Below, one piece after another: positions 1 through 64,000 of a stretch of DNA of 64,000 nt. The notes beneath the pieces are model-generated. The model saw only the letters and a list, made by a program, of their open reading frames with translations, did no database searches and was not told where the DNA came from. The DNA lies in the NCBI GenBank assembly GCA_015478655.1, contig JADMIJ010000013.1, positions 1 through 64,000 on the forward strand. The letters are read 5' to 3'. A program made the position numbers and the translations under genes. Every line of letters starts with the position of its first letter. Positions within the stretch are counted from its first letter, which is position 1. The stretch is from Acidimicrobiales bacterium (GTDB taxonomy: Bacteria; Actinomycetota; Acidimicrobiia; Acidimicrobiales; RAAP-2).

Positions 1-63
1 AGCCGCCTGAAACTTGTCACAAAATCCAGAAACCTGGGCACCAAGTAGAACTAGACTTCGGCC

Positions 64-963
64 GTGAATCTCCATGGACCATTGGTGGCGTTCGCTGCCA
101 GCCAGGAGTTTGCCGCCCTCGACGACGGTTGGCCGCATCTTCGAGATGCCCTTACCTCGCTCGGTCTGGTTCCGACGGTTGCCTTCTGGGACGACCCGGA
201 CGAGCATTGGGATAGGTATGACCTTGTGGTTCCGATCTTTTCCTGGGGCTATGTCACCCGACGAGCGCAGTTCCTCTCTTGGATCGATCATGTTGCGACC
301 TCGTCACGGCTGGTGAATCCAGCGGAGGTGCTGCGCTGGAATACCGACAAGACCTACCTGGCCGACCTCGCCGACGACGGGATACCCACCGTGCCCACGG
401 TCTGGGTTCACAGCGGTTCTTCGTGGCGCCCGCCCGCCGATGACTATGTGATCAAACCGTCGGTGGGCAGCGGGGGAAGGGATGCGGCCCGATACCGTAC
501 CCAGTCAGTCGACGGTGCCGACGACCATGTTCATCGCTTGCACGACGAGGGCTACACCGTGATGGTCCAGCCATACCAACCAACAGTCGACGCAACGGGA
601 GAGGCCGCCCTCGTCTTCTTTGGCGGTTGCTATAGCCACGCTGTCAACAAGGCGGCTCTGCTTCGGGCCGACGTCGGGGTGACCGATCACCTATGGGAAC
701 AGATGGTCATCACTCCGGTTGAGCCGAGAAACGACCAGCGAACGGCCGCCGAGTCGGCAATACGGGCAGTCGACCGCCGCTTTGGGCCGATCGGGTATGG
801 GAGAGTCGATCTCATCGACGGGGAGGACGGCACACCACTGGTCCTGGAACTGGAGCTTGTCGAACCTGCACTGTTTATTGACTATGCACCCGATGCCGCT
901 CTTCGATTCGCGGTCCACCTTCAGAGTCAGATGAGCCGTGATGCCGGGTCCGCCGATGCATAG
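64..963 (+). CDS. ATP-grasp domain protein, RimK/DcsG-like
   Basis: A 299-residue protein of the ATP-grasp superfamily, whose members join a carboxylate to an amine or similar nucleophile through an acyl-phosphate. Visible features are N-T-D-K-T-Y-L at 93-99, the ATP-binding Lys131 followed by the glycine-rich G-S-G-G (135-138), M-V-Q-P-Y at 167-171, and a late E-L-E-L-V-E-P-A-L-F stretch that matches the Mg-binding acidic strand of the fold. This layout resembles the small stand-alone grasp ligases of the RimK/cycloserine DcsG type, which act on amino acids or peptides. No peptide substrate gene lies beside it, so the substrate is unknown. The GTG start is chosen because conservation-like sequence begins there; no strong ribosome binding site is visible. 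It appears monocistronic. Confidence 0.8.
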   Translation: MNLHGPLVAFAASQEFAALDDGWPHLRDALTSLGLVPTVAFWDDPDEHWDRYDLVVPIFSWGYVTRRAQFLSWIDHVATSSRLVNPAEVLRWNTDKTYLADLADDGIPTVPTVWVHSGSSWRPPADDYVIKPSVGSGGRDAARYRTQSVDGADDHVHRLHDEGYTVMVQPYQPTVDATGEAALVFFGGCYSHAVNKAALLRADVGVTDHLWEQMVITPVEPRNDQRTAAESAIRAVDRRFGPIGYGRVDLIDGEDGTPLVLELELVEPALFIDYAPDAALRFAVHLQSQMSRDAGSADA

Positions 964-1259
964 TGTCCCGATGCCGAGGGGGGTGAACGTTCGCACGGCA
1001 ACTGTTTGGACCGAGCCTCCATCCTGAAGCTGGTAGGGGCTGCCTTCTCGGATGACCGACAGCTCGCATCGAGGTACGCCAGAGAGGCACGGACTACGCC
1101 GGACCGATGAGCTGGCAGGTGGCGGTGCATTTCCGGCGGTCGAGAACGCTTCCGAAGCGCAGACGGGCCTGGTGATCGGGGACGCGGTTGAGTCGTGGGC
1201 CTGTCGTCGGTGCCGATGAAGGGGGGCACTTCAATGCCACATCGGCAAGACTGCCTGCT
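964..1259. other. Intergenic, no supported gene
   Basis: About 300 bases in which only low-complexity shadow frames are open. An ATG at 1234 has a good GGGGGG ribosome binding site but opens a 28-codon frame out of register with the downstream gene. It could be a leader peptide or mark an error in the sequence. Nothing else is recognised. Confidence 0.4.
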
Positions 1260-1586
1260 ATGGCGTTTGGTCAACAGTCAGGCCCACCAGCGTCGTTCAA
1301 GCAAGTGGAAGAGCTGCTGACTCTCCTCAAAGACGCCGGCCACACCAACTTCCGGGACGCCCGCGGCCCAATGGGCTTCACCCAGCGACAAGCGGCCGGC
1401 AAGTTCACTCGCGACGAGGCCATGGAATTCATCGGCCGACTACAAGACGCAGAGTCCAACGCGAATGCCCAGGCTGCTATCCCGGCGTGGCAACTGACCG
1501 CCCTGGAGCAGACCATCAGCCACGTACCAGCCGAACACCTCGCCGGAGAGCTCCGTCGTCGTGGTTGGAGCGTCATCGAACCCTAG
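1260..1586 (+). CDS. Conserved actinobacterial hypothetical protein (MAFGQQ family)
   Basis: A 108-residue soluble protein with the opening M-A-F-G-Q-Q-S-G-P-P-A and the block G-P-M-G-F-T-Q-R-Q-A-A-G-K-F-T-R-D-E-A that I recognise from a widespread uncharacterised actinobacterial family. The N-terminal half looks helical and basic, and the C-terminal half ends L-R-R-R-G-W-S-V-I-E-P, also typical. The ATG is chosen because the family begins with this M-A-F-G; an upstream TTG extension adds low-quality sequence. No good Shine-Dalgarno sequence is visible. No function can be assigned and the neighbours give no hint. Confidence 0.75.
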   Translation: MAFGQQSGPPASFKQVEELLTLLKDAGHTNFRDARGPMGFTQRQAAGKFTRDEAMEFIGRLQDAESNANAQAAIPAWQLTALEQTISHVPAEHLAGELRRRGWSVIEP

Positions 1587-1618
1587 AGCCGGCATTTTGG
1601 GCGATCGATGTGATTGAC

Positions 1619-2494
1619 TCAGTCCAGGGCCGCCTCCTCACTCTCGAGATAGGCGAACAGCTCCCATTCTCCCTCGAGACCCTTGAGTACGTGCGTGCCG
1701 CGGTTCTGGAAGGCGAACCCCGAGCTGGCTGCGAGCGCACGCGTCGTGGCGGAGATCAGGATCTCGTTCGCGGCTGCCTCGTTCAGGATCCGCGCCGCTT
1801 CGTGCACCGCGATGCCGCGCACGTCCGTTCCCACGAGCTCCACCTCTCCGACGTGCACGCTGGCACGGATCTGCAGGCCTTCGCGGTCGGCGGCCCGTTT
1901 GGTCGCCGAGGCGCAGCGTAGGGCAGCGGCCGGTCCATCGAACGTTGCCAGCAGGCCGTCTCCGGTCGTGTTGACCTCGTGTCCGTGATGCCGTTCCAGC
2001 TCCGCTCGCGTGGCCTCGTAGTGGTTGGAGAGAAGATCTCGCCAGGCTACGTCGCCGAGTCGGTTGGCCATTACTGTGGAGTCGACGAGGTCTGTGAAAA
2101 GCAGTGTTACGAGTGCTCGGTTGTACGTCCCAGCAAGCCTGAAGCCAGCAAAGGCTCGCAAACCCGACCACTCGATTTGGACACACGCCTCGTCACCCAG
2201 CGTGTAGCCGTCGTGCCCGGGCGGGATCTCGAAGACGTCCTCTGGCCCGAACTGGAGCGTAGTCCCGTCGCGCATCACGATCCCAAAACGGCCCGACAAC
2301 ACAACTCCCACATGGCGCGCTTCGCACCAGTCGCCGCCAACATCCGGACGCACGTGCGTGTACCACCGCCAACCGGGCTCCGTCACAATCCGACCCACCG
2401 TTAGGTCGCCCAGGTCGACCTGTTGGACCGAGATCCCGGGGAATTTGAGAGTCTCATCTGGGCTCATCAGGTTCTTGGCTCGAGCCACACCCAT
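1619..2494 (-). CDS. Cupin domain fused to class III adenylate/guanylate cyclase
   Basis: A 291-residue two-domain protein. Residues about 1-115 form a cupin-like fold with possible metal ligands His47, His61 and His94. Residues about 127-288 form a class III nucleotide cyclase. The cyclase has the two metal-binding aspartates, Asp135 in L-F-T-D-L-V-D-S-T and Asp179 in T-T-G-D-G, and the late transition-state pair lies in V-H-E-A-A-R (His231 in the usual Asn place, Arg235). The position that normally carries the adenine-selecting Lys is Asn175, so nucleotide specificity is uncertain. There is no membrane segment, and the protein is probably cytosolic. The arrangement implies that a small ligand or metal bound by the cupin tunes cyclase output, which is an inference. 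Transcribed alone. Confidence 0.85.
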   Translation of the reverse strand: MGVARAKNLMSPDETLKFPGISVQQVDLGDLTVGRIVTEPGWRWYTHVRPDVGGDWCEARHVGVVLSGRFGIVMRDGTTLQFGPEDVFEIPPGHDGYTLGDEACVQIEWSGLRAFAGFRLAGTYNRALVTLLFTDLVDSTVMANRLGDVAWRDLLSNHYEATRAELERHHGHEVNTTGDGLLATFDGPAAALRCASATKRAADREGLQIRASVHVGEVELVGTDVRGIAVHEAARILNEAAANEILISATTRALAASSGFAFQNRGTHVLKGLEGEWELFAYLESEEAALD

Positions 2495-2805
2495 CAGTCC
2501 ATCCTCATGCAGGTCTCATGGATGGTCAAGAGCCTCCGAAGGACGCCTGCAATCGCTGTCGCTGTCTCGCCTTCGACCGGGAGCGCCTGGATTCACTCTC
2601 CCCAACGGACTGCCGTTTTGCCACACCGTTCCAACAAGCCGCTCGGGTGGGGACTGGATCACAGTCGGAGTTCGTGCTCCATTTGATCAATTGTCGCCCC
2701 CGCAGAAGGCATCGGCAATCGTGACTCTGTAGTCGCGTGTGAATGCAGTGGTTCGGTAGGGTGGGCAGTCGTTTGACTCGGTATTCGACGAGTGGAGGTT
2801 GGTCA
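2495..2805. other. Intergenic between divergent genes, nothing recognised
   Basis: About 310 bases separating the minus-strand cyclase from the plus-strand cupin gene. It must carry both promoters, but no convincing promoter hexamers or inverted repeats were found. Short open frames here have no recognisable protein features. Confidence 0.35.
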
Positions 2806-3249
2806 ATGGGTCCACGGGTCACTGGACGTGGCGAGGCGGAGAGGAAGTACACGGCCCGCGGCAGCGTGATGATGTTCAAAGCGCTGGCTGAATCGGACGA
2901 TGGTGATCTGTCTTTGATGGAGCGCACGCTTCCCCCTGGTGGGCGCCGGCCTCCGCCGCATCGTCACACGAACTGCTCGGAGGCGTACTTCGTTCTCGAC
3001 GGGTTGGTGTCCGACATCATCGACGGGGATGAGCTGGTCGTAGGGCCGGAAGGATTCGTTCTTGTGCCTCGTGGCACGGCACATGCCTTCGGTAACGCGG
3101 GTGAGGAAGAGGCTCGGCTCCTCGTCATCCACGCCCCCGCCATGGACGCGTACTTCGCCAATCTGCATGAGCTTTGGAACTGCGGGGACCCACCCTCCCC
3201 CGCGGAGGAACGGGCGCTTATGGCCCGCTTTGGAATGGAGACGGTCTAG
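2806..3249 (+). CDS. Cupin domain protein
   Basis: A 147-residue single-domain cupin. The first cupin motif is P-H-R-H followed by Glu (His52, His54, Glu59) and the second contains His93 in R-G-T-A-H-A-F, together a complete metal-binding 3-His/1-Glu set. The ATG is preceded by GGAGG at suitable distance, so I prefer it to an in-frame ATG 21 codons upstream. Proteins of this size serve as dioxygenases, isomerases or ligand sensors, and the substrate cannot be read from sequence. It is divergent from the cupin-cyclase fusion, which is suggestive but unproven as a functional link. Confidence 0.8.
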   Translation: MGPRVTGRGEAERKYTARGSVMMFKALAESDDGDLSLMERTLPPGGRRPPPHRHTNCSEAYFVLDGLVSDIIDGDELVVGPEGFVLVPRGTAHAFGNAGEEEARLLVIHAPAMDAYFANLHELWNCGDPPSPAEERALMARFGMETV

Positions 3250-3367
3250 ACGTACTGGTCTTGATGGTGGACAAGGAGCTGCCCGACGCCGGGAAGCCTA
3301 TCCGTCAAGAGCAATCGTGGATGCCGCTGTTCTCGGAGGCGATCGCGTTGCCAGGGGCGATGCCAAC

Positions 3368-4078
3368 CTAAGCGGGATCAGAAGCTCCACCTGCACCGTC
3401 CTCGGCCAGGTCGTTGATGACGATGGAGTCCACAACCTTGTCGTGGAGGCATTGGCGCCTGTCATCCCACAGACACCACAACGGGTCGAGAAGCCCGATC
3501 CATCCGACAAACCAAGAGAGCCAGTAGATCGCAGCCCTTCCGAACGATCTCCCCCAGCTGAGGCCCGCCCCGCTGATGTGGACCGGTCGGATGTGCAGCC
3601 ACGCCATTCCGAGCGTGTGCCCGTACTTGGCCACGGCCACGGTCTCGTAGCCGAGCAACATCAGGCCAGTCACGAGCGCAGAGGCGAACACAGTCACATA
3701 GACCCAGATGAAGCCCGGAAGGGGCACCGTCCCGTTGGATTGATTGGTGCTCACAGTTGGGAATATCGGACCGAAATGAGGTGCGGCGATCAGGAGGGTG
3801 ATGACCAACAGGACGACAAAGACCGGCAAGACCACGAGCACATCGAGCAACCGGGCGGCGAGGCGATGACCCGGCTCGGCGAGCGCGCCAGGCCCAACAG
3901 CTGGGCGTCCGAGTTGAGCGCCCTTCCAAGACGGACGCCCCCATGCATCGTGGGGTGCGTACCGAGGAAAGGCCGGAGGCAATCGGTGGCCGGTCCAGAC
4001 TGCGCCATCCCAGTAGCGCAGCCCTCCGCTTCCATCAGGGTCGTGGTACCAGCTCGCAGGAGCGTTCACGTGTGTCAC
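3368..4078 (-). CDS. RDD family membrane protein with N-terminal DUF2510
   Basis: A 236-residue protein. Residues about 8-32 (A-S-W-Y-H-D-P-D-G-S-G-G-L-R-Y-W-D-G) are a DUF2510 motif, a short Trp-rich actinobacterial module placed before membrane domains. An RDD domain follows, starting at the R-L-A-A-R-L-L-D signature, with about three hydrophobic segments and a C-terminal D-R-R-Q-C-L-H-D-K. RDD proteins are poorly characterised; some are linked to ion or sodium/proton transport. The GTG start just ahead of T-H-V-N-A-P-A-S-W is chosen because the 24 residues upstream of it are not family-like. Monocistronic. Confidence 0.85.
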   Translation of the reverse strand: MTHVNAPASWYHDPDGSGGLRYWDGAVWTGHRLPPAFPRYAPHDAWGRPSWKGAQLGRPAVGPGALAEPGHRLAARLLDVLVVLPVFVVLLVITLLIAAPHFGPIFPTVSTNQSNGTVPLPGFIWVYVTVFASALVTGLMLLGYETVAVAKYGHTLGMAWLHIRPVHISGAGLSWGRSFGRAAIYWLSWFVGWIGLLDPLWCLWDDRRQCLHDKVVDSIVINDLAEDGAGGASDPA

Positions 4079-4188
4079 CGGCCGTTGTCTCTCTTTGCAT
4101 TTGCCCGGCCAACCCGGGAAGTGATTGCTTCGACCCTCCGACACCGCCACGTTGTCGTCACTATCGACTGGGGCCTGTCATCCGGCGG

Positions 4189-4458
4189 CTATCGCCAATG
4201 GGCCAACTCCTCCCTGGCTCGGCTGAGGATCGAAGCAATCGCTTCCGGACCGCTCTCCACCCCAAGCTCCGCTCCCGGTGGAAAGCTCACCTGAGGCTCA
4301 GCATCGTGCTCGTACACACGAACCTCGACAATTTCCAGTAGAGCACCGCGACGATCTTTACGTTTCTTGATTCGCTGTTCGACGAGAGTTCGTTGATCGT
4401 CAGTCAGGTGGGAATTGTCGCCCGGCGTGTAACTGATCCAGCCGGACGGAGAAGTCAT
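4189..4458 (-). CDS. Small hypothetical protein
   Basis: An 89-residue acidic and basic soluble protein with a central R-I-K-K-R-K-D-R-R patch and a C-terminal amphipathic helix (E-A-I-A-S-I-L-S-R-A-R-E-E-L-A). Its composition is protein-like and no better frame overlaps it, but I do not recognise a family and no clear Shine-Dalgarno sequence precedes the ATG. It could be a small conserved actinobacterial protein. The only support is frame quality. Confidence 0.5.
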   Translation of the reverse strand: MTSPSGWISYTPGDNSHLTDDQRTLVEQRIKKRKDRRGALLEIVEVRVYEHDAEPQVSFPPGAELGVESGPEAIASILSRAREELAHWR

Positions 4459-4548
4459 ACGACCATTATGAACGAGCGCGGCCGGATTGGAGGTTCAGAA
4501 CCGCTGCGGGGTCACGAGCTTCGGGGACCCGGCATGCAAGGCTGGGGA

Positions 4549-5549
4549 ATGTCATCTGAAGCCACACCGGACCACAGGACCTGGAGCCGACGGCGATTTC
4601 TCAAGGTCGGGCTCGGTGGTACGGCGGTTGCGATTGTCGCCGGGGTCACTGGAGTTGAGCTTGTCTCCCACGGTGTGCTCCCCGGTAGGCAGACACTGGA
4701 CGAACTCGACGGTGCATGCTCGGTGCCGTCTGTGCCGCTCGCCTTTTCCCCATCCGGGTCGTCGCTCTCGGGGACCTTCTCGTCGAGGGCACGCCATCGC
4801 TCGGTGGGCTACACACTGGCCTATCCGCCAGGCCATGGTCCCGGTAGCAGCTTGCCCCTCATCGTGATGCTCCATGGGTTCGGCGCGAGTCATACGACCG
4901 CCTTGTCGGAGATGTCGCCAGCACAGGCGATGGCCCTTCAGGTAGATGGGCGCCCGCTGGCTCCGATGGCAATGGTGACGGTCGATGGAGGAGGAGGGTA
5001 TTGGAACCCTCATCCCGGTGATGACCCGATGGCCATGGTCGTCGACGAGCTGATTCCGATGTGTCAAGGCCTCAATCTTGGTCGCCCTCCTCAGAAGATC
5101 GGGACGATGGGAATTTCCACGGGGGCTACGGCGCCATCCTCTTGGCCGAAAAGCACCCAGATCTGGTCTCCTCGGTCGCCGCAATCAGTCCCGCCATCTG
5201 GACGAGCTATTCCGAGGCTCACGGCTCCAATCCCGGCGCCTACGCCTCACCTGCGGCATTCGCGGCAAGCGACGTCATCACCCACACCAATTCGCTTGTT
5301 GGCAAACCGGTACGAGTGGCCTCTGGCAGCGACGATCCATTTCACCCTGGCGTTCAGGCCTTGACAGAGGTCCTTCCACCGAGCGCCGTCGTTGAGATCT
5401 CCCAGGGTTGCCACACCGACTCGTTCTTCTCCTCACAAGAACCACCGTCTCTCCTCTTCTTGAGCCAGCACTCGCCTAGCTCGCTTCCCACCGAACAGGC
5501 CCACGCTGAGCTCGAAGCATGCCCGTGTCCACCTGATCAAGGCGAGTAG
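4549..5549 (+). pseudogene. Tat-exported alpha/beta-hydrolase esterase, frameshifted
   Basis: The N-terminal part has a twin-arginine signal (S-R-R-R-F-L-K, then a hydrophobic helix) and an esterase-D/PHB-depolymerase-like alpha/beta fold, with the oxyanion strand L-I-V-M-L-H-G-F-G. The nucleophile motif reads G-I-S-T-G, and exactly there the frame breaks. The run of five G at 5121-5125 needs one more base to give G-I-S-T-G-G-Y-G-A, and the following frame continues perfectly with L-L-A-E-K-H-P-D-L. The later acid (S-G-S-D-D-P-F) and base (G-C-H-T-D-S-F-F) are in that second frame. The likely role is exported hydrolysis of an ester or polyester. The intactness of both halves argues for a base-calling error rather than a dead gene. 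Confidence 0.75.
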
Positions 5550-5613
5550 CACCAGCGTGCGACATCCGTATTCCATGTGTGGCACCCAAATCATCGAATG
5601 GCACTTCCGGGAG

Positions 5614-5961
5614 TTAGATCGTTGCAACGTTGACCACGAGCGAGACGACCGTGAGCAATGCCCGGAGCCGGCCGAACCGCTGCGGGTCGGCGGGTGGCCG
5701 GAAGGCGGCATAGACCCCGAGGAATACATAGGTCAGGACCGGGGCCAGCCAATCGTTGGCGCTGAGGGGGCTCAGTCCATCATCGTTGAGTTGTCCCATG
5801 TTGGCCGACTTGCGCCAGAGGAACACGGAAGCTGCAGTAACGAGAGCAATGGCCGCCACGTCGATCCAGTGGCGCGGTCGTAGAAGCCAGTAGGTCAGCG
5901 GAATGGCGAGGAGCCCGGTGACAATGGCGGTAAGAGCGATGTGGGCGGTTGAGAAGGTCAT
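5614..5961 (-). CDS. Small integral membrane protein, hypothetical
   Basis: A 115-residue protein with about four hydrophobic segments (near residues 6-26, 33-50, 72-85 and 98-113), so it is almost certainly an inner-membrane protein. The start M-T-F-S-T-A-H is selected because the 11 residues upstream of it are polar and unlike a membrane N terminus. No family recognised. It lies convergent to the esterase and close behind the FetB-like permease on the same strand, but the 80-base gap does not prove co-transcription. Confidence 0.65.
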   Translation of the reverse strand: MTFSTAHIALTAIVTGLLAIPLTYWLLRPRHWIDVAAIALVTAASVFLWRKSANMGQLNDDGLSPLSANDWLAPVLTYVFLGVYAAFRPPADPQRFGRLRALLTVVSLVVNVATI

Positions 5962-6043
5962 GAGCCGACTATCCCACCGACCGGCACCAAGCACAGAGGA
6001 CCCTTCCGGTCCTTGGGTCCGGAACCACGCAGCAATAGGGCAC

Positions 6044-6826
6044 TCAACGACCTGAGCGAGCTGAGGTCAAATGGAGAAGTCGGTGGTCGGTCGTGAACAG
6101 TCGGCGCTGTACTCCGAGGGCGATCACGGTGGTAGTCGTTGCCACGGAACCCAGCACGAGGTACATCACGGCTGCCTGGACCAGGACGGCATTGAGCGGA
6201 CTGACCCCCGCCAATATCAAGCCGGTCATGGCACCGGGCAGAACCACGAGGCCGACCGCCTTCGTCGTCTCGATTTGAGGGATGAGGGCGGTACGGAGTG
6301 CACCTCGCACATATGGCTTTGCGGCGACATTTGCGGGCTGTCCGAGAGCGAGGCGAGCCTCGACCTCATCGCGTTTGTCGCGGAGCTCCTCGACGAGTCT
6401 TCTGCCAACGAGCACGGTTGCCGCCAGGGAGTTCCCGATCATGAGACCAGCAAGCGGGATGAGGGTGCGAACGTTGAGCTGGAATACTCCCAGCCCGAAG
6501 AGCACGCCGAGTGTGAGGACTGCTGAGCAGACAAAGGCGATCAGGGCGAGTTGGAGGAGTCCGGGAACTTCCGGCGCACGTTGACGGACGGTGAAAGAAG
6601 CGATGACAACCATCGCGACCACCCACAGCCATGCCCACCCGATCGACACCCCTGGCCGAAGCAGCACCTGGAGAAGGAGGCCGATGGCGAAGAGTTGCGC
6701 GGCCGCACGCAGCGCAGCCCAGAGGATGCTCCGCTCCAGACCGAGTTGCTTCCACAGCGACACCACGATGGCCACTAGGACCAGCAGCAGCGATAGGGCA
6801 AGACCGGACCATCCGATGCTCGTCAC
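6044..6826 (-). CDS. fetB: FetB-type ABC exporter permease (UPF0014/YbbM family)
   Basis: A 260-residue permease with about seven hydrophobic segments and the family signature around I-P-Q-I-E-T-T-K-A-V-G-L-V-V-L-P-G-A-M-T-G. Members such as E. coli FetB (YbbM) form, with an ATPase, an exporter associated with iron homeostasis and peroxide resistance. The GTG start has an excellent AGGAGG eight bases upstream, which rules out the longer open frame. The gene follows the ATPase gene by 37 bases on the same strand, so the two form an operon. Substrate is inferred from family only. Confidence 0.88.
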   Translation of the reverse strand: MTSIGWSGLALSLLLVLVAIVVSLWKQLGLERSILWAALRAAAQLFAIGLLLQVLLRPGVSIGWAWLWVVAMVVIASFTVRQRAPEVPGLLQLALIAFVCSAVLTLGVLFGLGVFQLNVRTLIPLAGLMIGNSLAATVLVGRRLVEELRDKRDEVEARLALGQPANVAAKPYVRGALRTALIPQIETTKAVGLVVLPGAMTGLILAGVSPLNAVLVQAAVMYLVLGSVATTTTVIALGVQRRLFTTDHRLLHLTSARSGR

Positions 6827-6863
6827 GGCGAGAACCTCCTGCGTCGATCGATGATCAGTGTCG

Positions 6864-7610
6864 TCATGAGACCTCTCCAGCGAGAAACGCACGCACCGCT
6901 GGAGGAGCGTCGACGTCGATATCGGTTGGGTGTGACATATGGGCGATGCGCCCCTCGACAACGACGAGCACATGGTCGGCAACCCGGCGCATCTGGGCAA
7001 GATCGTGTGTCACCCACAGCACAGGCACCCCACCGGCCACTAGCGAGCGGGCGAGTTCTTCCAACCCGTAGCGTTGGGCTGGATCGACCGAGGACGTGAC
7101 CTCGTCCATCAGCACTACCTCTGGCTCGGCCACGAGCGTCCGGGCTAGGCACACCCGCTGGGCCTCCCCGCCCGACAGCTCGGTGGCAATCCGGTCAAGA
7201 AAGCCGCCTTCCAATCCCACCTGCTGAAGGATCGCCACCGCGTCGTCGTCGGTGAGCGCCGGTTCGGCAACCTGGAGGTTGTCGCGCACTGTGCCGGGAA
7301 ACGGCGTCGGACGCTGGAACACCATGCCTACCCGTCGCCGCAAACCCAACGGGTCCAAGTGGGCGACGTCGTCTCGACCGAACAACACCCGTCCGGTAGT
7401 CGGCGCCTCCAGCCGGTTGCAGCACCGCAACAAGGTCGACTTTCCCGAGCCCGACGGGCCCACGAGAACCGTCACCCCATCCCAGGGCACTGATCCGCAC
7501 GCATCGTCAAGCCGTCGGCGTTGGCCGTCCACAACGGTCACATGATCAAACACAAAGCGGTCTCGGTCAGGTTCGATTTCCGCATCATTGCAGGCAGGGG
7601 TGACCGCCAT
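6864..7610 (-). CDS. fetA: FetA-type ABC exporter ATP-binding protein
   Basis: A 248-residue ABC ATPase. Walker A is G-P-S-G-S-G-K-S-T (51-59), the Q-loop is in V-F-Q-R-P, the signature is L-S-G-G-E-A-Q-R (145-152), Walker B is V-V-L-M-D-E (165-170) and the switch His lies in W-V-T-H-D. The sequence and the adjacent UPF0014 permease identify it as the FetA/YbbL partner in a metal-export ABC system. A GTG and an ATG are adjacent at the start and either may be used. First gene of the two-gene operon. Confidence 0.88.
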   Translation of the reverse strand: MAVTPACNDAEIEPDRDRFVFDHVTVVDGQRRRLDDACGSVPWDGVTVLVGPSGSGKSTLLRCCNRLEAPTTGRVLFGRDDVAHLDPLGLRRRVGMVFQRPTPFPGTVRDNLQVAEPALTDDDAVAILQQVGLEGGFLDRIATELSGGEAQRVCLARTLVAEPEVVLMDEVTSSVDPAQRYGLEELARSLVAGGVPVLWVTHDLAQMRRVADHVLVVVEGRIAHMSHPTDIDVDAPPAVRAFLAGEVS

Positions 7611-7678
7611 CACCGGATTCTGGTCAGCTAGTGAGACGTAGCCTCACCTTCAGCCGTCAGCCGGCCTTCCCACACAGT

Positions 7679-8473
7679 TCAGCGATCCCCAGCATGCTGC
7701 GAGGCGACGTACTTGGCTGTGCCCGACAGGAAGCGTTCGACGTCAGCCGCCTTTCCCGACGCCAGATCGGCAAAGTACTCAGGCACATAGACCTGGATCA
7801 CACCACGGTCAAGGGCCGCGAAGACGCCGTCGACCAGCTCGCTGACGGGAACGGGCTCGATGGCAGCCAGCACGGGGTCATTGTCGGGCAGGGAGAAGAG
7901 GTCAGTGTCGACAAGACCCGGATATACGACCAACACCTTGACGCCTGTCTCCCAAAGGTCGACGGCCATGGATTCGCTGAATGCGGTCACTGCGGCTTTC
8001 GATGCGTCGTACGCGGACTCACCGGGCGAGCTCAGGGTGGCGGCTACGGACGAGACATTGATGATTCGTCCGCTGTCGCGCTCGAGCATCTGGGGTAGCA
8101 GAGCCAGTGTGAGTCGCACCGGGCTGAAGAAGTTGATGTTCATGACCGCTTCGACCGTCGACGTGTCGAGCCGGGTGACGTGGCGGCGCTTGGGAATGCC
8201 GGCGTTGTTGACCAGGATGTCCACCCCACCGAGTTCCACGAGGGCTGCGGAGGCCAGCCGATCGACTTCCTCGGGATCGGCAAGGTCGCATACCCAGCGC
8301 CGCGATTCGGGCGAATGCTCCCGACAGCGAGTGAGGACCTCGTCGAGGCGAGCCTCTCGGCGGGCACAGATGCCTACGACGGCACCCCGACGGGCGAACT
8401 CCTCGGCCAGACCGGCCCCGATGCCCGATGATGCGCCGGTGACCAGTACTCGCTGGCCTTTGAATTCATTCAC
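7679..8473 (-). CDS. Short-chain dehydrogenase/reductase
   Basis: A 264-residue classical SDR. The cofactor motif T-G-A-S-S-G-I-G is at 12-19, N-N-A-G at 89-92, catalytic Ser near 141-142, and Tyr155 with Lys159 in Y-D-A-S-K. Arg38 in C-A-R-R-E after the second strand suggests NADPH. The C-terminal half (Y-P-G-L-V-D-T-D-L-F) resembles actinobacterial SDRs of lipid or ketone reduction. Substrate unknown. It sits behind fetA and ahead of a sterol-desaturase gene on the same strand with gaps of 68 and 188 bases, so linkage to either is uncertain. Confidence 0.88.
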   Translation of the reverse strand: MNEFKGQRVLVTGASSGIGAGLAEEFARRGAVVGICARREARLDEVLTRCREHSPESRRWVCDLADPEEVDRLASAALVELGGVDILVNNAGIPKRRHVTRLDTSTVEAVMNINFFSPVRLTLALLPQMLERDSGRIINVSSVAATLSSPGESAYDASKAAVTAFSESMAVDLWETGVKVLVVYPGLVDTDLFSLPDNDPVLAAIEPVPVSELVDGVFAALDRGVIQVYVPEYFADLASGKAADVERFLSGTAKYVASQHAGDR

Positions 8474-8661
8474 GTTGTCACCCCATGCTCTCGGAGCCCT
8501 ACGTCTGCACGATCATGCCGACGCTGTCGATTTGGATGCCGGCGATCCGCCATCCTCCGGCGACCATAGACGTGGCGAGCAGGCCGCGCTCGGGGAAAAT
8601 GCATCACGTCGTGCCCCTCATTCCATTTGGGACCGAACAGCCCGAGCGGGCCGCCACGCCG

Positions 8662-9882
8662 TCAGCCGACGGACACGGCCTCCCTCTGGCCACTCGTCGT
8701 ACGCTCCGACCCTGCCTCCGAGGCCGCCACCTCGGCGCGATGGCGAGCGGCCCATCCGGGCCCCCGCAGCACGTAGGACAGGCGCTCGCCCCAGGAGGTG
8801 GACCCGGCCACGTCGCGCAACATGTCCGCGTACTCGTGGGTCACGATCCGCCCGGCATTGAATGTGTTGATGTTCTTGGTCAGTCCGTATTCGACAGGCT
8901 CGTCCTCGGGTTCGAAGGTGCCGAAGAGCCGGTCCCATACGATCAGGATGCTGCCATGGTTCCGATCGAGATACTGCCGGTTGGACCCATGGTGGACACG
9001 ATGGTGCGAGGGTGAGTTCAGCACGGCCTCGGGCGGGCCCAGCCGGTTGATGGTCTCGGTGTGGATCCAGAACTGGTAGAGCAGGTTCACGCCCCGAGCA
9101 GTCGTGATCAACTCCGGACGGATCCCGAGCAGGCACAGTGCGCCGTAGGGCACCGAGGTCCCCAGGGCATCGGCGACCGGTTGGCGTAGGGCAGTCGACA
9201 GGTTGTAGTGCTCGCTCGAGTGGTGCACGACGTGGAGCGCCCACATGTAGCGGCTTTCGTGCATGAATCGGTGGTTCCAGTAGTAGATGAAGTCCCATCC
9301 CGCGATGGCGACCGCCATCGCCACCGGCCCGGCGGGAAGGGCGGGAAGTACCCGGTGCCGCCACATCCGCTCGGGCGTCGTGCGCCACGCCCAACCGGTA
9401 GTCACGGCGACGCCACCCAAGATGACCGCGGCCACTCCGCCCGTCGAGGCGACCTTTCGGGCCATGGACCGTCGGAGGTCCTGCTCGGGCACTCGTAGGC
9501 CTCCGCCGCCGTCAGCTGGCAGCGACCCGATGGCTGCATCCTGTCCGGCTGAGCGATCAGCGACCTCGGTCCGGCGGACCACCACATCGGCCACCGTGGT
9601 GGCGGCGGCGGCCCCCAGGGCGACGACAACCAGCGCCTTTCCGAATCGCCCGCGACCGGGTGTGAAGGGACGGAGCAGCCTCGGAACCACCAGTGGCGCC
9701 ACCAGACTGCCGACACCCATGGCCAGGCTGGCCACGGTGTCACGCCGTTCGTAGTCGCCGGCGACCGGACCCCGCTGGGCAGCTTGCCGGCGTAGCCAGA
9801 GGTACTCGACCGCCATGCTCCCGAAGTAGAACGGCACGGCGATGACTGTCAGGTCCCGAGGACCGCTGCGATTCTGACTCAT
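8662..9882 (-). CDS. Sterol desaturase/fatty acid hydroxylase family protein
   Basis: A 406-residue membrane-bound di-iron enzyme. The histidine clusters are H-R-F-M-H (204-208), H-V-V-H-H (217-221), a single His274 and H-H-R-V-H-H (293-298), as in the sterol desaturase/C-5 hydroxylase family. The N-terminal 100 residues add two or more hydrophobic segments, then a polar linker with G-G-G-G. Such enzymes hydroxylate or desaturate sterols, fatty acids or carotenoids in the membrane. The start is placed at an ATG with GGGCGGG just upstream; another ATG three codons earlier is possible. It is divergent from the DUF1214-sulfotransferase operon, with about 210 bases of shared control region. Confidence 0.85.
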   Translation of the reverse strand: MSQNRSGPRDLTVIAVPFYFGSMAVEYLWLRRQAAQRGPVAGDYERRDTVASLAMGVGSLVAPLVVPRLLRPFTPGRGRFGKALVVVALGAAAATTVADVVVRRTEVADRSAGQDAAIGSLPADGGGGLRVPEQDLRRSMARKVASTGGVAAVILGGVAVTTGWAWRTTPERMWRHRVLPALPAGPVAMAVAIAGWDFIYYWNHRFMHESRYMWALHVVHHSSEHYNLSTALRQPVADALGTSVPYGALCLLGIRPELITTARGVNLLYQFWIHTETINRLGPPEAVLNSPSHHRVHHGSNRQYLDRNHGSILIVWDRLFGTFEPEDEPVEYGLTKNINTFNAGRIVTHEYADMLRDVAGSTSWGERLSYVLRGPGWAARHRAEVAASEAGSERTTSGQREAVSVG

Positions 9883-10090
9883 CCCGCCCATTGTGGGGCT
9901 TCGGCGGGTGTGCCGTCGACCCCTGGGGTCGGAGGGCAGGCCAGCATGCACATTCGTGGGGTGCGGCGCCTCGGCCCCGCTCGGCCTACGAGCGCGCTGG
10001 ACGATCACTTGACCGGTGGGGAGGGCTCCACCAGGATGCGGCAGGATCAACTGTGGTCCCACTGCGACGATCACCGGAGGAATTGCGGTC

Positions 10091-11215
10091 GTGACGGATC
10101 TCTCGCCAGATGGTTCCGCGGCGTCGCGCCAGGCGCTGCACGAGTCGTTCGAGTCACTCATCGAGGGGCTGCAGGCAGCCGAGGAGCGGCTCCGATCGAC
10201 GGACCCTCCTCTCAATGACGCCGACCTGACCGACGGGTACAGGTGGCTGTTCTCCGTGCTCCAGGTGGGCATGGAGACCCAGGTGTGGGCGGACACCGGT
10301 CGGCCCCGTATGGTCGAGATCGTTGGGCCCCAAAAGAAGTGGGGCGGTGACAACTCCGACGCCTTCTACCAGTTCACTCCCATCGATCCCGCTCGCACGT
10401 ACCGGGTCCGGGGGCGGCGCGGGGATGCCGCCTATCTGTCGTTCACCGTCTATGGAGGCCCCAACGACGGTCACTACAGCAATCGCATCGTCGGGACCAT
10501 CAACGATCGCCACCTCGACATCGCCGACGACGGCACCTTCGAGTTCGTCCTGAGTGAGCGGCCCCACGATGGCGACTGGCTTGCCCTGGCGCCTGACGCG
10601 GTGTGCGCAATCAGCCGCGACTACCTGATCGATCCAACCAACGGGCGGAGGGCGGAATGGTCGATCGAGGCGGAGGATCCCCCCGACCACCCCGACGACG
10701 GTATGGACGTCCTGACGCGTCGCTTCGGGCACGTCCGCAACTGGTTCGACGAGCAGACCCTGATGGCACCGGTCCGGGTCGGGCCTCCCAACGAGATCGG
10801 CGAGCCCTACCCGGTGTCATCGGTCACCATGGGCTGGGCAGCCGGCGACGCCGCCTATGCCATGGGCGGATGGGAGCTCGACGAAGGGGAGGCCCTGGTC
10901 ATCGAGGGGCGCTCGCCGGTGTGCGCCTTCTGGAATCTGTGCCTGTGGAACCCTTTCTTGCACACCTACGACTACGGCTACGAACAGGTCACCATCAACG
11001 GCGGCCAGGTCGCGTACGAACCAGACGGTTCGTGGCGGATCGTCGTCGCCGCCTCCGATCCCGGCGTCCCGAACTGGATTTCCACTGCCGGCCGTTCCTC
11101 GGGGCTGCTGTGGTTTCGCTGGTTCCTTCCCGAGTCGACTCCGGTGCGGCCGAAGGCGGACGTGATTCCCATCGCAGAAGTGCCCCGCGGTGGCCACGCC
11201 ACCGAGCGACCGTGA
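10091..11215 (+). CDS. DUF1214 domain protein
   Basis: A 374-residue protein. Residues about 50-190 carry an alpha/beta region with R-T-Y-R-V-R-G-R-R-G-D-A-A-Y-L-S-F, and the C-terminal half (about 250-365) is a DUF1214 domain recognisable by W-N-L-C-L-W-N-P-F and the closing N-W-I-S-T-A-G-R-S-S-G-L-L-W-F-R-W. DUF1214 proteins are uncharacterised and often sit beside lipid and sulfotransferase genes in actinobacteria. The GTG start is supported by GGAGG ten bases upstream. Its stop overlaps the GTG of the sulfotransferase by four bases (GTGA), indicating translational coupling and a shared pathway. No signal peptide is visible. Confidence 0.85.
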   Translation: MTDLSPDGSAASRQALHESFESLIEGLQAAEERLRSTDPPLNDADLTDGYRWLFSVLQVGMETQVWADTGRPRMVEIVGPQKKWGGDNSDAFYQFTPIDPARTYRVRGRRGDAAYLSFTVYGGPNDGHYSNRIVGTINDRHLDIADDGTFEFVLSERPHDGDWLALAPDAVCAISRDYLIDPTNGRRAEWSIEAEDPPDHPDDGMDVLTRRFGHVRNWFDEQTLMAPVRVGPPNEIGEPYPVSSVTMGWAAGDAAYAMGGWELDEGEALVIEGRSPVCAFWNLCLWNPFLHTYDYGYEQVTINGGQVAYEPDGSWRIVVAASDPGVPNWISTAGRSSGLLWFRWFLPESTPVRPKADVIPIAEVPRGGHATERP

Positions 11216-12477
11216 CAGGCAGCGCCCGCCCTGCCGATCCGGTGCGGCTGGACGATCTGGCCGATCCCGTCATGCCGGCGGCGGCGGAAGCCACCCTGTC
11301 GCTTCTCCGAGCCTATGGCGAGACACTGGCGTTGGAGCCGGACGCGATGATGGCGGCGGCCGAGCAGCGCAGCGGTCTGTCGTCCTGGGGAGCGGGTGGA
11401 TTCGAGGCGCGACTGGGCGTCCTCTGCACCTCATTGCGCCACGAAGCAGGGCTCTCGCCGGTCGGCGTGGCCACCAGCTTCGAGATGCTAGTGCAGACGT
11501 TGGTCAACCGGCTGCGGGTCGAGGATCTCGTCGCCCGCCATCCGGAGATCGAGGCCATACCCATCGAGCGGCCCATCGTGATCTGCGGTCTTCCCCGCAC
11601 CGGCACCACCTATCTCCACAACTCGATGGCGGCGGATCCGGCCCTCCGGCACCTTCCCTATTGGGAGAGCCTCGAGCCGGTGCCCGTCCCCGGCGAAGAG
11701 CCAGGGCCGGACGGGGAGGATCCACGCCGGGTCCGTTGTGCGGCTGGGTTGGAGCTGCTCAACACGGCGTTGCCCTATTTCGTCCGGATGCACGAGATGA
11801 CCCCCGATCACGCCCACGAGGAGATCCAGCTGTTGGCCATGGACGTCTCGACGATGCTGTTCGAGACCACCGCCATGGTCCCGTCATGGCGGGACTACTA
11901 CAAGTCCAACGATCAGACTCCCCACTACCGCTACCTGCGGCGGGTTCTCCAGGTGCTCACGTTTTTGGCCGGGGGATCCCGTTGGGTGCTCAAGTCCCCG
12001 CAGCACCTCGAACAGCTCGGCCCCCTCCGCACCGTGTTCCCGGACGCCACCTTCGTACTCACCCACCGAGATCCGGACCAGGTGGCGACGTCACTTGCCA
12101 CCATGGTGGCCTACTCCGCCCGCTTGTCGGTCGACCGACCCGACCCCGCCGCATACGGCCGGTTCTGGGGGCAGCGCGTCACCGACCTCCTGGGTGCGTG
12201 CCTCCGGGACCGCGATCTGTTGCCGGCCGAATCTGCCATCGACATTCCCTTCGATGAGTTCATGAGGGAGGGAGGCGCCACCCTGGCCAGCGTCTACCAG
12301 CTCGCCGGTCAGCCGCTCGACGACGCCGCCCGCGGTGGTATGGCCCAGTTCCAAGAGTCCCATCCCCGCGGCCGGCACGGCACCGTGCACTACGTGCCCG
12401 AGTTGCTCGGCCTTCCCACCACGACTCGCCGGGACGTGCTGGAGGCGTACAGGGACCGGTTCCTCGTCACTGGGTAG
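11212..12477 (+). CDS. Sulfotransferase family protein
   Basis: A 421-residue sulfotransferase_3-type enzyme. The PAPS 5'-phosphosulfate loop is G-L-P-R-T-G-T-T (126-133), and later motifs V-L-K-S-P-Q-H-L and V-L-T-H-R-D-P match the 3'-phosphate and core Arg/Ser regions. These enzymes move sulfate from PAPS to hydroxyls of lipids, sterols or small molecules. The GTG start overlaps the DUF1214 stop. The neighbouring hydroxylases could create the acceptor hydroxyl, so a sulfated lipid is a reasonable hypothesis but not shown. Confidence 0.88.
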   Translation: MTGSARPADPVRLDDLADPVMPAAAEATLSLLRAYGETLALEPDAMMAAAEQRSGLSSWGAGGFEARLGVLCTSLRHEAGLSPVGVATSFEMLVQTLVNRLRVEDLVARHPEIEAIPIERPIVICGLPRTGTTYLHNSMAADPALRHLPYWESLEPVPVPGEEPGPDGEDPRRVRCAAGLELLNTALPYFVRMHEMTPDHAHEEIQLLAMDVSTMLFETTAMVPSWRDYYKSNDQTPHYRYLRRVLQVLTFLAGGSRWVLKSPQHLEQLGPLRTVFPDATFVLTHRDPDQVATSLATMVAYSARLSVDRPDPAAYGRFWGQRVTDLLGACLRDRDLLPAESAIDIPFDEFMREGGATLASVYQLAGQPLDDAARGGMAQFQESHPRGRHGTVHYVPELLGLPTTTRRDVLEAYRDRFLVTG

Positions 12478-12526
12478 CGCCTGCCGGTGCCGGGTTGTCT
12501 CGGGCTCGTGGGGGCCGACGTTGAGG

Positions 12527-13489
12527 TCAGGTGCAGGAAGGCTCCGTTGCTACCGTCTCCGCCGAGCCGGCGGCTGGGTCGGTGCCACTCCGGGAGGAGC
12601 CGCGACGCATCGGCCACATCAGTTGCGCCAGATACCCGCGGGGCGCAGGCTCCTCGATCCCGTAGCTGTCCGGCATGCTTCCGGCCGGAAGATGAAGGGT
12701 GCCGAAGAGAAGATCCAACACGGGGAACTCGCCGGCGAAGTTGCTGTTGTACGCAACGGGATCACCGGAATGGTGCCAGTGGTGGAACTCCGGAGTGGCG
12801 ATGACCCACCGCAACGGTCCGAACCGGAACCGCACATTGGCGTGGATGAAGAGAGCCTGGAACGTCAACAGCAAGAGAAATGCCCCGAAGGTGGCCCTCG
12901 AGAATCCGAGGGCGACCAGCGGCAGGACGATGCATGACCGGGTGAAGGCCTGGTCGACGGGATGCAGGCGACCGGCAGCCAGCCAATCCATCTCCTCGAT
13001 GGAGTGGTGGACGCGGTGGAACCGCCAGAGGAACGGCACGCTGTGGGCGGCCCGGTGGGCCCAATAGCCGCAGATCTCGGCGAGCATGAAGGCCTCGATG
13101 AACTGGAGGCCGAGGCTCTGCGCTCCGACCGCCGTCCGAACAGGTCCCGGCACCGCCGCCCGCAGGGTCGCCCCCACGCTCACGACGGCCACCACCAGGA
13201 GCACGGTGCTCAGAAGGTTGTTGACGACGAAGTGCACGAGGTCCGTCCGCCATCCGGCGCGGAGCACCCGCTGCTGGCGCAGGGCGAAGATCCGCTCCAT
13301 GGGCACGAAGACGACCGCCAGCACCAGCAGTCCAAAGATGAGTCTGCTTCGCACCGCCAGCGCACCAAGGAAGATGGCACCGGTTGCCGCGCTGATCATC
13401 ACGTCGCCGATGGGGATCTTGCGCCGGGGAGCCAGGGTGGCCGCGGGATTCACATCTCCGAGCATGGCCCGATCGGGCCCGCCACACAA
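12527..13489 (-). CDS. Sterol desaturase/fatty acid hydroxylase family protein
   Basis: A 320-residue membrane di-iron enzyme distinct from the one at 9 kb. The histidine boxes are H-R-A-A-H (145-149), H-R-V-H-H (158-162) and F-H-H-W-H-H (235-240), with hydrophobic segments near 30-65, 88-108, 180-195 and 203-217. A start at Met9 (M-L-G-D) is also possible. It faces the sulfotransferase gene convergently across 49 bases. Clustering with that gene and a second desaturase suggests tailoring of the same lipid class. The last 30 residues are polar and may be cytosolic. Confidence 0.86.
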   Translation of the reverse strand: MCGGPDRAMLGDVNPAATLAPRRKIPIGDVMISAATGAIFLGALAVRSRLIFGLLVLAVVFVPMERIFALRQQRVLRAGWRTDLVHFVVNNLLSTVLLVVAVVSVGATLRAAVPGPVRTAVGAQSLGLQFIEAFMLAEICGYWAHRAAHSVPFLWRFHRVHHSIEEMDWLAAGRLHPVDQAFTRSCIVLPLVALGFSRATFGAFLLLLTFQALFIHANVRFRFGPLRWVIATPEFHHWHHSGDPVAYNSNFAGEFPVLDLLFGTLHLPAGSMPDSYGIEEPAPRGYLAQLMWPMRRGSSRSGTDPAAGSAETVATEPSCT

Positions 13490-13606
13490 GGGCCAGGAGC
13501 AAGCGCTAACACACCCCTAACACCTCGGTTCCACGTTGTGTCGGCGTGGGAGAGGTGGTGAGGCGAAGCAAGGGCGGGAGGGTGTGGTACGGCGGCACAC
13601 CGGACC

Positions 13607-16024
13607 TCAACCCACAGCGAGCCTGAAGGTGGCGGCCCTGGCTGCAGGGTCGATCGACGAAACGGTGATGGTGACCGCGTGATTCCGCATCGGTGCGGTG
13701 GCCGGTCCGGATGAAACCTCACCCCCGGCATCGCTGGTCGCGGTCACGGAGGAGCAGCTGCACCCGGTGAAGATGAGTCCCGACGTTCCCGCGGAGAAGG
13801 TCACGGCCACCCCGGCCAGGGCGTGCCCCAGTGAGTTGGTCGCCCGGGCCTGCAGGGCCGCCACGTGGCCACCGGGCCCGACGTGCTGGCGATTTCCCGC
13901 TGCCACCGACAGCTTCAACGCGGCAGGGACCGCGGTCACTCCCCCGACGACCCCGGGTGTGGGGACGGATTCGGTGGTGAGGCTCCAATCCCGTTGCAGG
14001 GCCAGCACGACGAGGCTGTCGACCACCACCGAGGGCGCAGCCGTCGGCGGGTAGACCTGCACGCGGGCCCCGGTGATCGATCGGCTCTGCCAGTCCGTCG
14101 GCAGCTTGACCACGGTTCGGACGTGGCCCACGCCATGGGCCGGATAGCCGGTGTGGAAGTCGCTGGCATACCAGGTCGAGCTGCCTGACAGCTGCAGTTC
14201 CGCGGCCACCGACGAGACGCCGGTGCCCGAAGTGGTCAGATCGACATTCGCGTACTGGCGCGCATCGCCGGGCTCGGGCGACCGGGGATCCTTGGACACG
14301 TCCCCGTACCAGCGGGCGACCTCCTCGCCGGAGACCTTGTAGGTGAAGGGATTGGCGTCCATGACCGCCTCTCGGCTCTGGTCGGGGCCGGGCCCGGGCA
14401 CCGGGGCCAGCTGGAACCGGAACGGGGTCGTGCCCGCATCCGAAAAGTCGTTGTTGCCGGTGGCATCGCGCAGGATCGGATGGTGGCCGTCCCACTGCCC
14501 GGCGAAGGGCACGTCCACCTCTTGGATGGCGCCCTGGCTGTCGGGGAAGCCGGTCGACGGCTCGCCACCCCAGAGGTAGCTGGCGCCGGATGTCGAGCCG
14601 TCAGCAGCCACGGTGAACGAGATGGCATTCTCGATGTCGGTCATCCGTCCCCAGGTCCCCCATTCGAGGAACGGCACGAAACCGGTGCCCGCGTCCTCGT
14701 GGCTCCAGATCACCGTGTACGACAGGCGGGTCGAGCCGCCCCCCATCGGCGTGGCTGTGGCATCGGTGAGCAAGGGGACATCGTGGAGCGCCGATGTCGA
14801 TCGCCCGTACATGACCGGCGCGTAGGCCACGGCAAGGAATCGGGGATTGGTCGGATCGACCACTTCCAGTTGGCTGTCGACCACCCTGGCGCTCGGAGGT
14901 GACGAGCCCGAGGGCCACGATAGGCCACCGTCGGCGTGGGGCCCCTCGGCACTCACGGTCGCCCGGTAGGAGTCAGCCGTGGTCACCGGCCCGGTGAACG
15001 CCGCGTAGGTGAAGGGGTGGGCCCCGGCATAGAGGACGAACTGCAGGGTGCTCACGGTCGTCGCTGTGGTGATGTCGGTGAGGGTGACGTCCACCACGGT
15101 CGAGCTGGGCTGGGCCGCGCCCCACGACGTGTGGGGAGCGGACAACGCCAATCGCAGGAGGCCCTCGCCGGTCACCGGCGTCGCCGGCACCACCGGCGCC
15201 GCGAAGGTGGACAGGTATGGTCCGGTCACAGTCCCCGTCGCGCTCAGGTCGCCGGCCGGGCCGGCCATCAGCGGGACGGTGGCGGGCTTGCCTGGTATCG
15301 CCCATCGGCTCGACCGGTCGACCCGGAACGTGGGTTTCTGTCGGGGCCGAGCGGTGGCCACGGTGGCCGTTTGGCTCCGGGCCGCCCCCAAGACCGGCGC
15401 ACCCAGGGAGGGATCCCAGGAGTCATCGGGGGTCGTGCACGATCCTGTCGCGCTGCAGGCGGACGCGGCGTAGTTGATGTTCTCGAGCAGCAACGACGGA
15501 CCGCCGGTGGAGAACAGCGACTCCACCGCGATGAAGCACTGCACCTGTCGACAGTCGGCGGAGCCGAGCGACGTGGTCAGGATGGCTTGGGGCTGGAGCG
15601 TGGCGGCGGCGGTGCCGCCGGTGTCGACCGTGATGACGGCATTGTGGCGCGCCTCACACCCATCAGCCGGGGATTGGCCCTTGGCCAGGAGCGTGAACGC
15701 CATGGGGTCGCACTCCACCGCCACATAGGTGCTTCCCGCGCTGGCGCCCGTGATGACGATCGACACCGTCTGGTTGTCGACCAGGTTGGTCGACGGCGTC
15801 ACGGTAAGTGCCGCCCTCGGGGCCGCGACGCCGGTGGCCGCGCCCGCCGGAGCCGGAACCACCAACGACCCGAGCAGGGCGAGCATCGCCACGAGCAGGG
15901 CCAGTGGTCCCATCTCCGCCACCCGCGCAGGGACGACGATGGGACGGACCGACGATCCTGCCGTCGAGAGCCCGCAGAAATCCGAATGGGAGCCGGTACG
16001 GTGCCGCCGATCTTCGTCTGACAC
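13607..16024 (-). CDS. Large secreted protein with neocarzinostatin-like and bacterial Ig-like domains
   Basis: An 805-residue exported protein. A hydrophobic segment near residues 39-60 ends in P-A-G-A-A, a signal peptide with a long cytoplasmic leader (a later start is possible). Residues about 70-190 (L-T-V-T-P-S-T-N-L-V-D-N-Q-T-V) resemble the neocarzinostatin-type immunoglobulin fold common in actinobacterial surface proteins. The middle 500 residues are beta-rich and unrecognised. Residues about 710-800 look like a Big_1-type domain (N-S-L-G-H-A-L-A-G-V-A-V-T-F-S-A). Cysteine pairs in both terminal regions suggest disulfides. No catalytic motif is seen, and an adhesive or structural role is inferred. 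Confidence 0.75.
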   Translation of the reverse strand: MSDEDRRHRTGSHSDFCGLSTAGSSVRPIVVPARVAEMGPLALLVAMLALLGSLVVPAPAGAATGVAAPRAALTVTPSTNLVDNQTVSIVITGASAGSTYVAVECDPMAFTLLAKGQSPADGCEARHNAVITVDTGGTAAATLQPQAILTTSLGSADCRQVQCFIAVESLFSTGGPSLLLENINYAASACSATGSCTTPDDSWDPSLGAPVLGAARSQTATVATARPRQKPTFRVDRSSRWAIPGKPATVPLMAGPAGDLSATGTVTGPYLSTFAAPVVPATPVTGEGLLRLALSAPHTSWGAAQPSSTVVDVTLTDITTATTVSTLQFVLYAGAHPFTYAAFTGPVTTADSYRATVSAEGPHADGGLSWPSGSSPPSARVVDSQLEVVDPTNPRFLAVAYAPVMYGRSTSALHDVPLLTDATATPMGGGSTRLSYTVIWSHEDAGTGFVPFLEWGTWGRMTDIENAISFTVAADGSTSGASYLWGGEPSTGFPDSQGAIQEVDVPFAGQWDGHHPILRDATGNNDFSDAGTTPFRFQLAPVPGPGPDQSREAVMDANPFTYKVSGEEVARWYGDVSKDPRSPEPGDARQYANVDLTTSGTGVSSVAAELQLSGSSTWYASDFHTGYPAHGVGHVRTVVKLPTDWQSRSITGARVQVYPPTAAPSVVVDSLVVLALQRDWSLTTESVPTPGVVGGVTAVPAALKLSVAAGNRQHVGPGGHVAALQARATNSLGHALAGVAVTFSAGTSGLIFTGCSCSSVTATSDAGGEVSSGPATAPMRNHAVTITVSSIDPAARAATFRLAVG

Positions 16025-16233
16025 GCCCCACCCCCATCCGTTCCGAAGTCCCGGTGCCCCGGGACGAGGTCATCCCGTCGTACCTCTGCCCCGCACCTCG
16101 GAGTCAACAACCTAGACCACCGAGGCACCGGCTTTCGGTCCCTTCGCTCGTGCGGACGCTGGCGAGGTTCGAGTAGTCCCAGCTCACGGGGAAGAGCGCC
16201 TCAGCGGAGACGAGCCGCCAACCGAGCGCCAAC

Positions 16234-17394
16234 CTAAGCGGAACGTGAGCCGCCCCTGCGGTGGCCGGTCGGTGGCAGCACGACCTCGGGGCGATGCTCG
16301 TCCAACAGCCCGGGGGCTCGCTGGGGCGGCCGACGAGGCGCCACCGGCCCGGAGCGGAGGCGGCGGCGGGTCCCCGACCACGGCGCCGGAGGCGCGGTCA
16401 ATCGATCGGCCAGCCGGTAGGCAGAGGTTTCGTAGTTGACGCGCCACCCCCGGAACTCGGGCCAGGCTTCCTCCGCGCTGCGCTCCATCTGGAACCCGAC
16501 ATGCTGCAGCATCTCCACGGCCTGCTCGAACTCCTCGAAGGTGAGTGAGATCGGTCCCTCCGGACTGGGATCGGGATCCACCTCCCATCCCAACACCTTG
16601 GCCATCCGGTTGAGCGCCGTGAATCCCATCCGGAGGCACAGTCGGGCCTGCGACGAGGCGGTGCTCGGGGCCAGGGCCAGGTGCATGGCGGCGCCGTCCA
16701 GCACGGCGAGGAGTCCGATCAGCCACGAGAACCACGCCTGGGGCGATCGGAAGAGCAGCATCACCGGGTACGTGGTGTGACTCTCGGCCAGGTCGGCCGA
16801 CCACTCCTCCCATTGTGCGTAGAAGGCAGGCAGGGTGTCCGTGATCCCCACCAGCTGGTGGCGGGCGAGGACCTCGGGGCCCCAGGCGGGAATTCCGGCC
16901 CGGCTCTCCAGCATGGCGACCAGGCTCTCGCGGCGGTTGAAGGCCCCGTAGAGGGCGGGCAGATAGGCGATCTGCAACGCAACGATCACCACCCAGGTCG
17001 CACCGGCGGCGATGTCCACCGCCGAGTTGACGGGTCCACGGAGGGTGATGGTGCCCACCGTGAACGCCGATCCCGTCGCCTGGGCCAGGGCGGAGGCCCA
17101 GTTGTGCGTGGTCGCTTCGAGCATGAATGCGTAGCCCACGATGAAGAGACCAGCCCACAACAGCAACTGGCCCACCAGGGCGACCGGCGCCGTCGGAGCC
17201 AGCACCGCGTCCTTTCCCTCGTAGCTCTTGGCCAGTCTCGCCAGGGTGTGGAAGGCGATCTGCACCACCCGGTTCACCCCGGAGGAGAGGCGTTCGAACC
17301 CCCGGGGCTCGCGTGGCAGGACGATGGTGAACAGTACGCTCGCCGCCGTGAGCATCACGATGAGCAGGCCGATGGCGAACAGCAGAGTACTCAC
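16234..17394 (-). CDS. Membrane protein, possibly ion-channel-like
   Basis: A 386-residue protein with two N-terminal hydrophobic helices (about 2-25 and 70-92), a segment near 100-120 that includes T-V-G-T-I-T-L-R, and another helix near 127-150, followed by a soluble C-terminal half. The helix, T-V-G-T loop, helix order recalls two-helix potassium channels, but the loop is not a canonical T-V-G-Y-G filter, so I do not assign channel function. One more hydrophobic segment lies near 222-245. The last 60 residues are Arg/Pro-rich. Monocistronic, no close functional neighbour. Confidence 0.7.
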   Translation of the reverse strand: MSTLLFAIGLLIVMLTAASVLFTIVLPREPRGFERLSSGVNRVVQIAFHTLARLAKSYEGKDAVLAPTAPVALVGQLLLWAGLFIVGYAFMLEATTHNWASALAQATGSAFTVGTITLRGPVNSAVDIAAGATWVVIVALQIAYLPALYGAFNRRESLVAMLESRAGIPAWGPEVLARHQLVGITDTLPAFYAQWEEWSADLAESHTTYPVMLLFRSPQAWFSWLIGLLAVLDGAAMHLALAPSTASSQARLCLRMGFTALNRMAKVLGWEVDPDPSPEGPISLTFEEFEQAVEMLQHVGFQMERSAEEAWPEFRGWRVNYETSAYRLADRLTAPPAPWSGTRRRLRSGPVAPRRPPQRAPGLLDEHRPEVVLPPTGHRRGGSRSA

Positions 17395-17772
17395 CGGACG
17401 GCTCGAGCCGGGACGGTGGCCCCACCTGGCAGGTTCGACGGCCGCCCGGTCGTTGCCGCCCGCTCGAGGCCGGTCGGCCGCAGCGGGGACCGCGTCACCT
17501 CGGCCGAGTCCGACATCCCGTCATGGTACGGCCACCGAAGGTCCTTCGCCTGCGCTGAGGCCCGGCGTCACGATTGACCGGCGAATGACCGGTGCGGGCT
17601 GGCGGGTTGACTGCTCAGGAGCGCGGCGCCGAGCCCAGCAGGGGTGGACTGCCGCGCCCTGCCGTGCGCTGCCGGGTCCGAGAGGACCGGTGGGCTCCGG
17701 TTCGGCGAGATGGGGCCGGTGGTCGCCAGCAAGGGCAGGTGGTGGCCGGCCTCTGCAAAGGGGTGGCGTGTC
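17395..17772. other. Intergenic, nothing recognised
   Basis: About 380 bases between the divergent membrane protein and acetyltransferase genes. Open frames here are Arg/Gly/Pro-rich shadows without family resemblance. No repeat, RNA gene or clear promoter was found. Confidence 0.35.
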
Positions 17773-18115
17773 ATGGAGGAAGTAGTGGACAACCGCGACA
17801 GCGGTCGCTTCGAGTTGGCGATCGGCGGGCCACGTCGGCGAACTCGTCTACCGCGTCAATGGCGACCGGCTGGTCCTGATCCACACCGAGGTTCCCGAGG
17901 AGTTGGCCGGGCACGGTGTCGGAGGCCGGCTGGTACGGGCATCTCTTGACCGGGCCGCCCGGGAGGGCCTGACCATCGTCCCCCTGTGCCCGTTCGCCCG
18001 CCGCTGGCTGGGGGCGACCACCCCGACGAGATCGGAGGCGTCGAGATGGACTGGAAGGCTGCTGGCGGCCACCGCCTGCCAACAGGCCTGCGGATCCTCC
18101 GGCGGAGTCCGGTAG
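17773..18115 (+). pseudogene. GNAT-like N-acetyltransferase (YjdJ type), two frameshifts
   Basis: Reading across two frame breaks gives a small GNAT protein: E-E-V-V-D-N-R-D-S-G-R-F-E-L-A-I, then G-H-V-G-E-L-V-Y-R-V, then I-H-T-E-V-P-E-E-L-A-G-H-G-V-G-G-R-L (the acetyl-CoA pyrophosphate loop), then P-L-C-P-F-A-R-R-W-L and D-H-P-D-E-I-G-G-V-E. This is the order of the short YjdJ/Gtn10-like acetyltransferases. The first break is one extra base at GGG 17827-17829, the second one missing base at the G run 18010-18014, and together they restore the starting frame. The true C terminus is unclear; I end at the first plausible stop, which abuts a KstR-like palindrome. Compensating indels in G runs suggest sequence error. 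Confidence 0.6.
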
Positions 18116-18126
18116 AACGAGTTCTA
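18113..18126. promoter_or_regulatory. KstR-like operator upstream of the thiolase
   Basis: The 14-mer TAGAACGAGTTCTA fits the KstR consensus TnnAACnnGTTnnA at every specified position and is palindromic except for its central pair. It overlaps a TATACT -10-like hexamer at 18125-18130, so a bound repressor would block the promoter. It lies about 100 bases before a FadA5-type thiolase, a known KstR-regulated gene in mycobacteria. No KstR gene is in the window. Confidence 0.7.
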
Positions 18127-18205
18127 TACTGCCGGGAACAGGCGCGCGTCGCCGACAGGCACAACTACCGCTCGACCCGTGCCCATCCGTCGTCCCGACT
18201 AGTAG

Positions 18206-19390
<1,185 letters not shown>

Positions 19391-19468
19391 CCCGGCTTCG
19401 CCCGAACGGATCCCACCCGGCTCACTCGGTCGTGGCGAAAACGGCGCGGCTTGAGGTAAGAGTGGGAG

Positions 19469-21713
19469 GTGCCCCGCCCTCCCGTCTACCGCGCCCGACC
19501 GCTCCTGACCGCCGGCGCCTGCGCCGTGGTTGCACTGGCAGCCGCGACCATCGCAGTGACATCAGCGGCGTCGAGCTCCCCGACGGCGGCCGCTGTCAGC
19601 AGGCTGTCGACGGTGGCCCGACCCGCGGCGGCCATCGTCTCTGATTGGCCGACCTTCGGCCACGACTCGCTGCGCACCGCGGTGGATGCGTCGGGCAACT
19701 CCTTTACCCCCGCCGCTCCCGCCTGGACTTCGCCCACCTTTGACGGGCAGCTCTACGGCCAACCACTGGTGGCCGGCGGCCGGGTCTTCGCCGCCACGGA
19801 GAACGACACCGTGTATGCCCTGGCGGCCAACACCGGGTCGGTGCTGTGGTCGACCCACGTAGGGACGCCCTTCAACCCGTCCTCGGTGCCCGGGCTCTGC
19901 GGGAACATCCACCCCACGGTGGGGATCACCTCCACCCCCGTCATCGACACGGCGCGGTCGGAGATCTTCGTCGTGGCCGCCCTCGGAGTTTCCGGCGGCG
20001 CTCAGCATGCGCTCATCGGCCTGGACCTCTACACCGGGGCCCCGCTGCTCGACGAGGTCATCGATCCGCCCGGCACCACCCCGGCCTTCCAATTGCAGCG
20101 GGCGTCGCTCGCCCTCACCAGTGGCCGGGTCATCGCCGGCTTCGGCGGAAACGCCGGTGATTGCGGTCCCTACCACGGATGGGTCGTCTCGGCCCCGGAG
20201 GACGGTTCCCCTCCGGCCACCTTCGAGGTGGCCAACCAGCCCGGCGACGGCCAGGGGGCGGTGTGGATGGGGGGAGCGGCCCCCTCGGTCGATGCCCAGG
20301 GCAACGTGTGGGTGTCCACCGGCAACAGCGCGCACCACAGCTCTTCGGATGCCTATGACCAGAGCGACAGCGTCCTGAAGCTGAGTCCCACCATGGTGCT
20401 CCTCGATTCCTTTGCCCCCGGGGCCTGGTACGCCGACAATGCCGTGGATGCCGACCTCGGGTCGACGGCGCCGGCACTCCTCCCCAACGGCCTGGTGTTC
20501 ATCGCGGGCAAGTCGACCACCGCCTATGTCCTCCACCAGTCCCCCCTGGGTGGGGTCGGTGGCGAGGTTGCGTCGACCAACAACTTCTGCAGCGGCGACC
20601 CCGACGGCGGCTCTGCCGACCTCAACGGCACCCTGTACGTACCGTGCAACAACGGCATCCATGCCGTGGCGGTCACGTCCGGCCCACCCGTCGCCCAGTG
20701 GACGACCTCGAGCGGCGCTCACGGTTCGCCAATGGTGGCCGGCGGGCTGGTGTGGTCCATCGGGAGCGGCAACCTCTATGCCCTCAACGTTGCCAACGGG
20801 AGCACCGTCCAGCAGTTCTCCATCGGGTCGTCATCCTCGTCATTCCCCTCGCCGTCGGCGGCCGACGGCCTCGTGCTGGCTCCATCGTCCAGCCAGATCC
20901 ACGCCTTCATCGGGCCGGGTGGCCTGCCGGGCCCACCGACGGCGCCGCCGCCGCGACCCGGCTACTGGATGGTGGCCGCCGACGGCGGAGTGTTCGCCCT
21001 CGGCGGCGCCAACTTCTTCGGGTCGACCGGTGGCTTCGCCCTCAATCAGCCAGTGGTGGGCATGGCCGGAACGCCGGACCACGGCGGCTACTGGCTGGTG
21101 GCGTCCGACGGCGGCATCTTCGCCTTCGGCGATGCCGGATTCTTCGGCTCGACCGGATCGTTGCGGCTCAACCGACCCATCGTGGGCATGGCCGCCACCC
21201 CGGACGGTCGGGGCTACTGGCTGGTGGCGTCCGACGGTGGTGTCTTCTCCTTCGGCGATGCCGGGTTCTTCGGCTCGACCGGATCGTTGCGGCTCAACCG
21301 ACCGATGGTGGGAATGGCCGCCACCCCGGACGGTCGGGGCTACTGGCTGGTGGCGTCCGACGGTGGCATCTTCGCCTTCGGCGATGCGGGATTCTTCGGT
21401 TCCACCGGCGCCCTCTCCCTCAACAGACCCATCGTGGGCATGGCGGCCACTCCCTTCGGCTCGGGGTACTGGCTGGTGGCCGCCGACGGCGGCATCTTCT
21501 CCTTCGGCGTGGCTTTTTTCGAGGGCTCGACGGGGGCGCTCCACCTGAACCAGCCCGTGGTGGGCATGGCGGGCTCTCCGACTGGTGCGGGCTACTGGCT
21601 GGTGGCCAGCGACGGTCTTTGCCTTCGGCGACGCCGCCTTCGAGGGATCGACCGGAGGTCTGGTGCTCCGCCGCCCGATGGTCGGCATGGCCGCGGGTCC
21701 GCCGGCCCCATAG
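19469..21713 (+). CDS. Secreted PQQ-like beta-propeller protein with C-terminal 42-residue repeats (small frameshift)
   Basis: The GTG start opens a signal peptide (hydrophobic near residues 11-33). Residues about 55-490 form a PQQ/quinoprotein-like propeller, visible in repeated blocks such as [14 protein letters not shown] and [12 protein letters not shown], with paired cysteines. After a Pro-rich linker come six 42-residue repeats of the [17 protein letters not shown] type. In the last repeat the frame breaks after A-S-D-G near 21611-21617, apparently through loss of 5 bases. The alternative frame continues [13 protein letters not shown] and stops at 21711-21713, so the gene is drawn to there. 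Dehydrogenase activity is not implied, since PQQ-like propellers often only bind or scaffold. Confidence 0.8.
20960..21713 (+). repeat. Six tandem 126-bp coding repeats
   Basis: Units begin at about 20960, 21086, 21212, 21338, 21464 and 21590, each encoding 42 residues from G-Y-W to a G-M-A-x-T-P stretch. Units 2 and 3 are nearly identical in DNA, indicating recent duplication. The last unit is truncated and frameshifted. The same repeat family occurs at 31.9-32.6 kb. Confidence 0.85.
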
Positions 21714-21826
21714 CCGGCGCCCGAGGATTGACGGCGCAGCCCGACCCCATGATCTCGCCTGGCGGCACGGCTCGCTGCCCCTTCCGGCGCTACGACCGGC
21801 CGGAGGCCGCCCCGCCCAGTTGAAAG

Positions 21827-21840
21827 TAGAATGGGTTCTA
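21827..21840. promoter_or_regulatory. KstR-like operator upstream of the crotonase operon
   Basis: TAGAATGGGTTCTA matches TnnAACnnGTTnnA with a single mismatch (T for C). It lies about 135 bases before the enoyl-CoA hydratase start and follows a TTGAAA at 21820-21825 that could be a -35 element. Weaker than the site at 18113, but it has the same outer TAGAA and TTCTA arms. Confidence 0.5.
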
Positions 21841-21975
21841 GTTGATCCGGCCATGGGTACGAGGCCGGCTCGTCGAACCGATCGAAGACGCGACACCCTT
21901 CACGCAGGAGGGCAACGGGCGTGTGGCGCCCGACCGAACGACTGTCCCCATGAAACGGCATGACAAAGGAGCATT

Positions 21976-22770
21976 GTGACCGGCACCGAACACCTGACCT
22001 ATGAGCGAGTCGGATCCACGGCGGTGGTGACCATGAACCGCCCCGAGGCCAAGAACGCCCTCTCCGGCCCCATGCTCGTGGGCATGGCCGACGCGTGGGT
22101 GGAGATCGACTCCAACGACGACATCCGCTGCGCCATCCTGACCGGTGCCGGCGGCACCTTCTGCTCCGGTATGGACCTCAAGTCGATGTCCGGCCCCGGC
22201 AACGACTCGGTCAAGGAACGGATGGCGGCGGACCCCGATCTCCATTGGAAGGCACTCCTGCGCCACTATTCGCTGAAGAAGCCGCTCATCGCCGCCGTGG
22301 AGGGATGGGCCGTGGCGGGGGGCACCGAGATCCTCCAGGCCACCGACATCCGGGTCGCCGGCGAGGGAGCCAAGTTCGGCGTGTTCGAGGCGCGTCGCGG
22401 CCTCTTCCCGTTGGGCGGGTCGACCGTCCGCCTGCGGCGCCAGATCCCCTTCACCGTGGCCATGGACATCCTGCTCACCGCCCGGGAGGTCTCCGCGCAG
22501 GAGGCGAAGGAGATCGGCTTGATCGGCCGGGTAGTGCCCGACGGCACCGCCCTCGAGGCGGCCATGGGGATCGCCGAGGTGATCGGGGCCAACGGCCCGC
22601 TGGCCGTCGAGGCGATCAAAGCGTCGGTGAAGGCGACCGAGGGCATCCCCGAAGAGGAGGCCCTCAAGATCGAACTGGAGCTCGGTTGGCCGATCTTCGC
22701 CACCGACGATGCCAAGGAGGGCCAGAAGGCCTTCGCCGAGAAGCGGCCGCCCAACTACCAACGCCGGTGA
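21976..22770 (+). CDS. Enoyl-CoA hydratase/isomerase (crotonase) family protein
   Basis: A 264-residue crotonase-fold enzyme for beta-oxidation. The CoA oxyanion hole is formed by F-C-S-G-M-D-L (62-68) and A-V-A-G-G-T-E (112-118). The two acid positions are filled by Glu118 and Glu138 (F-G-V-F-E-A-R-R-G-L-F-P), consistent with hydratase activity. The GTG start has AAAGGAG four bases upstream. Its TGA overlaps the GTG of the thioesterase gene (GTGA), so the two are translationally coupled. The upstream KstR-like site suggests a place in steroid or long-chain acyl degradation. Confidence 0.88.
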   Translation: MTGTEHLTYERVGSTAVVTMNRPEAKNALSGPMLVGMADAWVEIDSNDDIRCAILTGAGGTFCSGMDLKSMSGPGNDSVKERMAADPDLHWKALLRHYSLKKPLIAAVEGWAVAGGTEILQATDIRVAGEGAKFGVFEARRGLFPLGGSTVRLRRQIPFTVAMDILLTAREVSAQEAKEIGLIGRVVPDGTALEAAMGIAEVIGANGPLAVEAIKASVKATEGIPEEEALKIELELGWPIFATDDAKEGQKAFAEKRPPNYQRR

Positions 22771-23525
22771 GCGACCTGTTCGCCTCCGTGGAGGTCCCTG
22801 GGGACCCGCGGCGCCGGCTGGCGGCGGCCATCCGTCCCATCATCACCATGAACGTCGCGGCCGAGCTCGACGATGAGGCCCTGACCGAGGCGGCCGAGGC
22901 CATGGAGGCGATCGCCCTGCGGCTGAGCGAGCGGTCCGGCCCGAAGCGCTCCCGCAACCAACCCGATCTGGCCCGTGCCGCCCAGGACTTCTTCCCGACC
23001 AGCCCCATCATCGGTCTGGCCAATCCCATCGCCCCGCCGGTGAGGGTTGCCGTGGTCGAGGGTGCCGACGGCCGCCGGGAGATCCTCGGCGAGGCCAACT
23101 TCGGGTTCGCCTACGAGGGCCCGCCCACCTGCGTGCACGGAGGAGTCATCGCCGAGCTGCTCGACGAGGTGCTGGGAGCGGCCAACATCGTGGCCGATCA
23201 CGCCGCCATGACCGGGACCCTCACCGTCCGCTACTGCAAGCCGACCCCGCTCAACACCGACCTGCGGGTCGAGGCCAGGTTCGTCGAGCAGGACGGCCGC
23301 AAGATCCACGCCTGGGCCGGCATTTATCACGGGGACGTGCTGACGGCGGAGGCGAACGGCATCTTCATCGAGGTGCGGCCCAAGCAGATGCTGGCCATCG
23401 CCGAGTCCAATGTCGACAGTGCCGATCCGGGGATGATCGACGCCATCCGGGCCGAGGCACTGCGGGAGGGCGCGGCCTCCGACGTGCAACGCCCCGTCGA
23501 GATCCCGGACCCTCCGTCGGCCTGA
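22767..23525 (+). CDS. PaaI-type hot-dog thioesterase
   Basis: A 252-residue protein whose C-terminal half (about 95-215) is a hot-dog fold with the PaaI-type motif C-V-H-G-G-V-I-A-E-L-L-D-E-V-L-G and the strand G-T-L-T-V-R-Y-C-K-P-T-P-L. The N-terminal 90 residues are helical and common in actinobacterial members. It probably hydrolyses acyl-CoA intermediates, releasing CoA. The GTG start overlaps the crotonase stop by four bases. The 30 C-terminal residues are acidic. Confidence 0.82.
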   Translation: MSDLFASVEVPGDPRRRLAAAIRPIITMNVAAELDDEALTEAAEAMEAIALRLSERSGPKRSRNQPDLARAAQDFFPTSPIIGLANPIAPPVRVAVVEGADGRREILGEANFGFAYEGPPTCVHGGVIAELLDEVLGAANIVADHAAMTGTLTVRYCKPTPLNTDLRVEARFVEQDGRKIHAWAGIYHGDVLTAEANGIFIEVRPKQMLAIAESNVDSADPGMIDAIRAEALREGAASDVQRPVEIPDPPSA

Positions 23526-23552
23526 GCCGGTCCCCTGGCCCGCCAGGCGGGC

Positions 23553-25103
23553 TCAGATCTTCTCGCGGCCCACCCAGTAGGGGTCTCGGAGCTTGCGTTT
23601 GTAGAGCTTCCCGTTGGGATCCCGGGGCATGGCGTCGGTGAAGTCGATCGACTTCGGCGTCTTGAACTTGGCCAGCCGGGTCGAGCAGTACTCGAGGATC
23701 TCCCCGGCCAGCTCGGGGGAGGGCTCGACGCCGTCGGCCGGCTCGACGACGGCCTTGATCTCCTCGCCCCAGTCCTCATGGGGAATGCCGAAGACGGCCA
23801 CGTCGCCGACCTTGGGGAACCCGAGCAGGACGTTCTCGATCTCGGCCGGGTAGATGTTGGCTCCGCCCGAGATGATCATGTCGATCTTCCGGTCCCGAAG
23901 GAACAGGTAGCCGTCCTCGTCGATGAGGCCGACGTCGCCGACCGTGAAGTACTTCCCGATGCGGTTGCTGTCGGTCTTCTTCTTGTCCTTGTGGTACGCG
24001 AAGTCACCGGTCTGCATGGACATGTAGACGGTTCCGATGACGTTGGGCTCGTCGATCTTGTTTGCATCGTCGTCGAAGATGGCGATCTCGGAGATCGGCC
24101 ATGCCTTGCCGACGGTTCCCGGCTTGAGCAGCCACTCCTCCGCGGTCACCAGCGTGCCCCCGCCCTCGGAGGCGGCGTAGTACTCGTCGATGGCGTTGCC
24201 CCACCACTCGATCATCTTGTACTTGACGTCCACCGGGCAGGGGGCGGCGGCGTGGATCATGTGCCGGAGGGAGGACATGTCGTACTTGCCTCGGGTCTCC
24301 TCCGGGAGGGCCAGCAGCCGGTGGAACTGGGTGGGCACCATGTGCGAGGTGGTGACCTTGTACTTGTCGATGAGCTGGAGCATCTCCTCGGGGATCCACT
24401 TGTCCATCAGCACGATGGTGTGGCCCAGGTGGATCGACGCACCGGAGAAGCGCATCACCGCGGTGTGGTAGAGCGGCGACCCCACGATGTGCACATTGTC
24501 GTCCTGCGGCTGGATTCCGAACAGGAACAGGATCCCGGACTGGCCGAGGGCGGCCTCCTCCGGCGACAACCCGCTCAGGGGCCGGAAGACGCCCTTGGGG
24601 TTGCCCGTGGTCCCCGAGGTGTAGTTCATGACGTCACCGATCGTCCGATCGGGCGGGTCGTCGGTGGGCTGCGAGTCGCGCATCATGGCGAAGGAGCCGA
24701 ACCCGACGATCTCGCCCACGGCAAAGCACCGCGACGACGGGAGCTCCGCTTCCTCGGCAGCATCGAGGGCGACCTCGGCGAACCGCTCGTGGGTCACGAA
24801 GGCCTTGGCCTCGGAGTCCTTCAGGATGTAGGCCACCTCGGGGCCGATGAGGTGGTGGTTGATGGGCACCAGCCGCCAACCGGCCTGCAGCGCAGCCAGG
24901 TAGAGCTCGAACATCTCCACCCCGTTGGGGAGAAGGGTGGCGACCACGTCCCCAGGCGACAGGTCGAGGCCGCGCAGGCCGTGCACCACCTGATTGGCCC
25001 GGCCCAGGAGCTCCCCCGAGGTGTACTCGGTGCCGTCGGGACCCACCAGAGCCAGGTGCCCGGGGTTCTCGTGAGCCAACGCCCAAAATCCAAGATCGCC
25101 CAT
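23553..25103 (-). CDS. Acyl-CoA synthetase (AMP-forming), FadD-like
   Basis: A 516-residue ANL-superfamily ligase that activates a carboxylate with ATP and CoA. The P-loop Y-T-S-G-T-T-G-N-P-K-G is at 161-171, the A5 motif is Y-Y-A-A-S-E-G-G-G, the A8 hinge is in G-Y-L-F-L-R-D-R-K-I-D, and the A10 lysine is in P-N-G-K-L-Y-K-R. A full-length and intact enzyme. The substrate is probably a fatty or steroid carboxylic acid, judging from beta-oxidation neighbours. It diverges from the SDR gene across 409 bases that contain a KstR-like palindrome. A homopurine GGTAAGGAAAC precedes the ATG as ribosome binding site. Confidence 0.9.
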   Translation of the reverse strand: MGDLGFWALAHENPGHLALVGPDGTEYTSGELLGRANQVVHGLRGLDLSPGDVVATLLPNGVEMFELYLAALQAGWRLVPINHHLIGPEVAYILKDSEAKAFVTHERFAEVALDAAEEAELPSSRCFAVGEIVGFGSFAMMRDSQPTDDPPDRTIGDVMNYTSGTTGNPKGVFRPLSGLSPEEAALGQSGILFLFGIQPQDDNVHIVGSPLYHTAVMRFSGASIHLGHTIVLMDKWIPEEMLQLIDKYKVTTSHMVPTQFHRLLALPEETRGKYDMSSLRHMIHAAAPCPVDVKYKMIEWWGNAIDEYYAASEGGGTLVTAEEWLLKPGTVGKAWPISEIAIFDDDANKIDEPNVIGTVYMSMQTGDFAYHKDKKKTDSNRIGKYFTVGDVGLIDEDGYLFLRDRKIDMIISGGANIYPAEIENVLLGFPKVGDVAVFGIPHEDWGEEIKAVVEPADGVEPSPELAGEILEYCSTRLAKFKTPKSIDFTDAMPRDPNGKLYKRKLRDPYWVGREKI

Positions 25104-25320
25104 GGTGTTTCCTTACCCCCTCTGCCGTTGACGACGGCTTGTTGCCGGATGGTACTGGTCGTGATGCCTCGCTGATGTGGCTGTGGCTTCGGTCCCGAGC
25201 CGGATCCCGGAGGCACGATCGCGAGGCACGTCGTTCCCGGGTCACCGCCTCGGCCGGTGGCGGCACCCACTCCGATCGAGGGCCGGTCGCCCCGAGGTGG
25301 CGCTGACCCGGTGGGGACGC

Positions 25321-25334
25321 TAGAACAGGTTCTC
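25321..25334. promoter_or_regulatory. KstR-like operator in the FadD-SDR divergent region
   Basis: TAGAACAGGTTCTC matches TnnAACnnGTTnnA except at the final base. As at 18113, a TATAC follows the operator within a few bases, suggesting overlap with a -10 element. It is the only palindrome seen in the 409-base gap (25104-25512) between the divergent acyl-CoA synthetase and SDR genes; nothing else there is recognised. Confidence 0.5.
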
Positions 25335-25512
25335 GTATACGGTCAACCTCCTGAGCCACACCAGGTGGGCCCGAAGGCAGACATCGGAGCGGCCCGAGGG
25401 CGATCCGGTCACCGAACGGGGCCCCGCCCGGAGGTGATGAACCCCGGATCCAGGGCCGAAGACACCCGGCACGAGCGATGACAGAACGCGATGAGCAGAG
25501 AGGCAGTGCGCA

Positions 25513-26421
25513 ATGAGCGAGTTCCTTGAGGGAAAGGTCGTGGCCATTACCGGCGCCGGTGGTGGCATCGGTCGGGCCGTCGCCCTGGCCGCGGCGGCCG
25601 AAGGGGCCAGGGTTGTCGTGGCCGACATCGGCGTGTCCCTGGCCGGTGAGGACCCCAAGAGCGAGGTGGCCGAGGGGCTGGTGGCGGAGATCGAGAGGGC
25701 CGGCGGTGAGGCCGTGGCCGTCGCTGACAGCGTGACCACCCTCGACGGGGGCCAGAGGATCGTCGGCGCCGGTGTGGAGCGCTGGGGCCGGATCGACGGC
25801 GTCGTGGCCGTGGCCGGCATCCTCCGCGAGCGGATGCTCTTCAACATGTCCGAGGACGAGTGGGATGCGGTCATCGAGACCCACCTGAAGGGGCACTTCA
25901 CCGTGTTCCGAGCCGCTTCCGCGGTGATGCGCAAGCAGGAGGGCGGCGGATCGCTGGTGGCGTTCACCTCCGGTGCCTTCGCCGGCAGCGTGGCCCAGGC
26001 CAACTACGCCGCGGCCAAGGGCGGCATCGTCTCGCTGGTCCGCTCGGCGGCAGCCGGTCTCAACCGGTACGGCATCACCGCCAATGCCGTCGCTCCGGTG
26101 GCCCGCACCCGCATGTCCGAGAACGTCCCCATGGACCTGGCCGAGATGGGCGATCCCGAGGATGTGGCGCCCCTGGTCGTCTATCTCCTGTCCGACCAGG
26201 CCAGACACGTGACCGGGCAGGTGTACACCTCGGTCGGCCCCAAGATCGCGGTCTGGAATCAGCCCCGAGAAGTTCGGGCGGTGTATGCCGACGGAAGGTG
26301 GACTCCTGGGGAGATCGCCGCCCGGTTGGACTCGACCGTCGGCCAGGAGCGCATGCCACTCCTCGACCAGCTCGAGGCCTACCGGAAGGCAGCCGAGGCC
26401 AAGGCCGCGGCGGAGGCGTAG
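25513..26421 (+). CDS. SDR family oxidoreductase, MFE-2/HSD-like
   Basis: A 302-residue SDR with T-G-A-G-G-G-I-G (13-20), Asp38 favouring NAD, catalytic Ser153, Tyr165 and Lys169 (Y-A-A-A-K). The usual N-N-A-G is replaced by V-A-V-A-G. It is about 50 residues longer than a typical SDR, and the C terminus (after residue 245) is a helical extension rich in Ala/Glu. Related proteins act as 3-hydroxyacyl-CoA or 17-beta-hydroxysteroid dehydrogenases. The ATG is preceded by AGAGAGGCAG. Position beside an acyl-CoA synthetase and a KstR-like site supports a beta-oxidation role. Confidence 0.86.
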   Translation: MSEFLEGKVVAITGAGGGIGRAVALAAAAEGARVVVADIGVSLAGEDPKSEVAEGLVAEIERAGGEAVAVADSVTTLDGGQRIVGAGVERWGRIDGVVAVAGILRERMLFNMSEDEWDAVIETHLKGHFTVFRAASAVMRKQEGGGSLVAFTSGAFAGSVAQANYAAAKGGIVSLVRSAAAGLNRYGITANAVAPVARTRMSENVPMDLAEMGDPEDVAPLVVYLLSDQARHVTGQVYTSVGPKIAVWNQPREVRAVYADGRWTPGEIAARLDSTVGQERMPLLDQLEAYRKAAEAKAAAEA

Positions 26422-26435
26422 TCGGCGGGCTCTCC

Positions 26436-26801
26436 CTAGCTCTCGCCCAGGACGCAGAACTCGTTGCCTTCGGGATCGGCCAACACGATCCATCCTTCGG
26501 TGCCGTCCTGTCCGACGGAGACCCGGGCGGCTCCGAGGCTCTCGAGTCGGTCCACCTCGGCATCCTGATCATCGGGGCGCAGGTCGAGGTGGATCCGGTT
26601 CTTGGTCGCCTTCGGTTCGGGAACGGCCAGGAAGAGGAGGGGGCGGACCAGCCCGTTGTCGGGGTGGCCCAATCCCGGTTCCACCCACACGTCGCCATCC
26701 TCGTCGATGCCGTGCTCCCAACCCAGGACCGCCGACCAGAAGCGCCCCTGCATCAGTGGGTCTTCGGCGTCGAAGCTGACGCTTTCGATTCGTAGGGGCA
26801 T
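26436..26801 (-). CDS. VOC/glyoxalase family protein
   Basis: A 121-residue vicinal-oxygen-chelate protein. Two beta-alpha-beta-beta-beta halves are visible, with F-W-S-A-V-L-G-W in the first and N-R-I-H-L-D-L-R-P-D-D in the middle. The end D-P-E-G-N-E-F-C-V-L is the typical glyoxalase_6 closing strand with its metal-type Glu. Members include bleomycin-type resistance proteins and small dioxygenase-like proteins, and the substrate is not readable. It is convergent with the SDR gene, 14 bases away. Confidence 0.85.
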   Translation of the reverse strand: MPLRIESVSFDAEDPLMQGRFWSAVLGWEHGIDEDGDVWVEPGLGHPDNGLVRPLLFLAVPEPKATKNRIHLDLRPDDQDAEVDRLESLGAARVSVGQDGTEGWIVLADPEGNEFCVLGES

Positions 26802-27089
26802 GCGCCTCTCCAGTTGAACTCCTCGCGGGCAGTGGCCGCCCGAGGGTGTCCGTCAAGTGTGCCCTGTCACCGGGTGCCGGACCACTTGTTTCTTTGGCGG
26901 CTCGCGTTTGACCCCGCGCCCCCGATGGCGACCGGCTCACCGTTCGGGAATCGAACGTCAGAGAATCCGGCCGCCGGAGTTCGGCGGTCAGGCGCCTCGA
27001 CGGTCCTGGGCTGGGCGGTCCGGAGCGCGGCCGCCCGGGGTCGGACGCGGCCGAAGAGGAATTGACACCAGGCCGGTGGTGAGCAAGGG

Positions 27090-27105
27090 TTGAGCAAATG
27101 CTCAA
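27090..27105. promoter_or_regulatory. Inverted repeat, probable autoregulatory TetR operator
   Basis: TTGAGCAAATGCTCAA has 7-bp arms (TTGAGCA/TGCTCAA) around a 2-base centre. It ends 26 bases before the GTG of the TetR gene, the usual place for autoregulation. The remainder of the 330-base gap (26802-27131) shows no other feature. Confidence 0.6.
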
Positions 27106-27131
27106 AGCAATCGCTTAAAGGAGGAGGGCAC

Positions 27132-27824
27132 GTGGCAAAATCGGGAGCCAAGAGCCAGCTTCGGAGCCGGGAAGCCGAGGGCGCGAACGACACTCGTCTG
27201 GCCTTGATCGGGGCGGCTATCGAGACCTTGAAGGCTGACGGGTTCGCCGGAGCGAGCGCTCGGGCCATCGCCGGACGGGCCGGCTGCAATCAGGGACTTG
27301 TCTTCTACCACTTCGGGTCGGTGGTGAATCTGTTGCTGGCTGCTCTCGACGCGGTGAGCGCCGCCCGACTCGAGCACTACGGCGCATCGGTCAGCCGCGT
27401 CGATTCGATTTCCGGCCTGGTCGACGCGGCCGCGGCCATCTTCCAAGAGGACCTGAATGCCGGGCACATCACGGTCCTGGTCGAGCTGATCGGAGGCGCC
27501 TCCTCCACTCTTGGGCTCGGACCGGAGGTGGCCAAGCGGATCGCTCCCTGGACCCAGTTCGCACAACGGTCTGTTGACGCCTCGATCGCCGATTCCCCTT
27601 TTGACGCGGTGATTCCCTCCGGGGATCTCGCCCTCGCCATCGTTGCGCTGTATATGGGTCTCGAGATGCTGAGCCATCTCGACGGGGACAGGGCACCGGC
27701 GCTCGCTCTGTTCGCCCATGCCAAGAGGCTGGCAGCGCTGTTTGAGGGATTCGGAGGGTCGACCCCCCTGACCGCCAAGCCACAGACGCCACCCGACGTG
27801 CCAATGCCCGAGGAGGCTCCATGA
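27132..27824 (+). CDS. TetR family transcriptional regulator
   Basis: A 230-residue regulator. The N-terminal helix-turn-helix spans about residues 22-68, with A-S-A-R-A-I-A-G-R-A-G-C-N-Q-G-L-V-F-Y-H-F as the recognition region. The rest is a helical ligand-binding domain. The GTG start is set by AGGAGGAGG just upstream, which rules out longer frames that run through the operator. It overlaps the next gene by four bases (ATGA), so the oxidoreductase is probably its main target. It does not resemble KstR in the recognition helix. Confidence 0.88.
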   Translation: MAKSGAKSQLRSREAEGANDTRLALIGAAIETLKADGFAGASARAIAGRAGCNQGLVFYHFGSVVNLLLAALDAVSAARLEHYGASVSRVDSISGLVDAAAAIFQEDLNAGHITVLVELIGGASSTLGLGPEVAKRIAPWTQFAQRSVDASIADSPFDAVIPSGDLALAIVALYMGLEMLSHLDGDRAPALALFAHAKRLAALFEGFGGSTPLTAKPQTPPDVPMPEEAP

Positions 27825-28813
27825 TGCCCAGCGCGCCCAGCAACGCGGATCGGGATGCCGGCGAGACTCCTGAACCACATGCCCGCGGCAACGACACCGG
27901 CATCGATGCCGTCACCGGAGCCTTCAGCTATTCCGGCCAGGCCATTGCCGGCGCTCTGCTGGCTGCGGACCGAAGCGTGCGAACCCTCACGGGGCATCCC
28001 GAACGTGCGCCGCAGGCCACACAGATCGAGGCCCATCCCTTGCACTTTGACGATCCAGCGCAACTCTGCAGCTCGCTCGAGGGGGTGACCACCCTCTACA
28101 ACACCTACTGGGTTCGCTTCGCCCACGATGGCGTCGATCATGAACGAGCGGTGGTGAACTCAAAGACTCTGTTCGAGGCGGCCAGACGGGACGGGGTGGC
28201 GCGCATCGTCCACATCAGCATCACCAACCCGACGATTGATTCGCCGTATCCCTACTTCCGGGGGAAGGCACTGGTCGAGCGTTCACTCATGGAGGTGGGT
28301 CTGCCCTACTCGATACTTCGACCTGCCATCCTGTTCGGCGGCGACGGCGTCCTGTTGAACAACATCGCCTGGCTCTTGCGCCGTCTGCCCGTGTTCGGCG
28401 TCGGCGGTCGCGGTGACTACCGCATCCGAGGCATCCACATTGACGACCTGGCGCGGCTCTGCGTTGCCAAGGGCGGCGAACACCACGACAGCGTGACCGA
28501 TGCGGTGGGCCCGGAGTCACCGACCTTTCTCGAACTGGTGACCTCCATCCGGAATGCGGTGGGCAGTCATGCGCGCATCGTCCGGGTGCCACCGCCCCTG
28601 GTCCCGCCGATGGCTCGGCTGTTGGGACTGTTCCTCCATGACGTCCTGCTCAGCCGCGATGAGTATGGTGCAATGGCCTCAGGGCTGGCCTCCACAGCTG
28701 GTGCCGCGACCGGACCCACCGCTTTGTCGGACTGGTTGAACGAGAACGCATCCGTCCTGGGCCTCCACTATGCAAACGAGATCGACCGCCATTTCTCGTC
28801 CGGTGCCCGATAG
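27821..28813 (+). CDS. NAD(P)-binding NmrA/epimerase-like protein
   Basis: A 330-residue extended-SDR-type protein. After about 28 polar residues the dinucleotide motif appears as T-G-A-F-S-Y-S-G (32-39). The catalytic Tyr/Lys area reads Y-P-Y-F-R-G-K, and R-P-A-I-L-F-G-G-D-G is the conserved loop of atypical or NDUFA9-like SDRs. Such proteins reduce small substrates or sense redox state. Coupled by ATGA overlap to the TetR gene, which likely controls it. Confidence 0.83.
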   Translation: MMPSAPSNADRDAGETPEPHARGNDTGIDAVTGAFSYSGQAIAGALLAADRSVRTLTGHPERAPQATQIEAHPLHFDDPAQLCSSLEGVTTLYNTYWVRFAHDGVDHERAVVNSKTLFEAARRDGVARIVHISITNPTIDSPYPYFRGKALVERSLMEVGLPYSILRPAILFGGDGVLLNNIAWLLRRLPVFGVGGRGDYRIRGIHIDDLARLCVAKGGEHHDSVTDAVGPESPTFLELVTSIRNAVGSHARIVRVPPPLVPPMARLLGLFLHDVLLSRDEYGAMASGLASTAGAATGPTALSDWLNENASVLGLHYANEIDRHFSSGAR

Positions 28814-29027
28814 GCGCTGCGCTGACAGCTCACCCGCACCCGTGCCATTCCTCAAGGGTCGTGTCATTTCTCGAGGGTCAGCCGCGGTGAGTCGGGGGAG
28901 TCGGTGGCCTCGGGCGGTGGAGGTCCAAGAGCTCGAGTCTGGCGTGACGACGGTTGACGTCTCTGTAATGCGACGTCATCGGATATACACCGTTTGCACT
29001 CCGGCAATCCGTAGCATGAGCCTCGGG

Positions 29028-29078
29028 CAGGAGGTGTCAGCAGGATGGCACCACCTCCTGGAATCCAATTCGGAGGTG
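29028..29078 (+). promoter_or_regulatory. Possible SD-masking mRNA switch before the redox cluster
   Basis: CAGGAGGTG (29028-29036) and CACCTCCTG (29052-29060) form a perfect 9-bp stem with a 15-base loop. The same CACCTCC (29052-29058) can instead pair over 7 bp with GGAGGTG (29072-29078), the Shine-Dalgarno sequence of the gene starting at 29083. Two mutually exclusive structures therefore free or hide the ribosome binding site. No known riboswitch class is recognised. The rest of 28814-29082 has only a short direct repeat (TCAAGGGTCGTG and TCGAGGGTCA). Confidence 0.45.
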
Positions 29079-29082
29079 TTAC

Positions 29083-30051
29083 GTGATCGCATTGGCAATT
29101 GCCCTGAGTGTCGTGGTGCTGCTTCTGGCCGTGCTCGTCGCCGGCTTGTTGCGCAGTCATGCCGACATTCTCAAGGCCCTCCACGAGCTTGGGGTGGGAG
29201 TTGGAGAGCCTGGCACGCACAACCGCGACCTCGCCGAGCCCGGAGGATCGGACCCCGCCGACTCTGTGCATGTTCCCCTTACGATGGGCCCTCCACTGCC
29301 GGGCGAGCGCAATTCGACGTCGGCGCCGACGATTGCAGGCGTCGCGCCGAACGGCGATGCGGTGGCGGTCAACGTGGCGGGAGGCAGCCCGCTGACTCTG
29401 CTGGCATTCCTCTCCTCGGGGTGTGCCACCTGTGCAGGATTTTGGAGTGCGTTCCAGCAGCCTGACGACCTCGGTCTACCTGCCCACACCAGACTGGTTG
29501 TCGTCACCAAGGGGCCCGAGATGGAAATCCCCGCCGAGATCGCCCCTCATGTGCGATCCGGCCTGTCCGTGGTCATGTCGACCGATGCCTGGAGCGACTA
29601 CGAGGTTCCCGGCTCCCCGTTCTTTGTGCTTGTCGATGGCGACTCGGGCCGACGCATCGGTGAGGGGGTGGCGAACCACTTCCGGCAAGTGGTCGAACTG
29701 GTGCGGCGGGCTGAGGCCGATTCCAGGGCCTTCACAATCGAAAGCAAGGGCCGTGCGTCTTCTGAAGGCCTCGACGGTCCAGAGCGAGAACTGGCCAATG
29801 ACCGAGAGCTGGTCGCCGCCGGGATCCTTCCCGGGGATCCGAGTCTCTACCCGTCCTCGCTCGCTGATGTCTATGGGCCTGACGCAACCGGACACAACGA
29901 GGAGACCATCCGATCCGCATCACCGGGACCTCGTGCCTCAAGTCCACAAGGTCTACACAGCCCACAGCGTGTCCACACGTCACCGAACCAAACCGGTCGA
30001 CCACAGCCCTCGCAGGCGACAGTCAGTGCCCGGGACATCAAGGCGGACTGA
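29083..30051 (+). CDS. Membrane-anchored thioredoxin-like protein (TlpA/MauD type)
   Basis: A 322-residue protein with an N-terminal membrane anchor (residues 2-23) and a thioredoxin-like domain at about 80-215. The redox motif is C-A-T-C (Cys114, Cys117) in F-L-S-S-G-C-A-T-C-A-G-F-W, and the cis-proline is Pro179 in V-P-G-S-P-F-F. MauD, its closest functional analogue, helps form disulfides in the methylamine dehydrogenase small subunit. The C-terminal 90 residues are low-complexity. A strong GGAGG lies six bases before the GTG. First gene of a cluster with MauE-like and MauA-like genes, so disulfide formation in the Cys-rich product is the likely job. Confidence 0.82.
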   Translation: MIALAIALSVVVLLLAVLVAGLLRSHADILKALHELGVGVGEPGTHNRDLAEPGGSDPADSVHVPLTMGPPLPGERNSTSAPTIAGVAPNGDAVAVNVAGGSPLTLLAFLSSGCATCAGFWSAFQQPDDLGLPAHTRLVVVTKGPEMEIPAEIAPHVRSGLSVVMSTDAWSDYEVPGSPFFVLVDGDSGRRIGEGVANHFRQVVELVRRAEADSRAFTIESKGRASSEGLDGPERELANDRELVAAGILPGDPSLYPSSLADVYGPDATGHNEETIRSASPGPRASSPQGLHSPQRVHTSPNQTGRPQPSQATVSARDIKAD

Positions 30052-30057
30052 CTCACT

Positions 30058-30573
30058 GTGGCCATTCTGAGGGCTCACGGAATCGAGGCCCCGCTTCCCC
30101 TCGGGTTCGAGGGTCGTATCTTCACCCGCCTCTCGATCGGGGCCGAGGTGCCCCGTCCGGTGGCGCACTTTGCCACCTTCGCCCTTCCCGTCGAGGTCGG
30201 GGACTTCGGCGGTGGAGCAGTGAATTTGATGGGCGCGTCGGATATCTTCGCCGCTCTGTTCGAGTACGGCCCCGAGAGCGTCGGCAGGCAACTCTTTGCC
30301 CGCCAAGGCCTGCCCCGGTCCCTGGCTCCGACCGACTTTCGACCCTATGTGCTGCGCCGTGGATTGGGAGGTCAGTCGGGAACGCAGTGGTTCTTTACCG
30401 AGTCCGGGAGACCCTTCACGTTGTACGTCGTACTTGGAAGTCACATCCAGAGGAGCGCACTTGTCCCCAGGGTCAACGAACTGATCGGCAATGTGGCGGT
30501 CAGCCCCCCGGCCCAACCGTCCGGGCTTGCGTCCGCCCCTCTGACAACATCGACCGGTGCCCCGTGGAACTGA
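30058..30573 (+). CDS. Conserved hypothetical protein in MauD/MauE-like cluster
   Basis: A 171-residue soluble protein with no transmembrane segment or cysteine. A repeated pattern (P-L-P-L-G-F-E-G-R-I-F-T-R and L-Y-V-V-L-G-S-H-I-Q-R) suggests an alpha/beta fold, but I do not recognise a family. It starts six bases after the thioredoxin-like gene and overlaps the MauE-like gene by ten bases, so it is almost certainly co-translated with the cluster. The role is unknown; absence of cysteine argues against it being a redox carrier. Confidence 0.72.
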   Translation: MAILRAHGIEAPLPLGFEGRIFTRLSIGAEVPRPVAHFATFALPVEVGDFGGGAVNLMGASDIFAALFEYGPESVGRQLFARQGLPRSLAPTDFRPYVLRRGLGGQSGTQWFFTESGRPFTLYVVLGSHIQRSALVPRVNELIGNVAVSPPAQPSGLASAPLTTSTGAPWN

Positions 30574-31115
30574 TCGGGGTGTTTCTGGTTGCCTGTGGGC
30601 TGTTGATGGCAGCCGGTGTCGCCAAAGCCATTCGCCCTGATGACACCGCCAGAGCGTTGGCTGCGGTCTTCCCGGTCCCGATGCAGACCGTGCGGACGGC
30701 CGTACGCATGGGATCCATTGCCGAGGCGCTTCTGGGAGCGGCTGCCCTGGTGGTCCCACGCACGGCGTCAGCGGCTCTCGTGGCGATGTCGTACGCAGCC
30801 TTTGCCGTTGTTGTGGCCCTGGCGCGATCGAAGGGAGGAGCCATCGCCAGCTGCGGATGCTTCGGGACTCCTGACACGCCGGCCACCGCGGTGCACATCG
30901 TCGTCAACGTCGGGCTGGCTGTGTCGGCGTCGGCCGTGGCGATGGCAAACCCGGCTGGGACGATCGTATCGATCCTCTCCCGGGAGCCGTTGCACGGCGT
31001 GCCGTTGGTCGCGTTGAGCGCACTGTGTGGGTGGCTCGCCTATCTTGCCATCTCGGCACTGGCGTCACTCCAGGGGGCGCGCCGCCTGACCGCGATCTCG
31101 TTTCGATCGCGGTGA
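30564..31115 (+). CDS. MauE/DoxX-like redox-associated membrane protein
   Basis: A 183-residue protein with about four hydrophobic segments and the motif S-C-G-C-F-G (Cys97, Cys99) at the membrane edge, characteristic of MauE-like proteins. In methylotrophs MauE works with MauD to maturate the disulfide-rich MADH small subunit. The GTG start lies inside the previous gene's end, giving a 10-base overlap. The same C-G-C-F pattern is used by vitamin-K/DoxX-type redox proteins. Function is inferred from family and neighbours. Confidence 0.83.
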   Translation: MELIGVFLVACGLLMAAGVAKAIRPDDTARALAAVFPVPMQTVRTAVRMGSIAEALLGAAALVVPRTASAALVAMSYAAFAVVVALARSKGGAIASCGCFGTPDTPATAVHIVVNVGLAVSASAVAMANPAGTIVSILSREPLHGVPLVALSALCGWLAYLAISALASLQGARRLTAISFRSR

Positions 31116-31182
31116 CCCCGATCCTGCTCCTCGCCTCCGTAGCCCAAGACTGTGATCCGACGACCGTGATGACCAAAAGACC

Positions 31183-32586
31183 GTGACCCAGACCCTCGTC
31201 GAGCGGGCATCCGCCTTTCTCGAATCCAAGCTGTCGCGCCGCAGCTTCATCAACCGCTCCGCCTATGCCGGCAGCGCCGTCGCCATCGGGGCCGGTCTCG
31301 ATCTCGTCCTCAAGCCGGGCACCGCCTACGGCCTGGTCTGCACCTGTGGCAACACCAATTGCGGGTGCGGATCGACCTGTTGTGCCGGGTTCACCGAGTT
31401 CTGCTGCTCGGTCAACGGGGGCTACAACTACTGCCCGGCCAACTCGGTGATGGGCGGTTGGTGGAAGGCGGACAACTCGTCCTTCTGCGGGGGCCCCCGC
31501 TACTACATGGACTGCAATGCCACCTGCACCTGCACTACGGGATGCGGCAACGGGTGGGCCTTCTGCGAGCCGGGCTGCGATGGGACCAGTTGCGGCTGTG
31601 GGGCCAACGGGTGCAACTCCTTCGTCACCGGGTGCTTCCAGTTCCGATACGGCCAGTGCAATCAGGATGTCAGCTGCATGGGTCGGATCGTTTGCCGGGT
31701 CGTGGCCTGCATCCCTCCGTGGCAGATCGATCCGTCGTGCACCACCACCAACGCGCAGGACAACAGCACTGCGGAGCAGAATGCCGCCTGCTGGACACCG
31801 GCCACCCCGTCCCCCCCACCGGCGCCTTGCACGTCAGCGTCGACCAACTGCCAGGTCATCGGGGTCGCGCCGAGCGCTGACGGCGGGGGCTATGGAATGG
31901 TCACCACCTTCGGGAGGGTGTTGACCTTCGGTGACTTCCGAAATCAGGGCGACGTGTCCGGCATCGCGCTGAGCAAGCCCATCGTGGGCATTGCCGAGCG
32001 CCAGTCCAGTGGCTACTACTTGGTAGCGGCCGATGGTGGGATCTTCTGCCTCGGAGGCGCTCCGTTCTTCGGTTCCATGGGCGGTCGTCCTCTCAACAAG
32101 CCGATGGTGGGAATGGCGGCGACGCCATCCGGAAACGGCTACTGGACCGTGGCCTCCGACGGCGGCATCTTCTCCTTCGGCGACGCCGCGTTCTACGGCT
32201 CGATGGGCGGTCACCCGCTCAACAAGCCCGTGGTGGGCATGGCGGCTACGCCTTCTGGCCGCGGTTACTGGTTCGTGGCCTCGGACGGCGGGATCTTCTC
32301 CTTCGGCGACGCCCCGTTCTACGGCTCGATGGGAGGACGGCTGCTCAACAAGCCCGTGGTGGGCATGGCGGTGACGCCCTCGGGACGGGGCTACTGGTTC
32401 GTCGCCTCCGACGGCGGCATCTTCTCGTTCGGCGACGCCCAGTACTACGGCTCGATGGGGGGTCGGTCGCTCAACCGTCCGATCGTGGGGATGGCTGCCG
32501 CCCCTTCAGCCCAGGGGTACTGGCTGGTTGCCCAGGACGGCGGCATCTTCACGTTCAATGTTCCCTTCTTCGGTTCCCCCGCCTGA
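31183..32586 (+). CDS. MauA-like cysteine-rich Tat protein fused to 42-residue repeats
   Basis: A 467-residue exported protein. S-R-R-S-F-I-N (18-24) plus a hydrophobic stretch form a Tat signal. Residues about 50-225 hold 28 cysteines and the blocks G-G-W-W-K-A-D and C-F-Q-F-R-Y-G-Q-C, recognisable from actinobacterial proteins annotated as methylamine dehydrogenase light chain. Trp93 or Trp94 aligns with the first TTQ-forming Trp of MauA. The second TTQ Trp seems replaced, since the matching region reads F-R-Y-G-Q-C, so a canonical quinone cofactor is doubtful. From about residue 235 there are 42-residue G-Y-W-x-V-A-S-D-G-G-I-F repeats, presumably a surface beta structure. No MauB (large subunit) is nearby. 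Confidence 0.78.
   Translation: MTQTLVERASAFLESKLSRRSFINRSAYAGSAVAIGAGLDLVLKPGTAYGLVCTCGNTNCGCGSTCCAGFTEFCCSVNGGYNYCPANSVMGGWWKADNSSFCGGPRYYMDCNATCTCTTGCGNGWAFCEPGCDGTSCGCGANGCNSFVTGCFQFRYGQCNQDVSCMGRIVCRVVACIPPWQIDPSCTTTNAQDNSTAEQNAACWTPATPSPPPAPCTSASTNCQVIGVAPSADGGGYGMVTTFGRVLTFGDFRNQGDVSGIALSKPIVGIAERQSSGYYLVAADGGIFCLGGAPFFGSMGGRPLNKPMVGMAATPSGNGYWTVASDGGIFSFGDAAFYGSMGGHPLNKPVVGMAATPSGRGYWFVASDGGIFSFGDAPFYGSMGGRLLNKPVVGMAVTPSGRGYWFVASDGGIFSFGDAQYYGSMGGRSLNRPIVGMAAAPSAQGYWLVAQDGGIFTFNVPFFGSPA
31885..32580 (+). repeat. Tandem 126-bp coding repeats
   Basis: About five and a half units begin near 31885 (degenerate), 32011, 32137, 32263, 32389 and 32515, each encoding 42 residues with core G-Y-W[14 protein letters not shown]. 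They are close relatives of the repeats at 20.96-21.71 kb, but carry F-Y-G-S-M-G-G instead of F-F-G-S-T-G. Confidence 0.85.
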
Positions 32587-32683
32587 CGATGGGCGCCGAG
32601 CTCCACATGGCACCGAGGGCTTCTTGTGGCTGTCGCCCCATTCCGATCACAACCCGACCCCACCTGTCCCACCGAGGAGCACC

Positions 32684-33607
32684 ATGACCCTTGCCATCGC
32701 TGTGTCCGCAACGTTGGTGGCCGTGACTGCCGCCGCTCGATCGACCTGGTCGCCGTGCGGATTGTCCATGCTCTCCACCATCACCCCGATCAGCGAGCGA
32801 GCGAAGGGAAACTCCTATCGCTCGACGGCGATGTGGTTCGTGGCCGGTGCCACCGTCGGTGGCGCCACACTGGGTGCGGCCATGGCCGGGTTGGCAGGCG
32901 CGGTCCGGTCTGTAGACCTCTCACCCACTGCCGCCGGCCTCCTGGCCACCGGGGCCGCACTCATCGCCGCTGCTTCCGATGCCGGGGTCGTCGGCCTCAG
33001 GCTGCCGATTCATCGTCGCCAGGTGAACGAGCGGTGGCTCGACCAGTACCGACCCTGGGTCTACGGCAGCGGCTTCGGCTGGCAGATCGGGACCGGACTG
33101 GCTACCTACATCACCACGGCCGCCGTCTACCTGATGGTCGTCCTCGGAGCCTTGACGGCCGATCCGGTCACGGCGCTGGCCGTGGGCACCGCCTTCGGGC
33201 TTCTTCGGGGCTTGGCCGTTCTCCTCACCCGCCGCATGACCGATCCGTCGGCGCTACGCCGCTTCCACCGTCGTTTCCAGCTGGTGGGACCGTGGGTGAG
33301 CCGGGTCGTGGTCGTGGTCGAGACCGGCACCGCCATCGCCATGGTCAGCTACCTCCGATCCCCGGCAGCCCTGGTGATGATCGGAGTCGCGGTGATTGGC
33401 GTCGCAGTGATCGGAATCGCGGTGGGTGCACCCCCGGCGGCTCTCATCGCCAAGAGGTCCGTGCGCGTCGCTGCACCAGCCTGCCCGCTCCCCGCTGCCG
33501 TCTCGTCCCCGGCCGGCCGGGCCCGAACTGCCGTGGCCATTGACGCGTCAGGCTCAGACGTCCCGGTCGATCTGGTCGGGCACGGAGCCCTGAGTCCCAG
33601 GGACTGA
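32684..33607 (+). CDS. CcdA/DsbD-like membrane protein
   Basis: A 307-residue membrane protein with six or more hydrophobic segments. W-S-P-C-G-L-S-M-L (Cys25) at the first helix resembles the L-S-P-C-V-L-P motif of CcdA, which passes electrons across the membrane. The region that in CcdA carries the second cysteine (F-G-W-T-P-C) reads F-G-W-Q-I-G-T-G here, so that cysteine is missing. The ATG has GAGGAG at proper spacing, ruling out the longer frame. It follows the MauA-like gene by 97 bases and may supply reductant to the cluster. Assignment is by motif only. Confidence 0.65.
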   Translation: MTLAIAVSATLVAVTAAARSTWSPCGLSMLSTITPISERAKGNSYRSTAMWFVAGATVGGATLGAAMAGLAGAVRSVDLSPTAAGLLATGAALIAAASDAGVVGLRLPIHRRQVNERWLDQYRPWVYGSGFGWQIGTGLATYITTAAVYLMVVLGALTADPVTALAVGTAFGLLRGLAVLLTRRMTDPSALRRFHRRFQLVGPWVSRVVVVVETGTAIAMVSYLRSPAALVMIGVAVIGVAVIGIAVGAPPAALIAKRSVRVAAPACPLPAAVSSPAGRARTAVAIDASGSDVPVDLVGHGALSPRD

Positions 33608-33699
33608 GTCACACGCCCGCCGCCGGCTCCTCATCCGTGCCAACCGCCGGCACCGGCCGCGCTGGCACGGATGGGCCCTCGCCCCGCATGGGGGGCCGG

Positions 33700-34725
33700 T
33701 CAGTCGATGTCGGCGGCCCGAGATGTCGAGGTGGTCGACGGGACGTGGGCCGGCGCTCGGGCTCCGGCGCCCTCATCCTCCATCGCTGCCTGTTCCGCTG
33801 ATCCGGAGAGGGCCGGGTCTCCGCCCGGATCTTCACCGGAGTCGGCCTCGACAACCGCGCCGGACGCAGCCACCGGTTCGGGATCACCACCCTCACCCCG
33901 CCTCCAGCGCTGAAGCGGGCCGATCCGCGAGACCAGGAGGGCCGCACCCACCACCGCAAGGGCGATTCCGGCAATCTGGACCAGAAGCGATCCGAGGTGT
34001 CCGTCCTCACCGAGCCACAGGCGCTCGTCGAGGAACCGCTCGATGCCCCAGAGCACCATGCCGACACCGAGCACGATCCCCGCCGGTGGCAGCAACCTGG
34101 TTGACCCAGGAGCAGCGGTGCCGTCGGCGGAACCGATCGGCGCCGGGGCAATGGAGCGGAGCCAGCGCTCGACAAGCAACAGGATCCCGAAGATGGCGAA
34201 GTCTTCCATCGCCTGAAAAATCGGTACTGGGAGCCGCCTTCCACTCTGGCCGGCGTAGTACATGCCGAACCACTGGTTGGTCCTGTGCCCCCCTCCGGCC
34301 ACCATCAGCTGGGGACCGAGCAGGCGGCCGATGCCCCAGCACGCCATGAGCACCGGTGCCATCAGATCGGCGAATCGCATCGCCTGCAGTTGGGGGCAGC
34401 GCCGCCGCATGCTGATGATGGCGACCGGCACGGCGAACAGGAGACCACCGAACGATGACAGGCCACCCTGCCAGATGGCGAGGACCTGTCCCGGATTGTG
34501 CGTGTAAAAGGAGAGGTTGGAGAGAACGTGGAGGGCCCGGGCCCCGACGATGGCCGCAACGATGACCCACACGAACATCCCGGTGACCCACTGCCAGGGA
34601 TAGCCGGCCTTGCGCAACCTCCGCTCGGTGTAGCGAAGCCCGAACCAGAACGTCAGGGCCAGCCCGATTCCGTAGGTGTGCACCTCAAGGAACCAGACGT
34701 GGAACGCGACGGGGATGGGTCTCAT
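33700..34725 (-). CDS. Prolipoprotein diacylglyceryl transferase family protein (divergent Lgt)
   Basis: A 341-residue seven-helix protein like Lgt, which adds diacylglycerol to lipoprotein cysteines. The G-A-R (61-63) and G-G-L-S-S-F-G-G (87-94) motifs are present and the C-terminal R-x-x-E region reads W-G-I-E-R-F. The Lgt signature G-R-x-G-N-F-x-N-x-E is degenerate here: G-R-L-L-G-P-Q-L-M at 133-141 lacks the conserved Asn and Glu. It may therefore be a paralogue with altered substrate rather than the housekeeping enzyme. The last 75 residues are Glu/Ala/Pro-rich and disordered. It converges on the CcdA-like gene. Confidence 0.72.
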   Translation of the reverse strand: MRPIPVAFHVWFLEVHTYGIGLALTFWFGLRYTERRLRKAGYPWQWVTGMFVWVIVAAIVGARALHVLSNLSFYTHNPGQVLAIWQGGLSSFGGLLFAVPVAIISMRRRCPQLQAMRFADLMAPVLMACWGIGRLLGPQLMVAGGGHRTNQWFGMYYAGQSGRRLPVPIFQAMEDFAIFGILLLVERWLRSIAPAPIGSADGTAAPGSTRLLPPAGIVLGVGMVLWGIERFLDERLWLGEDGHLGSLLVQIAGIALAVVGAALLVSRIGPLQRWRRGEGGDPEPVAASGAVVEADSGEDPGGDPALSGSAEQAAMEDEGAGARAPAHVPSTTSTSRAADID

Positions 34726-34916
34726 CGAGGAAGGGGTCTCATGGTCGAGGAGCGCCTGGTCCGATACTCGTTGACGCCCTTCCAGTATGCCTCAGGTCCC
34801 CGGTAGGGTGACATCGGGAACCGGATTCAGCGCCGTCACCGGCGACGACGTGGGATACCGGCGCGACCGAGGCCGGACCCGCGTGACGACTAGGCCAGAC
34901 CAGACAGGGGGAGACA

Positions 34917-35714
34917 ATGGGAGCGCTTTCGGGCAAGGTGGCCGTGGTGACCGGCGGAGGGTCGGGCATCGGCCTGGCAACCGCCGCACGGTTGGCCGAC
35001 ACCGGCGCGTCGGTGGCCGTGGTCGACCTCGACGGCGTCGCCGCGGAGCGGGTGGCCGACGAGTTCGGTGGACTGGCAGTCCAGGCCGATGTAGGCCGCT
35101 CCGATGCCTGGCCGGGCATCATCGAGGCGGTCACCTCCCGCTTCGGCGGCATTGACTTCGCCCACCTCAACGCGGGGGTGATGACCGGCGAGGCCGACAT
35201 CACCAAGCTCGACGACGACACCTACCGTCGGGCAGTGGGGGTCAACGTCGACGGCGTTGTCTTCGGAGTGCGGGCGCTGGTCCCGGCCCTGACGGCGCGC
35301 GGAGGAGGAGCGATCGTCGCCACCGCCTCGTTGGCCGGGCTGATCGGCTTCTCACCGGACCCCATCTACTGCCTGACCAAGCACGCGGTGGTCGGCCTGG
35401 TGCGCTCTCTGGTCCCCCAACTGGGTGAGCACCGCATCACCATCAACGCAGTGTGCCCGAGCATCGTCGACACGCCGATGATCGCCGAGCAGCGGGGGTT
35501 GCTGGAGCAGAGCGGGTTCCCACTGATCGACGTGTCAGCAGTGGCCGAGGCGGTGATCGACCGACTCTCAGGTGAGGAGAGTGGACAGGCCATGGTCATC
35601 CAGGCCGGTCGCCAGGCGTTGGCTTTTCGCTTCGGCCGCCCTCCTGGCCCTCGGGCCGGCGGCACGGTGGGACAGCTCCCGCCTACCGAGTTTGCGGCGC
35701 ACGATCAAGGCTGA
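34917..35714 (+). CDS. Short-chain dehydrogenase/reductase
   Basis: A 265-residue SDR with T-G-G-G-S-G-I-G (12-19), Asp37 after the second strand (NAD preference), N-A-G in place of N-N-A-G, and Y-C-L-T-K as the active-site pair. The ATG is preceded by AGGGGGAG. The C-terminal 35 residues (after G-Q-A-M-V-I-Q-A-G) are unusually polar and probably a tail. Substrate unknown. Single gene, divergent from the Lgt-like gene. Confidence 0.87.
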   Translation: MGALSGKVAVVTGGGSGIGLATAARLADTGASVAVVDLDGVAAERVADEFGGLAVQADVGRSDAWPGIIEAVTSRFGGIDFAHLNAGVMTGEADITKLDDDTYRRAVGVNVDGVVFGVRALVPALTARGGGAIVATASLAGLIGFSPDPIYCLTKHAVVGLVRSLVPQLGEHRITINAVCPSIVDTPMIAEQRGLLEQSGFPLIDVSAVAEAVIDRLSGEESGQAMVIQAGRQALAFRFGRPPGPRAGGTVGQLPPTEFAAHDQG

Positions 35715-35796
35715 CGCTGCGCCGCTGCGTTGCACCCGAGCCACGGGACGGCACCCGAACCGCTGTGCCCAGCCCGACCCGCCGTGCTCGACTGGG

Positions 35797-36914
35797 TCAG
35801 CCAACCCGACCGACGCCGACGAAACCGTCGCCAGTCCGCACCCCGGTGTTCCAGACCGTGGCCCCGGTATAAGGGGCCTCGACCATGGTCCCTCCGCCGA
35901 TGTAGATGGCCACGTGCTCAGAACCGCCGGGACCGTAGAACAGCAGGTCGCCGGGCTGGATATCAGCCAGAGGGATGTGGGTGGTGGCTGCATACTGGGC
36001 CCCCGAGGTCCGGGGGAGGCCGATGCCGGCCTGACCAAAAGACCACATGACCAGCCCGGAGCAGTCGAACCCACCGGGAGAGGATCCACCCCACACATAC
36101 GGCGTGCCGATCTGGCTCTCGGCTGCCTGGATGGCACCACCGACGCCGGCGGGAACGGGCGGCGGTGGAGCGGTCGGGACGGAGCTCACGCCGCTGCCGG
36201 AACTAGACCCGGCGCCGCGGCCGACGCCGCCGGTCTGAGCGGCGGCCTGGGCCTTCTGTGCCGCCGCCACCTTGGCGTTGAAGGCGGTGGTGGCCGCCAA
36301 CTGTGCTGCCGCCTGTTGCGCCTTGATCTGGTTCTGGATGTCGGCGTTGACGCTGTTGAGCGCGGCCTGGTCCTGGGCGGCCAGCGCCGAGGCCTGCGTC
36401 TCCGACGACTGCAGGGTGTTGCGGGTCGTGGTGGCCTGCGCCTGTTGCTGCTGCAGCGCACTCTGGGCGGCCTGCAACTGGTTCTGCGCGGTGTGCAGGT
36501 TGTCGATGGTGGTGGTGACGTTGCCGGTGGCGATGGATGCGTAGACGGAACGAGCGGCCGAGGTGTTCATGTTCGACGAGAACATCTGGGTGACCTGGTT
36601 GCTGCTGCTCCCGCTGTTGGTGTAGTCGCTGATGGCCTGGGTGCGGAGCTGGCCCTGGTCCTTGGTCACCTCGGCCTGGTCCTTGACCACCTGGGCCTGA
36701 TTGGCGGCGATCTGGCTGTTCAATTGGGTCAGCTGGTAGTCGGCGGCCTGCACCTGACCGGAGAGGGTGGCGATCTGTGCCTGGGTGGCCTGGATCTTGG
36801 CGGCGATGGCGGCGGCCTGTGCCTTGTCATCCGATATTGAGCCGGCCGAGGCCGGGCGCGACGCGGTGAGAACACCGCGGAGGCGATGGCGATTTTGAAG
36901 GCCAGTGTTAGCAC
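35797..36914 (-). CDS. NlpC/P60 peptidoglycan endopeptidase with coiled coil (signal peptide frameshifted)
   Basis: A secreted cell-wall hydrolase of about 370 residues. The body has a long Gln/Ala-rich coiled coil (roughly the first 200 residues after the signal), a Gly/Ser/Pro linker, and a C-terminal NlpC/P60 domain. The catalytic Cys is in G-G-F-D-C-S-G-L-V and the His in S-E-H-V-A-I-Y. This RipA-like layout cleaves peptidoglycan stems during division. The signal peptide (L-T-L-A-F-K-I-A-I-A-S-A-V) is in a different frame from A-S-R-P-A-S-A-G, the apparent cleavage region, implying a 1-nt indel near 36867-36881. The start is set at a GTG in the signal frame; the in-frame alternative at 36999 gives no export signal. 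Confidence 0.8.
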
Positions 36915-37190
36915 GGCAAAATACCCGATTGCGAGGGGATCTGCGGGGGGCGGAGGGCACACGTGGCACTGACGTCGAGTACTGCTCGGCGTGAGTCATC
37001 TGCCCTACTTTCTACTCCAATCGAACGGAGTTCACAATGACGCCCCCCAAGAACGCCCTTGTGTACAGGATGTTCCTGCTCAAATTGTGACAACGCTGGC
37101 GCGCATCCCGGCCCGCTCACCGGGCCCGGGCCGGACGCCGAGGCGGCATCGAGATGAGCTGCGCACGACCGGGCGGTAGGGTCATCACCC

Positions 37191-37883
37191 ATGGGTGAAA
37201 TCATCGAATTTCCGAGCAATGGAAGCACCGGTCATGGCTATATCGCATTCCCCGCCAATGGACCCGAATCGACCCACGCAATCATCGTCATCCAGGAGTG
37301 GTGGGGTCTGGTGCCCCACATCGAGCGGACCTGTGACCGGTTCGCCGAGGCGGGGTTCACGGCCCTGGCCCCCGACCTCTACCACGGCACCACGGTCCCG
37401 CTGAGCGAGCCGGACGCGGCCGGCGCGGAGATGATGGCTCTCGACATGGGGTCAGTGGCCAAGGACCTGAGCGGCGCCGTCGACGAGCTCATCCGCCGCA
37501 CCGGGCAGCCCACGGTTGGGGTGATCGGCTTCTGCATGGGCGGCGGGCTGGCCCTCGTCCTGGCCACGGAGCGCCCCGATGCGGTGAAGGCGGTGGTGCC
37601 CGCCTACGGGCTCATCCCCTGGCCCGACGCCCGCCCCGACTACTCGAAGCTGGATGCCGCCGTGCTCGCCCACGCCGCCGAGCAGGATGAGATGTTCAGC
37701 CCAGACAGCGCCCGGGAGCTCGAGTCCGAGCTCACGGCCCTGGGCAAGGACGTCGAGGTCGATCACTACCCGAACGTCGGTCACGCCTTCTTCAACGAGG
37801 ACCGACCCGAGGTGTACCACCGGGAGTCGGCCGAACTGCTGTGGGACCGGACGGTCGCCTTCTTCCGGCAGAAGCTGAGCTGA
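37191..37883 (+). CDS. Dienelactone hydrolase family protein
   Basis: A 230-residue alpha/beta-hydrolase of the dienelactone hydrolase family. The cysteine nucleophile is Cys115 in G-F-C-M-G-G-G, the acid Asp166 and the His198 in G-H-A-F-F-N; Glu36 in Q-E-W-W-G is the residue that activates the cysteine. DLH hydrolyses lactones from chlorocatechol routes, and related proteins act on varied esters. No aromatic cluster is adjacent, so the substrate is open. It is followed after seven bases by the peptidase-like gene, suggesting an operon. Confidence 0.9.
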   Translation: MGEIIEFPSNGSTGHGYIAFPANGPESTHAIIVIQEWWGLVPHIERTCDRFAEAGFTALAPDLYHGTTVPLSEPDAAGAEMMALDMGSVAKDLSGAVDELIRRTGQPTVGVIGFCMGGGLALVLATERPDAVKAVVPAYGLIPWPDARPDYSKLDAAVLAHAAEQDEMFSPDSARELESELTALGKDVEVDHYPNVGHAFFNEDRPEVYHRESAELLWDRTVAFFRQKLS

Positions 37884-37890
37884 GCCCGCC

Positions 37891-39168
37891 ATGGCGGAAC
37901 CGGGTCTGGTCGAGGAGTACCTGACCCTCGGCCTCCGGCTGGGTCGGCACATCGACGGGATGGTCGACGCCTACTACGGCCCGCCGGAGCGGGCAGCGGT
38001 GGTGGGCGCGGAGCCGTTACTCCCTCCGGAGCGGCTGGTCGCCGACGCCCGGGCCCTCTTGGCCGCCATCGATGCCAATGGACCGCTCGAGCCCTCGGCA
38101 GGCGGCGGTACGGGCACCGCCGAGGGTGGTGCGGCCCCCGCCCGCCGCCACTGGCTCCGGGCCCAGGTGGTCGGGCTGCTCACCACGGCCCGCAAGCTGG
38201 CCGGTGAGCCCATCGGCTACGCCGACGAGGTGGAGGCCTGCTACGGGGTGCGCCCGACCCGGGTCGAGGAAGACGTGCTGATCGAGGCGCACACCCGGCT
38301 CGAAGAGGTGCTGCCAGGGTCGGGCCCGCTGGCGGAGCGGCTGGTCGACTGGAGGGAGTCGCACGCGGTGCCGGTGGAGCGGCTGCGAGCCGCCATCGAC
38401 TCGCTGGCTGAGGATCTGCGCCACCGGACCCAGGCCCTGTTCGGGCTGCCCGACGGGGAGCACGTTGACTTCGAGCTGGTGACCGACCAGCCGTGGTCGG
38501 GTTTCAACTACTACCTGGGCGGCCTGCGCAGCCGGGTCGTCGTCAACACCGACCTTCCCGTGCTGTCGACCGGCCTGGCCCACCTGGTGGCCCACGAGGC
38601 CTACCCGGGCCATCACACCGAGCACACCCGCAAGGAGGTGGGCCTGGTGCGTCGCCGCCAGTGGTGGGAGGAGTCCATCTTCCTGGTGGGGACCCCGCAG
38701 TGCCTGCTGGCTGAGGGCTTGGCCGATCTGGGGCTCGAAGTGGTGATGGGCCGCCGGCCGGAGCCCACCGTGGCCGGCCATCTCCGGCCGCTCGGGATCC
38801 GCTACGACGCCGAAGTGGTGGCGGCGGTGTCCGAAGCGGGGGAGGCGTTGGGCGCCGTGCGCCAGAACGCTGCCTTCCGGCTCCACGAGGACGGCGCCGA
38901 CCCCGACACGGTGACGGCGGAGGTGGCGCGTTGGGGCCTCTTGCCACCGGACCGGGCGGCCAAGGCCGTCGAGTTCCTGACCCACCCGACGTGGCGCGCC
39001 TACCTCACCTGCTACGTGGAGGGCCTGCCTCTCTGTCGCGACTTTGTGGGGGGCGACCCGGCGCGGTTCGACAGGCTGCTCTCGGAGCAATTGACCCCGG
39101 GCGCGCTGGCTGACCAGATCCGGCTCGACCACGCCGGACCCCGCCCCGACCGTGTTGCGGATGTCTGA
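37891..39168 (+). CDS. Putative zinc metallopeptidase, DUF885-like
   Basis: A 425-residue soluble protein carrying H-E-A-Y-P-G-H-H (235-242), an H-E-x-x-x-x-H variant of the zincin motif typical of DUF885 peptidases, with a downstream Glu in L-L-A-E-G-L-A-D-L-G that could be the third ligand. A Gly-rich insertion near residues 68-82 is unusual. Related enzymes are thought to be exported or cytosolic peptidases. No signal peptide is seen, so a cytosolic location is inferred. The ATG lies seven bases behind the hydrolase gene. Confidence 0.75.
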   Translation: MAEPGLVEEYLTLGLRLGRHIDGMVDAYYGPPERAAVVGAEPLLPPERLVADARALLAAIDANGPLEPSAGGGTGTAEGGAAPARRHWLRAQVVGLLTTARKLAGEPIGYADEVEACYGVRPTRVEEDVLIEAHTRLEEVLPGSGPLAERLVDWRESHAVPVERLRAAIDSLAEDLRHRTQALFGLPDGEHVDFELVTDQPWSGFNYYLGGLRSRVVVNTDLPVLSTGLAHLVAHEAYPGHHTEHTRKEVGLVRRRQWWEESIFLVGTPQCLLAEGLADLGLEVVMGRRPEPTVAGHLRPLGIRYDAEVVAAVSEAGEALGAVRQNAAFRLHEDGADPDTVTAEVARWGLLPPDRAAKAVEFLTHPTWRAYLTCYVEGLPLCRDFVGGDPARFDRLLSEQLTPGALADQIRLDHAGPRPDRVADV

Positions 39169-39220
39169 GACCCGCCTCCCGGCGCAGCGGCGACCGACCA
39201 CCGACCCGACCGAGGAGCAC

Positions 39221-39889
39221 ATGCATCCACAACCAGGTTCTGACGGCAAGGGCAGGGCTGCTCCGGACGGCGCTCCCGACAGCGCACTGGACAGCGCCGC
39301 CCTCGATGCTGCAGCGGCGTGCTACCTGCGCCTCGGTGTGGGCCGGACGACGGCCGCCGACATCGCCCGGTCGGCGGGGATCTCGCGGGCCACGCTCTAC
39401 CGTCGCCACGGCAGCCACGAGGCGATCTTCCTGGCCGTGCTGACTCGCGAGTCCGAGGCGATGGCCGAGGCGGCCAACGAGCACCTGGCCGACGTGACCG
39501 ATCCGGCCGAGCGCATCCTCGAAGGGATGATGTTCGCCATCAGGGAGATCCGCAGCCGACCCGTGCACGCTGCCGTATTCGGAGGCGACTCGGCGGCCTG
39601 GGCGGCCGGCCAGGCCATCCGCGAGGAGGCCCTCCGCCGGATCGGGGAGGCGGGACTACGCCCGCTCGTGGCGCCGGCCCTCGCCGACGGCACCTTGTCG
39701 GAAGACGGCGGGGCCGACCTGGTCGACTGGATCCTGCGGATCCTCATCTCCTATGCCGCGGTACCGGGCGACGGCGGCCGACGACCCGACGAGGTCCGCC
39801 GGCAGCTGGCGGACTGGTTCCTCCCCGCCTTCGAACGCATGACGGCGGTGGCTCCTGCTTCAGCACCCTCTGCCCGGGTGAGACACTAA
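39221..39889 (+). CDS. TetR family transcriptional regulator
   Basis: A 222-residue regulator. The helix-turn-helix covers about residues 25-72, with T-A-A-D-I-A-R-S-A-G-I-S-R-A-T-L-Y-R-R-H as the core; the rest is the helical effector domain. Two earlier in-frame ATGs exist, but only this one has a good ribosome binding site (GAGGAG). Target unknown. It could regulate the upstream hydrolase-peptidase pair or the downstream sulfotransferase. No palindrome was found beside it. Confidence 0.87.
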   Translation: MHPQPGSDGKGRAAPDGAPDSALDSAALDAAAACYLRLGVGRTTAADIARSAGISRATLYRRHGSHEAIFLAVLTRESEAMAEAANEHLADVTDPAERILEGMMFAIREIRSRPVHAAVFGGDSAAWAAGQAIREEALRRIGEAGLRPLVAPALADGTLSEDGGADLVDWILRILISYAAVPGDGGRRPDEVRRQLADWFLPAFERMTAVAPASAPSARVRH

Positions 39890-39988
39890 GCTCCCACCGT
39901 CTCACGCGCGGTCCACGAGGACGGGCCGTCGCATCCCGGGCCCGGTCTCCGGGACGCCGGTTGGGGCGTGGACGGACCCAGGGGGAAC

Positions 39989-41276
39989 GTGGTGACGCAG
40001 CTGAAGGCCGGGCGGGCGAGCATGGTCGAATACACCTGGCGCGACTCTGAGCTGCGCAGCCGGCCCCTCCGGGCGCTCAACGCGGCAGGGGAGAGACTCG
40101 CCCGGTTGGGGCTCGAACTCCCGTCCCTGGCCCCGGCCTCGGTGGAGGCGTCGGCGGCCAAGGCGGCTGGGTCTGATGACCTGGGCAGCGACAGTTTTCG
40201 CGAGCCGCTCGGGGTGTTCCTCAGCGCCTGTGAGACCGAGGCCGAACTGACCACCTTTGGGCGCATCCTCATCACCAAGATGTTGGCAGGGGCCCTGGCC
40301 AACCGCATCGCACTGCAACGCTGGGCAGAGCAACACCCCGAGGTGCGAGAGGAGCGCATCGTCAGCCCGTGGATCATTGTCGGGCTGCCCCGCACGGGGA
40401 CGAGCGTGCTGTCGCAGTTGCTCGGGCTCGACCCCATGGCCCGGCCGCTGCTCCAGTGGGAGGCGGCCCATCCCATCCCGCCCCCGACCCTGGAGGGCGC
40501 CCACGAGGATCCCCGCATCGCCCAGACCGCCAAGGAGATCAACGGGTTGATGAAGCTGAATCCGCCGCTCAAGGCGATGCACCCCTTCGGGGCCACCCTG
40601 GCCCAGGAGTGCGTGGCCCTGTTCATGTACGACGTGCGAACCCTGGCCCTCGAGACCCAGGCCCACGTGCCGTCGTACGCCCGGTGGCTGGAGCAGGCCG
40701 ACATGGCCCCGGCCTACGCCCAGCACCGCCTCGCCCTCCAGACGCTGCAGCCGACCCAGCCCACCGAGCGCTGGATCCTCAAGACGCCCAATCATCTCTG
40801 GCATCTCGAGGCCCTGCTGGCCGCCTATCCCGACGCCCGGATCATCTGGACGCACCGGCGACCCCGGGCCGGTGGTCACCTCGCTGGCCAGTCTGGCCAA
40901 CGCCGGCCAACGCCCGTTGACCAGTCGGAGCGACCCGCGCCCGACGGCCGAGGAGTGGAAGCGCAAGTGCGCCTTCGCCCTCGGCTCGGCCCTGGCCTTC
41001 GACGAGAAGTCGGACGACGGTTGGTGCCGCCACCTTCACTACGACGACCTGATGGCGGACCCCCTGGCTACCATCCGGGCGTTGTGCGCCGACTCCGGGG
41101 GCGAAGTCAGCGACCTGCACGCCCGCCGGATGCAGGCCTTCCTCGACCACCGACCGAAGGATGTGTTCGGTCGCCACAACTACGACCCTGCGGACTTCGG
41201 CTGGACCTATGCCGGCCTGGCCGAAGAGTTCAGGGAGTACACCGACCGGTACCGCATCCGCACCACGGCCGACTAG
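39989..41276 (+). pseudogene. Sulfotransferase family protein, frameshifted
   Basis: A sulfotransferase_3-type enzyme of about 428 residues when repaired. The PAPS loop is I-V-G-L-P-R-T-G-T-S, with later W-I-L-K-T-P-N-H-L and I-I-W-T-H-R. The frame breaks at T-H-R: removing one G from 40857-40858 gives T-H-R-D-P-G-P-V-V-T-S, and the new frame runs on through L-A-S-L-A-N-A-G-Q to the end at 41276. That junction is the conserved 3'-phosphate region, so the break is probably a sequence error. GGGGGAAC precedes the chosen GTG. Paralogue of the enzyme at 11.2 kb; no DUF1214 partner here. Confidence 0.75.
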
Positions 41277-41349
41277 CCGGGCGGGGCCCTCGCCGGCGCC
41301 AGTCGGCCCACATTTGGGAATGCCTGTGGTTGGGCCGTACCATCGGGGC

Positions 41350-42288
41350 ATGTCTGAACGTTCAAGAAACCTGCCCCGTCGCTCGTGCATGTCCTCCCCC
41401 GGGTCCAACGAGCGCTTCCTGGCCAAGGCTCCGACCGTGCCGGCCGACATGAGCTTCCTTGACCTCGAGGACTCGGTCGCACCCTTGGAGAAGGAGGCGG
41501 CCCGAGCCAAGGTGGCCGACGCCATCAAGAATCTGGCCTGGGACGATCGGGTCCTCTGCGTCCGGATCAACGCTTGGGACACCGAGTGGACCTACGGCGA
41601 TGTCATCGAGGTCGTCTCCCACGCGGGCGAGCGGCTCGACGAGCTCATGCTGCCCAAGGTTCAGACCGCAGCCGAGGTGGTCGCCCTGGACCTGCTGCTC
41701 AGCCAGGTCGAGAAGAAGAGCGGGTTGCCGGTCGGGCACATTGGGATCGAGGCCCAAATCGAGACCACCCGTGGCCTGATCAACGTGGAGGAGATCTGCG
41801 CCGCCTCGCCCCGACTGGAGACCATCATCTTCGGTCCCGCCGACTTCGCAGCTTCGATGGAAATGCCTGTACTCACCGGGGGCGTGGCCATCCCCGAATA
41901 CCCGGGGGACCATTTCAACTACGTGTTCTCCAAGATCCTCATGGCCGGCCGGGCCAACGGTCTCCAGGTCATCGACGGTCCCTTTCTCAAGATCCGTGAG
42001 CTCGACAGCCTCCGAGAGTTCTCCCAGCGGACCCGGGTGCTCGGCTACGACGGCAAGTGGGCCCTCACCCCGGACCAGGTCGGCGTGCTCAACGAGGTGT
42101 ACTCGCCCACCCAGGAGCAGTTCGACAAGGCCTGGAGCATCCTCGACGCCTACCGCAAGGCCACCGAGGACGACCGCTCCGGGGCGGTCATGTTCGGCGA
42201 CGAGATGATCGACGAGGCCTCCCGCAAGATGGCCACCAAGTTCGTGACCCGCGGGGAGCGCGCCGGGCTGACCCGGTCTGTGGGCTGA
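41350..42288 (+). CDS. HpcH/HpaI aldolase, L-malyl-CoA/beta-methylmalyl-CoA lyase-like
   Basis: A 312-residue CoA-ester lyase of the CitE/HpcH class. Conserved parts are S-S-P-G-S-N-E-R-F-L, D-L-E-D-S-V-A, V-R-I-N, L-P-K-V, the Mg-binding E-A-Q-I-E-T and F-G-P-A-D-F. In the ethylmalonyl-CoA pathway the enzyme splits beta-methylmalyl-CoA into glyoxylate and propionyl-CoA, and malyl-CoA into acetyl-CoA and glyoxylate. A methylsuccinyl-CoA dehydrogenase-like gene nearby supports that role. The ATG is chosen at M-S-E-R-S-R-N; the upstream frame is poor protein. A general citrate-lyase-beta-like role is the alternative. Confidence 0.83.
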   Translation: MSERSRNLPRRSCMSSPGSNERFLAKAPTVPADMSFLDLEDSVAPLEKEAARAKVADAIKNLAWDDRVLCVRINAWDTEWTYGDVIEVVSHAGERLDELMLPKVQTAAEVVALDLLLSQVEKKSGLPVGHIGIEAQIETTRGLINVEEICAASPRLETIIFGPADFAASMEMPVLTGGVAIPEYPGDHFNYVFSKILMAGRANGLQVIDGPFLKIRELDSLREFSQRTRVLGYDGKWALTPDQVGVLNEVYSPTQEQFDKAWSILDAYRKATEDDRSGAVMFGDEMIDEASRKMATKFVTRGERAGLTRSVG

Positions 42289-42314
42289 GCCGGTCTGCGG
42301 GCGGAACTGACCAG

Positions 42315-43055
42315 CTAGAAGGCGAACTCGCGGTACCAGGCATCGAGCACGCTCTGGTCCCCGCGGTAGTCGACGGTGCTCAGCGGGGGTCGGTTGTACA
42401 GCAGGAGCTCGAGGTCGGACGCCGTCCCGTGGAGAGCGAGGTCCGACGGCTGGCCGGCCGCGAGGGCGGCCGAAGATCTGTCCACATCGATGCGGTCTGA
42501 CTCCAGCCTGACGTTCCAGACCGCGTCGGTGTCGGTGCTGTGCAGTCCGAGCGATCGCCCGGAGCCCTCTCCCGTCCGGTCGCGGGCGTTGACGAGCACG
42601 TGGAGGATCTCATCGATCCCATCCTCGGCCAGCTCCCCGCCGATGGGGGAGCAGGTGCCGCGGGCCGACTGCGCATCGAAGCGGTGCACGGCGAGCTCGT
42701 GGGCGGACCGGCGCGTCACGAATCCCGCCGTGTGATCGGCGTCGAACCACGTCCACACCTCGGTTGACGCCGGGACCGCTGTCAGTCCCCCGACCAGATG
42801 GCCGGTGAGGGTGACCAGCCAGTCGGCCAGGTCGTCGGACGGTCCGGGTTCGGAGAACGGAGTCTTCGGTCGCTCCTGGGCCTCGCACAACACGTGGGTC
42901 CAGAATCCGCAGAAGGCACCGACATGAGTGGCCAGATCGTTCACCGTCCAGCCCTCACAGGTCGGCACGGTGGCCGACGTCGGCCCGGCCCTCACGGCCT
43001 CGATGAGGTGGCCCGCCTCAGCTTGGACCGCTTCGATCAGGGAGGAATGGTCCAC
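42315..43055 (-). CDS. Mycothiol-dependent maleylpyruvate isomerase-like protein
   Basis: A 246-residue DinB/MDMPI-like protein. Residues about 1-150 match the mycothiol-dependent isomerase N domain (C-E-G-W-T-V-N-D-L-A-T-H-V-G), with His44-type metal ligands; a second pair is in H-E-L-A-V-H-R. Members use mycothiol, the actinobacterial thiol, in isomerase or transferase reactions, but most are uncharacterised. The GTG at V-D-H-S-S-L is chosen because the 70 residues upstream are Arg-rich shadow sequence. It converges with the lyase gene. Confidence 0.82.
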   Translation of the reverse strand: MDHSSLIEAVQAEAGHLIEAVRAGPTSATVPTCEGWTVNDLATHVGAFCGFWTHVLCEAQERPKTPFSEPGPSDDLADWLVTLTGHLVGGLTAVPASTEVWTWFDADHTAGFVTRRSAHELAVHRFDAQSARGTCSPIGGELAEDGIDEILHVLVNARDRTGEGSGRSLGLHSTDTDAVWNVRLESDRIDVDRSSAALAAGQPSDLALHGTASDLELLLYNRPPLSTVDYRGDQSVLDAWYREFAF

Positions 43056-43093
43056 GGCCCCAACGTACTCGCCGGGCGCGAAGGCGAGCCGGC

Positions 43094-44734
43094 TCAGCCG
43101 GCGGTGTTGCTCAGCAATCGGCGGGCGATCACCTTCAGTGCCAACGTCTCGTCGGCCCCCTCGAAGATGGACAGCACCCGGGCGTCGACGAAGTAGCGGC
43201 TCACCGGGAACTCCTCGGCGTATCCCATGCCGCCGTGGATCTGCAGCGCCTCGCGGGTGACCCACTCAGCGGCCCGGCAGACGTAGGCCTTGACCATCGA
43301 CGCTTCGAGGCTTCCCTCACCCTTCGACATCAGTCGGGCCACCTCGTAGGAGAATTGACGGGTCGACTGGATGAGCACGGCCATCCGGGCCAGCTTGGCC
43401 CGGGTCAGCTGGTAGTCGACGATCGGAGCACCGAACACGACGCGATTCCGGGCGTAGTCGAGAGCGGCCTCATAGGACGCCTGCATGACCCCGATGGCCC
43501 GGGCCGCGGTCTGGAGACGTCCATTCTCGAAGCCCTGCATCTGCAGGTAGAAGCCCTGGCCCAGCCCGCTCTCCCCGCCCACGAGGTTGGCCTCGGGCAC
43601 GAACCAGTTCTCGAACGCCACCTCGTAGGAGTGCATGCCCCGGTAGCCGAGGGTGTCGATGGCCCGGCCTTCCATCCGTCCCGAGGATCCCTCCGGACGA
43701 CCGTCGGCTCCGGCGTCCTGGGTGAACACGAACCCGTGCCCCTCGGCCTGGGACTTCTCGATCAGGAACAGGGACAGGCCACGGTGGGCCTTGCTCCGGT
43801 CGGGATCGGTCCGGGCCAGGAGCATGAGGACGTCGGCCCGGGCGGCGAAGGTGCACCAGGTCTTGACCCCGTTGATCAGCCAGCCGCCCTCGGTGCGAAC
43901 CGCCGCGGTCACCACTCCGGCCACGTCCGATCCGTAGTCAGGTTCGGTGACGGCCACGGCCCCCATCACTTCGGCCGTCGCCAATTTGGGAAGCCACGTT
44001 CGTTTCTGTTCTTCGGTGCCACCGTGGACGATGGCCCGGGTCAGGATCTCCGGACGGGTGATCAGCGAACCACCGGCGCCGAGCGAGCCCCACGAGAGCT
44101 CCTCGGTGGCCACCACCATGCCCATGTAGTCCGCTTCGCCGCCGGTGGCGAACCCGCCGTACTCCTCGGGGACGGACATCCCGAAGCCGCCCATCTCCGC
44201 CATGCCCGAGATGATCTCCTCGGGAATGTCGGTGTTGGCCCGGTGGATGTGCTCGGCCCGGGGACGGATCTGCTCCTCGGCGAACCGATGGAACGTCTCC
44301 CGCACCAGCTCGAAGTCGGTGTCGAGGTGTCGGTTGCCCTGTTGATCGGCCAGTGATGCCAGGAAGACCGGGTCCCGGAACCTGGACACGAACTCCTCGG
44401 CCGGCGCCATCCAGTCGGCGGCGATTCCCCACTCCTTGCTCCGACCTACGGTGCGGCCGGCAAGATCGGCGAGCACGTCGGCGGCAAACGCACAGGCGAT
44501 GGCGGCCTCGGTCTCGCCGTGGGCCCCGTAGGCCAGCACGGCTTCGGCCGTACGGACGGCAGCGGCGGCATGGGCGACGTCGTAGGCCAGGACCTGGGCC
44601 CGGTCGGGACCACCCGCCGCACCCAGGGCCGAGACTCCCGACTCGATGGCCGAGCGGGCCACAACGACCGCGTCGGCCGCGGCGGTGAGGTCGGGGGAGG
44701 GTTGCGGTTCGGTGGAGAGCGGGTCAGAGGTCAC
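43094..44734 (-). CDS. mcd: (2S)-methylsuccinyl-CoA dehydrogenase-like acyl-CoA dehydrogenase
   Basis: A 546-residue acyl-CoA dehydrogenase, about 150 residues longer than standard. The extra N-terminal helical domain contains L-A-Y-D-V-A-H and Y-G-A-H-G-E-T-E-A-A-I-A-C-A-F, as I recall from Mcd enzymes. The FAD-binding core has P-E-E-Y-G-G, T-E-P-D-Y-G-S-D and I-H-G-G-M-G-Y-A-E-E; the catalytic Glu lies in L-S-I-F-E-G-A-D-E-T. Mcd oxidises methylsuccinyl-CoA to mesaconyl-CoA in the ethylmalonyl-CoA pathway. Coexistence with a CoA lyase and MaoC hydratase in the same 8 kb supports this. An isovaleryl- or short-chain role is possible. Confidence 0.82.
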   Translation of the reverse strand: MTSDPLSTEPQPSPDLTAAADAVVVARSAIESGVSALGAAGGPDRAQVLAYDVAHAAAAVRTAEAVLAYGAHGETEAAIACAFAADVLADLAGRTVGRSKEWGIAADWMAPAEEFVSRFRDPVFLASLADQQGNRHLDTDFELVRETFHRFAEEQIRPRAEHIHRANTDIPEEIISGMAEMGGFGMSVPEEYGGFATGGEADYMGMVVATEELSWGSLGAGGSLITRPEILTRAIVHGGTEEQKRTWLPKLATAEVMGAVAVTEPDYGSDVAGVVTAAVRTEGGWLINGVKTWCTFAARADVLMLLARTDPDRSKAHRGLSLFLIEKSQAEGHGFVFTQDAGADGRPEGSSGRMEGRAIDTLGYRGMHSYEVAFENWFVPEANLVGGESGLGQGFYLQMQGFENGRLQTAARAIGVMQASYEAALDYARNRVVFGAPIVDYQLTRAKLARMAVLIQSTRQFSYEVARLMSKGEGSLEASMVKAYVCRAAEWVTREALQIHGGMGYAEEFPVSRYFVDARVLSIFEGADETLALKVIARRLLSNTAG

Positions 44735-44933
44735 CCGGCAAGGCTACCGGCAGCCGTTCGGGCGCAGAGGGGCTGGCGCCGGGCGTTTGTCCGCCCCATC
44801 GGGGCCGTCAGCGTGCCACTCGCAGGCTGGTGGCGGGCCAGGCTCGTGCCACTCGCAAGCCGCGTCCGGCCATGGGGAACACTCCGCCCTCCGGCGGACG
44901 GAGCCGGACCTGCGGGGCAAGGGGCGAGCAGGC

Positions 44934-46197
44934 TCAGCCGCCAGGCGGATTCACGTACTGGTAGTCGCACCGGTAGCCGTTGGTGCTGCCGGTCACCGGT
45001 GGGTCGTCGAGGCGCTGGAAGTCCCCGTTCACCACATGTCCGATCAGATCGCAGTTGCCGACGGTTTTGGCCGCCGGATTGTTGGGGGCGATGATGTGGT
45101 TCCCGTCGAACGTGGTGATCTTGGACAGCGCCTGCAGCAGCGACCCCCGGCTCGGGTTGGACCCGGCATTGCTGAGGGCCTGGGAGAAGAGCTGGGCGGA
45201 GAGCCATCCGTACAGGGTGAACAGATCGGGTTGGAACCCAGGGGAGGCCATGTTCACCCAGTGGAGGAAGGTCCCCACGGCTGGGATCTGCGACGCATCC
45301 TGACCAAGGTAGAGCGAGGCGTTCTGCTGCAGGTAGTTCCCGTTGACGGCGGAGGGGCCGCCCGCCTTGGCCACCACCGTGTTGGTGTAGTTGGCAGCAC
45401 CCATGATCACGATCGGATGGAAGTCCTGCTGGACGAGGTCCCTGAGGAGGGACACCGCATAGGACTCCGCCATCTGGTCCATGAACAGGATCTTGACTCC
45501 GGCGCCCTTCATGGCGATGACGTTCTGGGTGAAGTCCGTCTGCGTGACGCCGTAGGTGGGGTCGTAGATCACCTTGTAGCCGACCTTCTCCATCACGTAC
45601 TTCTCACCGACCCAGTCGGTCTCGGCGGAGGGCAGGTTGGCCACCATGGAGCCGGCGGCCCCGACGGCCTGAGGGAACTTGTTCTTGAAGTACTGCAGGG
45701 GACCCTCCTCCCAACCGCCGTTGAGGGGCACCGCGCTGTACACATTGGGCAGCTTGTTGGTGGTCGCATCGAGCGTGACCGACACGTTGGGCATCCCCGG
45801 GTTCTGCTTCAAAAGGACGCCGCCGAAGCTGTCCTCGAGCGAGAACCCACCGACGAGCGAGAAGTCATTGGTGATGGCACTCTGCGTGGCCTGTTTGTTG
45901 CTCGCCCCGGGTGAAGTTGTCATCGGCGCTGTCGACGCGGATCTTCCGGCCCTTGACTCCACCGGTCGAGTTGACGTAGTCGGCGTAGGCCTGGGTGCCC
46001 ACCTCGGCTCCCTTGAAGAGGCCGCCCAGCGACAGGGTGGCGATGTTGGCCACGCTCACGGATGTCGACGTGATGCCGGTGTGATCGCTGAAGGCGCTCG
46101 CCGGGATGCCCGATCCGCCACCACTCGCGGAGGTGGTGTTCGACGAGGACGAGGTCGAGCTGCAGGCCACGGCGCTCGTTGCCACCAACATGACCAT
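44934..46197 (-). pseudogene. Branched-chain amino acid type ABC substrate-binding protein, frameshifted
   Basis: A lipoprotein-type periplasmic binding protein of about 420 residues when repaired. The signal ends in A-V-A-C-S-S-T (lipobox-like) followed by a Ser/Thr/Gly linker. The fold opens with T-S-V-S-V-A-N-I-A-T-L-S-L-G-G-L-F-K-G, as in Leu/Ile/Val-binding proteins. At F-T, one C too many in CCC (45909-45911 on the plus strand) shifts the frame; deletion restores F-T-G-A-S-N-K-Q-A-T-Q-S-A and the rest is intact. No permease or ATPase gene is adjacent, so the transporter partners are elsewhere. The long coding continuity argues for sequence error. Confidence 0.8.
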
Positions 46198-46465
46198 TCC
46201 CAGGGCGGCCAGACGCGTCTTCCCCGATACAAATCCACCGATTCCCCTTTATAGCGTCGTCTTGATCGGCACAGTTACTGTCGATGAGTCGCTGTTGCCT
46301 GCTCGAATGATTGGACTCTACGCCACCGGCCAGATCGCCTGTCAAGCGTCGGTGTACTTGGCGTGTGACGTGGTACTACGCCCGCGTCGGGCGTCCCATG
46401 CTCGCACCATGACGACCCGGTTGATGGAGGTCACCGCGACCCGGCAACAGGCGCATTCTCAGCAT

Positions 46466-46491
46466 TGAGACTTTGCAATTGCAATGTCTCA
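46466..46491. promoter_or_regulatory. 26-bp near-perfect palindrome
   Basis: TGAGAC...GTCTCA arms enclose TTGCAATTGCAA, giving a 26-base palindrome with one mismatched pair (bases 7 and 20). It lies about 270 bases upstream of the ABC binding-protein start and 85 bases beyond the methyltransferase stop. No run of T follows, so a repressor operator is likelier than a terminator. The rest of 46198-46575 shows no gene or feature. Confidence 0.5.
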
Positions 46492-46575
46492 TGAGGTCCG
46501 TGACCCGATACCAGAGTGCGCCAAACCCGCCGTCCGGCTCCTCGGTCGCCGTCAGCGTATCCCGTTGCCGATCGC

Positions 46576-47223
46576 TCAGGCGGTCGGGACCCGGGCGACC
46601 ACCGTGACCAGTGGCGGCAAGACCACCGGGTCATCGCCCGGATCCACGTCGGTCAGGGCCTTGAGGTAGTCGGCCACCGGACCTGGTCCCGCTCCGGCAG
46701 GCGCCTCGGCCCATGCGTCGACGGTGACCAACCCGGCGTCGCGGGCCAGAGCCGGCAGGACGGCTCCGATGTCGGGATGTCGAGCCGATGGCATGGAGAA
46801 CGGCTCCCCGCCGATGCGGCCCGCGGACGTGATCGGCTCCTGGGCCACCACCCAACCCCCGGCGCGTACGGCTGCGGCCATCCGGGCCATCACCACCGAC
46901 GGGTCAACGACGTGCAAGAGGAGGAATCGACAGAACGCCAGGTCGACCGCCTCCGGGAGCCGGAGGTCCTCACCGGCCTGGGTGATGGCCAGTACCTGGC
47001 TGTGGGTTGCGGCCGCCTCGGCCACCTCGTCGCGTGTCGTGGGGTCGCTGTCCACCGCATAGACCCTTCCGTCCCGGCCCACGATCTCGGCCAGCGCAAT
47101 CGTCACATCGCCCCCGCCGGCCCCGACATCTACGCACGTCCATCCCGGGCCGATCCCCAATCGGTCCAAAGCGGTGCCCAGTGGACGTCGGTAGACGTCG
47201 TCCCTCAGGCCTCGTAGCTCCAT
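46576..47223 (-). CDS. Class I SAM-dependent methyltransferase
   Basis: A 215-residue methyltransferase. Motif I is V-D-V-G-A-G-G-G-D-V-T (about 31-41), the acidic end of strand 2 is Y-A-V-D-S-D-P, and motif III-IV follows as F-C-R-F-L-L-L-H-V-V-D-P. The size is that of a small-molecule or ubiquinone-like methyltransferase, and the substrate is unknown. ATG start, no ribosome binding site of note. It sits alone on the minus strand. Confidence 0.85.
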   Translation of the reverse strand: MELRGLRDDVYRRPLGTALDRLGIGPGWTCVDVGAGGGDVTIALAEIVGRDGRVYAVDSDPTTRDEVAEAAATHSQVLAITQAGEDLRLPEAVDLAFCRFLLLHVVDPSVVMARMAAAVRAGGWVVAQEPITSAGRIGGEPFSMPSARHPDIGAVLPALARDAGLVTVDAWAEAPAGAGPGPVADYLKALTDVDPGDDPVVLPPLVTVVARVPTA

Positions 47224-47305
47224 GGGATCACGTTACCGGCCCCTGGTGTCGGGGAGGCTAGGACGCCACACCCACGCCGCACGCCGACGTCGGACCTTCG
47301 CGCCT

Positions 47306-47700
47306 TCAGCGCCGGCGCGGGACGACAATGAGGCTGAGAACGTACGAGATGCCGCCCACCGCGCACATCACCCCGTAGGGACCGGGCTTGCCGGTACGGG
47401 CGATTTCGACGATGGCCCCCACGAGGGCTGCCACCCCCATGGCCAACCCCATGATCGCCGTCGCATCGCGATCCATGCCTCGTTGGCGGTCGTCACCTCC
47501 GACCCGCATGATGGCGGCCATGTCCCCCTTGCCACCCGACCACAGGTAGGCGATTCCAGCCGCCAGCGCATAGAAGCCAACCAGGCCGACGGCCAGGCCG
47601 TGGTCGCCGGCCACCCATGTGGCCACGGCAATGGCTCCCCCCCCACCACCAGTACTGCGGCCGTGGCACTTCGGTGCCCGGTGAGTCCCTCGGTTCTCAT
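47306..47700 (-). pseudogene. Small membrane protein of an XRE-linked operon, frameshifted
   Basis: The first frame reads M-R-T-E-G-L-T-G-H-R-S-A-T-A-A-V-L-V-V-G-G, then breaks in a C run (47637-47644, eight bases; nine would stay in frame). The other frame continues A-I-A-V-A-T-W-V-A-G-D-H-G-L and adds membrane segments near L-A-V-G-L-V-G-F-Y-A-L-A-A-G and A-L-V-G-A-I-V-E-I-A. Together about 130 residues with four hydrophobic segments. It follows the XRE regulator with ATGA overlap, so it forms a two-gene operon in which a DUF2178-like membrane protein follows a small HTH regulator. Function unknown. Confidence 0.65.
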
Positions 47701-47903
47701 CGCACTTCCTCCTCATCCATGGTGAAGATCTCCTCGATCCCACTCTCGAAATACCGGCTGATGGCAAAGGCCAACGGCAGCGAAGGGAGATAGCGCCCGT
47801 TCTCGATCGAATTGACGGTCTGGCGCGAGACACCCAGGGCGCTTCCGAGGTCCCCTTGCGAAATACCCGCCGCCATCCGCAACTCGCGAACTCGGTTCTC
47901 CAT
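47697..47903 (-). CDS. XRE-family helix-turn-helix regulator
   Basis: A 68-residue protein that is little more than an HTH_3 domain: R-V-R-E-L-R-M-A-A-G-I-S-Q-G-D-L-G then L-G-V-S-R-Q-T-V-N-S-I-E-N-G-R-Y. YozG-type proteins of this size repress themselves and sense via dimer contacts. The ATG is just six bases after a CATACT -10 element, so the transcript is probably leaderless. The TGA overlaps the ATG of the downstream membrane gene by four bases. Confidence 0.9.
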   Translation of the reverse strand: MENRVRELRMAAGISQGDLGSALGVSRQTVNSIENGRYLPSLPLAFAISRYFESGIEEIFTMDEEEVR

Positions 47904-47909
47904 GTGGCA

Positions 47910-47938
47910 AGTATGCTTTACAGGGCAGGCGGTGTCAA
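47910..47938 (-). promoter_or_regulatory. Promoter of the XRE operon, leaderless
   Basis: On the minus strand TTGACA (47933-47938) is followed by a 17-base spacer and CATACT (47910-47915), a near-consensus SigA promoter. The -10 ends six bases before the ATG, so transcription would start at or next to the start codon. Confidence 0.65.
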
Positions 47939-48107
47939 GCGTCCTTTCCAGATGGGCACCGGAGTGCCGGCCTCCGGACCGGCCAGAAGGTGACCAGACA
48001 CCCACCGGTGGGTCGGCTGTGATCGTCAAACCTCTAGCGGCGAGGGTGCGCGGTCCGGGCGTCGCACCAGGAATCGGGCACAGCTGAAGCCAGTATCCTC
48101 ACTGTTC

Positions 48108-48539
48108 GTGAGAGTGACCATGATGTTGTGTGACGCAGCCCAGGTATCCGACGGCAAGCTGTACGTGCTGGGCGGGGGCTGGAGCATGACCGGACCAGAT
48201 CCGGTTCCGTCAGCGATCGCTCTCAAGATCGACGTGGGATGGCACGAGGCCGAAGCCTCCCACCATTGGGAGCTCTTTCTCGAGGACGCCGACGGCCGAC
48301 CGGTGTTGATCGACACCCCCGAAGGCGAGCACCCGGTGGAGGTGCGGGGAGAGTTCACGGTGGGCCGACCCCCCGGTATCCCGGAGGGCTCCCCGATCGA
48401 CGTCGCCCTCGCCGTAAACCTCGGGCCGCTGCCCTTGACGCCCGGCACCCGGTATACCTGGCGCATGGCCATCGACGGCGATTCACACACCGACTGGGTG
48501 TTGGGGTTCACCACACGGCCGACGCTGGTCCGTGACTGA
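48108..48539 (+). CDS. DUF6941-like hypothetical protein
   Basis: A 143-residue beta-rich protein. M-M-L-C-D-A-A-Q-V-S-D-G-K-L-Y-V-L-G-G-G at the start is characteristic of a small uncharacterised actinobacterial family that I recall as DUF6941, and the rest alternates strands (W-E-L-F-L-E-D-A-D-G-R-P-V-L). GTG start; an ATG three codons inside is an alternative. It precedes the MaoC gene by three bases, so it is likely co-transcribed. No function is known. Confidence 0.7.
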   Translation: MRVTMMLCDAAQVSDGKLYVLGGGWSMTGPDPVPSAIALKIDVGWHEAEASHHWELFLEDADGRPVLIDTPEGEHPVEVRGEFTVGRPPGIPEGSPIDVALAVNLGPLPLTPGTRYTWRMAIDGDSHTDWVLGFTTRPTLVRD

Positions 48540-48542
48540 TCG

Positions 48543-49055
48543 GTGACCACGTTCGAGCGGCCGTTCGGCCGCTACTTCGAAGATTTCGAATCCGGTGACA
48601 TCTACCGACATTGGCCGGGCAAGACCATCACCGAAGCCGATGACCATCTCTTCTGCATGATCACCATGAATCACCATCCGCTGCACACCAACGCTTGGTT
48701 CGCGGAGCACGAGACCGTTCAAGGCAAGAACGTCGTGGTCGGCAACCTGGTCTACTCCCTCGTCCTGGGGATGAGCGTTCCCGACGTCAGCGGTATGGCC
48801 ATCGCCAATCTCGAAGTCGAGTCATTGATCCATCGGGCACCGACCTTCCACGGGGACACGATCTATGCCGAGACCAAAGTCATCGGCAAGACGGAGTCGA
48901 AGTCCCGGGATGATCGGGGGGTGGTCACGGTCGAGACCAAAGGGTTCAACCAGCGCGGCGAAGAGGTCTGCTTCTTCCGGCGGAAGGTGATGGTGTGGAA
49001 GCAGGCCAGTGCACCGCCGCGCCAGCGCCCCTACGGGGAAGACGTCTGGGACTGA
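48543..49055 (+). CDS. MaoC family hydratase, mesaconyl-CoA hydratase-like
   Basis: A 170-residue MaoC (hot-dog) protein. G-R-Y-F-E-D-F-E-S-G-D-I-Y-R-H at the N terminus and N-H-H-P-L-H-T-N, which contains the hydratase His, match MaoC proteins that accompany CoA-lyase genes in actinobacterial ethylmalonyl-CoA clusters, where they may hydrate mesaconyl-CoA. It is half the size of proteobacterial Mch, consistent with the short actinobacterial form. GTG start, tight spacing behind the DUF6941-like gene. Enoyl-CoA hydration is the cautious description. Confidence 0.82.
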   Translation: MTTFERPFGRYFEDFESGDIYRHWPGKTITEADDHLFCMITMNHHPLHTNAWFAEHETVQGKNVVVGNLVYSLVLGMSVPDVSGMAIANLEVESLIHRAPTFHGDTIYAETKVIGKTESKSRDDRGVVTVETKGFNQRGEEVCFFRRKVMVWKQASAPPRQRPYGEDVWD

Positions 49056-49063
49056 GCCGGACC

Positions 49064-50032
49064 GTGAGCCCTGCCGGTCCTGTGGTGGCGACCCGTCCCC
49101 CGCAGCCCGTCGGTGGTCGTGGGGTCAACGCCATTCGCGAGAGCGCGCAGGTGGCGGCCATCGGACGGGCGATCATGCATTGGGGAACGGTGCTGGGCCC
49201 CACCTCGAGACGGCCCGAGCTCCCGTGGCGATCAACCCGCGACCCATGGGCGGTGTTGGTGAGCGAGGTGATGGCCCAGCAGACGCAGGTGCTCCGTGTG
49301 GTACCGGCGTTCGAGAGGTTCCTGGCTCAGTTCCCGACCCCCGCCGCCTGTGCGTCGGCCTCCTTGGGTGAGGTGCTCAGAGCATGGGAGGGACTGGGCT
49401 ACAACCGCCGCGCCCGCAATCTGCACCGATCTGCGCTGGCCATCGTCACCGAGCACGGCGGCCACGTGCCTGGCAGCCTCGGCGACCTCCTCGCCCTTCC
49501 GGGTGTGGGTGCCTACACGGCCCGGGCCGTGTTGGCCTTTGCCTTCTGCGCCGATGTCGGCGTGGTGGACACGAACGCCGGACGGGTGCTGTCCAGGGCG
49601 GTTGCGGGGCGACCGATCCGAGCTCCCGAGGCACAGATGTTGGTGGACGCCATGGTTCCCGCCGGGGGTGGCTGGGAGTTCGGCCAGGCGCTGCTCGATC
49701 TGGGAGCGTCGGTCTGCATGGCCGGTGAACCCCGCTGCCCTGGGTGTCCGATCCGCCGCCGATGCCGGTGGGTGAGAGCAGGCCGGAAGGGACCCGACCC
49801 CTCGAGCGGGTCGGCCGGTGTCTCGACACCCCAGGGGGTGTTCGGCGGCTCCGACCGCCAGGGGCGCGGCCGGTTGGTGGATGCGCTGCGTAAGGAAGAC
49901 GTGCCTCCGGACCAAGTGGCGTCGGCGGCAGGATGGCCGGACGAACCCGATCGGGCCGAACGGATCGTCGCCGGGCTCGTGGCCGACGGGCTGGTAGCCC
50001 GCGACCAATTCGGCGTGCTGAGTCTGCCCTGA
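49064..50032 (+). CDS. mutY: A/G-specific adenine glycosylase MutY
   Basis: A 322-residue base-excision enzyme that removes adenine mispaired with 8-oxoguanine. Glu68 (S-E-V-M-A-Q-Q-T-Q), the helix-hairpin-helix L-P-G-V-G-A-Y-T-A (145-153) with catalytic Asp169 (V-V-D-T-N), and a 4Fe-4S loop C-x6-C-x2-C-x5-C (Cys218, 225, 228, 234) are all present. The usual C-terminal NUDIX-like 8-oxoG domain is replaced by a short 90-residue tail, as in many actinobacteria. The GTG start is tentative, since several in-frame alternatives exist. The coding start overlaps no neighbour. Confidence 0.9.
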   Translation: MSPAGPVVATRPPQPVGGRGVNAIRESAQVAAIGRAIMHWGTVLGPTSRRPELPWRSTRDPWAVLVSEVMAQQTQVLRVVPAFERFLAQFPTPAACASASLGEVLRAWEGLGYNRRARNLHRSALAIVTEHGGHVPGSLGDLLALPGVGAYTARAVLAFAFCADVGVVDTNAGRVLSRAVAGRPIRAPEAQMLVDAMVPAGGGWEFGQALLDLGASVCMAGEPRCPGCPIRRRCRWVRAGRKGPDPSSGSAGVSTPQGVFGGSDRQGRGRLVDALRKEDVPPDQVASAAGWPDEPDRAERIVAGLVADGLVARDQFGVLSLP

Positions 50033-50120
50033 GTGACGCAACGGCGAGAATCGCGCTCGCCCAGGCCGGGATGGTGGCGGGCCCACAGTGGCGGGCCGTG
50101 ATCGACAGGGCCCCGAGGAG

Positions 50121-50990
50121 TCAGGAGGTGATGAAGCGGATGATGTGCTCGTTGACCTCATCAGGGCGCTCCACGTGCATGAAGTGCCCGGCACCCTTGA
50201 CGATGACCATCTCCGAGCCGGGGGCCAGAAAATCGGTCACCGGGCCGATGGTGTCGATGCCCATACATCCGTCGTCTGCCCCGTGCACATACAAGGTGGG
50301 CTGCGGTGCCACTGTCCCGCCTGCAGCCTGGGCCGCCGCCGACTCGGGGTCGTCCGGCGGTCCGGAGAACATGGCCCGGTAGTAGCCGATGGCGGCAGTG
50401 AGGTTCTCGGGGGAGGCGAGTGCTTCTTTCACCCGGGCGACATCCCACGATCCGTCGAATCCCGGCGACCAATCGGCCCACAGACGATCGATGAAGGCGT
50501 GGTCGTTGAGGGACACCGCGTACTCGGCCAATGGTGTCTGGAAGAAGAACACGTACCAGCTGCGGCGCAACTGGTCGAAGGTGAAGAACCCGTCGGCCAT
50601 CGAAGCCTGGGGAGCGACGGCGGCCGTGACCACCCTGCGCCACCGCTCGGGCTGGATCGCGGCGGCGCCGTAGGTGGCGAAGGCACCCCAATCGTGACCG
50701 ATGATCACAGCATCCCCGTTGCCGTCGAGGGCGCGGTGGAGTTCACAGGCGTCGAGGGCCAACGTGCCGGTGTCGTAGCGACCGTCCGACGGCACCGAGG
50801 TCGGGGCGTAGCCCCGCAGGAATGGGGCCACGGCGCGGAACCCGGCATCCGCCAGCCGGGGGAGGAGGTAGCGCCAGGTGTGGGCGGTGTCAGGGAATCC
50901 GTGAAGGCACAGGGCCAGCGGGCCGTCGGTGGGTCCGTCGCTCAGGTAGGCGAACTCCATGCCGTTGGCATTGACGCGCTTGTGGTCCAT
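50121..50990 (-). CDS. Alpha/beta-hydrolase, epoxide hydrolase/haloalkane dehalogenase-like
   Basis: A 289-residue alpha/beta-hydrolase. The oxyanion region is L-H-G-F-P-D, the nucleophile is Asp in G-H-D-W-G-A, and the catalytic His is in G-A-G-H-F-M-H. The Asp nucleophile marks the epoxide hydrolase/dehalogenase branch. A cap region between them contains several Trp/Phe. Substrate unknown. ATG start; monocistronic, convergent with mutY. Confidence 0.88.
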   Translation of the reverse strand: MDHKRVNANGMEFAYLSDGPTDGPLALCLHGFPDTAHTWRYLLPRLADAGFRAVAPFLRGYAPTSVPSDGRYDTGTLALDACELHRALDGNGDAVIIGHDWGAFATYGAAAIQPERWRRVVTAAVAPQASMADGFFTFDQLRRSWYVFFFQTPLAEYAVSLNDHAFIDRLWADWSPGFDGSWDVARVKEALASPENLTAAIGYYRAMFSGPPDDPESAAAQAAGGTVAPQPTLYVHGADDGCMGIDTIGPVTDFLAPGSEMVIVKGAGHFMHVERPDEVNEHIIRFITS

Positions 50991-51062
50991 GGATCGGAGG
51001 GTAGCCCGAGTGGCGGCGCGTGCGTTTGAGTCAGATGCGGCCTGATGAATGCCGAGCCCATC

Positions 51063-51263
51063 TCAGCCGAGGGCTCTGTCCTGTTTCTCGAGCTCCTCCT
51101 GCAAAAGCCTGAGTGCCCTCGGCCCGACGCCGTGGAGCTTTGCCAGGTCGGCCGCCCGCACTCCTGCCAGGGTGTCGAGGCTGGTGTACCCCGCACCGAC
51201 GAGGGCCCGGGTTGCCGGCGCACCTATCCCTCTCGGCAGATCGACCTCGGGTTCCGTGCCCAC
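51063..51263 (-). CDS. Small helix-hairpin-helix DNA-binding protein
   Basis: A 66-residue protein with two HhH units: L-P-R-G-I-G-A-P-A-T-R-A-L and L-H-G-V-G-P-R-A-L-R-L-L. Such stand-alone HhH proteins bind DNA backbones non-specifically and are common hypothetical proteins in actinobacteria. GTG start. Short size limits confidence, but the motif pair is clear. The 207 bases upstream to the next gene (51264-51470) show nothing further. Confidence 0.72.
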   Translation of the reverse strand: MGTEPEVDLPRGIGAPATRALVGAGYTSLDTLAGVRAADLAKLHGVGPRALRLLQEELEKQDRALG

Positions 51264-51470
51264 GGGATGATCCTGGCACGCGGGTCGGGCGGATCCAACC
51301 TGAACGACCGACCGACCCGGCCATCGCCCGACGGATCAACCACAGCGACCAGATTGCTGCATTCCGCCGGCCCCAATGGCGCGACCAGTCACGGGTCCAT
51401 CGCCGACCTACTGCAGGTCTGCCGCCCGGACTGAGGGGCCCGGTCCGGGTCCGAGTAACCTCCACCTTCG

Positions 51471-52325
51471 GTGAAGATCACCTTTTTCGGAGTCCGGGGC
51501 TCGTGCCCATGCTCTTCAGACCACCATCGCCGCTATGGGGGCAACACGTCCTGTGTACTGGTTGAGGTGGAAGGGGAGCCTCCTTTGATCCTCGATCTGG
51601 GGACGGGTCTCCGCGCTCTCGGTGACTATCTGCAGCCCCCGCTGAAAGCTGCAGGCGTCCCACTGCAGGCGACCGCGCTGCTCACCCACCTGCACTACGA
51701 CCACGTCCTGGGGGTGCCCTTCTTCGCTCCGATGCGCGACCCCGGTGCCATTCTCGACGTCTACGGTCCCTCTCAACAGGGTGCATCGCTGCACGACGTC
51801 TTGTCCGGGTTGGTGAAACCCCCGTTCTTCCCCGTTAACATGGCCGACTTCCGCGGCGAGCTGCGTTTTCACGATCTTGAGGGATCCGCCGACTTCTCGC
51901 TCGGGTCCATCCGGATCAAGGCCCGGTCGATACCCCACATCGGCCACACCCTTGGCTATCGGCTCGAAGCTGACGGTCGAGCCATGGCCTACATCCCGGA
52001 CCATCAGGCCCCTGTGGACCGGCGCACCGTTGACAAGGACGTCCTCGAACTCTGCGAGAACGCTGACCTGATCATCCATGACGCCCAGTACACCGATGAG
52101 GAGTTCGTGACCCTGTCGGACTGGGGTCACTCGACGGCGGCCTACGCGGTCCTGGTAGCCCGTGAGGCGGGGGTTCGGCGGCTCACGATGTTCCACCACG
52201 ACCCTGCCCACACGGACAGAGAGATCGATCGGATGCTCAGCCACGCCCGGCGGCTCGCTTCGAAGCAGACGCTCGAAGTGAGTGCAGCCTCCGAGGGATC
52301 GTCGGTGGATCTGGGAAAAGCATGA
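51471..52325 (+). CDS. MBL-fold metallo-hydrolase
   Basis: A 284-residue metallo-beta-lactamase-fold enzyme. G-V-R-G-S-C-P near residue 7 and the metal motif T-H-L-H-Y-D-H (about 72-78) are present, with a second histidine in I-P-H-I-G-H-T-L and an Asp/His in F-H-H-D-P. The opening recalls RNase Z-like phosphodiesterases and PqqB-related proteins, and the C-terminal half recalls cyclic-di-nucleotide or phosphodiester hydrolases. No more precise substrate can be given. Stop overlaps the flavin reductase ATG (ATGA). Confidence 0.85.
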   Translation: MKITFFGVRGSCPCSSDHHRRYGGNTSCVLVEVEGEPPLILDLGTGLRALGDYLQPPLKAAGVPLQATALLTHLHYDHVLGVPFFAPMRDPGAILDVYGPSQQGASLHDVLSGLVKPPFFPVNMADFRGELRFHDLEGSADFSLGSIRIKARSIPHIGHTLGYRLEADGRAMAYIPDHQAPVDRRTVDKDVLELCENADLIIHDAQYTDEEFVTLSDWGHSTAAYAVLVAREAGVRRLTMFHHDPAHTDREIDRMLSHARRLASKQTLEVSAASEGSSVDLGKA

Positions 52326-52828
52326 CCATGGGCTTCGACGTCGCCCAGTTCAAGGAGGCCATGAGCCGGTTCATCACCGGCGTCACCATCGTCTCGGGCA
52401 TGGAGGACGACCACCCGGTGGGCTTCACCTGTCAAGCGTTCGTCTCCCTTTCCATCAATCCTCCGTTCATCGCCGTGGCCCCGGCCCGCACATCCACGAG
52501 CTGGCCGCGCATCGCCCGGGCCGGAAGCTTTTGCGTCAACGTGCTCGGCGACAGCCAAGAGGAGCTGTGCCGGGGCTTTGCAGTTTCAGGAGGCGACAAG
52601 TTCGACGGCGTTGCCTGGCATCCGGCTCCGGTCAGCGGCTCGCCGGTCATCGAAGGCAGTCTGGCCTGGGTCGACTGCAACGTGGAGCTCGTGCACGACG
52701 CGGGGGATCACGAGTTGATTATCGGGAAAGTGCTTGATCTCGGTATCGGCGAGGGCTCCCCGCTTCTGTTCTTCCGCGGCGACTTCGCTACTGTTGCCCG
52801 GCACACACACGACGAGGATGGGGAGTAG
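52322..52828 (+). CDS. Flavin reductase family protein
   Basis: A 168-residue FMN-binding split-barrel flavin reductase. F-I-T-G-V-T-I-V-S, the flavin-contact stretch S-L-S-I-N-P-P-F-I-A-V, and the closing P-L-L-F-F-R-G-D-F are typical. These enzymes supply reduced flavin to two-component monooxygenases such as HsaAB of steroid degradation. No large oxygenase subunit is adjacent, so the partner is unknown. Start is fixed by ATGA overlap with the upstream gene; it also overlaps the epimerase gene that follows. Confidence 0.87.
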   Translation: MTMGFDVAQFKEAMSRFITGVTIVSGMEDDHPVGFTCQAFVSLSINPPFIAVAPARTSTSWPRIARAGSFCVNVLGDSQEELCRGFAVSGGDKFDGVAWHPAPVSGSPVIEGSLAWVDCNVELVHDAGDHELIIGKVLDLGIGEGSPLLFFRGDFATVARHTHDEDGE

Positions 52829-53384
52829 TCGGTTGCCGGATATCAAGGAGTCCGAGGTCATCGCCGACGTCATCGTGGTGGAACCGAACGCCCACGGTGA
52901 CGAGCGCGGTCGATTCGTGGAGACCTATCGACGGAGCTGGTTCCCCCTGGGCCGGGAGATGACCCAGGCCAACCGCTCGGAAAAGGCGGCGGGTGCGATT
53001 GTCGGCCTCCACTACCACCTGCACCAGGCCGATTACTGGTACGTCCTCCGGGGCACGGCCCGCGTGGTCCTCCACGACCTGCGGCAGGGCTCGCCGACGG
53101 ATGGTGCGACCCTGACTCTCGACCTCGAGGGTGATCACGATCGAGGCCTGTTCATTCCGCCCGGAGTGGCCCACGGGTTCGCGTCGCTCACCGATCTCAC
53201 GCTGTGGTATCTGGTGGACGGCTACTACAACCCGGAGGACGAGCTGGGGGTGGCATGGGACGATCCCGCCGTCGGCGCCGACTGGGGCCTGAGCGATCCG
53301 GTCCTCTCCGAACGGGACCAGTCGAATCCGACACGCGACAAGATCCATCCGGGCGTGCAGCCGCGGATCGGACTCAGGACCTGA
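52818..53384 (+). CDS. dTDP-4-dehydrorhamnose 3,5-epimerase family protein
   Basis: A 188-residue RmlC-type cupin. G-L-H-Y-H-L-H-Q-A-D-Y-W-Y-V-L (around 56-70) has the His base, and D-E-R-G-R-F-V-E-T-Y and the closing Y-N-P-E-D-E-L-G-V-A-W-D-D-P are diagnostic of the family. RmlC converts dTDP-4-keto-6-deoxyglucose to the rhamnose epimer. The ATG lies within the flavin reductase's last codons, so the two are co-translated, yet no other rhamnose gene is near. An alternative sugar-epimerase role is possible. Confidence 0.85.
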   Translation: MGSSRLPDIKESEVIADVIVVEPNAHGDERGRFVETYRRSWFPLGREMTQANRSEKAAGAIVGLHYHLHQADYWYVLRGTARVVLHDLRQGSPTDGATLTLDLEGDHDRGLFIPPGVAHGFASLTDLTLWYLVDGYYNPEDELGVAWDDPAVGADWGLSDPVLSERDQSNPTRDKIHPGVQPRIGLRT

Positions 53385-53560
53385 TCGCTAGGCAGTTCTG
53401 ACAGACTTCGCCCATGGCACCCTGCTCACCACGCGCATCGGCGTCGGACTCCACCGGGGAGGCACGTGCCGTTCGGACCCCTGCGGGTGAGTCCGGCCCC
53501 AGCAAGGCATCCGTCGAGACGTCGACCCCGAAGAAGAACCCGGCTACCAGGACCGTGGCC

Positions 53561-54379
53561 ATGGAAACCGCTCCCTCCGGGGCCACACGGAGCGCCACTC
53601 GCCACCTCGATCGGCTGGGTTCGCCGGGCACCGGTGTCCTCGTGACCGGAGGAGGTTCGGGAATCGGCCGAGAGACGGCGCTCGCCCTGGCTGAGGTGGG
53701 CCGCCCGGTGGCCATCTGGGATGTCAACGCCGAGGGAGCCGAGGAGACGGCGGCACTGTGCCACGACCGGTACGGGAGCGTGGTCTCCTGGTCGGTCGTG
53801 GACGTGTCGGACACGTCAGCCATCGAGGGCGCCGTGCCCTTGGCCGCCACGGCCCTCGGATCACTTGGTGGCTTCGTTCACGCCGCCGGCGTCTCGGGCC
53901 CGATGTCGGTCGACTTCATCGACGACGAGCTCTGGGACAACACGCTCAACGTGAACCTGCGCGCCGCGGTGATGGTGTCGCGGATGCTCCTCGAGCCATT
54001 CCGTGAGGCCGGCCCAGGTTCTGCCGCCGTATTGATCTCGTCGATCGAAGGCCTGTACGGCAGTGCCATGCTCACCGCCTACTGCGCGTCAAAGGGAGGC
54101 GTGCTGGGTGTGATGCGATCGATCGCCCAGCGTTTCGCCATGGAGGGGTTCCGGGTCAACGCGGTGTGCCCGGGTGCCGTGTCCACTCCGATGCTGGCGC
54201 CCGCCTTCGAACTGCCCGGCTTTCGCCAGCAGTTGGAGGAGCGGACTCCGCTCCAGCGGATCTCGACCCCCGACGAGATCGCCAAGCCCATCAGGTTCCT
54301 GCTCTCGGACGAGGCCTCGTTCATCACCGGCACGTACCTGACCGTCGACGGGGGACTGACCGCCGTGACGGCCATCTGA
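53561..54379 (+). CDS. Short-chain dehydrogenase/reductase
   Basis: A 272-residue SDR with T-G-G-G-S-G-I-G, Asp43-type NAD selector in W-D-V-N-A, H-A-A-G in the N-N-A-G position, and S-S then Y-C-A-S-K. The end is the conserved Y-L-T-V-D-G-G. It is a FabG-like dehydrogenase of unknown substrate. The ATG is chosen over a longer frame because the 49 residues upstream are Ser/Pro-rich; a GTG two codons earlier is also possible. Confidence 0.85.
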   Translation: METAPSGATRSATRHLDRLGSPGTGVLVTGGGSGIGRETALALAEVGRPVAIWDVNAEGAEETAALCHDRYGSVVSWSVVDVSDTSAIEGAVPLAATALGSLGGFVHAAGVSGPMSVDFIDDELWDNTLNVNLRAAVMVSRMLLEPFREAGPGSAAVLISSIEGLYGSAMLTAYCASKGGVLGVMRSIAQRFAMEGFRVNAVCPGAVSTPMLAPAFELPGFRQQLEERTPLQRISTPDEIAKPIRFLLSDEASFITGTYLTVDGGLTAVTAI

Positions 54380-54548
54380 GCCATCTGGGCCAGCTGAGCC
54401 AGTCCGGCTCCATGGCCACTCCGGTCAACCAGGCTTGCGGACGCAAGGGGTCCCCAACTGCCTCCGAACGGTGGCCGGGAACCCACTACGAGGGGCCGAA
54501 TTGGGCCTCGCTACCCGATTGGCTGCCCATTCGGGTTGAATGGTCTAG

Positions 54549-55586
54549 ATGTGGATTGTCGTTGGGGTAGTCGTGCTGATCGCCGTGGTGGCCTTTGTGG
54601 CCACGTTCATTCGGCGACCCCGGGGCGATGACCTGAACTCGGTCCGGAACTACCACTCGGCCCTGGGCACGCTCGAGCATCTGTCTGAGCGGACCAGCCA
54701 ACAATCGGTGAATATCACCGGCCCGGCCGAGGTCCTCGCTGACTCGCACGTACGCCCCAGGTTCTACAGCCGGTCCGGTGCCGAGGGGGATCTGCGTCCT
54801 CCGGTGCCTCCGGGGACGACCACGTCGGTTCCGCCTGTTCCGGTGCGAGGAACCGATGAGTTTCCCGATCCCGAAACCCCGCTGGTCTTCGATGACGCCC
54901 GGCCGAGGGACCGCTACCGTGAACGCCCCTCGCGCGACGCCCCGTTGTCCCGCACCGACCGGATCCAAAGGCATGCGCTGGACTCGATGAACCATCGACC
55001 GCGGCGGTGGGCAACGGTGTCGATCGTCATCGCCGCGGTGGTGCTGTTCGGGGTGTTGGCATACGTCGGGAGCCGCCGTTCGCCGTCGAGAAGTCACGCC
55101 CATTCCGTCAGTGCCACATCATCCACCGCCGCAGCGGTGTCCCACTCCGGCAGCACGACGGGACCAAAGGGAAAGACGAAGAGCACCACCACCACGGCTC
55201 CCGCCCAGGTCGTCGCCCTGTCGTCGACTTCGAGCACGGCGGTCTATCCGGTGAGCTCGGCGGCCTATCGGTTGACGGTCACCACCACCGGGCCATGCTG
55301 GGTGTCGGCCACGACCGCCATGACGGGTTCGACGTTGTGGGCCGGGACGCTCCAAGCCGGGGCCACACAGGAGATCCAGGCCAGCGGCATCGTAAGGGTG
55401 CAGCTGGGGACGACAGCGGCGTCCTTGGCACTCAACGGGGTACCAGTGGTGCTTCCCACGCCCTTGCGCTCGCCGTTCGAAGCCACGTTCGAGCCGTCGA
55501 CCGCCACCTCCTCGTCGGGCGGTGCGGCCTCGACGACGGGCACGACCGGCGCAACGGGCACGACCAGCACCACCTCGGCGCCCTGA
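54549..55586 (+). CDS. Two-helix membrane protein with RodZ-C-like (DUF4115) domain
   Basis: A 345-residue protein with a hydrophobic segment at residues 1-19 and a second near 155-176, separated by a disordered Pro-rich cytoplasmic loop. After a Ser/Thr-rich linker, residues about 235-320 (P-C-W-V-S-A-T-T-A, L-Q-A-G-A-T-Q-E-I, L-N-G-V-P-V-V-L-P) match the DUF4115 beta domain of RodZ, which helps organise cell shape. The N-terminal HTH of RodZ is missing. Ends in a Thr/Gly-rich tail. No strong ribosome binding site is visible before the ATG. Confidence 0.72.
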   Translation: MWIVVGVVVLIAVVAFVATFIRRPRGDDLNSVRNYHSALGTLEHLSERTSQQSVNITGPAEVLADSHVRPRFYSRSGAEGDLRPPVPPGTTTSVPPVPVRGTDEFPDPETPLVFDDARPRDRYRERPSRDAPLSRTDRIQRHALDSMNHRPRRWATVSIVIAAVVLFGVLAYVGSRRSPSRSHAHSVSATSSTAAAVSHSGSTTGPKGKTKSTTTTAPAQVVALSSTSSTAVYPVSSAAYRLTVTTTGPCWVSATTAMTGSTLWAGTLQAGATQEIQASGIVRVQLGTTAASLALNGVPVVLPTPLRSPFEATFEPSTATSSSGGAASTTGTTGATGTTSTTSAP

Positions 55587-55643
55587 CCTTCGCCCGAGGG
55601 TCCGCGGCCTCCAGCGCCAGCGCCCGCTCTCCTGTGCCGCCCG

Positions 55644-57848
55644 CTATGAGCCTGAGGCAGGGTGGGCAAGCCCCAAGGCATCGAGGATGAAGGCATAGAC
55701 GAACGCTTCGTCCCTCCAGGCGTCATAGCGGCCCGACGGGCCCCCGTGGCCGGCGCCCAGCTCGGTCTTCAACAGGACCTTGTTGCCAGGGTTGGCCGCC
55801 CTGAGCTTTGCCACCCACTTGGCCGGCTCCCAAAATCCCACTCGCGGATCGGACAGCCCGCCCGTAGCCAGGATGTCGGGGTAGCGAACCGGCGTTCCCC
55901 CCGCATCCACTGAGCGGATGTTGTCATAGGGGGAGTAGGACTTCATCACCGAGTAGATCTCGGGGTCGTCCACCGGGTTGCCCCACTCGTCCCATTCCGT
56001 GACGGTGAGGGGAAGCGTCTCGTCCATGATCGTGGTCAGGCAATCGACGAAGGGGACCTCGGCCACCACCGCCCGGAACAGTTCGGGCGCCAGGTTGGCC
56101 ACCGCCCCCATGAGCAGTCCGCCGGCACTTCCCCCCCGGGCCACCAACCGGTCCGGCGAGGTCCAGCCCTCGTCGATCAGCGTCCGGGCACATGCCACGA
56201 AGTCGGTGAACGTGGTCGGCTTGGCAGCGAATTTGCCCTCCTCGTACCAGGCCCGTCCCATCTCGCCGCCCCCCCGGACGTGGGCGATGGCGAAGGCAAG
56301 GCCCCGGTCGAGGAGGCTCAGGCGAAGGGACGAGAAGGTCGGATCGATCGAGACCTCATAGGAGCCGTATCCGTAGAGGAGGCACGGCGAAGGCTCGGCG
56401 TGCCGTTCGCCATCCACCAGATCGGGTCGGTAGACCAGTGAGATGGGCACTTCGGTCCCGTCGTCCGCCTCGGCCCACAGGCGCTCGGTTCGGTAGCGGC
56501 CCGAGTCGAATCCGCCTAGGACCGGCTGTCGCTTGCGCAGGACGGTGTCGCCGGACCCCAGGTCGAGGTCGAAGACCGATCGGGGGGTGGTCAGGGAGGT
56601 GTACTCGTAGCGGAGGGTGGTGGAGTCGTACTCCGGGTTGGCTCCTCCCCACACCGTGGAGGGCGAGTCGGGCTGACCCACTCGGGTCGACGCACCGCTG
56701 GCAGCGTCGATCACCCGTATGCGGGTTTCGCCCGCCTCCCGTTCGTAGAGCACCAGGTGACCCGCGAACGGGTCGACGTTGTCGAGCCTGATCCCCGCCC
56801 GGGCCGGGATGACCTCCGTCCAGTGGGCCCGGTCCGGCGATGCATCCGGGGCCTCCATGAGGCGGAAGTCCTCGGCCGCGTCGTTGGTCACGATGAGGAA
56901 TCGACTGTCCCGTCCCTGGATCGGATCGCCACGATCGTGGTCGACTCCGTACTCGACACCCTGGCGGCGGGGCTCAATGATGGAGAACTCGCCGACCGGC
57001 TCGTCGGCGGGCAGCGCTCGGACCTCGGACGTCACCTTCGAATTGAGGCCCAACAGGATGTAGCGGTCGTCCTTGGTCCGGCCCACCCCCAGGTAGAAGC
57101 GGTCGTCAGCCTCCTCGTAGATCAGCACGTCGGTGACCGGGTCGGTGCCGACCCGGTGGCGCCACAGCTGGTAGGGGCGCATGGCCTCATCCACGCGTAC
57201 GAAATAGACCGTGGCGTTGTCATTGGCCCAGGCGGCTCCGTACGAGGTGTCATCGAGCGATTCGGGCGACTCGGTCCCTGAGGTCAGGTCGGCAAAACGC
57301 ATCGTGTAGCGCTCCCCGCCCGTGGTGTCTGTCGAATACACCAGCCAGCGGTGATCCGGGCTGACCTCGAGGTTCCCGAGGGCGAAGTAGTCGTGCCCTT
57401 CGGCCAGCGCGTTCTCATCCAGGAGAACCACCTCCCCCTCCGGAGCCGCTTCGTGGGTGCCTCCGGCCCCGGAGCCCACCTCCGTGTCGGACGCATCCCC
57501 GGCTACGGGGCGCCGACAATGGATGGCGTAGCTGCGCCCCTCCACCGTGCGGCTGTAGTAGAGCCAGGGGCCCTTGCGGACCGGTACCGAGAGGTCGGTC
57601 TCCTCGATACGGGCCACGATCTCGTCGAACAGGGCGTCCCGGAGCCCGCTGGTGGGAGCCATGACCGCTTCGGTGTAGGCGTTCTCCGCCTTGAGGTGGT
57701 CGATCACGGCGGGGTCGTCTTTGTCCCGGAGCCAGAACCAATCGTCAATCCGGACATCGCCATGGGCCCTGAGCTCGACCGGACGCCGGTCGGGGGCAGG
57801 GGGACTGACGGCCAGCGGAGGGTGCTCGGTAGTCGAACTGTCGGGCAT
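55644..57848 (-). CDS. ptrB: Prolyl oligopeptidase family protease, oligopeptidase B-like
   Basis: A 734-residue S9A serine peptidase. An N-terminal propeller begins with D-D-W-F-W-L-R-D-K-D-D-P and covers about residues 1-430; the C-terminal catalytic domain carries the Ser in R-G-G-S-A-G-G-L, an Asp in S-D-P-R-V-G, and the His in G-A-G-H-G-G-P. Oligopeptidase B cuts small peptides after Arg or Lys in the cytosol. Slightly longer than E. coli PtrB. The gene symbol is by family likeness. It is divergent from the suf locus across 120 bases. Confidence 0.88.
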   Translation of the reverse strand: MPDSSTTEHPPLAVSPPAPDRRPVELRAHGDVRIDDWFWLRDKDDPAVIDHLKAENAYTEAVMAPTSGLRDALFDEIVARIEETDLSVPVRKGPWLYYSRTVEGRSYAIHCRRPVAGDASDTEVGSGAGGTHEAAPEGEVVLLDENALAEGHDYFALGNLEVSPDHRWLVYSTDTTGGERYTMRFADLTSGTESPESLDDTSYGAAWANDNATVYFVRVDEAMRPYQLWRHRVGTDPVTDVLIYEEADDRFYLGVGRTKDDRYILLGLNSKVTSEVRALPADEPVGEFSIIEPRRQGVEYGVDHDRGDPIQGRDSRFLIVTNDAAEDFRLMEAPDASPDRAHWTEVIPARAGIRLDNVDPFAGHLVLYEREAGETRIRVIDAASGASTRVGQPDSPSTVWGGANPEYDSTTLRYEYTSLTTPRSVFDLDLGSGDTVLRKRQPVLGGFDSGRYRTERLWAEADDGTEVPISLVYRPDLVDGERHAEPSPCLLYGYGSYEVSIDPTFSSLRLSLLDRGLAFAIAHVRGGGEMGRAWYEEGKFAAKPTTFTDFVACARTLIDEGWTSPDRLVARGGSAGGLLMGAVANLAPELFRAVVAEVPFVDCLTTIMDETLPLTVTEWDEWGNPVDDPEIYSVMKSYSPYDNIRSVDAGGTPVRYPDILATGGLSDPRVGFWEPAKWVAKLRAANPGNKVLLKTELGAGHGGPSGRYDAWRDEAFVYAFILDALGLAHPASGS

Positions 57849-57968
57849 CCGACCAGGATGGCATGACTTTTTGGCCGAGATGCCCGTGCCCGTTCAGTCG
57901 TCCATCTGAGGTTGTTACTATCTGTATAGGAGAAATCAGTCCGACCGGACGACATCTCGGGAGTTCAC

Positions 57969-59369
57969 ATGACCGCCACCGACCTTGACCTCGGAAAATA
58001 CCAGCTGGGGTGGTCCGACGAAGAGGACTATGTCTTCAAGCCCAAGAAGGGGTTGAACGAGTCCATCGTCCGCGAGATGTCGGCGATGAAGAAGGAACCG
58101 GAGTGGATGCGTGACTTCCGCCTCCGCGCCCTCCAGCGCTTCGAGAAGCGCCCCATGGCCGAGTGGTTCGCCGTCAACATGCCCGACCTCGATTTCGACG
58201 ACATCTACTACTACATCAAGCCGACGTCGGGGCAGGTGGAGGACTGGAACGATCTCCCCGATGCCATCAAGAACACCTACGAGAAGCTGGGCATCCCCGA
58301 GGCCGAGCGCAAGTACCTGGCCGGTGTCACCGCCCAGTATGAGTCCGAGGTCGTGTTCCACCGAAATCGCGAGGACCTCGAGGCCCTGGGCATCATCTTC
58401 TGTGACATGGACACGGCGGTGCGTGAGTACCCCGATCTGGTCCGAAAGTACTTCGGGACGATCATCCCCCCCAACGACAACAAGTTCGCCGCCCTCAACT
58501 CGGCGGTGTGGTCGGGCGGCTCCTTCATCTACGTTCCGCCCAATGTGATCGTCGATCAGCCGCTGCAGGCCTATTTCCGCATCAACGCAGAAAACATGGG
58601 CCAGTTCGAGCGGACCCTGATCATCGCCGATGTCGGATCCCAGGTGCACTACATCGAGGGTTGCTCGGCTCCGGTGTACACCAGCGATTCACTGCACTCC
58701 GCGGTGGTCGAGCTGGTGGCGCTCGAGGGGTCGAGGATCACGTACACCACCATCCAGAACTGGTCCAACAACGTCTACAACCTGGTGACCAAGCGGGCCA
58801 GGGCCGAGGCCGAGGCCCATGTCGAGTGGATCGACGGAAACATCGGCTCGCGACTGACCATGAAGTACCCCTCGGTCTACCTGATGGGCCCGAAGGCCTC
58901 CGGTGAGGTCCTGTCCGTGGCCTACGCCGGGGCCGGCCAGCACCAGGACGCCGGAGCCAAGATGATCCACGCTGCTCCCGAGACGACCTCGACCATCGTC
59001 TCCAAGTCGATCTCCAAGGATGCCGGCATCACCACCTACCGGGGTCTGGTCCACGTGGACGAAGGAGCCAAGCACGCCAAGAGCTTCGTGCGCTGTGACG
59101 CGCTCCTCCTCGACGACACCTCGGTGTCGGAGACCAAGCCGTACATGGAGGTCGGCGAGCGGGACGCACGGATCGGCCACGAGGCCACGGTCTCCAAGGT
59201 CGGCGACGACCAGCTCTTCTACCTGATGAGCCGGGGGCTCTCCGAGACTCAGGCCATGGGCATGATCGTCAACGGGTTCATCGAGCCGATCACCCGGACA
59301 CTGCCGATGGAGTACGCCGTCGAGTGGAGCCGGCTGATCGAGCTGCAGATGGAGGGCTCGGTCGGCTGA
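57969..59369 (+). CDS. sufB: Fe-S cluster assembly protein SufB
   Basis: A 466-residue SufB, scaffold of the SufBC2D complex that builds Fe-S clusters with SufC ATPase. The N-terminal region is helical, and the beta-helix core ends in [14 protein letters not shown] with the conserved Cys in F-V-R-C-D-A. An early GGGAG precedes the ATG. The upstream gap holds two short inverted repeats, CTATctgtATAG (57918-57929) and GTCCGacCGGAC, which could be a SufR-like operator. First gene of the suf operon. Confidence 0.93.
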
Positions 59370-59446
59370 TCGGGTCTGGTCGACCATCCCGGCGATCGAG
59401 AAGCCGGTGAGCAGCACATGAGCGATCGAAAAGGCAGAATGTACTC

Positions 59447-59782
59447 ATGGCCATGAGGGAAGAGTGCAAGCACTTCCAGAGCCGAACCTACGACTCGGGC
59501 GAAGTCGCCCGGTTCTGCATCCTCGACCTGGCTCCCGAGGCTCCGTGGAAGTGCCCGGACGACTGCGCGTCCTATGCCCCCCGTCTGGCTGACGTCGGCT
59601 GGTCGCACGGTTCGCTGATCGAGCCGAAACTCGAGCCCATGCCCGACGTTCCCGGCGAGGAGGCGGCCAAACTGCTCGATCAGGCCGAGGAGATCATCAA
59701 CGCCGTGGGCCCTGAGGTTCTGGCCGACGTGCGCAAAGAGGATGATCGCAAGGGACAGCGTTGGTGGCGTCGGAAGCGCTGA
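59447..59782 (+). CDS. Small four-cysteine protein in the suf locus
   Basis: A 111-residue acidic protein. Cys7, Cys24, Cys36 and Cys40, with His9, form a plausible metal or Fe-S site: C-K-H-F-Q, then F-C-I-L-D-L-A-P, then W-K-C-P-D-D-C. The C-terminal half is a charged helix ending in a W-W-R-R-K-R tail. It lies 77 bases behind sufB on the same strand. No known family is recognised. Position and cysteines suggest a cluster-trafficking or zinc-site helper, which is inferred. Confidence 0.7.
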   Translation: MAMREECKHFQSRTYDSGEVARFCILDLAPEAPWKCPDDCASYAPRLADVGWSHGSLIEPKLEPMPDVPGEEAAKLLDQAEEIINAVGPEVLADVRKEDDRKGQRWWRRKR

Positions 59783-59898
59783 ACCGTTTGCTACACCACC
59801 GCATGAACCCCTTCACCATGGCGGCATCACCGCGGTGACAGCCGTGGCGGCAGGCTGAGCCTGATGCCCGGCTGGCCCTGCCCATCCCGGTCGCTGGG

Positions 59899-60762
59899 CT
59901 AGTTGCCGGTGAACACCGCTGGACGCTTCTCCATGAAGGCGGTCATCGCCTCGGTGAGGTCGTCGGAGGCCAAGAACCCCGCGTTCCAGGTCGCCACGAA
60001 CTCGAGCCCCTCCTCCACCGACCTGCCCTCGCCGGCCCTCAGCACCGCCTTGGTGCCCTGCACGGCCAGCGGCGAGTTGGCGGCGATCTCCGCGGCCATG
60101 GCCCGGGCGTCGCCTAGGACGGCATCGGAGTCCGGGCTGACCGCGTTGACCAGCCCGATCGACTCCGCCCGGGCCGCGGTGATGTCCTTGCCGGTGAAGG
60201 CCAACTCGGCCAGGTGGCCCTGGCCAATGATGTGGGGGAGGCGCTGCAGGCTCCCGAGGTCGGCCACGATTGCCACCTTGGTCTCTCGGACTGAGAAGAG
60301 CGAGTCAGCACTGGCCAGGCGGATGTCACACGCCGCGGCCAGGTCGACGCCTCCGCCGATGCAGTAGCCGTGGATGGCGGCGATCACCGGCAGGGGAGAT
60401 TCGGCAACCGAGGCCACCGACGCCTGGAGCCGGCGGATCTCGGCGCGCGCCGATCGGGCCCGGGCAGCCATCGAAGGCGCAGTGCCTCCCGTGGAGTTCG
60501 TCGATCCCGTCAGTCCCGACATGGCAACGAGGTCCAATCCGACTGAGAAATGAGGTCCTCGGGCCGCCACCACGATGGCACGCACCTCCGGGTCTGATCC
60601 GATGGCGACCATCGCCCTGGGTAGGTCAGACCAGAACGCCGGTCCCAAGGCATTGCGTTTGTCTGGGCGGTCGAGCCACAGTGTCGCCACCGGCCCGTCG
60701 ACCTCGATGGCAAGCACCTCGGAGGCGAAGGAGTCGATGGTTGGACCTGGGGACGGGGGCAT
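59899..60762 (-). CDS. Enoyl-CoA hydratase/isomerase, dienoyl-CoA isomerase-like
   Basis: A 287-residue crotonase enzyme lying on the opposite strand inside the suf locus. Oxyanion holes are H-F-S-V-G-L-D-L and Y-C-I-G-G-G-V-D. E-T-K-V-A-I-V-A-D-L-G-S-L-Q-R-L-P matches ECH1-type delta3,5-delta2,4-dienoyl-CoA isomerases, whose two catalytic acids, a Glu and an Asp, lie in this stretch. It may therefore help degrade unsaturated or steroid acyl chains. ATG start, monocistronic. Confidence 0.83.
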   Translation of the reverse strand: MPPSPGPTIDSFASEVLAIEVDGPVATLWLDRPDKRNALGPAFWSDLPRAMVAIGSDPEVRAIVVAARGPHFSVGLDLVAMSGLTGSTNSTGGTAPSMAARARSARAEIRRLQASVASVAESPLPVIAAIHGYCIGGGVDLAAACDIRLASADSLFSVRETKVAIVADLGSLQRLPHIIGQGHLAELAFTGKDITAARAESIGLVNAVSPDSDAVLGDARAMAAEIAANSPLAVQGTKAVLRAGEGRSVEEGLEFVATWNAGFLASDDLTEAMTAFMEKRPAVFTGN

Positions 60763-60912
60763 GCCGTGGAGCGTACGCCGCGGCGGGGAGAAGCGTTTCA
60801 GCCGAAGTGGGCGAAGCGGCGCATCGGGAGTCGAGGAAGCTCATCCGGCTCGCTCGCCCAGGGGTCGCAGGGCGGGCCCAGCCAGGTCGGAGGGCCAGCA
60901 CAGCCAGGTAGT

Positions 60913-62319
60913 ATGGGAGCCGAGGCTCGTGGTTCGGGCCTCCTTGCGCGAGAGGCTCCCGTTCTGTCCACGTTCACCCCCGAAAACGCCGCAGCCCTAC
61001 CTGGGCTCCCTTGGTTGCAGCAACGGCGATCGGCCGCGGCCGAGGCGTTCTCCTCGGCCCCCTTCCCGGTTGAGAAGGACGAAGTGTGGCGGTACAGCCG
61101 GATTGACCAGCTCGATCTCGACCGCTTCCATCCCGTCGATGCTGCGCCGAAGGCTCCATCGAACGATCCTGGGGCATCCTCGTCCGACCGGGTCCACTCC
61201 CTGGTGAGCAGCCTCGGTCCCCGTTCCGGGCTCTTGGTGACCATCGACGGCGTCTTGGCCACTGTGGCTACATCGGTGGGCGACGATGTCCTGACCCTCG
61301 GTCGAGTCACAGAGCACGATCACGCCGAGGCCCTGCTCGGATCGGTGGTGACCGATCCACGGGAGTTCTTGTTGCTGAACGACGCATTCGCCGTCGATCC
61401 CCTCATCATCGACATCGGTCCGCATGCCAACATCGATGCCCCGATTGTCATCGTCCACGTCATCAGCGGCGCCGGCGGCGACGCCGTGTTTCCCCGGACC
61501 ATCGTTCGGGGAGGCGTGGCATCCACCGCGGCGGTCATCGAAATCGTCGTCGACATCAACGCGGGGCTGCTGGCCGATCTGCCGACTTCCTCAGCTCCAG
61601 CAGGGATGCCCGCGTCCGATGTCGGGCAACCGGAACGGTTGGTGGTTCCGGTGACCGAACTGCAGGTGGCTGACGATGCGTCGCTGGCCTTCGTGAGCGT
61701 GCAGGCATTGGGCCCTGACACCTGGCAACTGGCCCACCAGGCGAGCACGATCGGAACCGATGCCACGCTCAAGAGCTTTGCCGTGGCCCTCGGCGGGGGC
61801 TATGCCCGACTCCGGACCGACTCGGCGTTGCGAGGCAGCGCCGGAACGAGCATGCTCCGAGCCGCATTCATCGGCCGGAACGACCAGATGCTCGACTTCC
61901 GCACCCTCCAGGATCACCTTGCCCCGCGCACCACCAGTGACCTCCTCTTCATGGGAGCGGTGGCAGACAGTTCGCACTCTGTCTACAGCGGGCTCATCCG
62001 GGTTCGTCGCGGAGCGGTCAAGTCGGATGCCATGCAGACCAATCACAACCTGGTTCTTGACGAGGGTGCCCACGCCGACTCGGTCCCCAACCTCGACATC
62101 GAAGAGAATGACGTCAAGTGCAGCCATGCGTCGACGGTCGGACCAGTGGATGAGGACCAGCGCTACTACCTCGAATCACGGGGCGTGGAGCCCGACGTGG
62201 CCGAGCGGCTCATCGTCGCCGGTTTCTTCGAGAACATCGCCGACCAGGTGCCGGTTGACGGCGCCCGATCGATGATCGGCAGGGCCTTGGCCGACCGCAG
62301 CGGAGCCTTCGGTGCCTGA
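60913..62319 (+). CDS. sufD: Fe-S cluster assembly protein SufD
   Basis: A 468-residue SufD, SufB's paralogue in the SufBC2D scaffold. W-R-Y-S-R-I-D-Q-L-D-L-D-R-F near residue 50 and the closing C-S-H-A-S-T-V-G-P-V-D-E-D-Q-R-Y-Y-L-E-S-R-G match the family. The ATG at M-G-A-E is chosen because 49 upstream residues are Arg/Gly-rich shadow. It overlaps the Rieske gene by eight bases. Confidence 0.92.
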   Translation: MGAEARGSGLLAREAPVLSTFTPENAAALPGLPWLQQRRSAAAEAFSSAPFPVEKDEVWRYSRIDQLDLDRFHPVDAAPKAPSNDPGASSSDRVHSLVSSLGPRSGLLVTIDGVLATVATSVGDDVLTLGRVTEHDHAEALLGSVVTDPREFLLLNDAFAVDPLIIDIGPHANIDAPIVIVHVISGAGGDAVFPRTIVRGGVASTAAVIEIVVDINAGLLADLPTSSAPAGMPASDVGQPERLVVPVTELQVADDASLAFVSVQALGPDTWQLAHQASTIGTDATLKSFAVALGGGYARLRTDSALRGSAGTSMLRAAFIGRNDQMLDFRTLQDHLAPRTTSDLLFMGAVADSSHSVYSGLIRVRRGAVKSDAMQTNHNLVLDEGAHADSVPNLDIEENDVKCSHASTVGPVDEDQRYYLESRGVEPDVAERLIVAGFFENIADQVPVDGARSMIGRALADRSGAFGA

Positions 62320-62659
62320 GGCCGCGTCGAGTGATGTGGGTCGACCCGAGACCGTCCGACTCTGTGGACGCGAGGACCTGGCTTCGGGCGAAGCCAGGCG
62401 ATTTGATGTGGCCGGATTGCGGGTCGCTCTCGTCCGCATCGACGACGACTACTACGCCATCGGGGACCGATGCAGCCATGAGGACTACTCATTGGCCGAA
62501 GGCGAGGTCTGGTCCGGCGAGCGTGAGATCGAATGTTCCAAGCACGGTTCGACCTTCGACCTCGTGACCGGTGAGCCCTGCTCGCTTCCCGCCACTCGCC
62601 CCGTTCCGGTCTACGACGTGATTCTCGAGGGCGACGATGTCTCGGTGGTGGTCCGATGA
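62312..62659 (+). CDS. Rieske [2Fe-2S] ferredoxin of the SUF operon
   Basis: A 115-residue Rieske protein. Cys54-x-His56 and Cys75-x2-His78 are the 2Fe-2S ligands (C-S-H and C-S-K-H), the form used by ferredoxin subunits of oxygenases. In actinobacterial suf operons a Rieske of this kind regularly sits between sufD and sufC. GTG start, 8-base overlap with sufD; its TGA overlaps the ATG of sufC, so the three are tightly coupled. Electron delivery during cluster assembly is inferred. Confidence 0.9.
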   Translation: MPEAASSDVGRPETVRLCGREDLASGEARRFDVAGLRVALVRIDDDYYAIGDRCSHEDYSLAEGEVWSGEREIECSKHGSTFDLVTGEPCSLPATRPVPVYDVILEGDDVSVVVR

Positions 62660-63402
62660 GTACGGGAGAATTGCAAATCGAAGGGCTCCGTGCCGGCATT
62701 CCCGGACGGGAAATCCTGCGCGGCGTATCCCTCACCGTGCGCAGTGGAGAGGTCCATGCGGTGATGGGACCCAACGGATCGGGCAAGAGCACGCTCGCCC
62801 ACGTGCTGATGGGAAGGCCGGGCTACGAGATCCTGGACGGATCCGTGACGCTCGATGGCATCGACCTGCTGGCTCTGCCCACCTGGCAACGCGCCCGAGC
62901 CGGCCTGTTCCTCGCCATGCAACACCCGATCGAGGTGCCGGGAGTCTCGCTGGTGACGTCGTTGACTGCGGCTCGTCCGACGATCCCGGCCGACGAGATC
63001 GCCGCCGATGGGGTCGACATCGGGGAGCGCCTGCGTGCCGAGGCAGGCCGTATCGGCTTCGACGAGCGTTTCCTCGATCGTCCGCTCAATGTCGACCTTT
63101 CGGGCGGCGAGCGCAAGCGCAACGAGACTCTCCAACTCGGGGTGTTGCGGCCCCGATTCGCCATCCTCGACGAGATCGACTCCGGACTCGACATCGACGC
63201 CCTGGGCGACGTTGGGAGCCGAGTGCAGGAGGCCACGACCGAATGGGGTCTCGGAGTGCTGGCCATCACCCACTTCCGTCGGTTGCTTGACGTGCTCCAC
63301 CCTGACGTGGTGCACGTGCTGTCCGATGGTCGGGTGGTGGCCACCGGCGAGAGTGAACTGGCCGAGATCGTCGACCGGACCGGGTACGCCGCCTACGGCT
63401 GA
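62656..63402 (+). CDS. sufC: Fe-S cluster assembly ATPase SufC
   Basis: A 248-residue ABC-type ATPase. Walker A is G-P-N-G-S-G-K-S-T (38-46), the signature L-S-G-G-E-R-K-R-N-E, Walker B F-A-I-L-D-E-I-D-S-G-L-D, and the switch His in A-I-T-H-F. The L-S-G-G-E-R-K-R-N signature is specific to SufC. ATGA overlap with the Rieske gene. No sufS/sufU follow within the window, so the cysteine desulfurase must lie downstream or elsewhere. Confidence 0.94.
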   Translation: MSTGELQIEGLRAGIPGREILRGVSLTVRSGEVHAVMGPNGSGKSTLAHVLMGRPGYEILDGSVTLDGIDLLALPTWQRARAGLFLAMQHPIEVPGVSLVTSLTAARPTIPADEIAADGVDIGERLRAEAGRIGFDERFLDRPLNVDLSGGERKRNETLQLGVLRPRFAILDEIDSGLDIDALGDVGSRVQEATTEWGLGVLAITHFRRLLDVLHPDVVHVLSDGRVVATGESELAEIVDRTGYAAYG

Positions 63403-63508
63403 ATCCGCCAGATCGATCCTCGTGCGGCCCCTGGCGGTGCTCCAATTCGCCCTTGACAGCACGAGGAGCCTCACCCTGGGTTAGGCCCTCGATTGGTAGG
63501 GTCGCCAC

Positions 63509-64000
63509 ATGGCCCGCCGAGATCGCCGACGGGGTGGCGCCCACAGTGCACGTCGCAAGGGTCGCACCTCGTCCGCACCTCCCGCGGCCGGTGCCGACCC
63601 GGCCGCTGCTAGCGATGACGTGTCACCATCCGGTACAGCCGCTTCGGTGGCATCCGGCCGAGATGAACGCGAACAGAGCGCAGCTTCTGAGGCTGATGGT
63701 GCACGGCTCCCCCCAGCGGCCGCGGGCGCTCCTCCGCCGCCAAGGGTTACGGGCGCTCATGCCGCGGGTTACCCGTCCGCATACGACCTGTTGGCCGTGG
63801 ACGCATCGAGCGCTGCTCCTGAGCCCGGATTGACTCGCAAGGAGCGCAGGACTGCCGTCCAGTCTGAGTCGCGAGTCAAGGGCAAGGGCAAAGGCAAAGG
63901 GGAGGGCAAGGCCAAACGGGAGGGCAAGGCCAAACGGGAAGGCAAGGGCAAGGGCGCAAAGAAGGGCAAAGGCACAGACGAGAACAGGATCGCAGACGAG
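63509..64000 (+). CDS. Lys/Gly-rich hypothetical protein, partial at window end
   Basis: An ATG opens a frame that has no stop to the end of the window (164 codons). The N terminus is Arg-rich (M-A-R-R-D-R-R-R-G-G), the middle Ala/Pro-rich and the visible end a run of K-G-K-G-K-G repeats. It looks like a disordered, basic, nucleic-acid-binding type of segment, perhaps preceding a membrane or enzymatic domain outside the window. The function cannot be judged. Confidence 0.5.
   Translation, partial: MARRDRRRGGAHSARRKGRTSSAPPAAGADPAAASDDVSPSGTAASVASGRDEREQSAASEADGARLPPAAAGAPPPPRVTGAHAAGYPSAYDLLAVDASSAAPEPGLTRKERRTAVQSESRVKGKGKGKGEGKAKREGKAKREGKGKGAKKGKGTDENRIADE
63880..63968 (+). repeat. Lys/Gly coding microsatellite
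   Basis: AAGGGC/AAAGGC hexamer-like tandem repeats with an 18-base unit (GAGGGCAAGGCCAAACGG) in two direct copies at 63903-63938, encoding K-G/E-G-K-A-K-R. Prone to copy-number change. Confidence 0.7.

Follow-up and report, generated by a model that had tools for sequence, protein, structure and literature searches.

A small cluster of five genes, carried by many soil and freshwater actinobacteria, encodes homologues of MauD (gene A), MauE (C) and MauF (E), together with a conserved uncharacterized protein (B) and a Tat-exported Cys-rich protein (D). The cluster is probably a dedicated export-and-folding module for an envelope-associated D, served by MauD-, MauE- and MauF-type helpers, rather than an amine dehydrogenase. 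In many relatives the redox-Cys codon of the MauF gene is TGA, and the best reading of these sequences is that MauF is a Cys/selenocysteine protein, with selenium presumably present in the protein of the UGA-type relatives.

The Gene Cluster and Its Conservation

The window (the whole 64,000-nucleotide stretch analyzed, from an Acidimicrobiales bacterium) holds genes A to E as five + strand ORFs, all at the positions originally predicted. Scanning 296 genomes of the class showed the head of D in 63, the window genome (92.9% complete) among them, and 29 columns are invariant in a 40-sequence alignment, so the cluster itself is real. Among 81 loci surveyed, 38 had enough flanking sequence; of these, A and B are each retained in 37, E in 35 and C in 32. 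The four genes mostly adjoin D, in shuffled order.

With a strong match to E defined as an E-value of 1e-45 or lower, D and E are both present in 61 of the 296 genomes, D only in 2, E only in 3 (G158, G172, G191) and neither in 230 (Fisher's test, uncorrected for kinship). They therefore co-occur in 61 of the 66 genomes with either gene. At an E-value of 1e-5 or lower, matches to E extend to 69 of the 296 genomes. The two genes are well separated in at least nine genomes (G035, G048, G066, G110, G180, G184, G190, G260, G263).

The Predicted Maturation Proteins

Gene A (29083..30051, + strand) encodes a 322-residue, membrane-anchored thioredoxin-like protein with one predicted N-terminal transmembrane segment and a CxxC at residues 114-117. 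Comparison with six MauD sequences by hhalign gave a probability of 98.2 and an E-value of 6e-14, but the protein scores 14.5 bits on TIGR02661, far under the cut-off of 188.6. By profile comparison, A is a remote MauD homologue. Gene C (30564..31115, +), also predicted as a MauE analogue, encodes a DoxX-type redox membrane protein that passes the PF07291 cut-off of 27 with 55.4 bits (E-value 1e-14) and aligns with six MauE sequences (hhalign probability 97, E-value 1e-10). The long-ORF start of C (30387) falls inside B, and the real start probably lies between 30564 and 30606.

Gene E (32684..33607, +) had been taken for a CcdA-like protein. It is instead a MauF homologue of 307 residues with approximately five transmembrane segments by hydropathy: comparison with three MauF sequences gave an hhalign probability of 98.5 and an E-value of 2e-15 over 174 columns, and the MauF-family motif STWSPCG accompanies this profile match. 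Cys25 is the only invariant Cys over 191 aligned residues. Translation probably starts at the ATG at 32684 and not at the TTG of the ORF (32528).

Protein B (30058..30573, +) has 171 residues, no Cys and no predicted transmembrane segment. It matches no Pfam or NCBIfam model, no Pfam family matches more than one of 38 B homologues, and profile comparison with MauJ gave no match. B is probably cytosolic; a PsbP/LpqN-like fold is a guess made by eye.

The Cys-Rich Protein and Its Variable Tails

D is a Tat-type Cys-rich protein of 467 residues (31183-32586, +). Its head (31183..31830) is made up of a Tat leader with an SRRSF motif and a Cys-rich, MauA-like domain, and its tail (31831..32586) of a linker and five repeats spaced 42 residues apart, starting at residues 277, 319, 361, 403 and 445. 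There are 29 Cys, 28 of them within residues 53-223, and a Trp pair at 93 and 94; recounting bore out the original prediction on the Cys, the Trp pair, the Tat leader and the repeats. Invariant motifs of the head are GWW, RYxxDC and FRYGxC, and W93, W94 and D110 are invariant among readable heads. The number of Cys is even in 96 of 104 countable heads and odd in 8; Cys columns vary in sets across relatives and most heads have 26. Sequence comparison of D with the PDB found no relative and at most weak chance matches. A second match of the D search in the window genome (G000:C67) spans residues 15-68, i.e., the Tat leader and first Cys.

Relatives of D range from ~230 to 890 residues and their tails differ, with LGFP, SLH, ricin-type lectin and DUF4214 domains as well as repeats (nine tails run on Pfam gave LGFP in two and SLH, ricin-type lectin and DUF4214 in one each). 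As several kinds of tail exist, the 42-residue repeats do not define the system. A TGA within D of G222 and G247 was considered as selenocysteine and rejected: it is a normal stop codon at the end of the head, giving a D that has no tail.

Is D a MauA?

No match to PF02975 or TIGR02659 at an E-value of 1 or lower was found among 40 D heads, 29 of which matched TAT_signal_seq at that threshold. The mature head scores 18.6 against MauA, which is not significant (full column shuffles reach this in 2 of 100 cases, Cys-fixed ones in 7 of 100). The claim that D is MauA-like by sequence was therefore not upheld. PF02975 also has no match in the window genome (92.9% complete; no control genome above cut-off), and across 396 Actinomycetota genomes 35 have matches at an E-value of 0.1 or lower and none exceeds the cut-off, which makes that scan uninformative. 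The Tat leader region does align with that of MauA (hhalign probability 94.2, E-value 1e-7). The GWW...C...RYxxDC stretch aligns weakly to the first-TTQ-Trp region of MauA, and better through a single intermediate sequence, L201, which matches MauA at an E-value of 1.5e-5 and D at 0.0015. A tblastn match of MauA in the D of L202 (E-value 7e-5) was discounted because it covers the leader and first Cys stretch, and the database was small and searched with no complexity filter. The term MauA-like, resting on the Tat leader, gene context and one intermediate protein, is accordingly less certain, and filing D as MauA was rejected in view of the missing family-model match and partners.

As predicted, a second TTQ Trp was not found: D heads show no conserved Trp preceding a Cys where one would fit. 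The proposed absence of MauB and MauG likewise agrees with the searches. The MauB large subunit (PF06433) has no match in the window genome (92.9% complete; no control above cut-off), nor has the di-haem enzyme MauG (PF03150; controls over cut-off in two), and tblastn of the window plus 165 further loci (2.0 Mb) turned up neither MauB nor MauG nor amicyanin. Since neither partner was found in the genome or in these loci, it is unlikely that the cluster makes an amine dehydrogenase. The original interpretation is thus supported in part: mau-type maturation genes have been retained next to another kind of protein, one that is Cys-rich, exported by Tat and equipped with surface-type tails, and the gene set is conserved in relatives.

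How does this cluster relate to known systems? The mau operon of Paracoccus denitrificans (mauF-B-E-D-A, amicyanin, mauJ, mauG; locus L102) shares homologues of MauF, MauE and MauD around a Tat-type Cys-rich protein. In contrast to that operon, no MauB, MauG, amicyanin or MauJ was found in the cluster, B is an extra gene, D mostly has 26 head Cys, usually a tail and no second TTQ Trp, and MauF is often of the UGA type. Methylacidiphilum infernorum, which is not known to grow on methylamine, has an incomplete mau set, mauBEDA; the difference from the present cluster is that MauF is absent there, whereas MauA, MauB and a MauG homologue are retained (PMC2474590). In Streptomyces clusters found with decRiPPter, mauE (once also mauD) lies beside a Cys-rich product and other mau genes are absent; these are predicted RiPP precursors and, unlike the present cluster, come with no mention of MauF or selenocysteine in the sections seen (PMC7794033). 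A role of MauE in beta subunit disulfides is given there as speculation.

A UGA Codon in MauF of Relatives

The redox-Cys codon of E in the window is TGC (32756-32758, +), so the window gene itself has no UGA. At this site 58 of the 87 readable loci (of 120) have TGA, 19 TGC and 10 TGT, and among the 90 pieces of E recovered by tblastn, 58 have TGA in frame and aligned to the window Cys. TAA and TAG were never seen there. Strains with UGA-type E include Kineococcus vitellinus T13 (L184) and Acidiferrimicrobium sp. IK (L141), whose records carry no MAG label. No other conserved in-frame stop was found in A to E, other stops lying near gene ends only. UGA occurs at the same site of E in a second, distant clade, at whose loci at least two other kinds of Cys-rich protein besides D were seen.

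Directly downstream (32759..32809, +) is the site of two SECIS-like hairpins in UGA-type relatives, degenerate in the window: hairpin model R1 scores 19.3 bits (E-value 0.077) here vs. 75.8 bits in UGA locus L221. The 13 pairs are 98.8% paired across 51 distinct UGA sequences, with 18 doubly changed cells, and the covariation score was reached by 0 of 500 shuffles; two weaker measures, pairs changed on both sides and further pair types, were reached by 22 and 23 of 500. Most Cys-type E genes lack the hairpins: 29 Cys sequences are 64.5% paired at this site, with no covariation excess. Of 22 further UGA loci the model detects 17 (missing L197-L199, L234 and L235); it also matches 3 of 11 Cys loci at an E-value below 0.01 (L202, L206, L209), which means that part of its score comes from shared coding sequence. 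No Rfam match was found in L036.

All 38 UGA genomes have SelA or tRNA-Sec, vs. 11 of 26 others. SelA was found in 37 and 11, respectively, and tRNA-Sec at an E-value of 1e-10 or lower in 34 and 8. The UGA genome without SelA (G188) has tRNA-Sec, and the four without a tRNA-Sec match at this cut (G100, G182, G210, G232) each have SelA. The window genome has no SelA and no good tRNA-Sec (best E-value 2.8e-6), which fits its Cys codon in E.

In bacterial redox selenoproteins selenocysteine arises at redox Cys sites, and selenocysteine and Cys homologues coexist (PMC1794560); MauF would resemble them in having both forms side by side at the redox site. Term searches found no mention of MauF, CcdA or DsbD in PMC1794560 and PMC5322559, of CcdA, DsbD or methylamine in PMC9312934, or of CcdA, Mau or methylamine in PMC12013277. 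No earlier report of selenium in a MauF-type protein was found in the literature searched.

Alternative Explanations

The TGA could be a plain stop, E of the relatives being a split or pseudogenized MauF in which translation restarts at an ATG four codons further on (GESML); this ATG is present in 50 of 51 distinct UGA sequences, with GTG instead in L160. This is highly improbable given the exclusive use of TGA, the in-frame conservation of the motif and the segment upstream of it, the covarying hairpins, the selenocysteine machinery in every UGA genome and the recurrence in a distant clade. The cluster might instead be a general, Dsb-like extracytoplasmic thiol-redox system with D as one client of many; genomes in which E is unlinked from D, and those with strong E and no D, speak for this, but the nearly one-to-one co-occurrence points to D as the main client and makes a general system unlikely.

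There is little prospect that D belongs to a divergent amine dehydrogenase, as a light chain whose quinone would derive from Trp (W93/W94), with maturation by an unlinked MauG and an unrecognized large subunit as partner. W93, W94 and D110 are invariant and would correspond to the TTQ Trp57 and Asp76 of MADH, and three mau maturation genes are present. Against this stand the lack of PF02975, PF06433 and PF03150 matches in the 92.9% complete genome (the first and second with no control over cut-off), of MauB or MauG in the window and 165 loci, and of a conserved second Trp. Equally slim is the chance that D is the precursor from which mau-type tailoring enzymes make a natural product, such as a disulfide-rich ribosomal peptide, as proposed for the Streptomyces clusters in PMC7794033. 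D is a Tat protein of ~230-890 residues, often with wall-binding type tails, and its head is long and conserved, not hypervariable; this was weighed on genes A to E, beyond which a protease or other tailoring gene may lie.

Proposed Mechanism and Implications

The best reading remains a MauF/MauE/MauD disulfide-maturation pathway serving TTQ-less MauA-like surface proteins. D would be exported via Tat, and its head, mostly with 26 Cys, would be locked by about 13 disulfides. Tethered to the membrane, thioredoxin-like A may make or reshuffle these disulfides outside the cell, while C and E would keep A in the right state by relaying electrons or thiol equivalents between the two sides of the membrane. 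E would act by one catalytic residue in STWSP(C/U)GxSML, selenocysteine in selenocysteine-decoding relatives and Cys in the window genome. B may guard or deliver D before export, and the tail, where present, would fix D to the cell envelope. D would carry no TTQ and would not be an amine dehydrogenase; its end function is most likely that of a rigid, protease-proof binding or structural head. We think it probable that Actinomycetota have a selenium-dependent disulfide pathway in which a MauF-type membrane selenoprotein, MauE and MauD mature a superfamily of Tat-exported, Cys-rich, MauA-like proteins that lack TTQ, with methylamine dehydrogenase as a specialized TTQ branch.

If this is true, MauF would add a membrane selenoprotein family to a sizeable part of the actinobacterial phylum, and one would expect UGA-type MauF genes to be annotated as if they ended at the UGA. 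The catalytic residue of MauF is indicated by natural Cys/selenocysteine pairs, a direct disulfide read-out would come from the 26-Cys clients, and the chemistry of MauF, MauE and MauD, an old question, would become testable. Selenium use would be tied to extracellular protein folding, and the mau maturation genes would be a wider toolkit for Cys-rich surface proteins, not specific to methylamine.

A Conserved Gene Cluster Around the MauF-MauE-MauD Trio

Five genes in the window, here A to E, run in one direction. Gene A (29083-30051) encodes a thioredoxin-like protein with one transmembrane (TM) segment and a CxxC motif, B (30058-30573) a protein of unknown family, C (ending at 31115) MauE, D (31183-32586) a Tat-type Cys-rich head followed by five 42-residue repeats, and E (probable ATG at 32684, to 33607) a protein with about five TM segments by hydropathy. 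On the opposite strand, a gene for an Lgt-like prolipoprotein diacylglyceryl transferase (33700-34725, minus strand; PF01790, 102 bits) ends about 90 bases past E. Profile comparison with reference proteins from annotated plasmids paired A with MauD (probability 98.2), C with MauE (97.0) and E with MauF (98.5); mismatched pairs among these reached at most 0.6, and B matched none of the three. E is therefore MauF, and the cluster has all three of the mau operon's MauF, MauE and MauD.

The gene set recurs in relatives. The D head is present in 63 of 296 genomes of the class, taken to be Acidimicrobiia (the window's own counted), and matched 281 stretches in a named genome collection, including records without a MAG label (Kineococcus vitellinus and Acidiferrimicrobium sp. 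IK). The best 80 of the 281 were kept and, with the window, gave 81 loci for a gene-order survey, 38 of them with enough flank. In these 38, A and B each adjoin D in 37, E in 35 and C in 32, the orders including A-B-C-D-E (13), C-D-A-E-B (11) and A-E-B-C-D (5). The E profile matched 69 of these 296 genomes at E<=1e-5, and 64 remained at the stricter E<=1e-45; among the five weaker matches, one (G148) is truncated by the end of its contig and four are in genomes where D was not found (G079, G094, G196, G273). With the 64 strong matches, D and E occur together in 61 genomes, D only in two (G144, G148), E only in three (G158, G172, G191) and neither in 230. E is well separated from D in at least nine genomes.

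The Cysteine-Rich Protein and Its Relation to MauA

The earlier counts for D, 28 Cys within residues 53-223 and W93 W94, are correct. An alignment of 40 D heads has 29 invariant columns, including GWW, RYxxDC and FRYGxC. From 111 distinct heads, seven of them cut, 104 were counted over a fixed region: Cys number is even in 96, odd in eight and exactly 26 in 60. Cys columns 55/60/62/67 covary, as do 117/132, and 135/150 form an optional pair. Such counts and column sets fit a domain held largely by putative disulfide bonds. The tails vary among relatives. Nine were run against Pfam, and LGFP (L167, L184), SLH (L186), ricin-type lectin (L166) and DUF4214 (L163) domains scored over the cut-off; no match did so for the window's repeats or the tails of L132, L138 and L152. 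A tail-less D occurs in two genomes (G222, G247); the gene stops directly after the head at L202:3318-3962 and in L203 (G247).

Is D itself a MauA? That label is unproven. D heads gave no match to PF02975 or TIGR02659 at E<=1. Whole-protein hhalign of D against MauA aligned only the Tat region, and the mature part scored 18.6, which 2 of 100 full column shuffles and 7 of 100 Cys-fixed ones also reached. A bridge is offered by one sequence, L201 (6302-6979 on G042:C8), a MauA-like Tat protein beside MauE, MauD and the second MauF(UGA) of its genome. Its mature part gives an 83-column alignment with MauA (probability 79, E 1.5e-5) and a weaker one with D (probability 17, E 0.0015), spanning the CC through the WW...DC motif. 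L201 has Trp at both TTQ-like places and D does not; L201 is a possible TTQ bearer or missing link. D is regarded here as MauA-like in working and as probably related to MauA, but is not classed as a member.

MauB and MauG were not found, either by profile in the window's genome (92.9% complete) or by tblastn. PF02975 and PF06433 gave no match in that genome, neither search having a control over its cut-off, and PF03150 gave none. A tblastn search across the window plus 165 loci detected no MauB, MauG or amicyanin, and the fetched L201 locus likewise gave no MauB or MauG.

A Probable Selenocysteine Codon in MauF

Many E homologues, when extracted, ended exactly at ...STWSP. This motif was readable in 87 of 120 loci, where the codon at the redox Cys site is TGA in 58, TGC in 19, TGT in 10, and TAA or TAG in none. 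Protein similarity continues for nearly 200 residues past the TGA (e.g., L040 residues 68-265, with the site at 77). At position +2 after the site, UGA genes usually have Glu (GESML, e.g., L036) and Cys genes usually Leu, Trp or another residue, a difference that either RNA structure or protein chemistry may set. In L203 (G247), E has TGT, its surroundings are partly of Sec type (GES...IHPLGE) and the genome has SelA; this looks like a Sec-to-Cys change.

As the two locus sets overlap in source, distinct 54-base sequences were used (51 UGA, 29 Cys). Two hairpins directly 3' of the UGA are common to all 51, with 13 pairs, 98.8% paired, and 18 cells changed on both sides. In shuffles uncorrected for relatedness, covariation score and percentage were equalled in 0/500, pairs changed on both sides in 22/500 and further pair types in 23/500. 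Pairing falls to 35-48% when partners are slid along, and the 29 Cys sequences are 64.5% paired at this place, without excess covariation. A covariance model built from the 51, applied at E<0.01, recovered 17 of 22 additional UGA loci (among them L221 at 1e-14, L233 at 7e-7 and L236 at 4e-6); single-sequence folds of the missed ones (L197-L199, L234, L235) give hairpins of other sequence. The model also matches three of 11 Cys loci (L202, L206, L209) and gives the window's Cys gene 19.3 bits (E 0.077), so shared coding sequence adds to the score. L036 had no match in Rfam.

The codon was read directly in fetched loci only; among genomes, one TGA lies inside the E match in 38 of the 64. tRNA-Sec at E<=1e-10, a cut of our choice in scores with no clean gap, is present in 34/38 of these vs 8/26 other strong-E genomes (Fisher p 1.8e-6), and SelA in 37/38 vs 11/26 (p 6e-7), both uncorrected for kinship. 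At least one of the two is found in 38/38 UGA genomes. Weaker tRNA-Sec matches, in 295 of 296 genomes, resemble other tRNAs. The window's genome has no SelA, no tRNA-Sec at E<=1e-10, and Cys in its E. In one genome (G087; L047, G087:C12:195508-196638), the genes for SelA and UGA-type MauF are within 3 kb of each other, which physically links the Sec machinery to the cluster.

Spread Beyond the Class

In a wider sample of 396 Actinomycetota genomes, E was matched at 1e-6 in 65 (nine belong to the class), of which 51 have exactly one TGA inside their best match. Outside the class, the D-type cluster with UGA recurs in loci of 10 genomes (L214-L226); C was absent among the genes detected in two short loci (L219, L220). 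A second clade (L197-L199, L227-L236) combines MauF(UGA) with other Tat proteins, with MauD in all except L236 and MauE detected sometimes. One Tat kind, marked by W..CC...DCC, is about 176 aa long (L227-L233, L236); the other, beside MauD and MauF(UGA), has WGWCWY...CDCC and a long tail (L197-L199, L234:5128-6495, L235), which presumably resembles the wall-binding CW_binding_2 domain. Their mature parts are related (E 5e-7), and neither kind's gave a significant match to MauA or D. The first kind also occurs with Cys-type MauF (L237, L239, L240).

A mauBEDA set is described in Methylacidiphilum (PMC2474590). In Streptomyces, mauE/mauD are reported to adjoin Cys-rich precursors and peptide modification is proposed (PMC7794033), so re-use of mau maturation genes had been suspected before. 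We recognised no report of a MauF selenoprotein in the open PMC literature. The original observation stands and its general idea was right. The larger finding, from sequence comparison, is a putative Sec/Cys membrane protein of MauF type that is linked with a Cys-rich, surface-type protein family; its Cys form is the one in the window.
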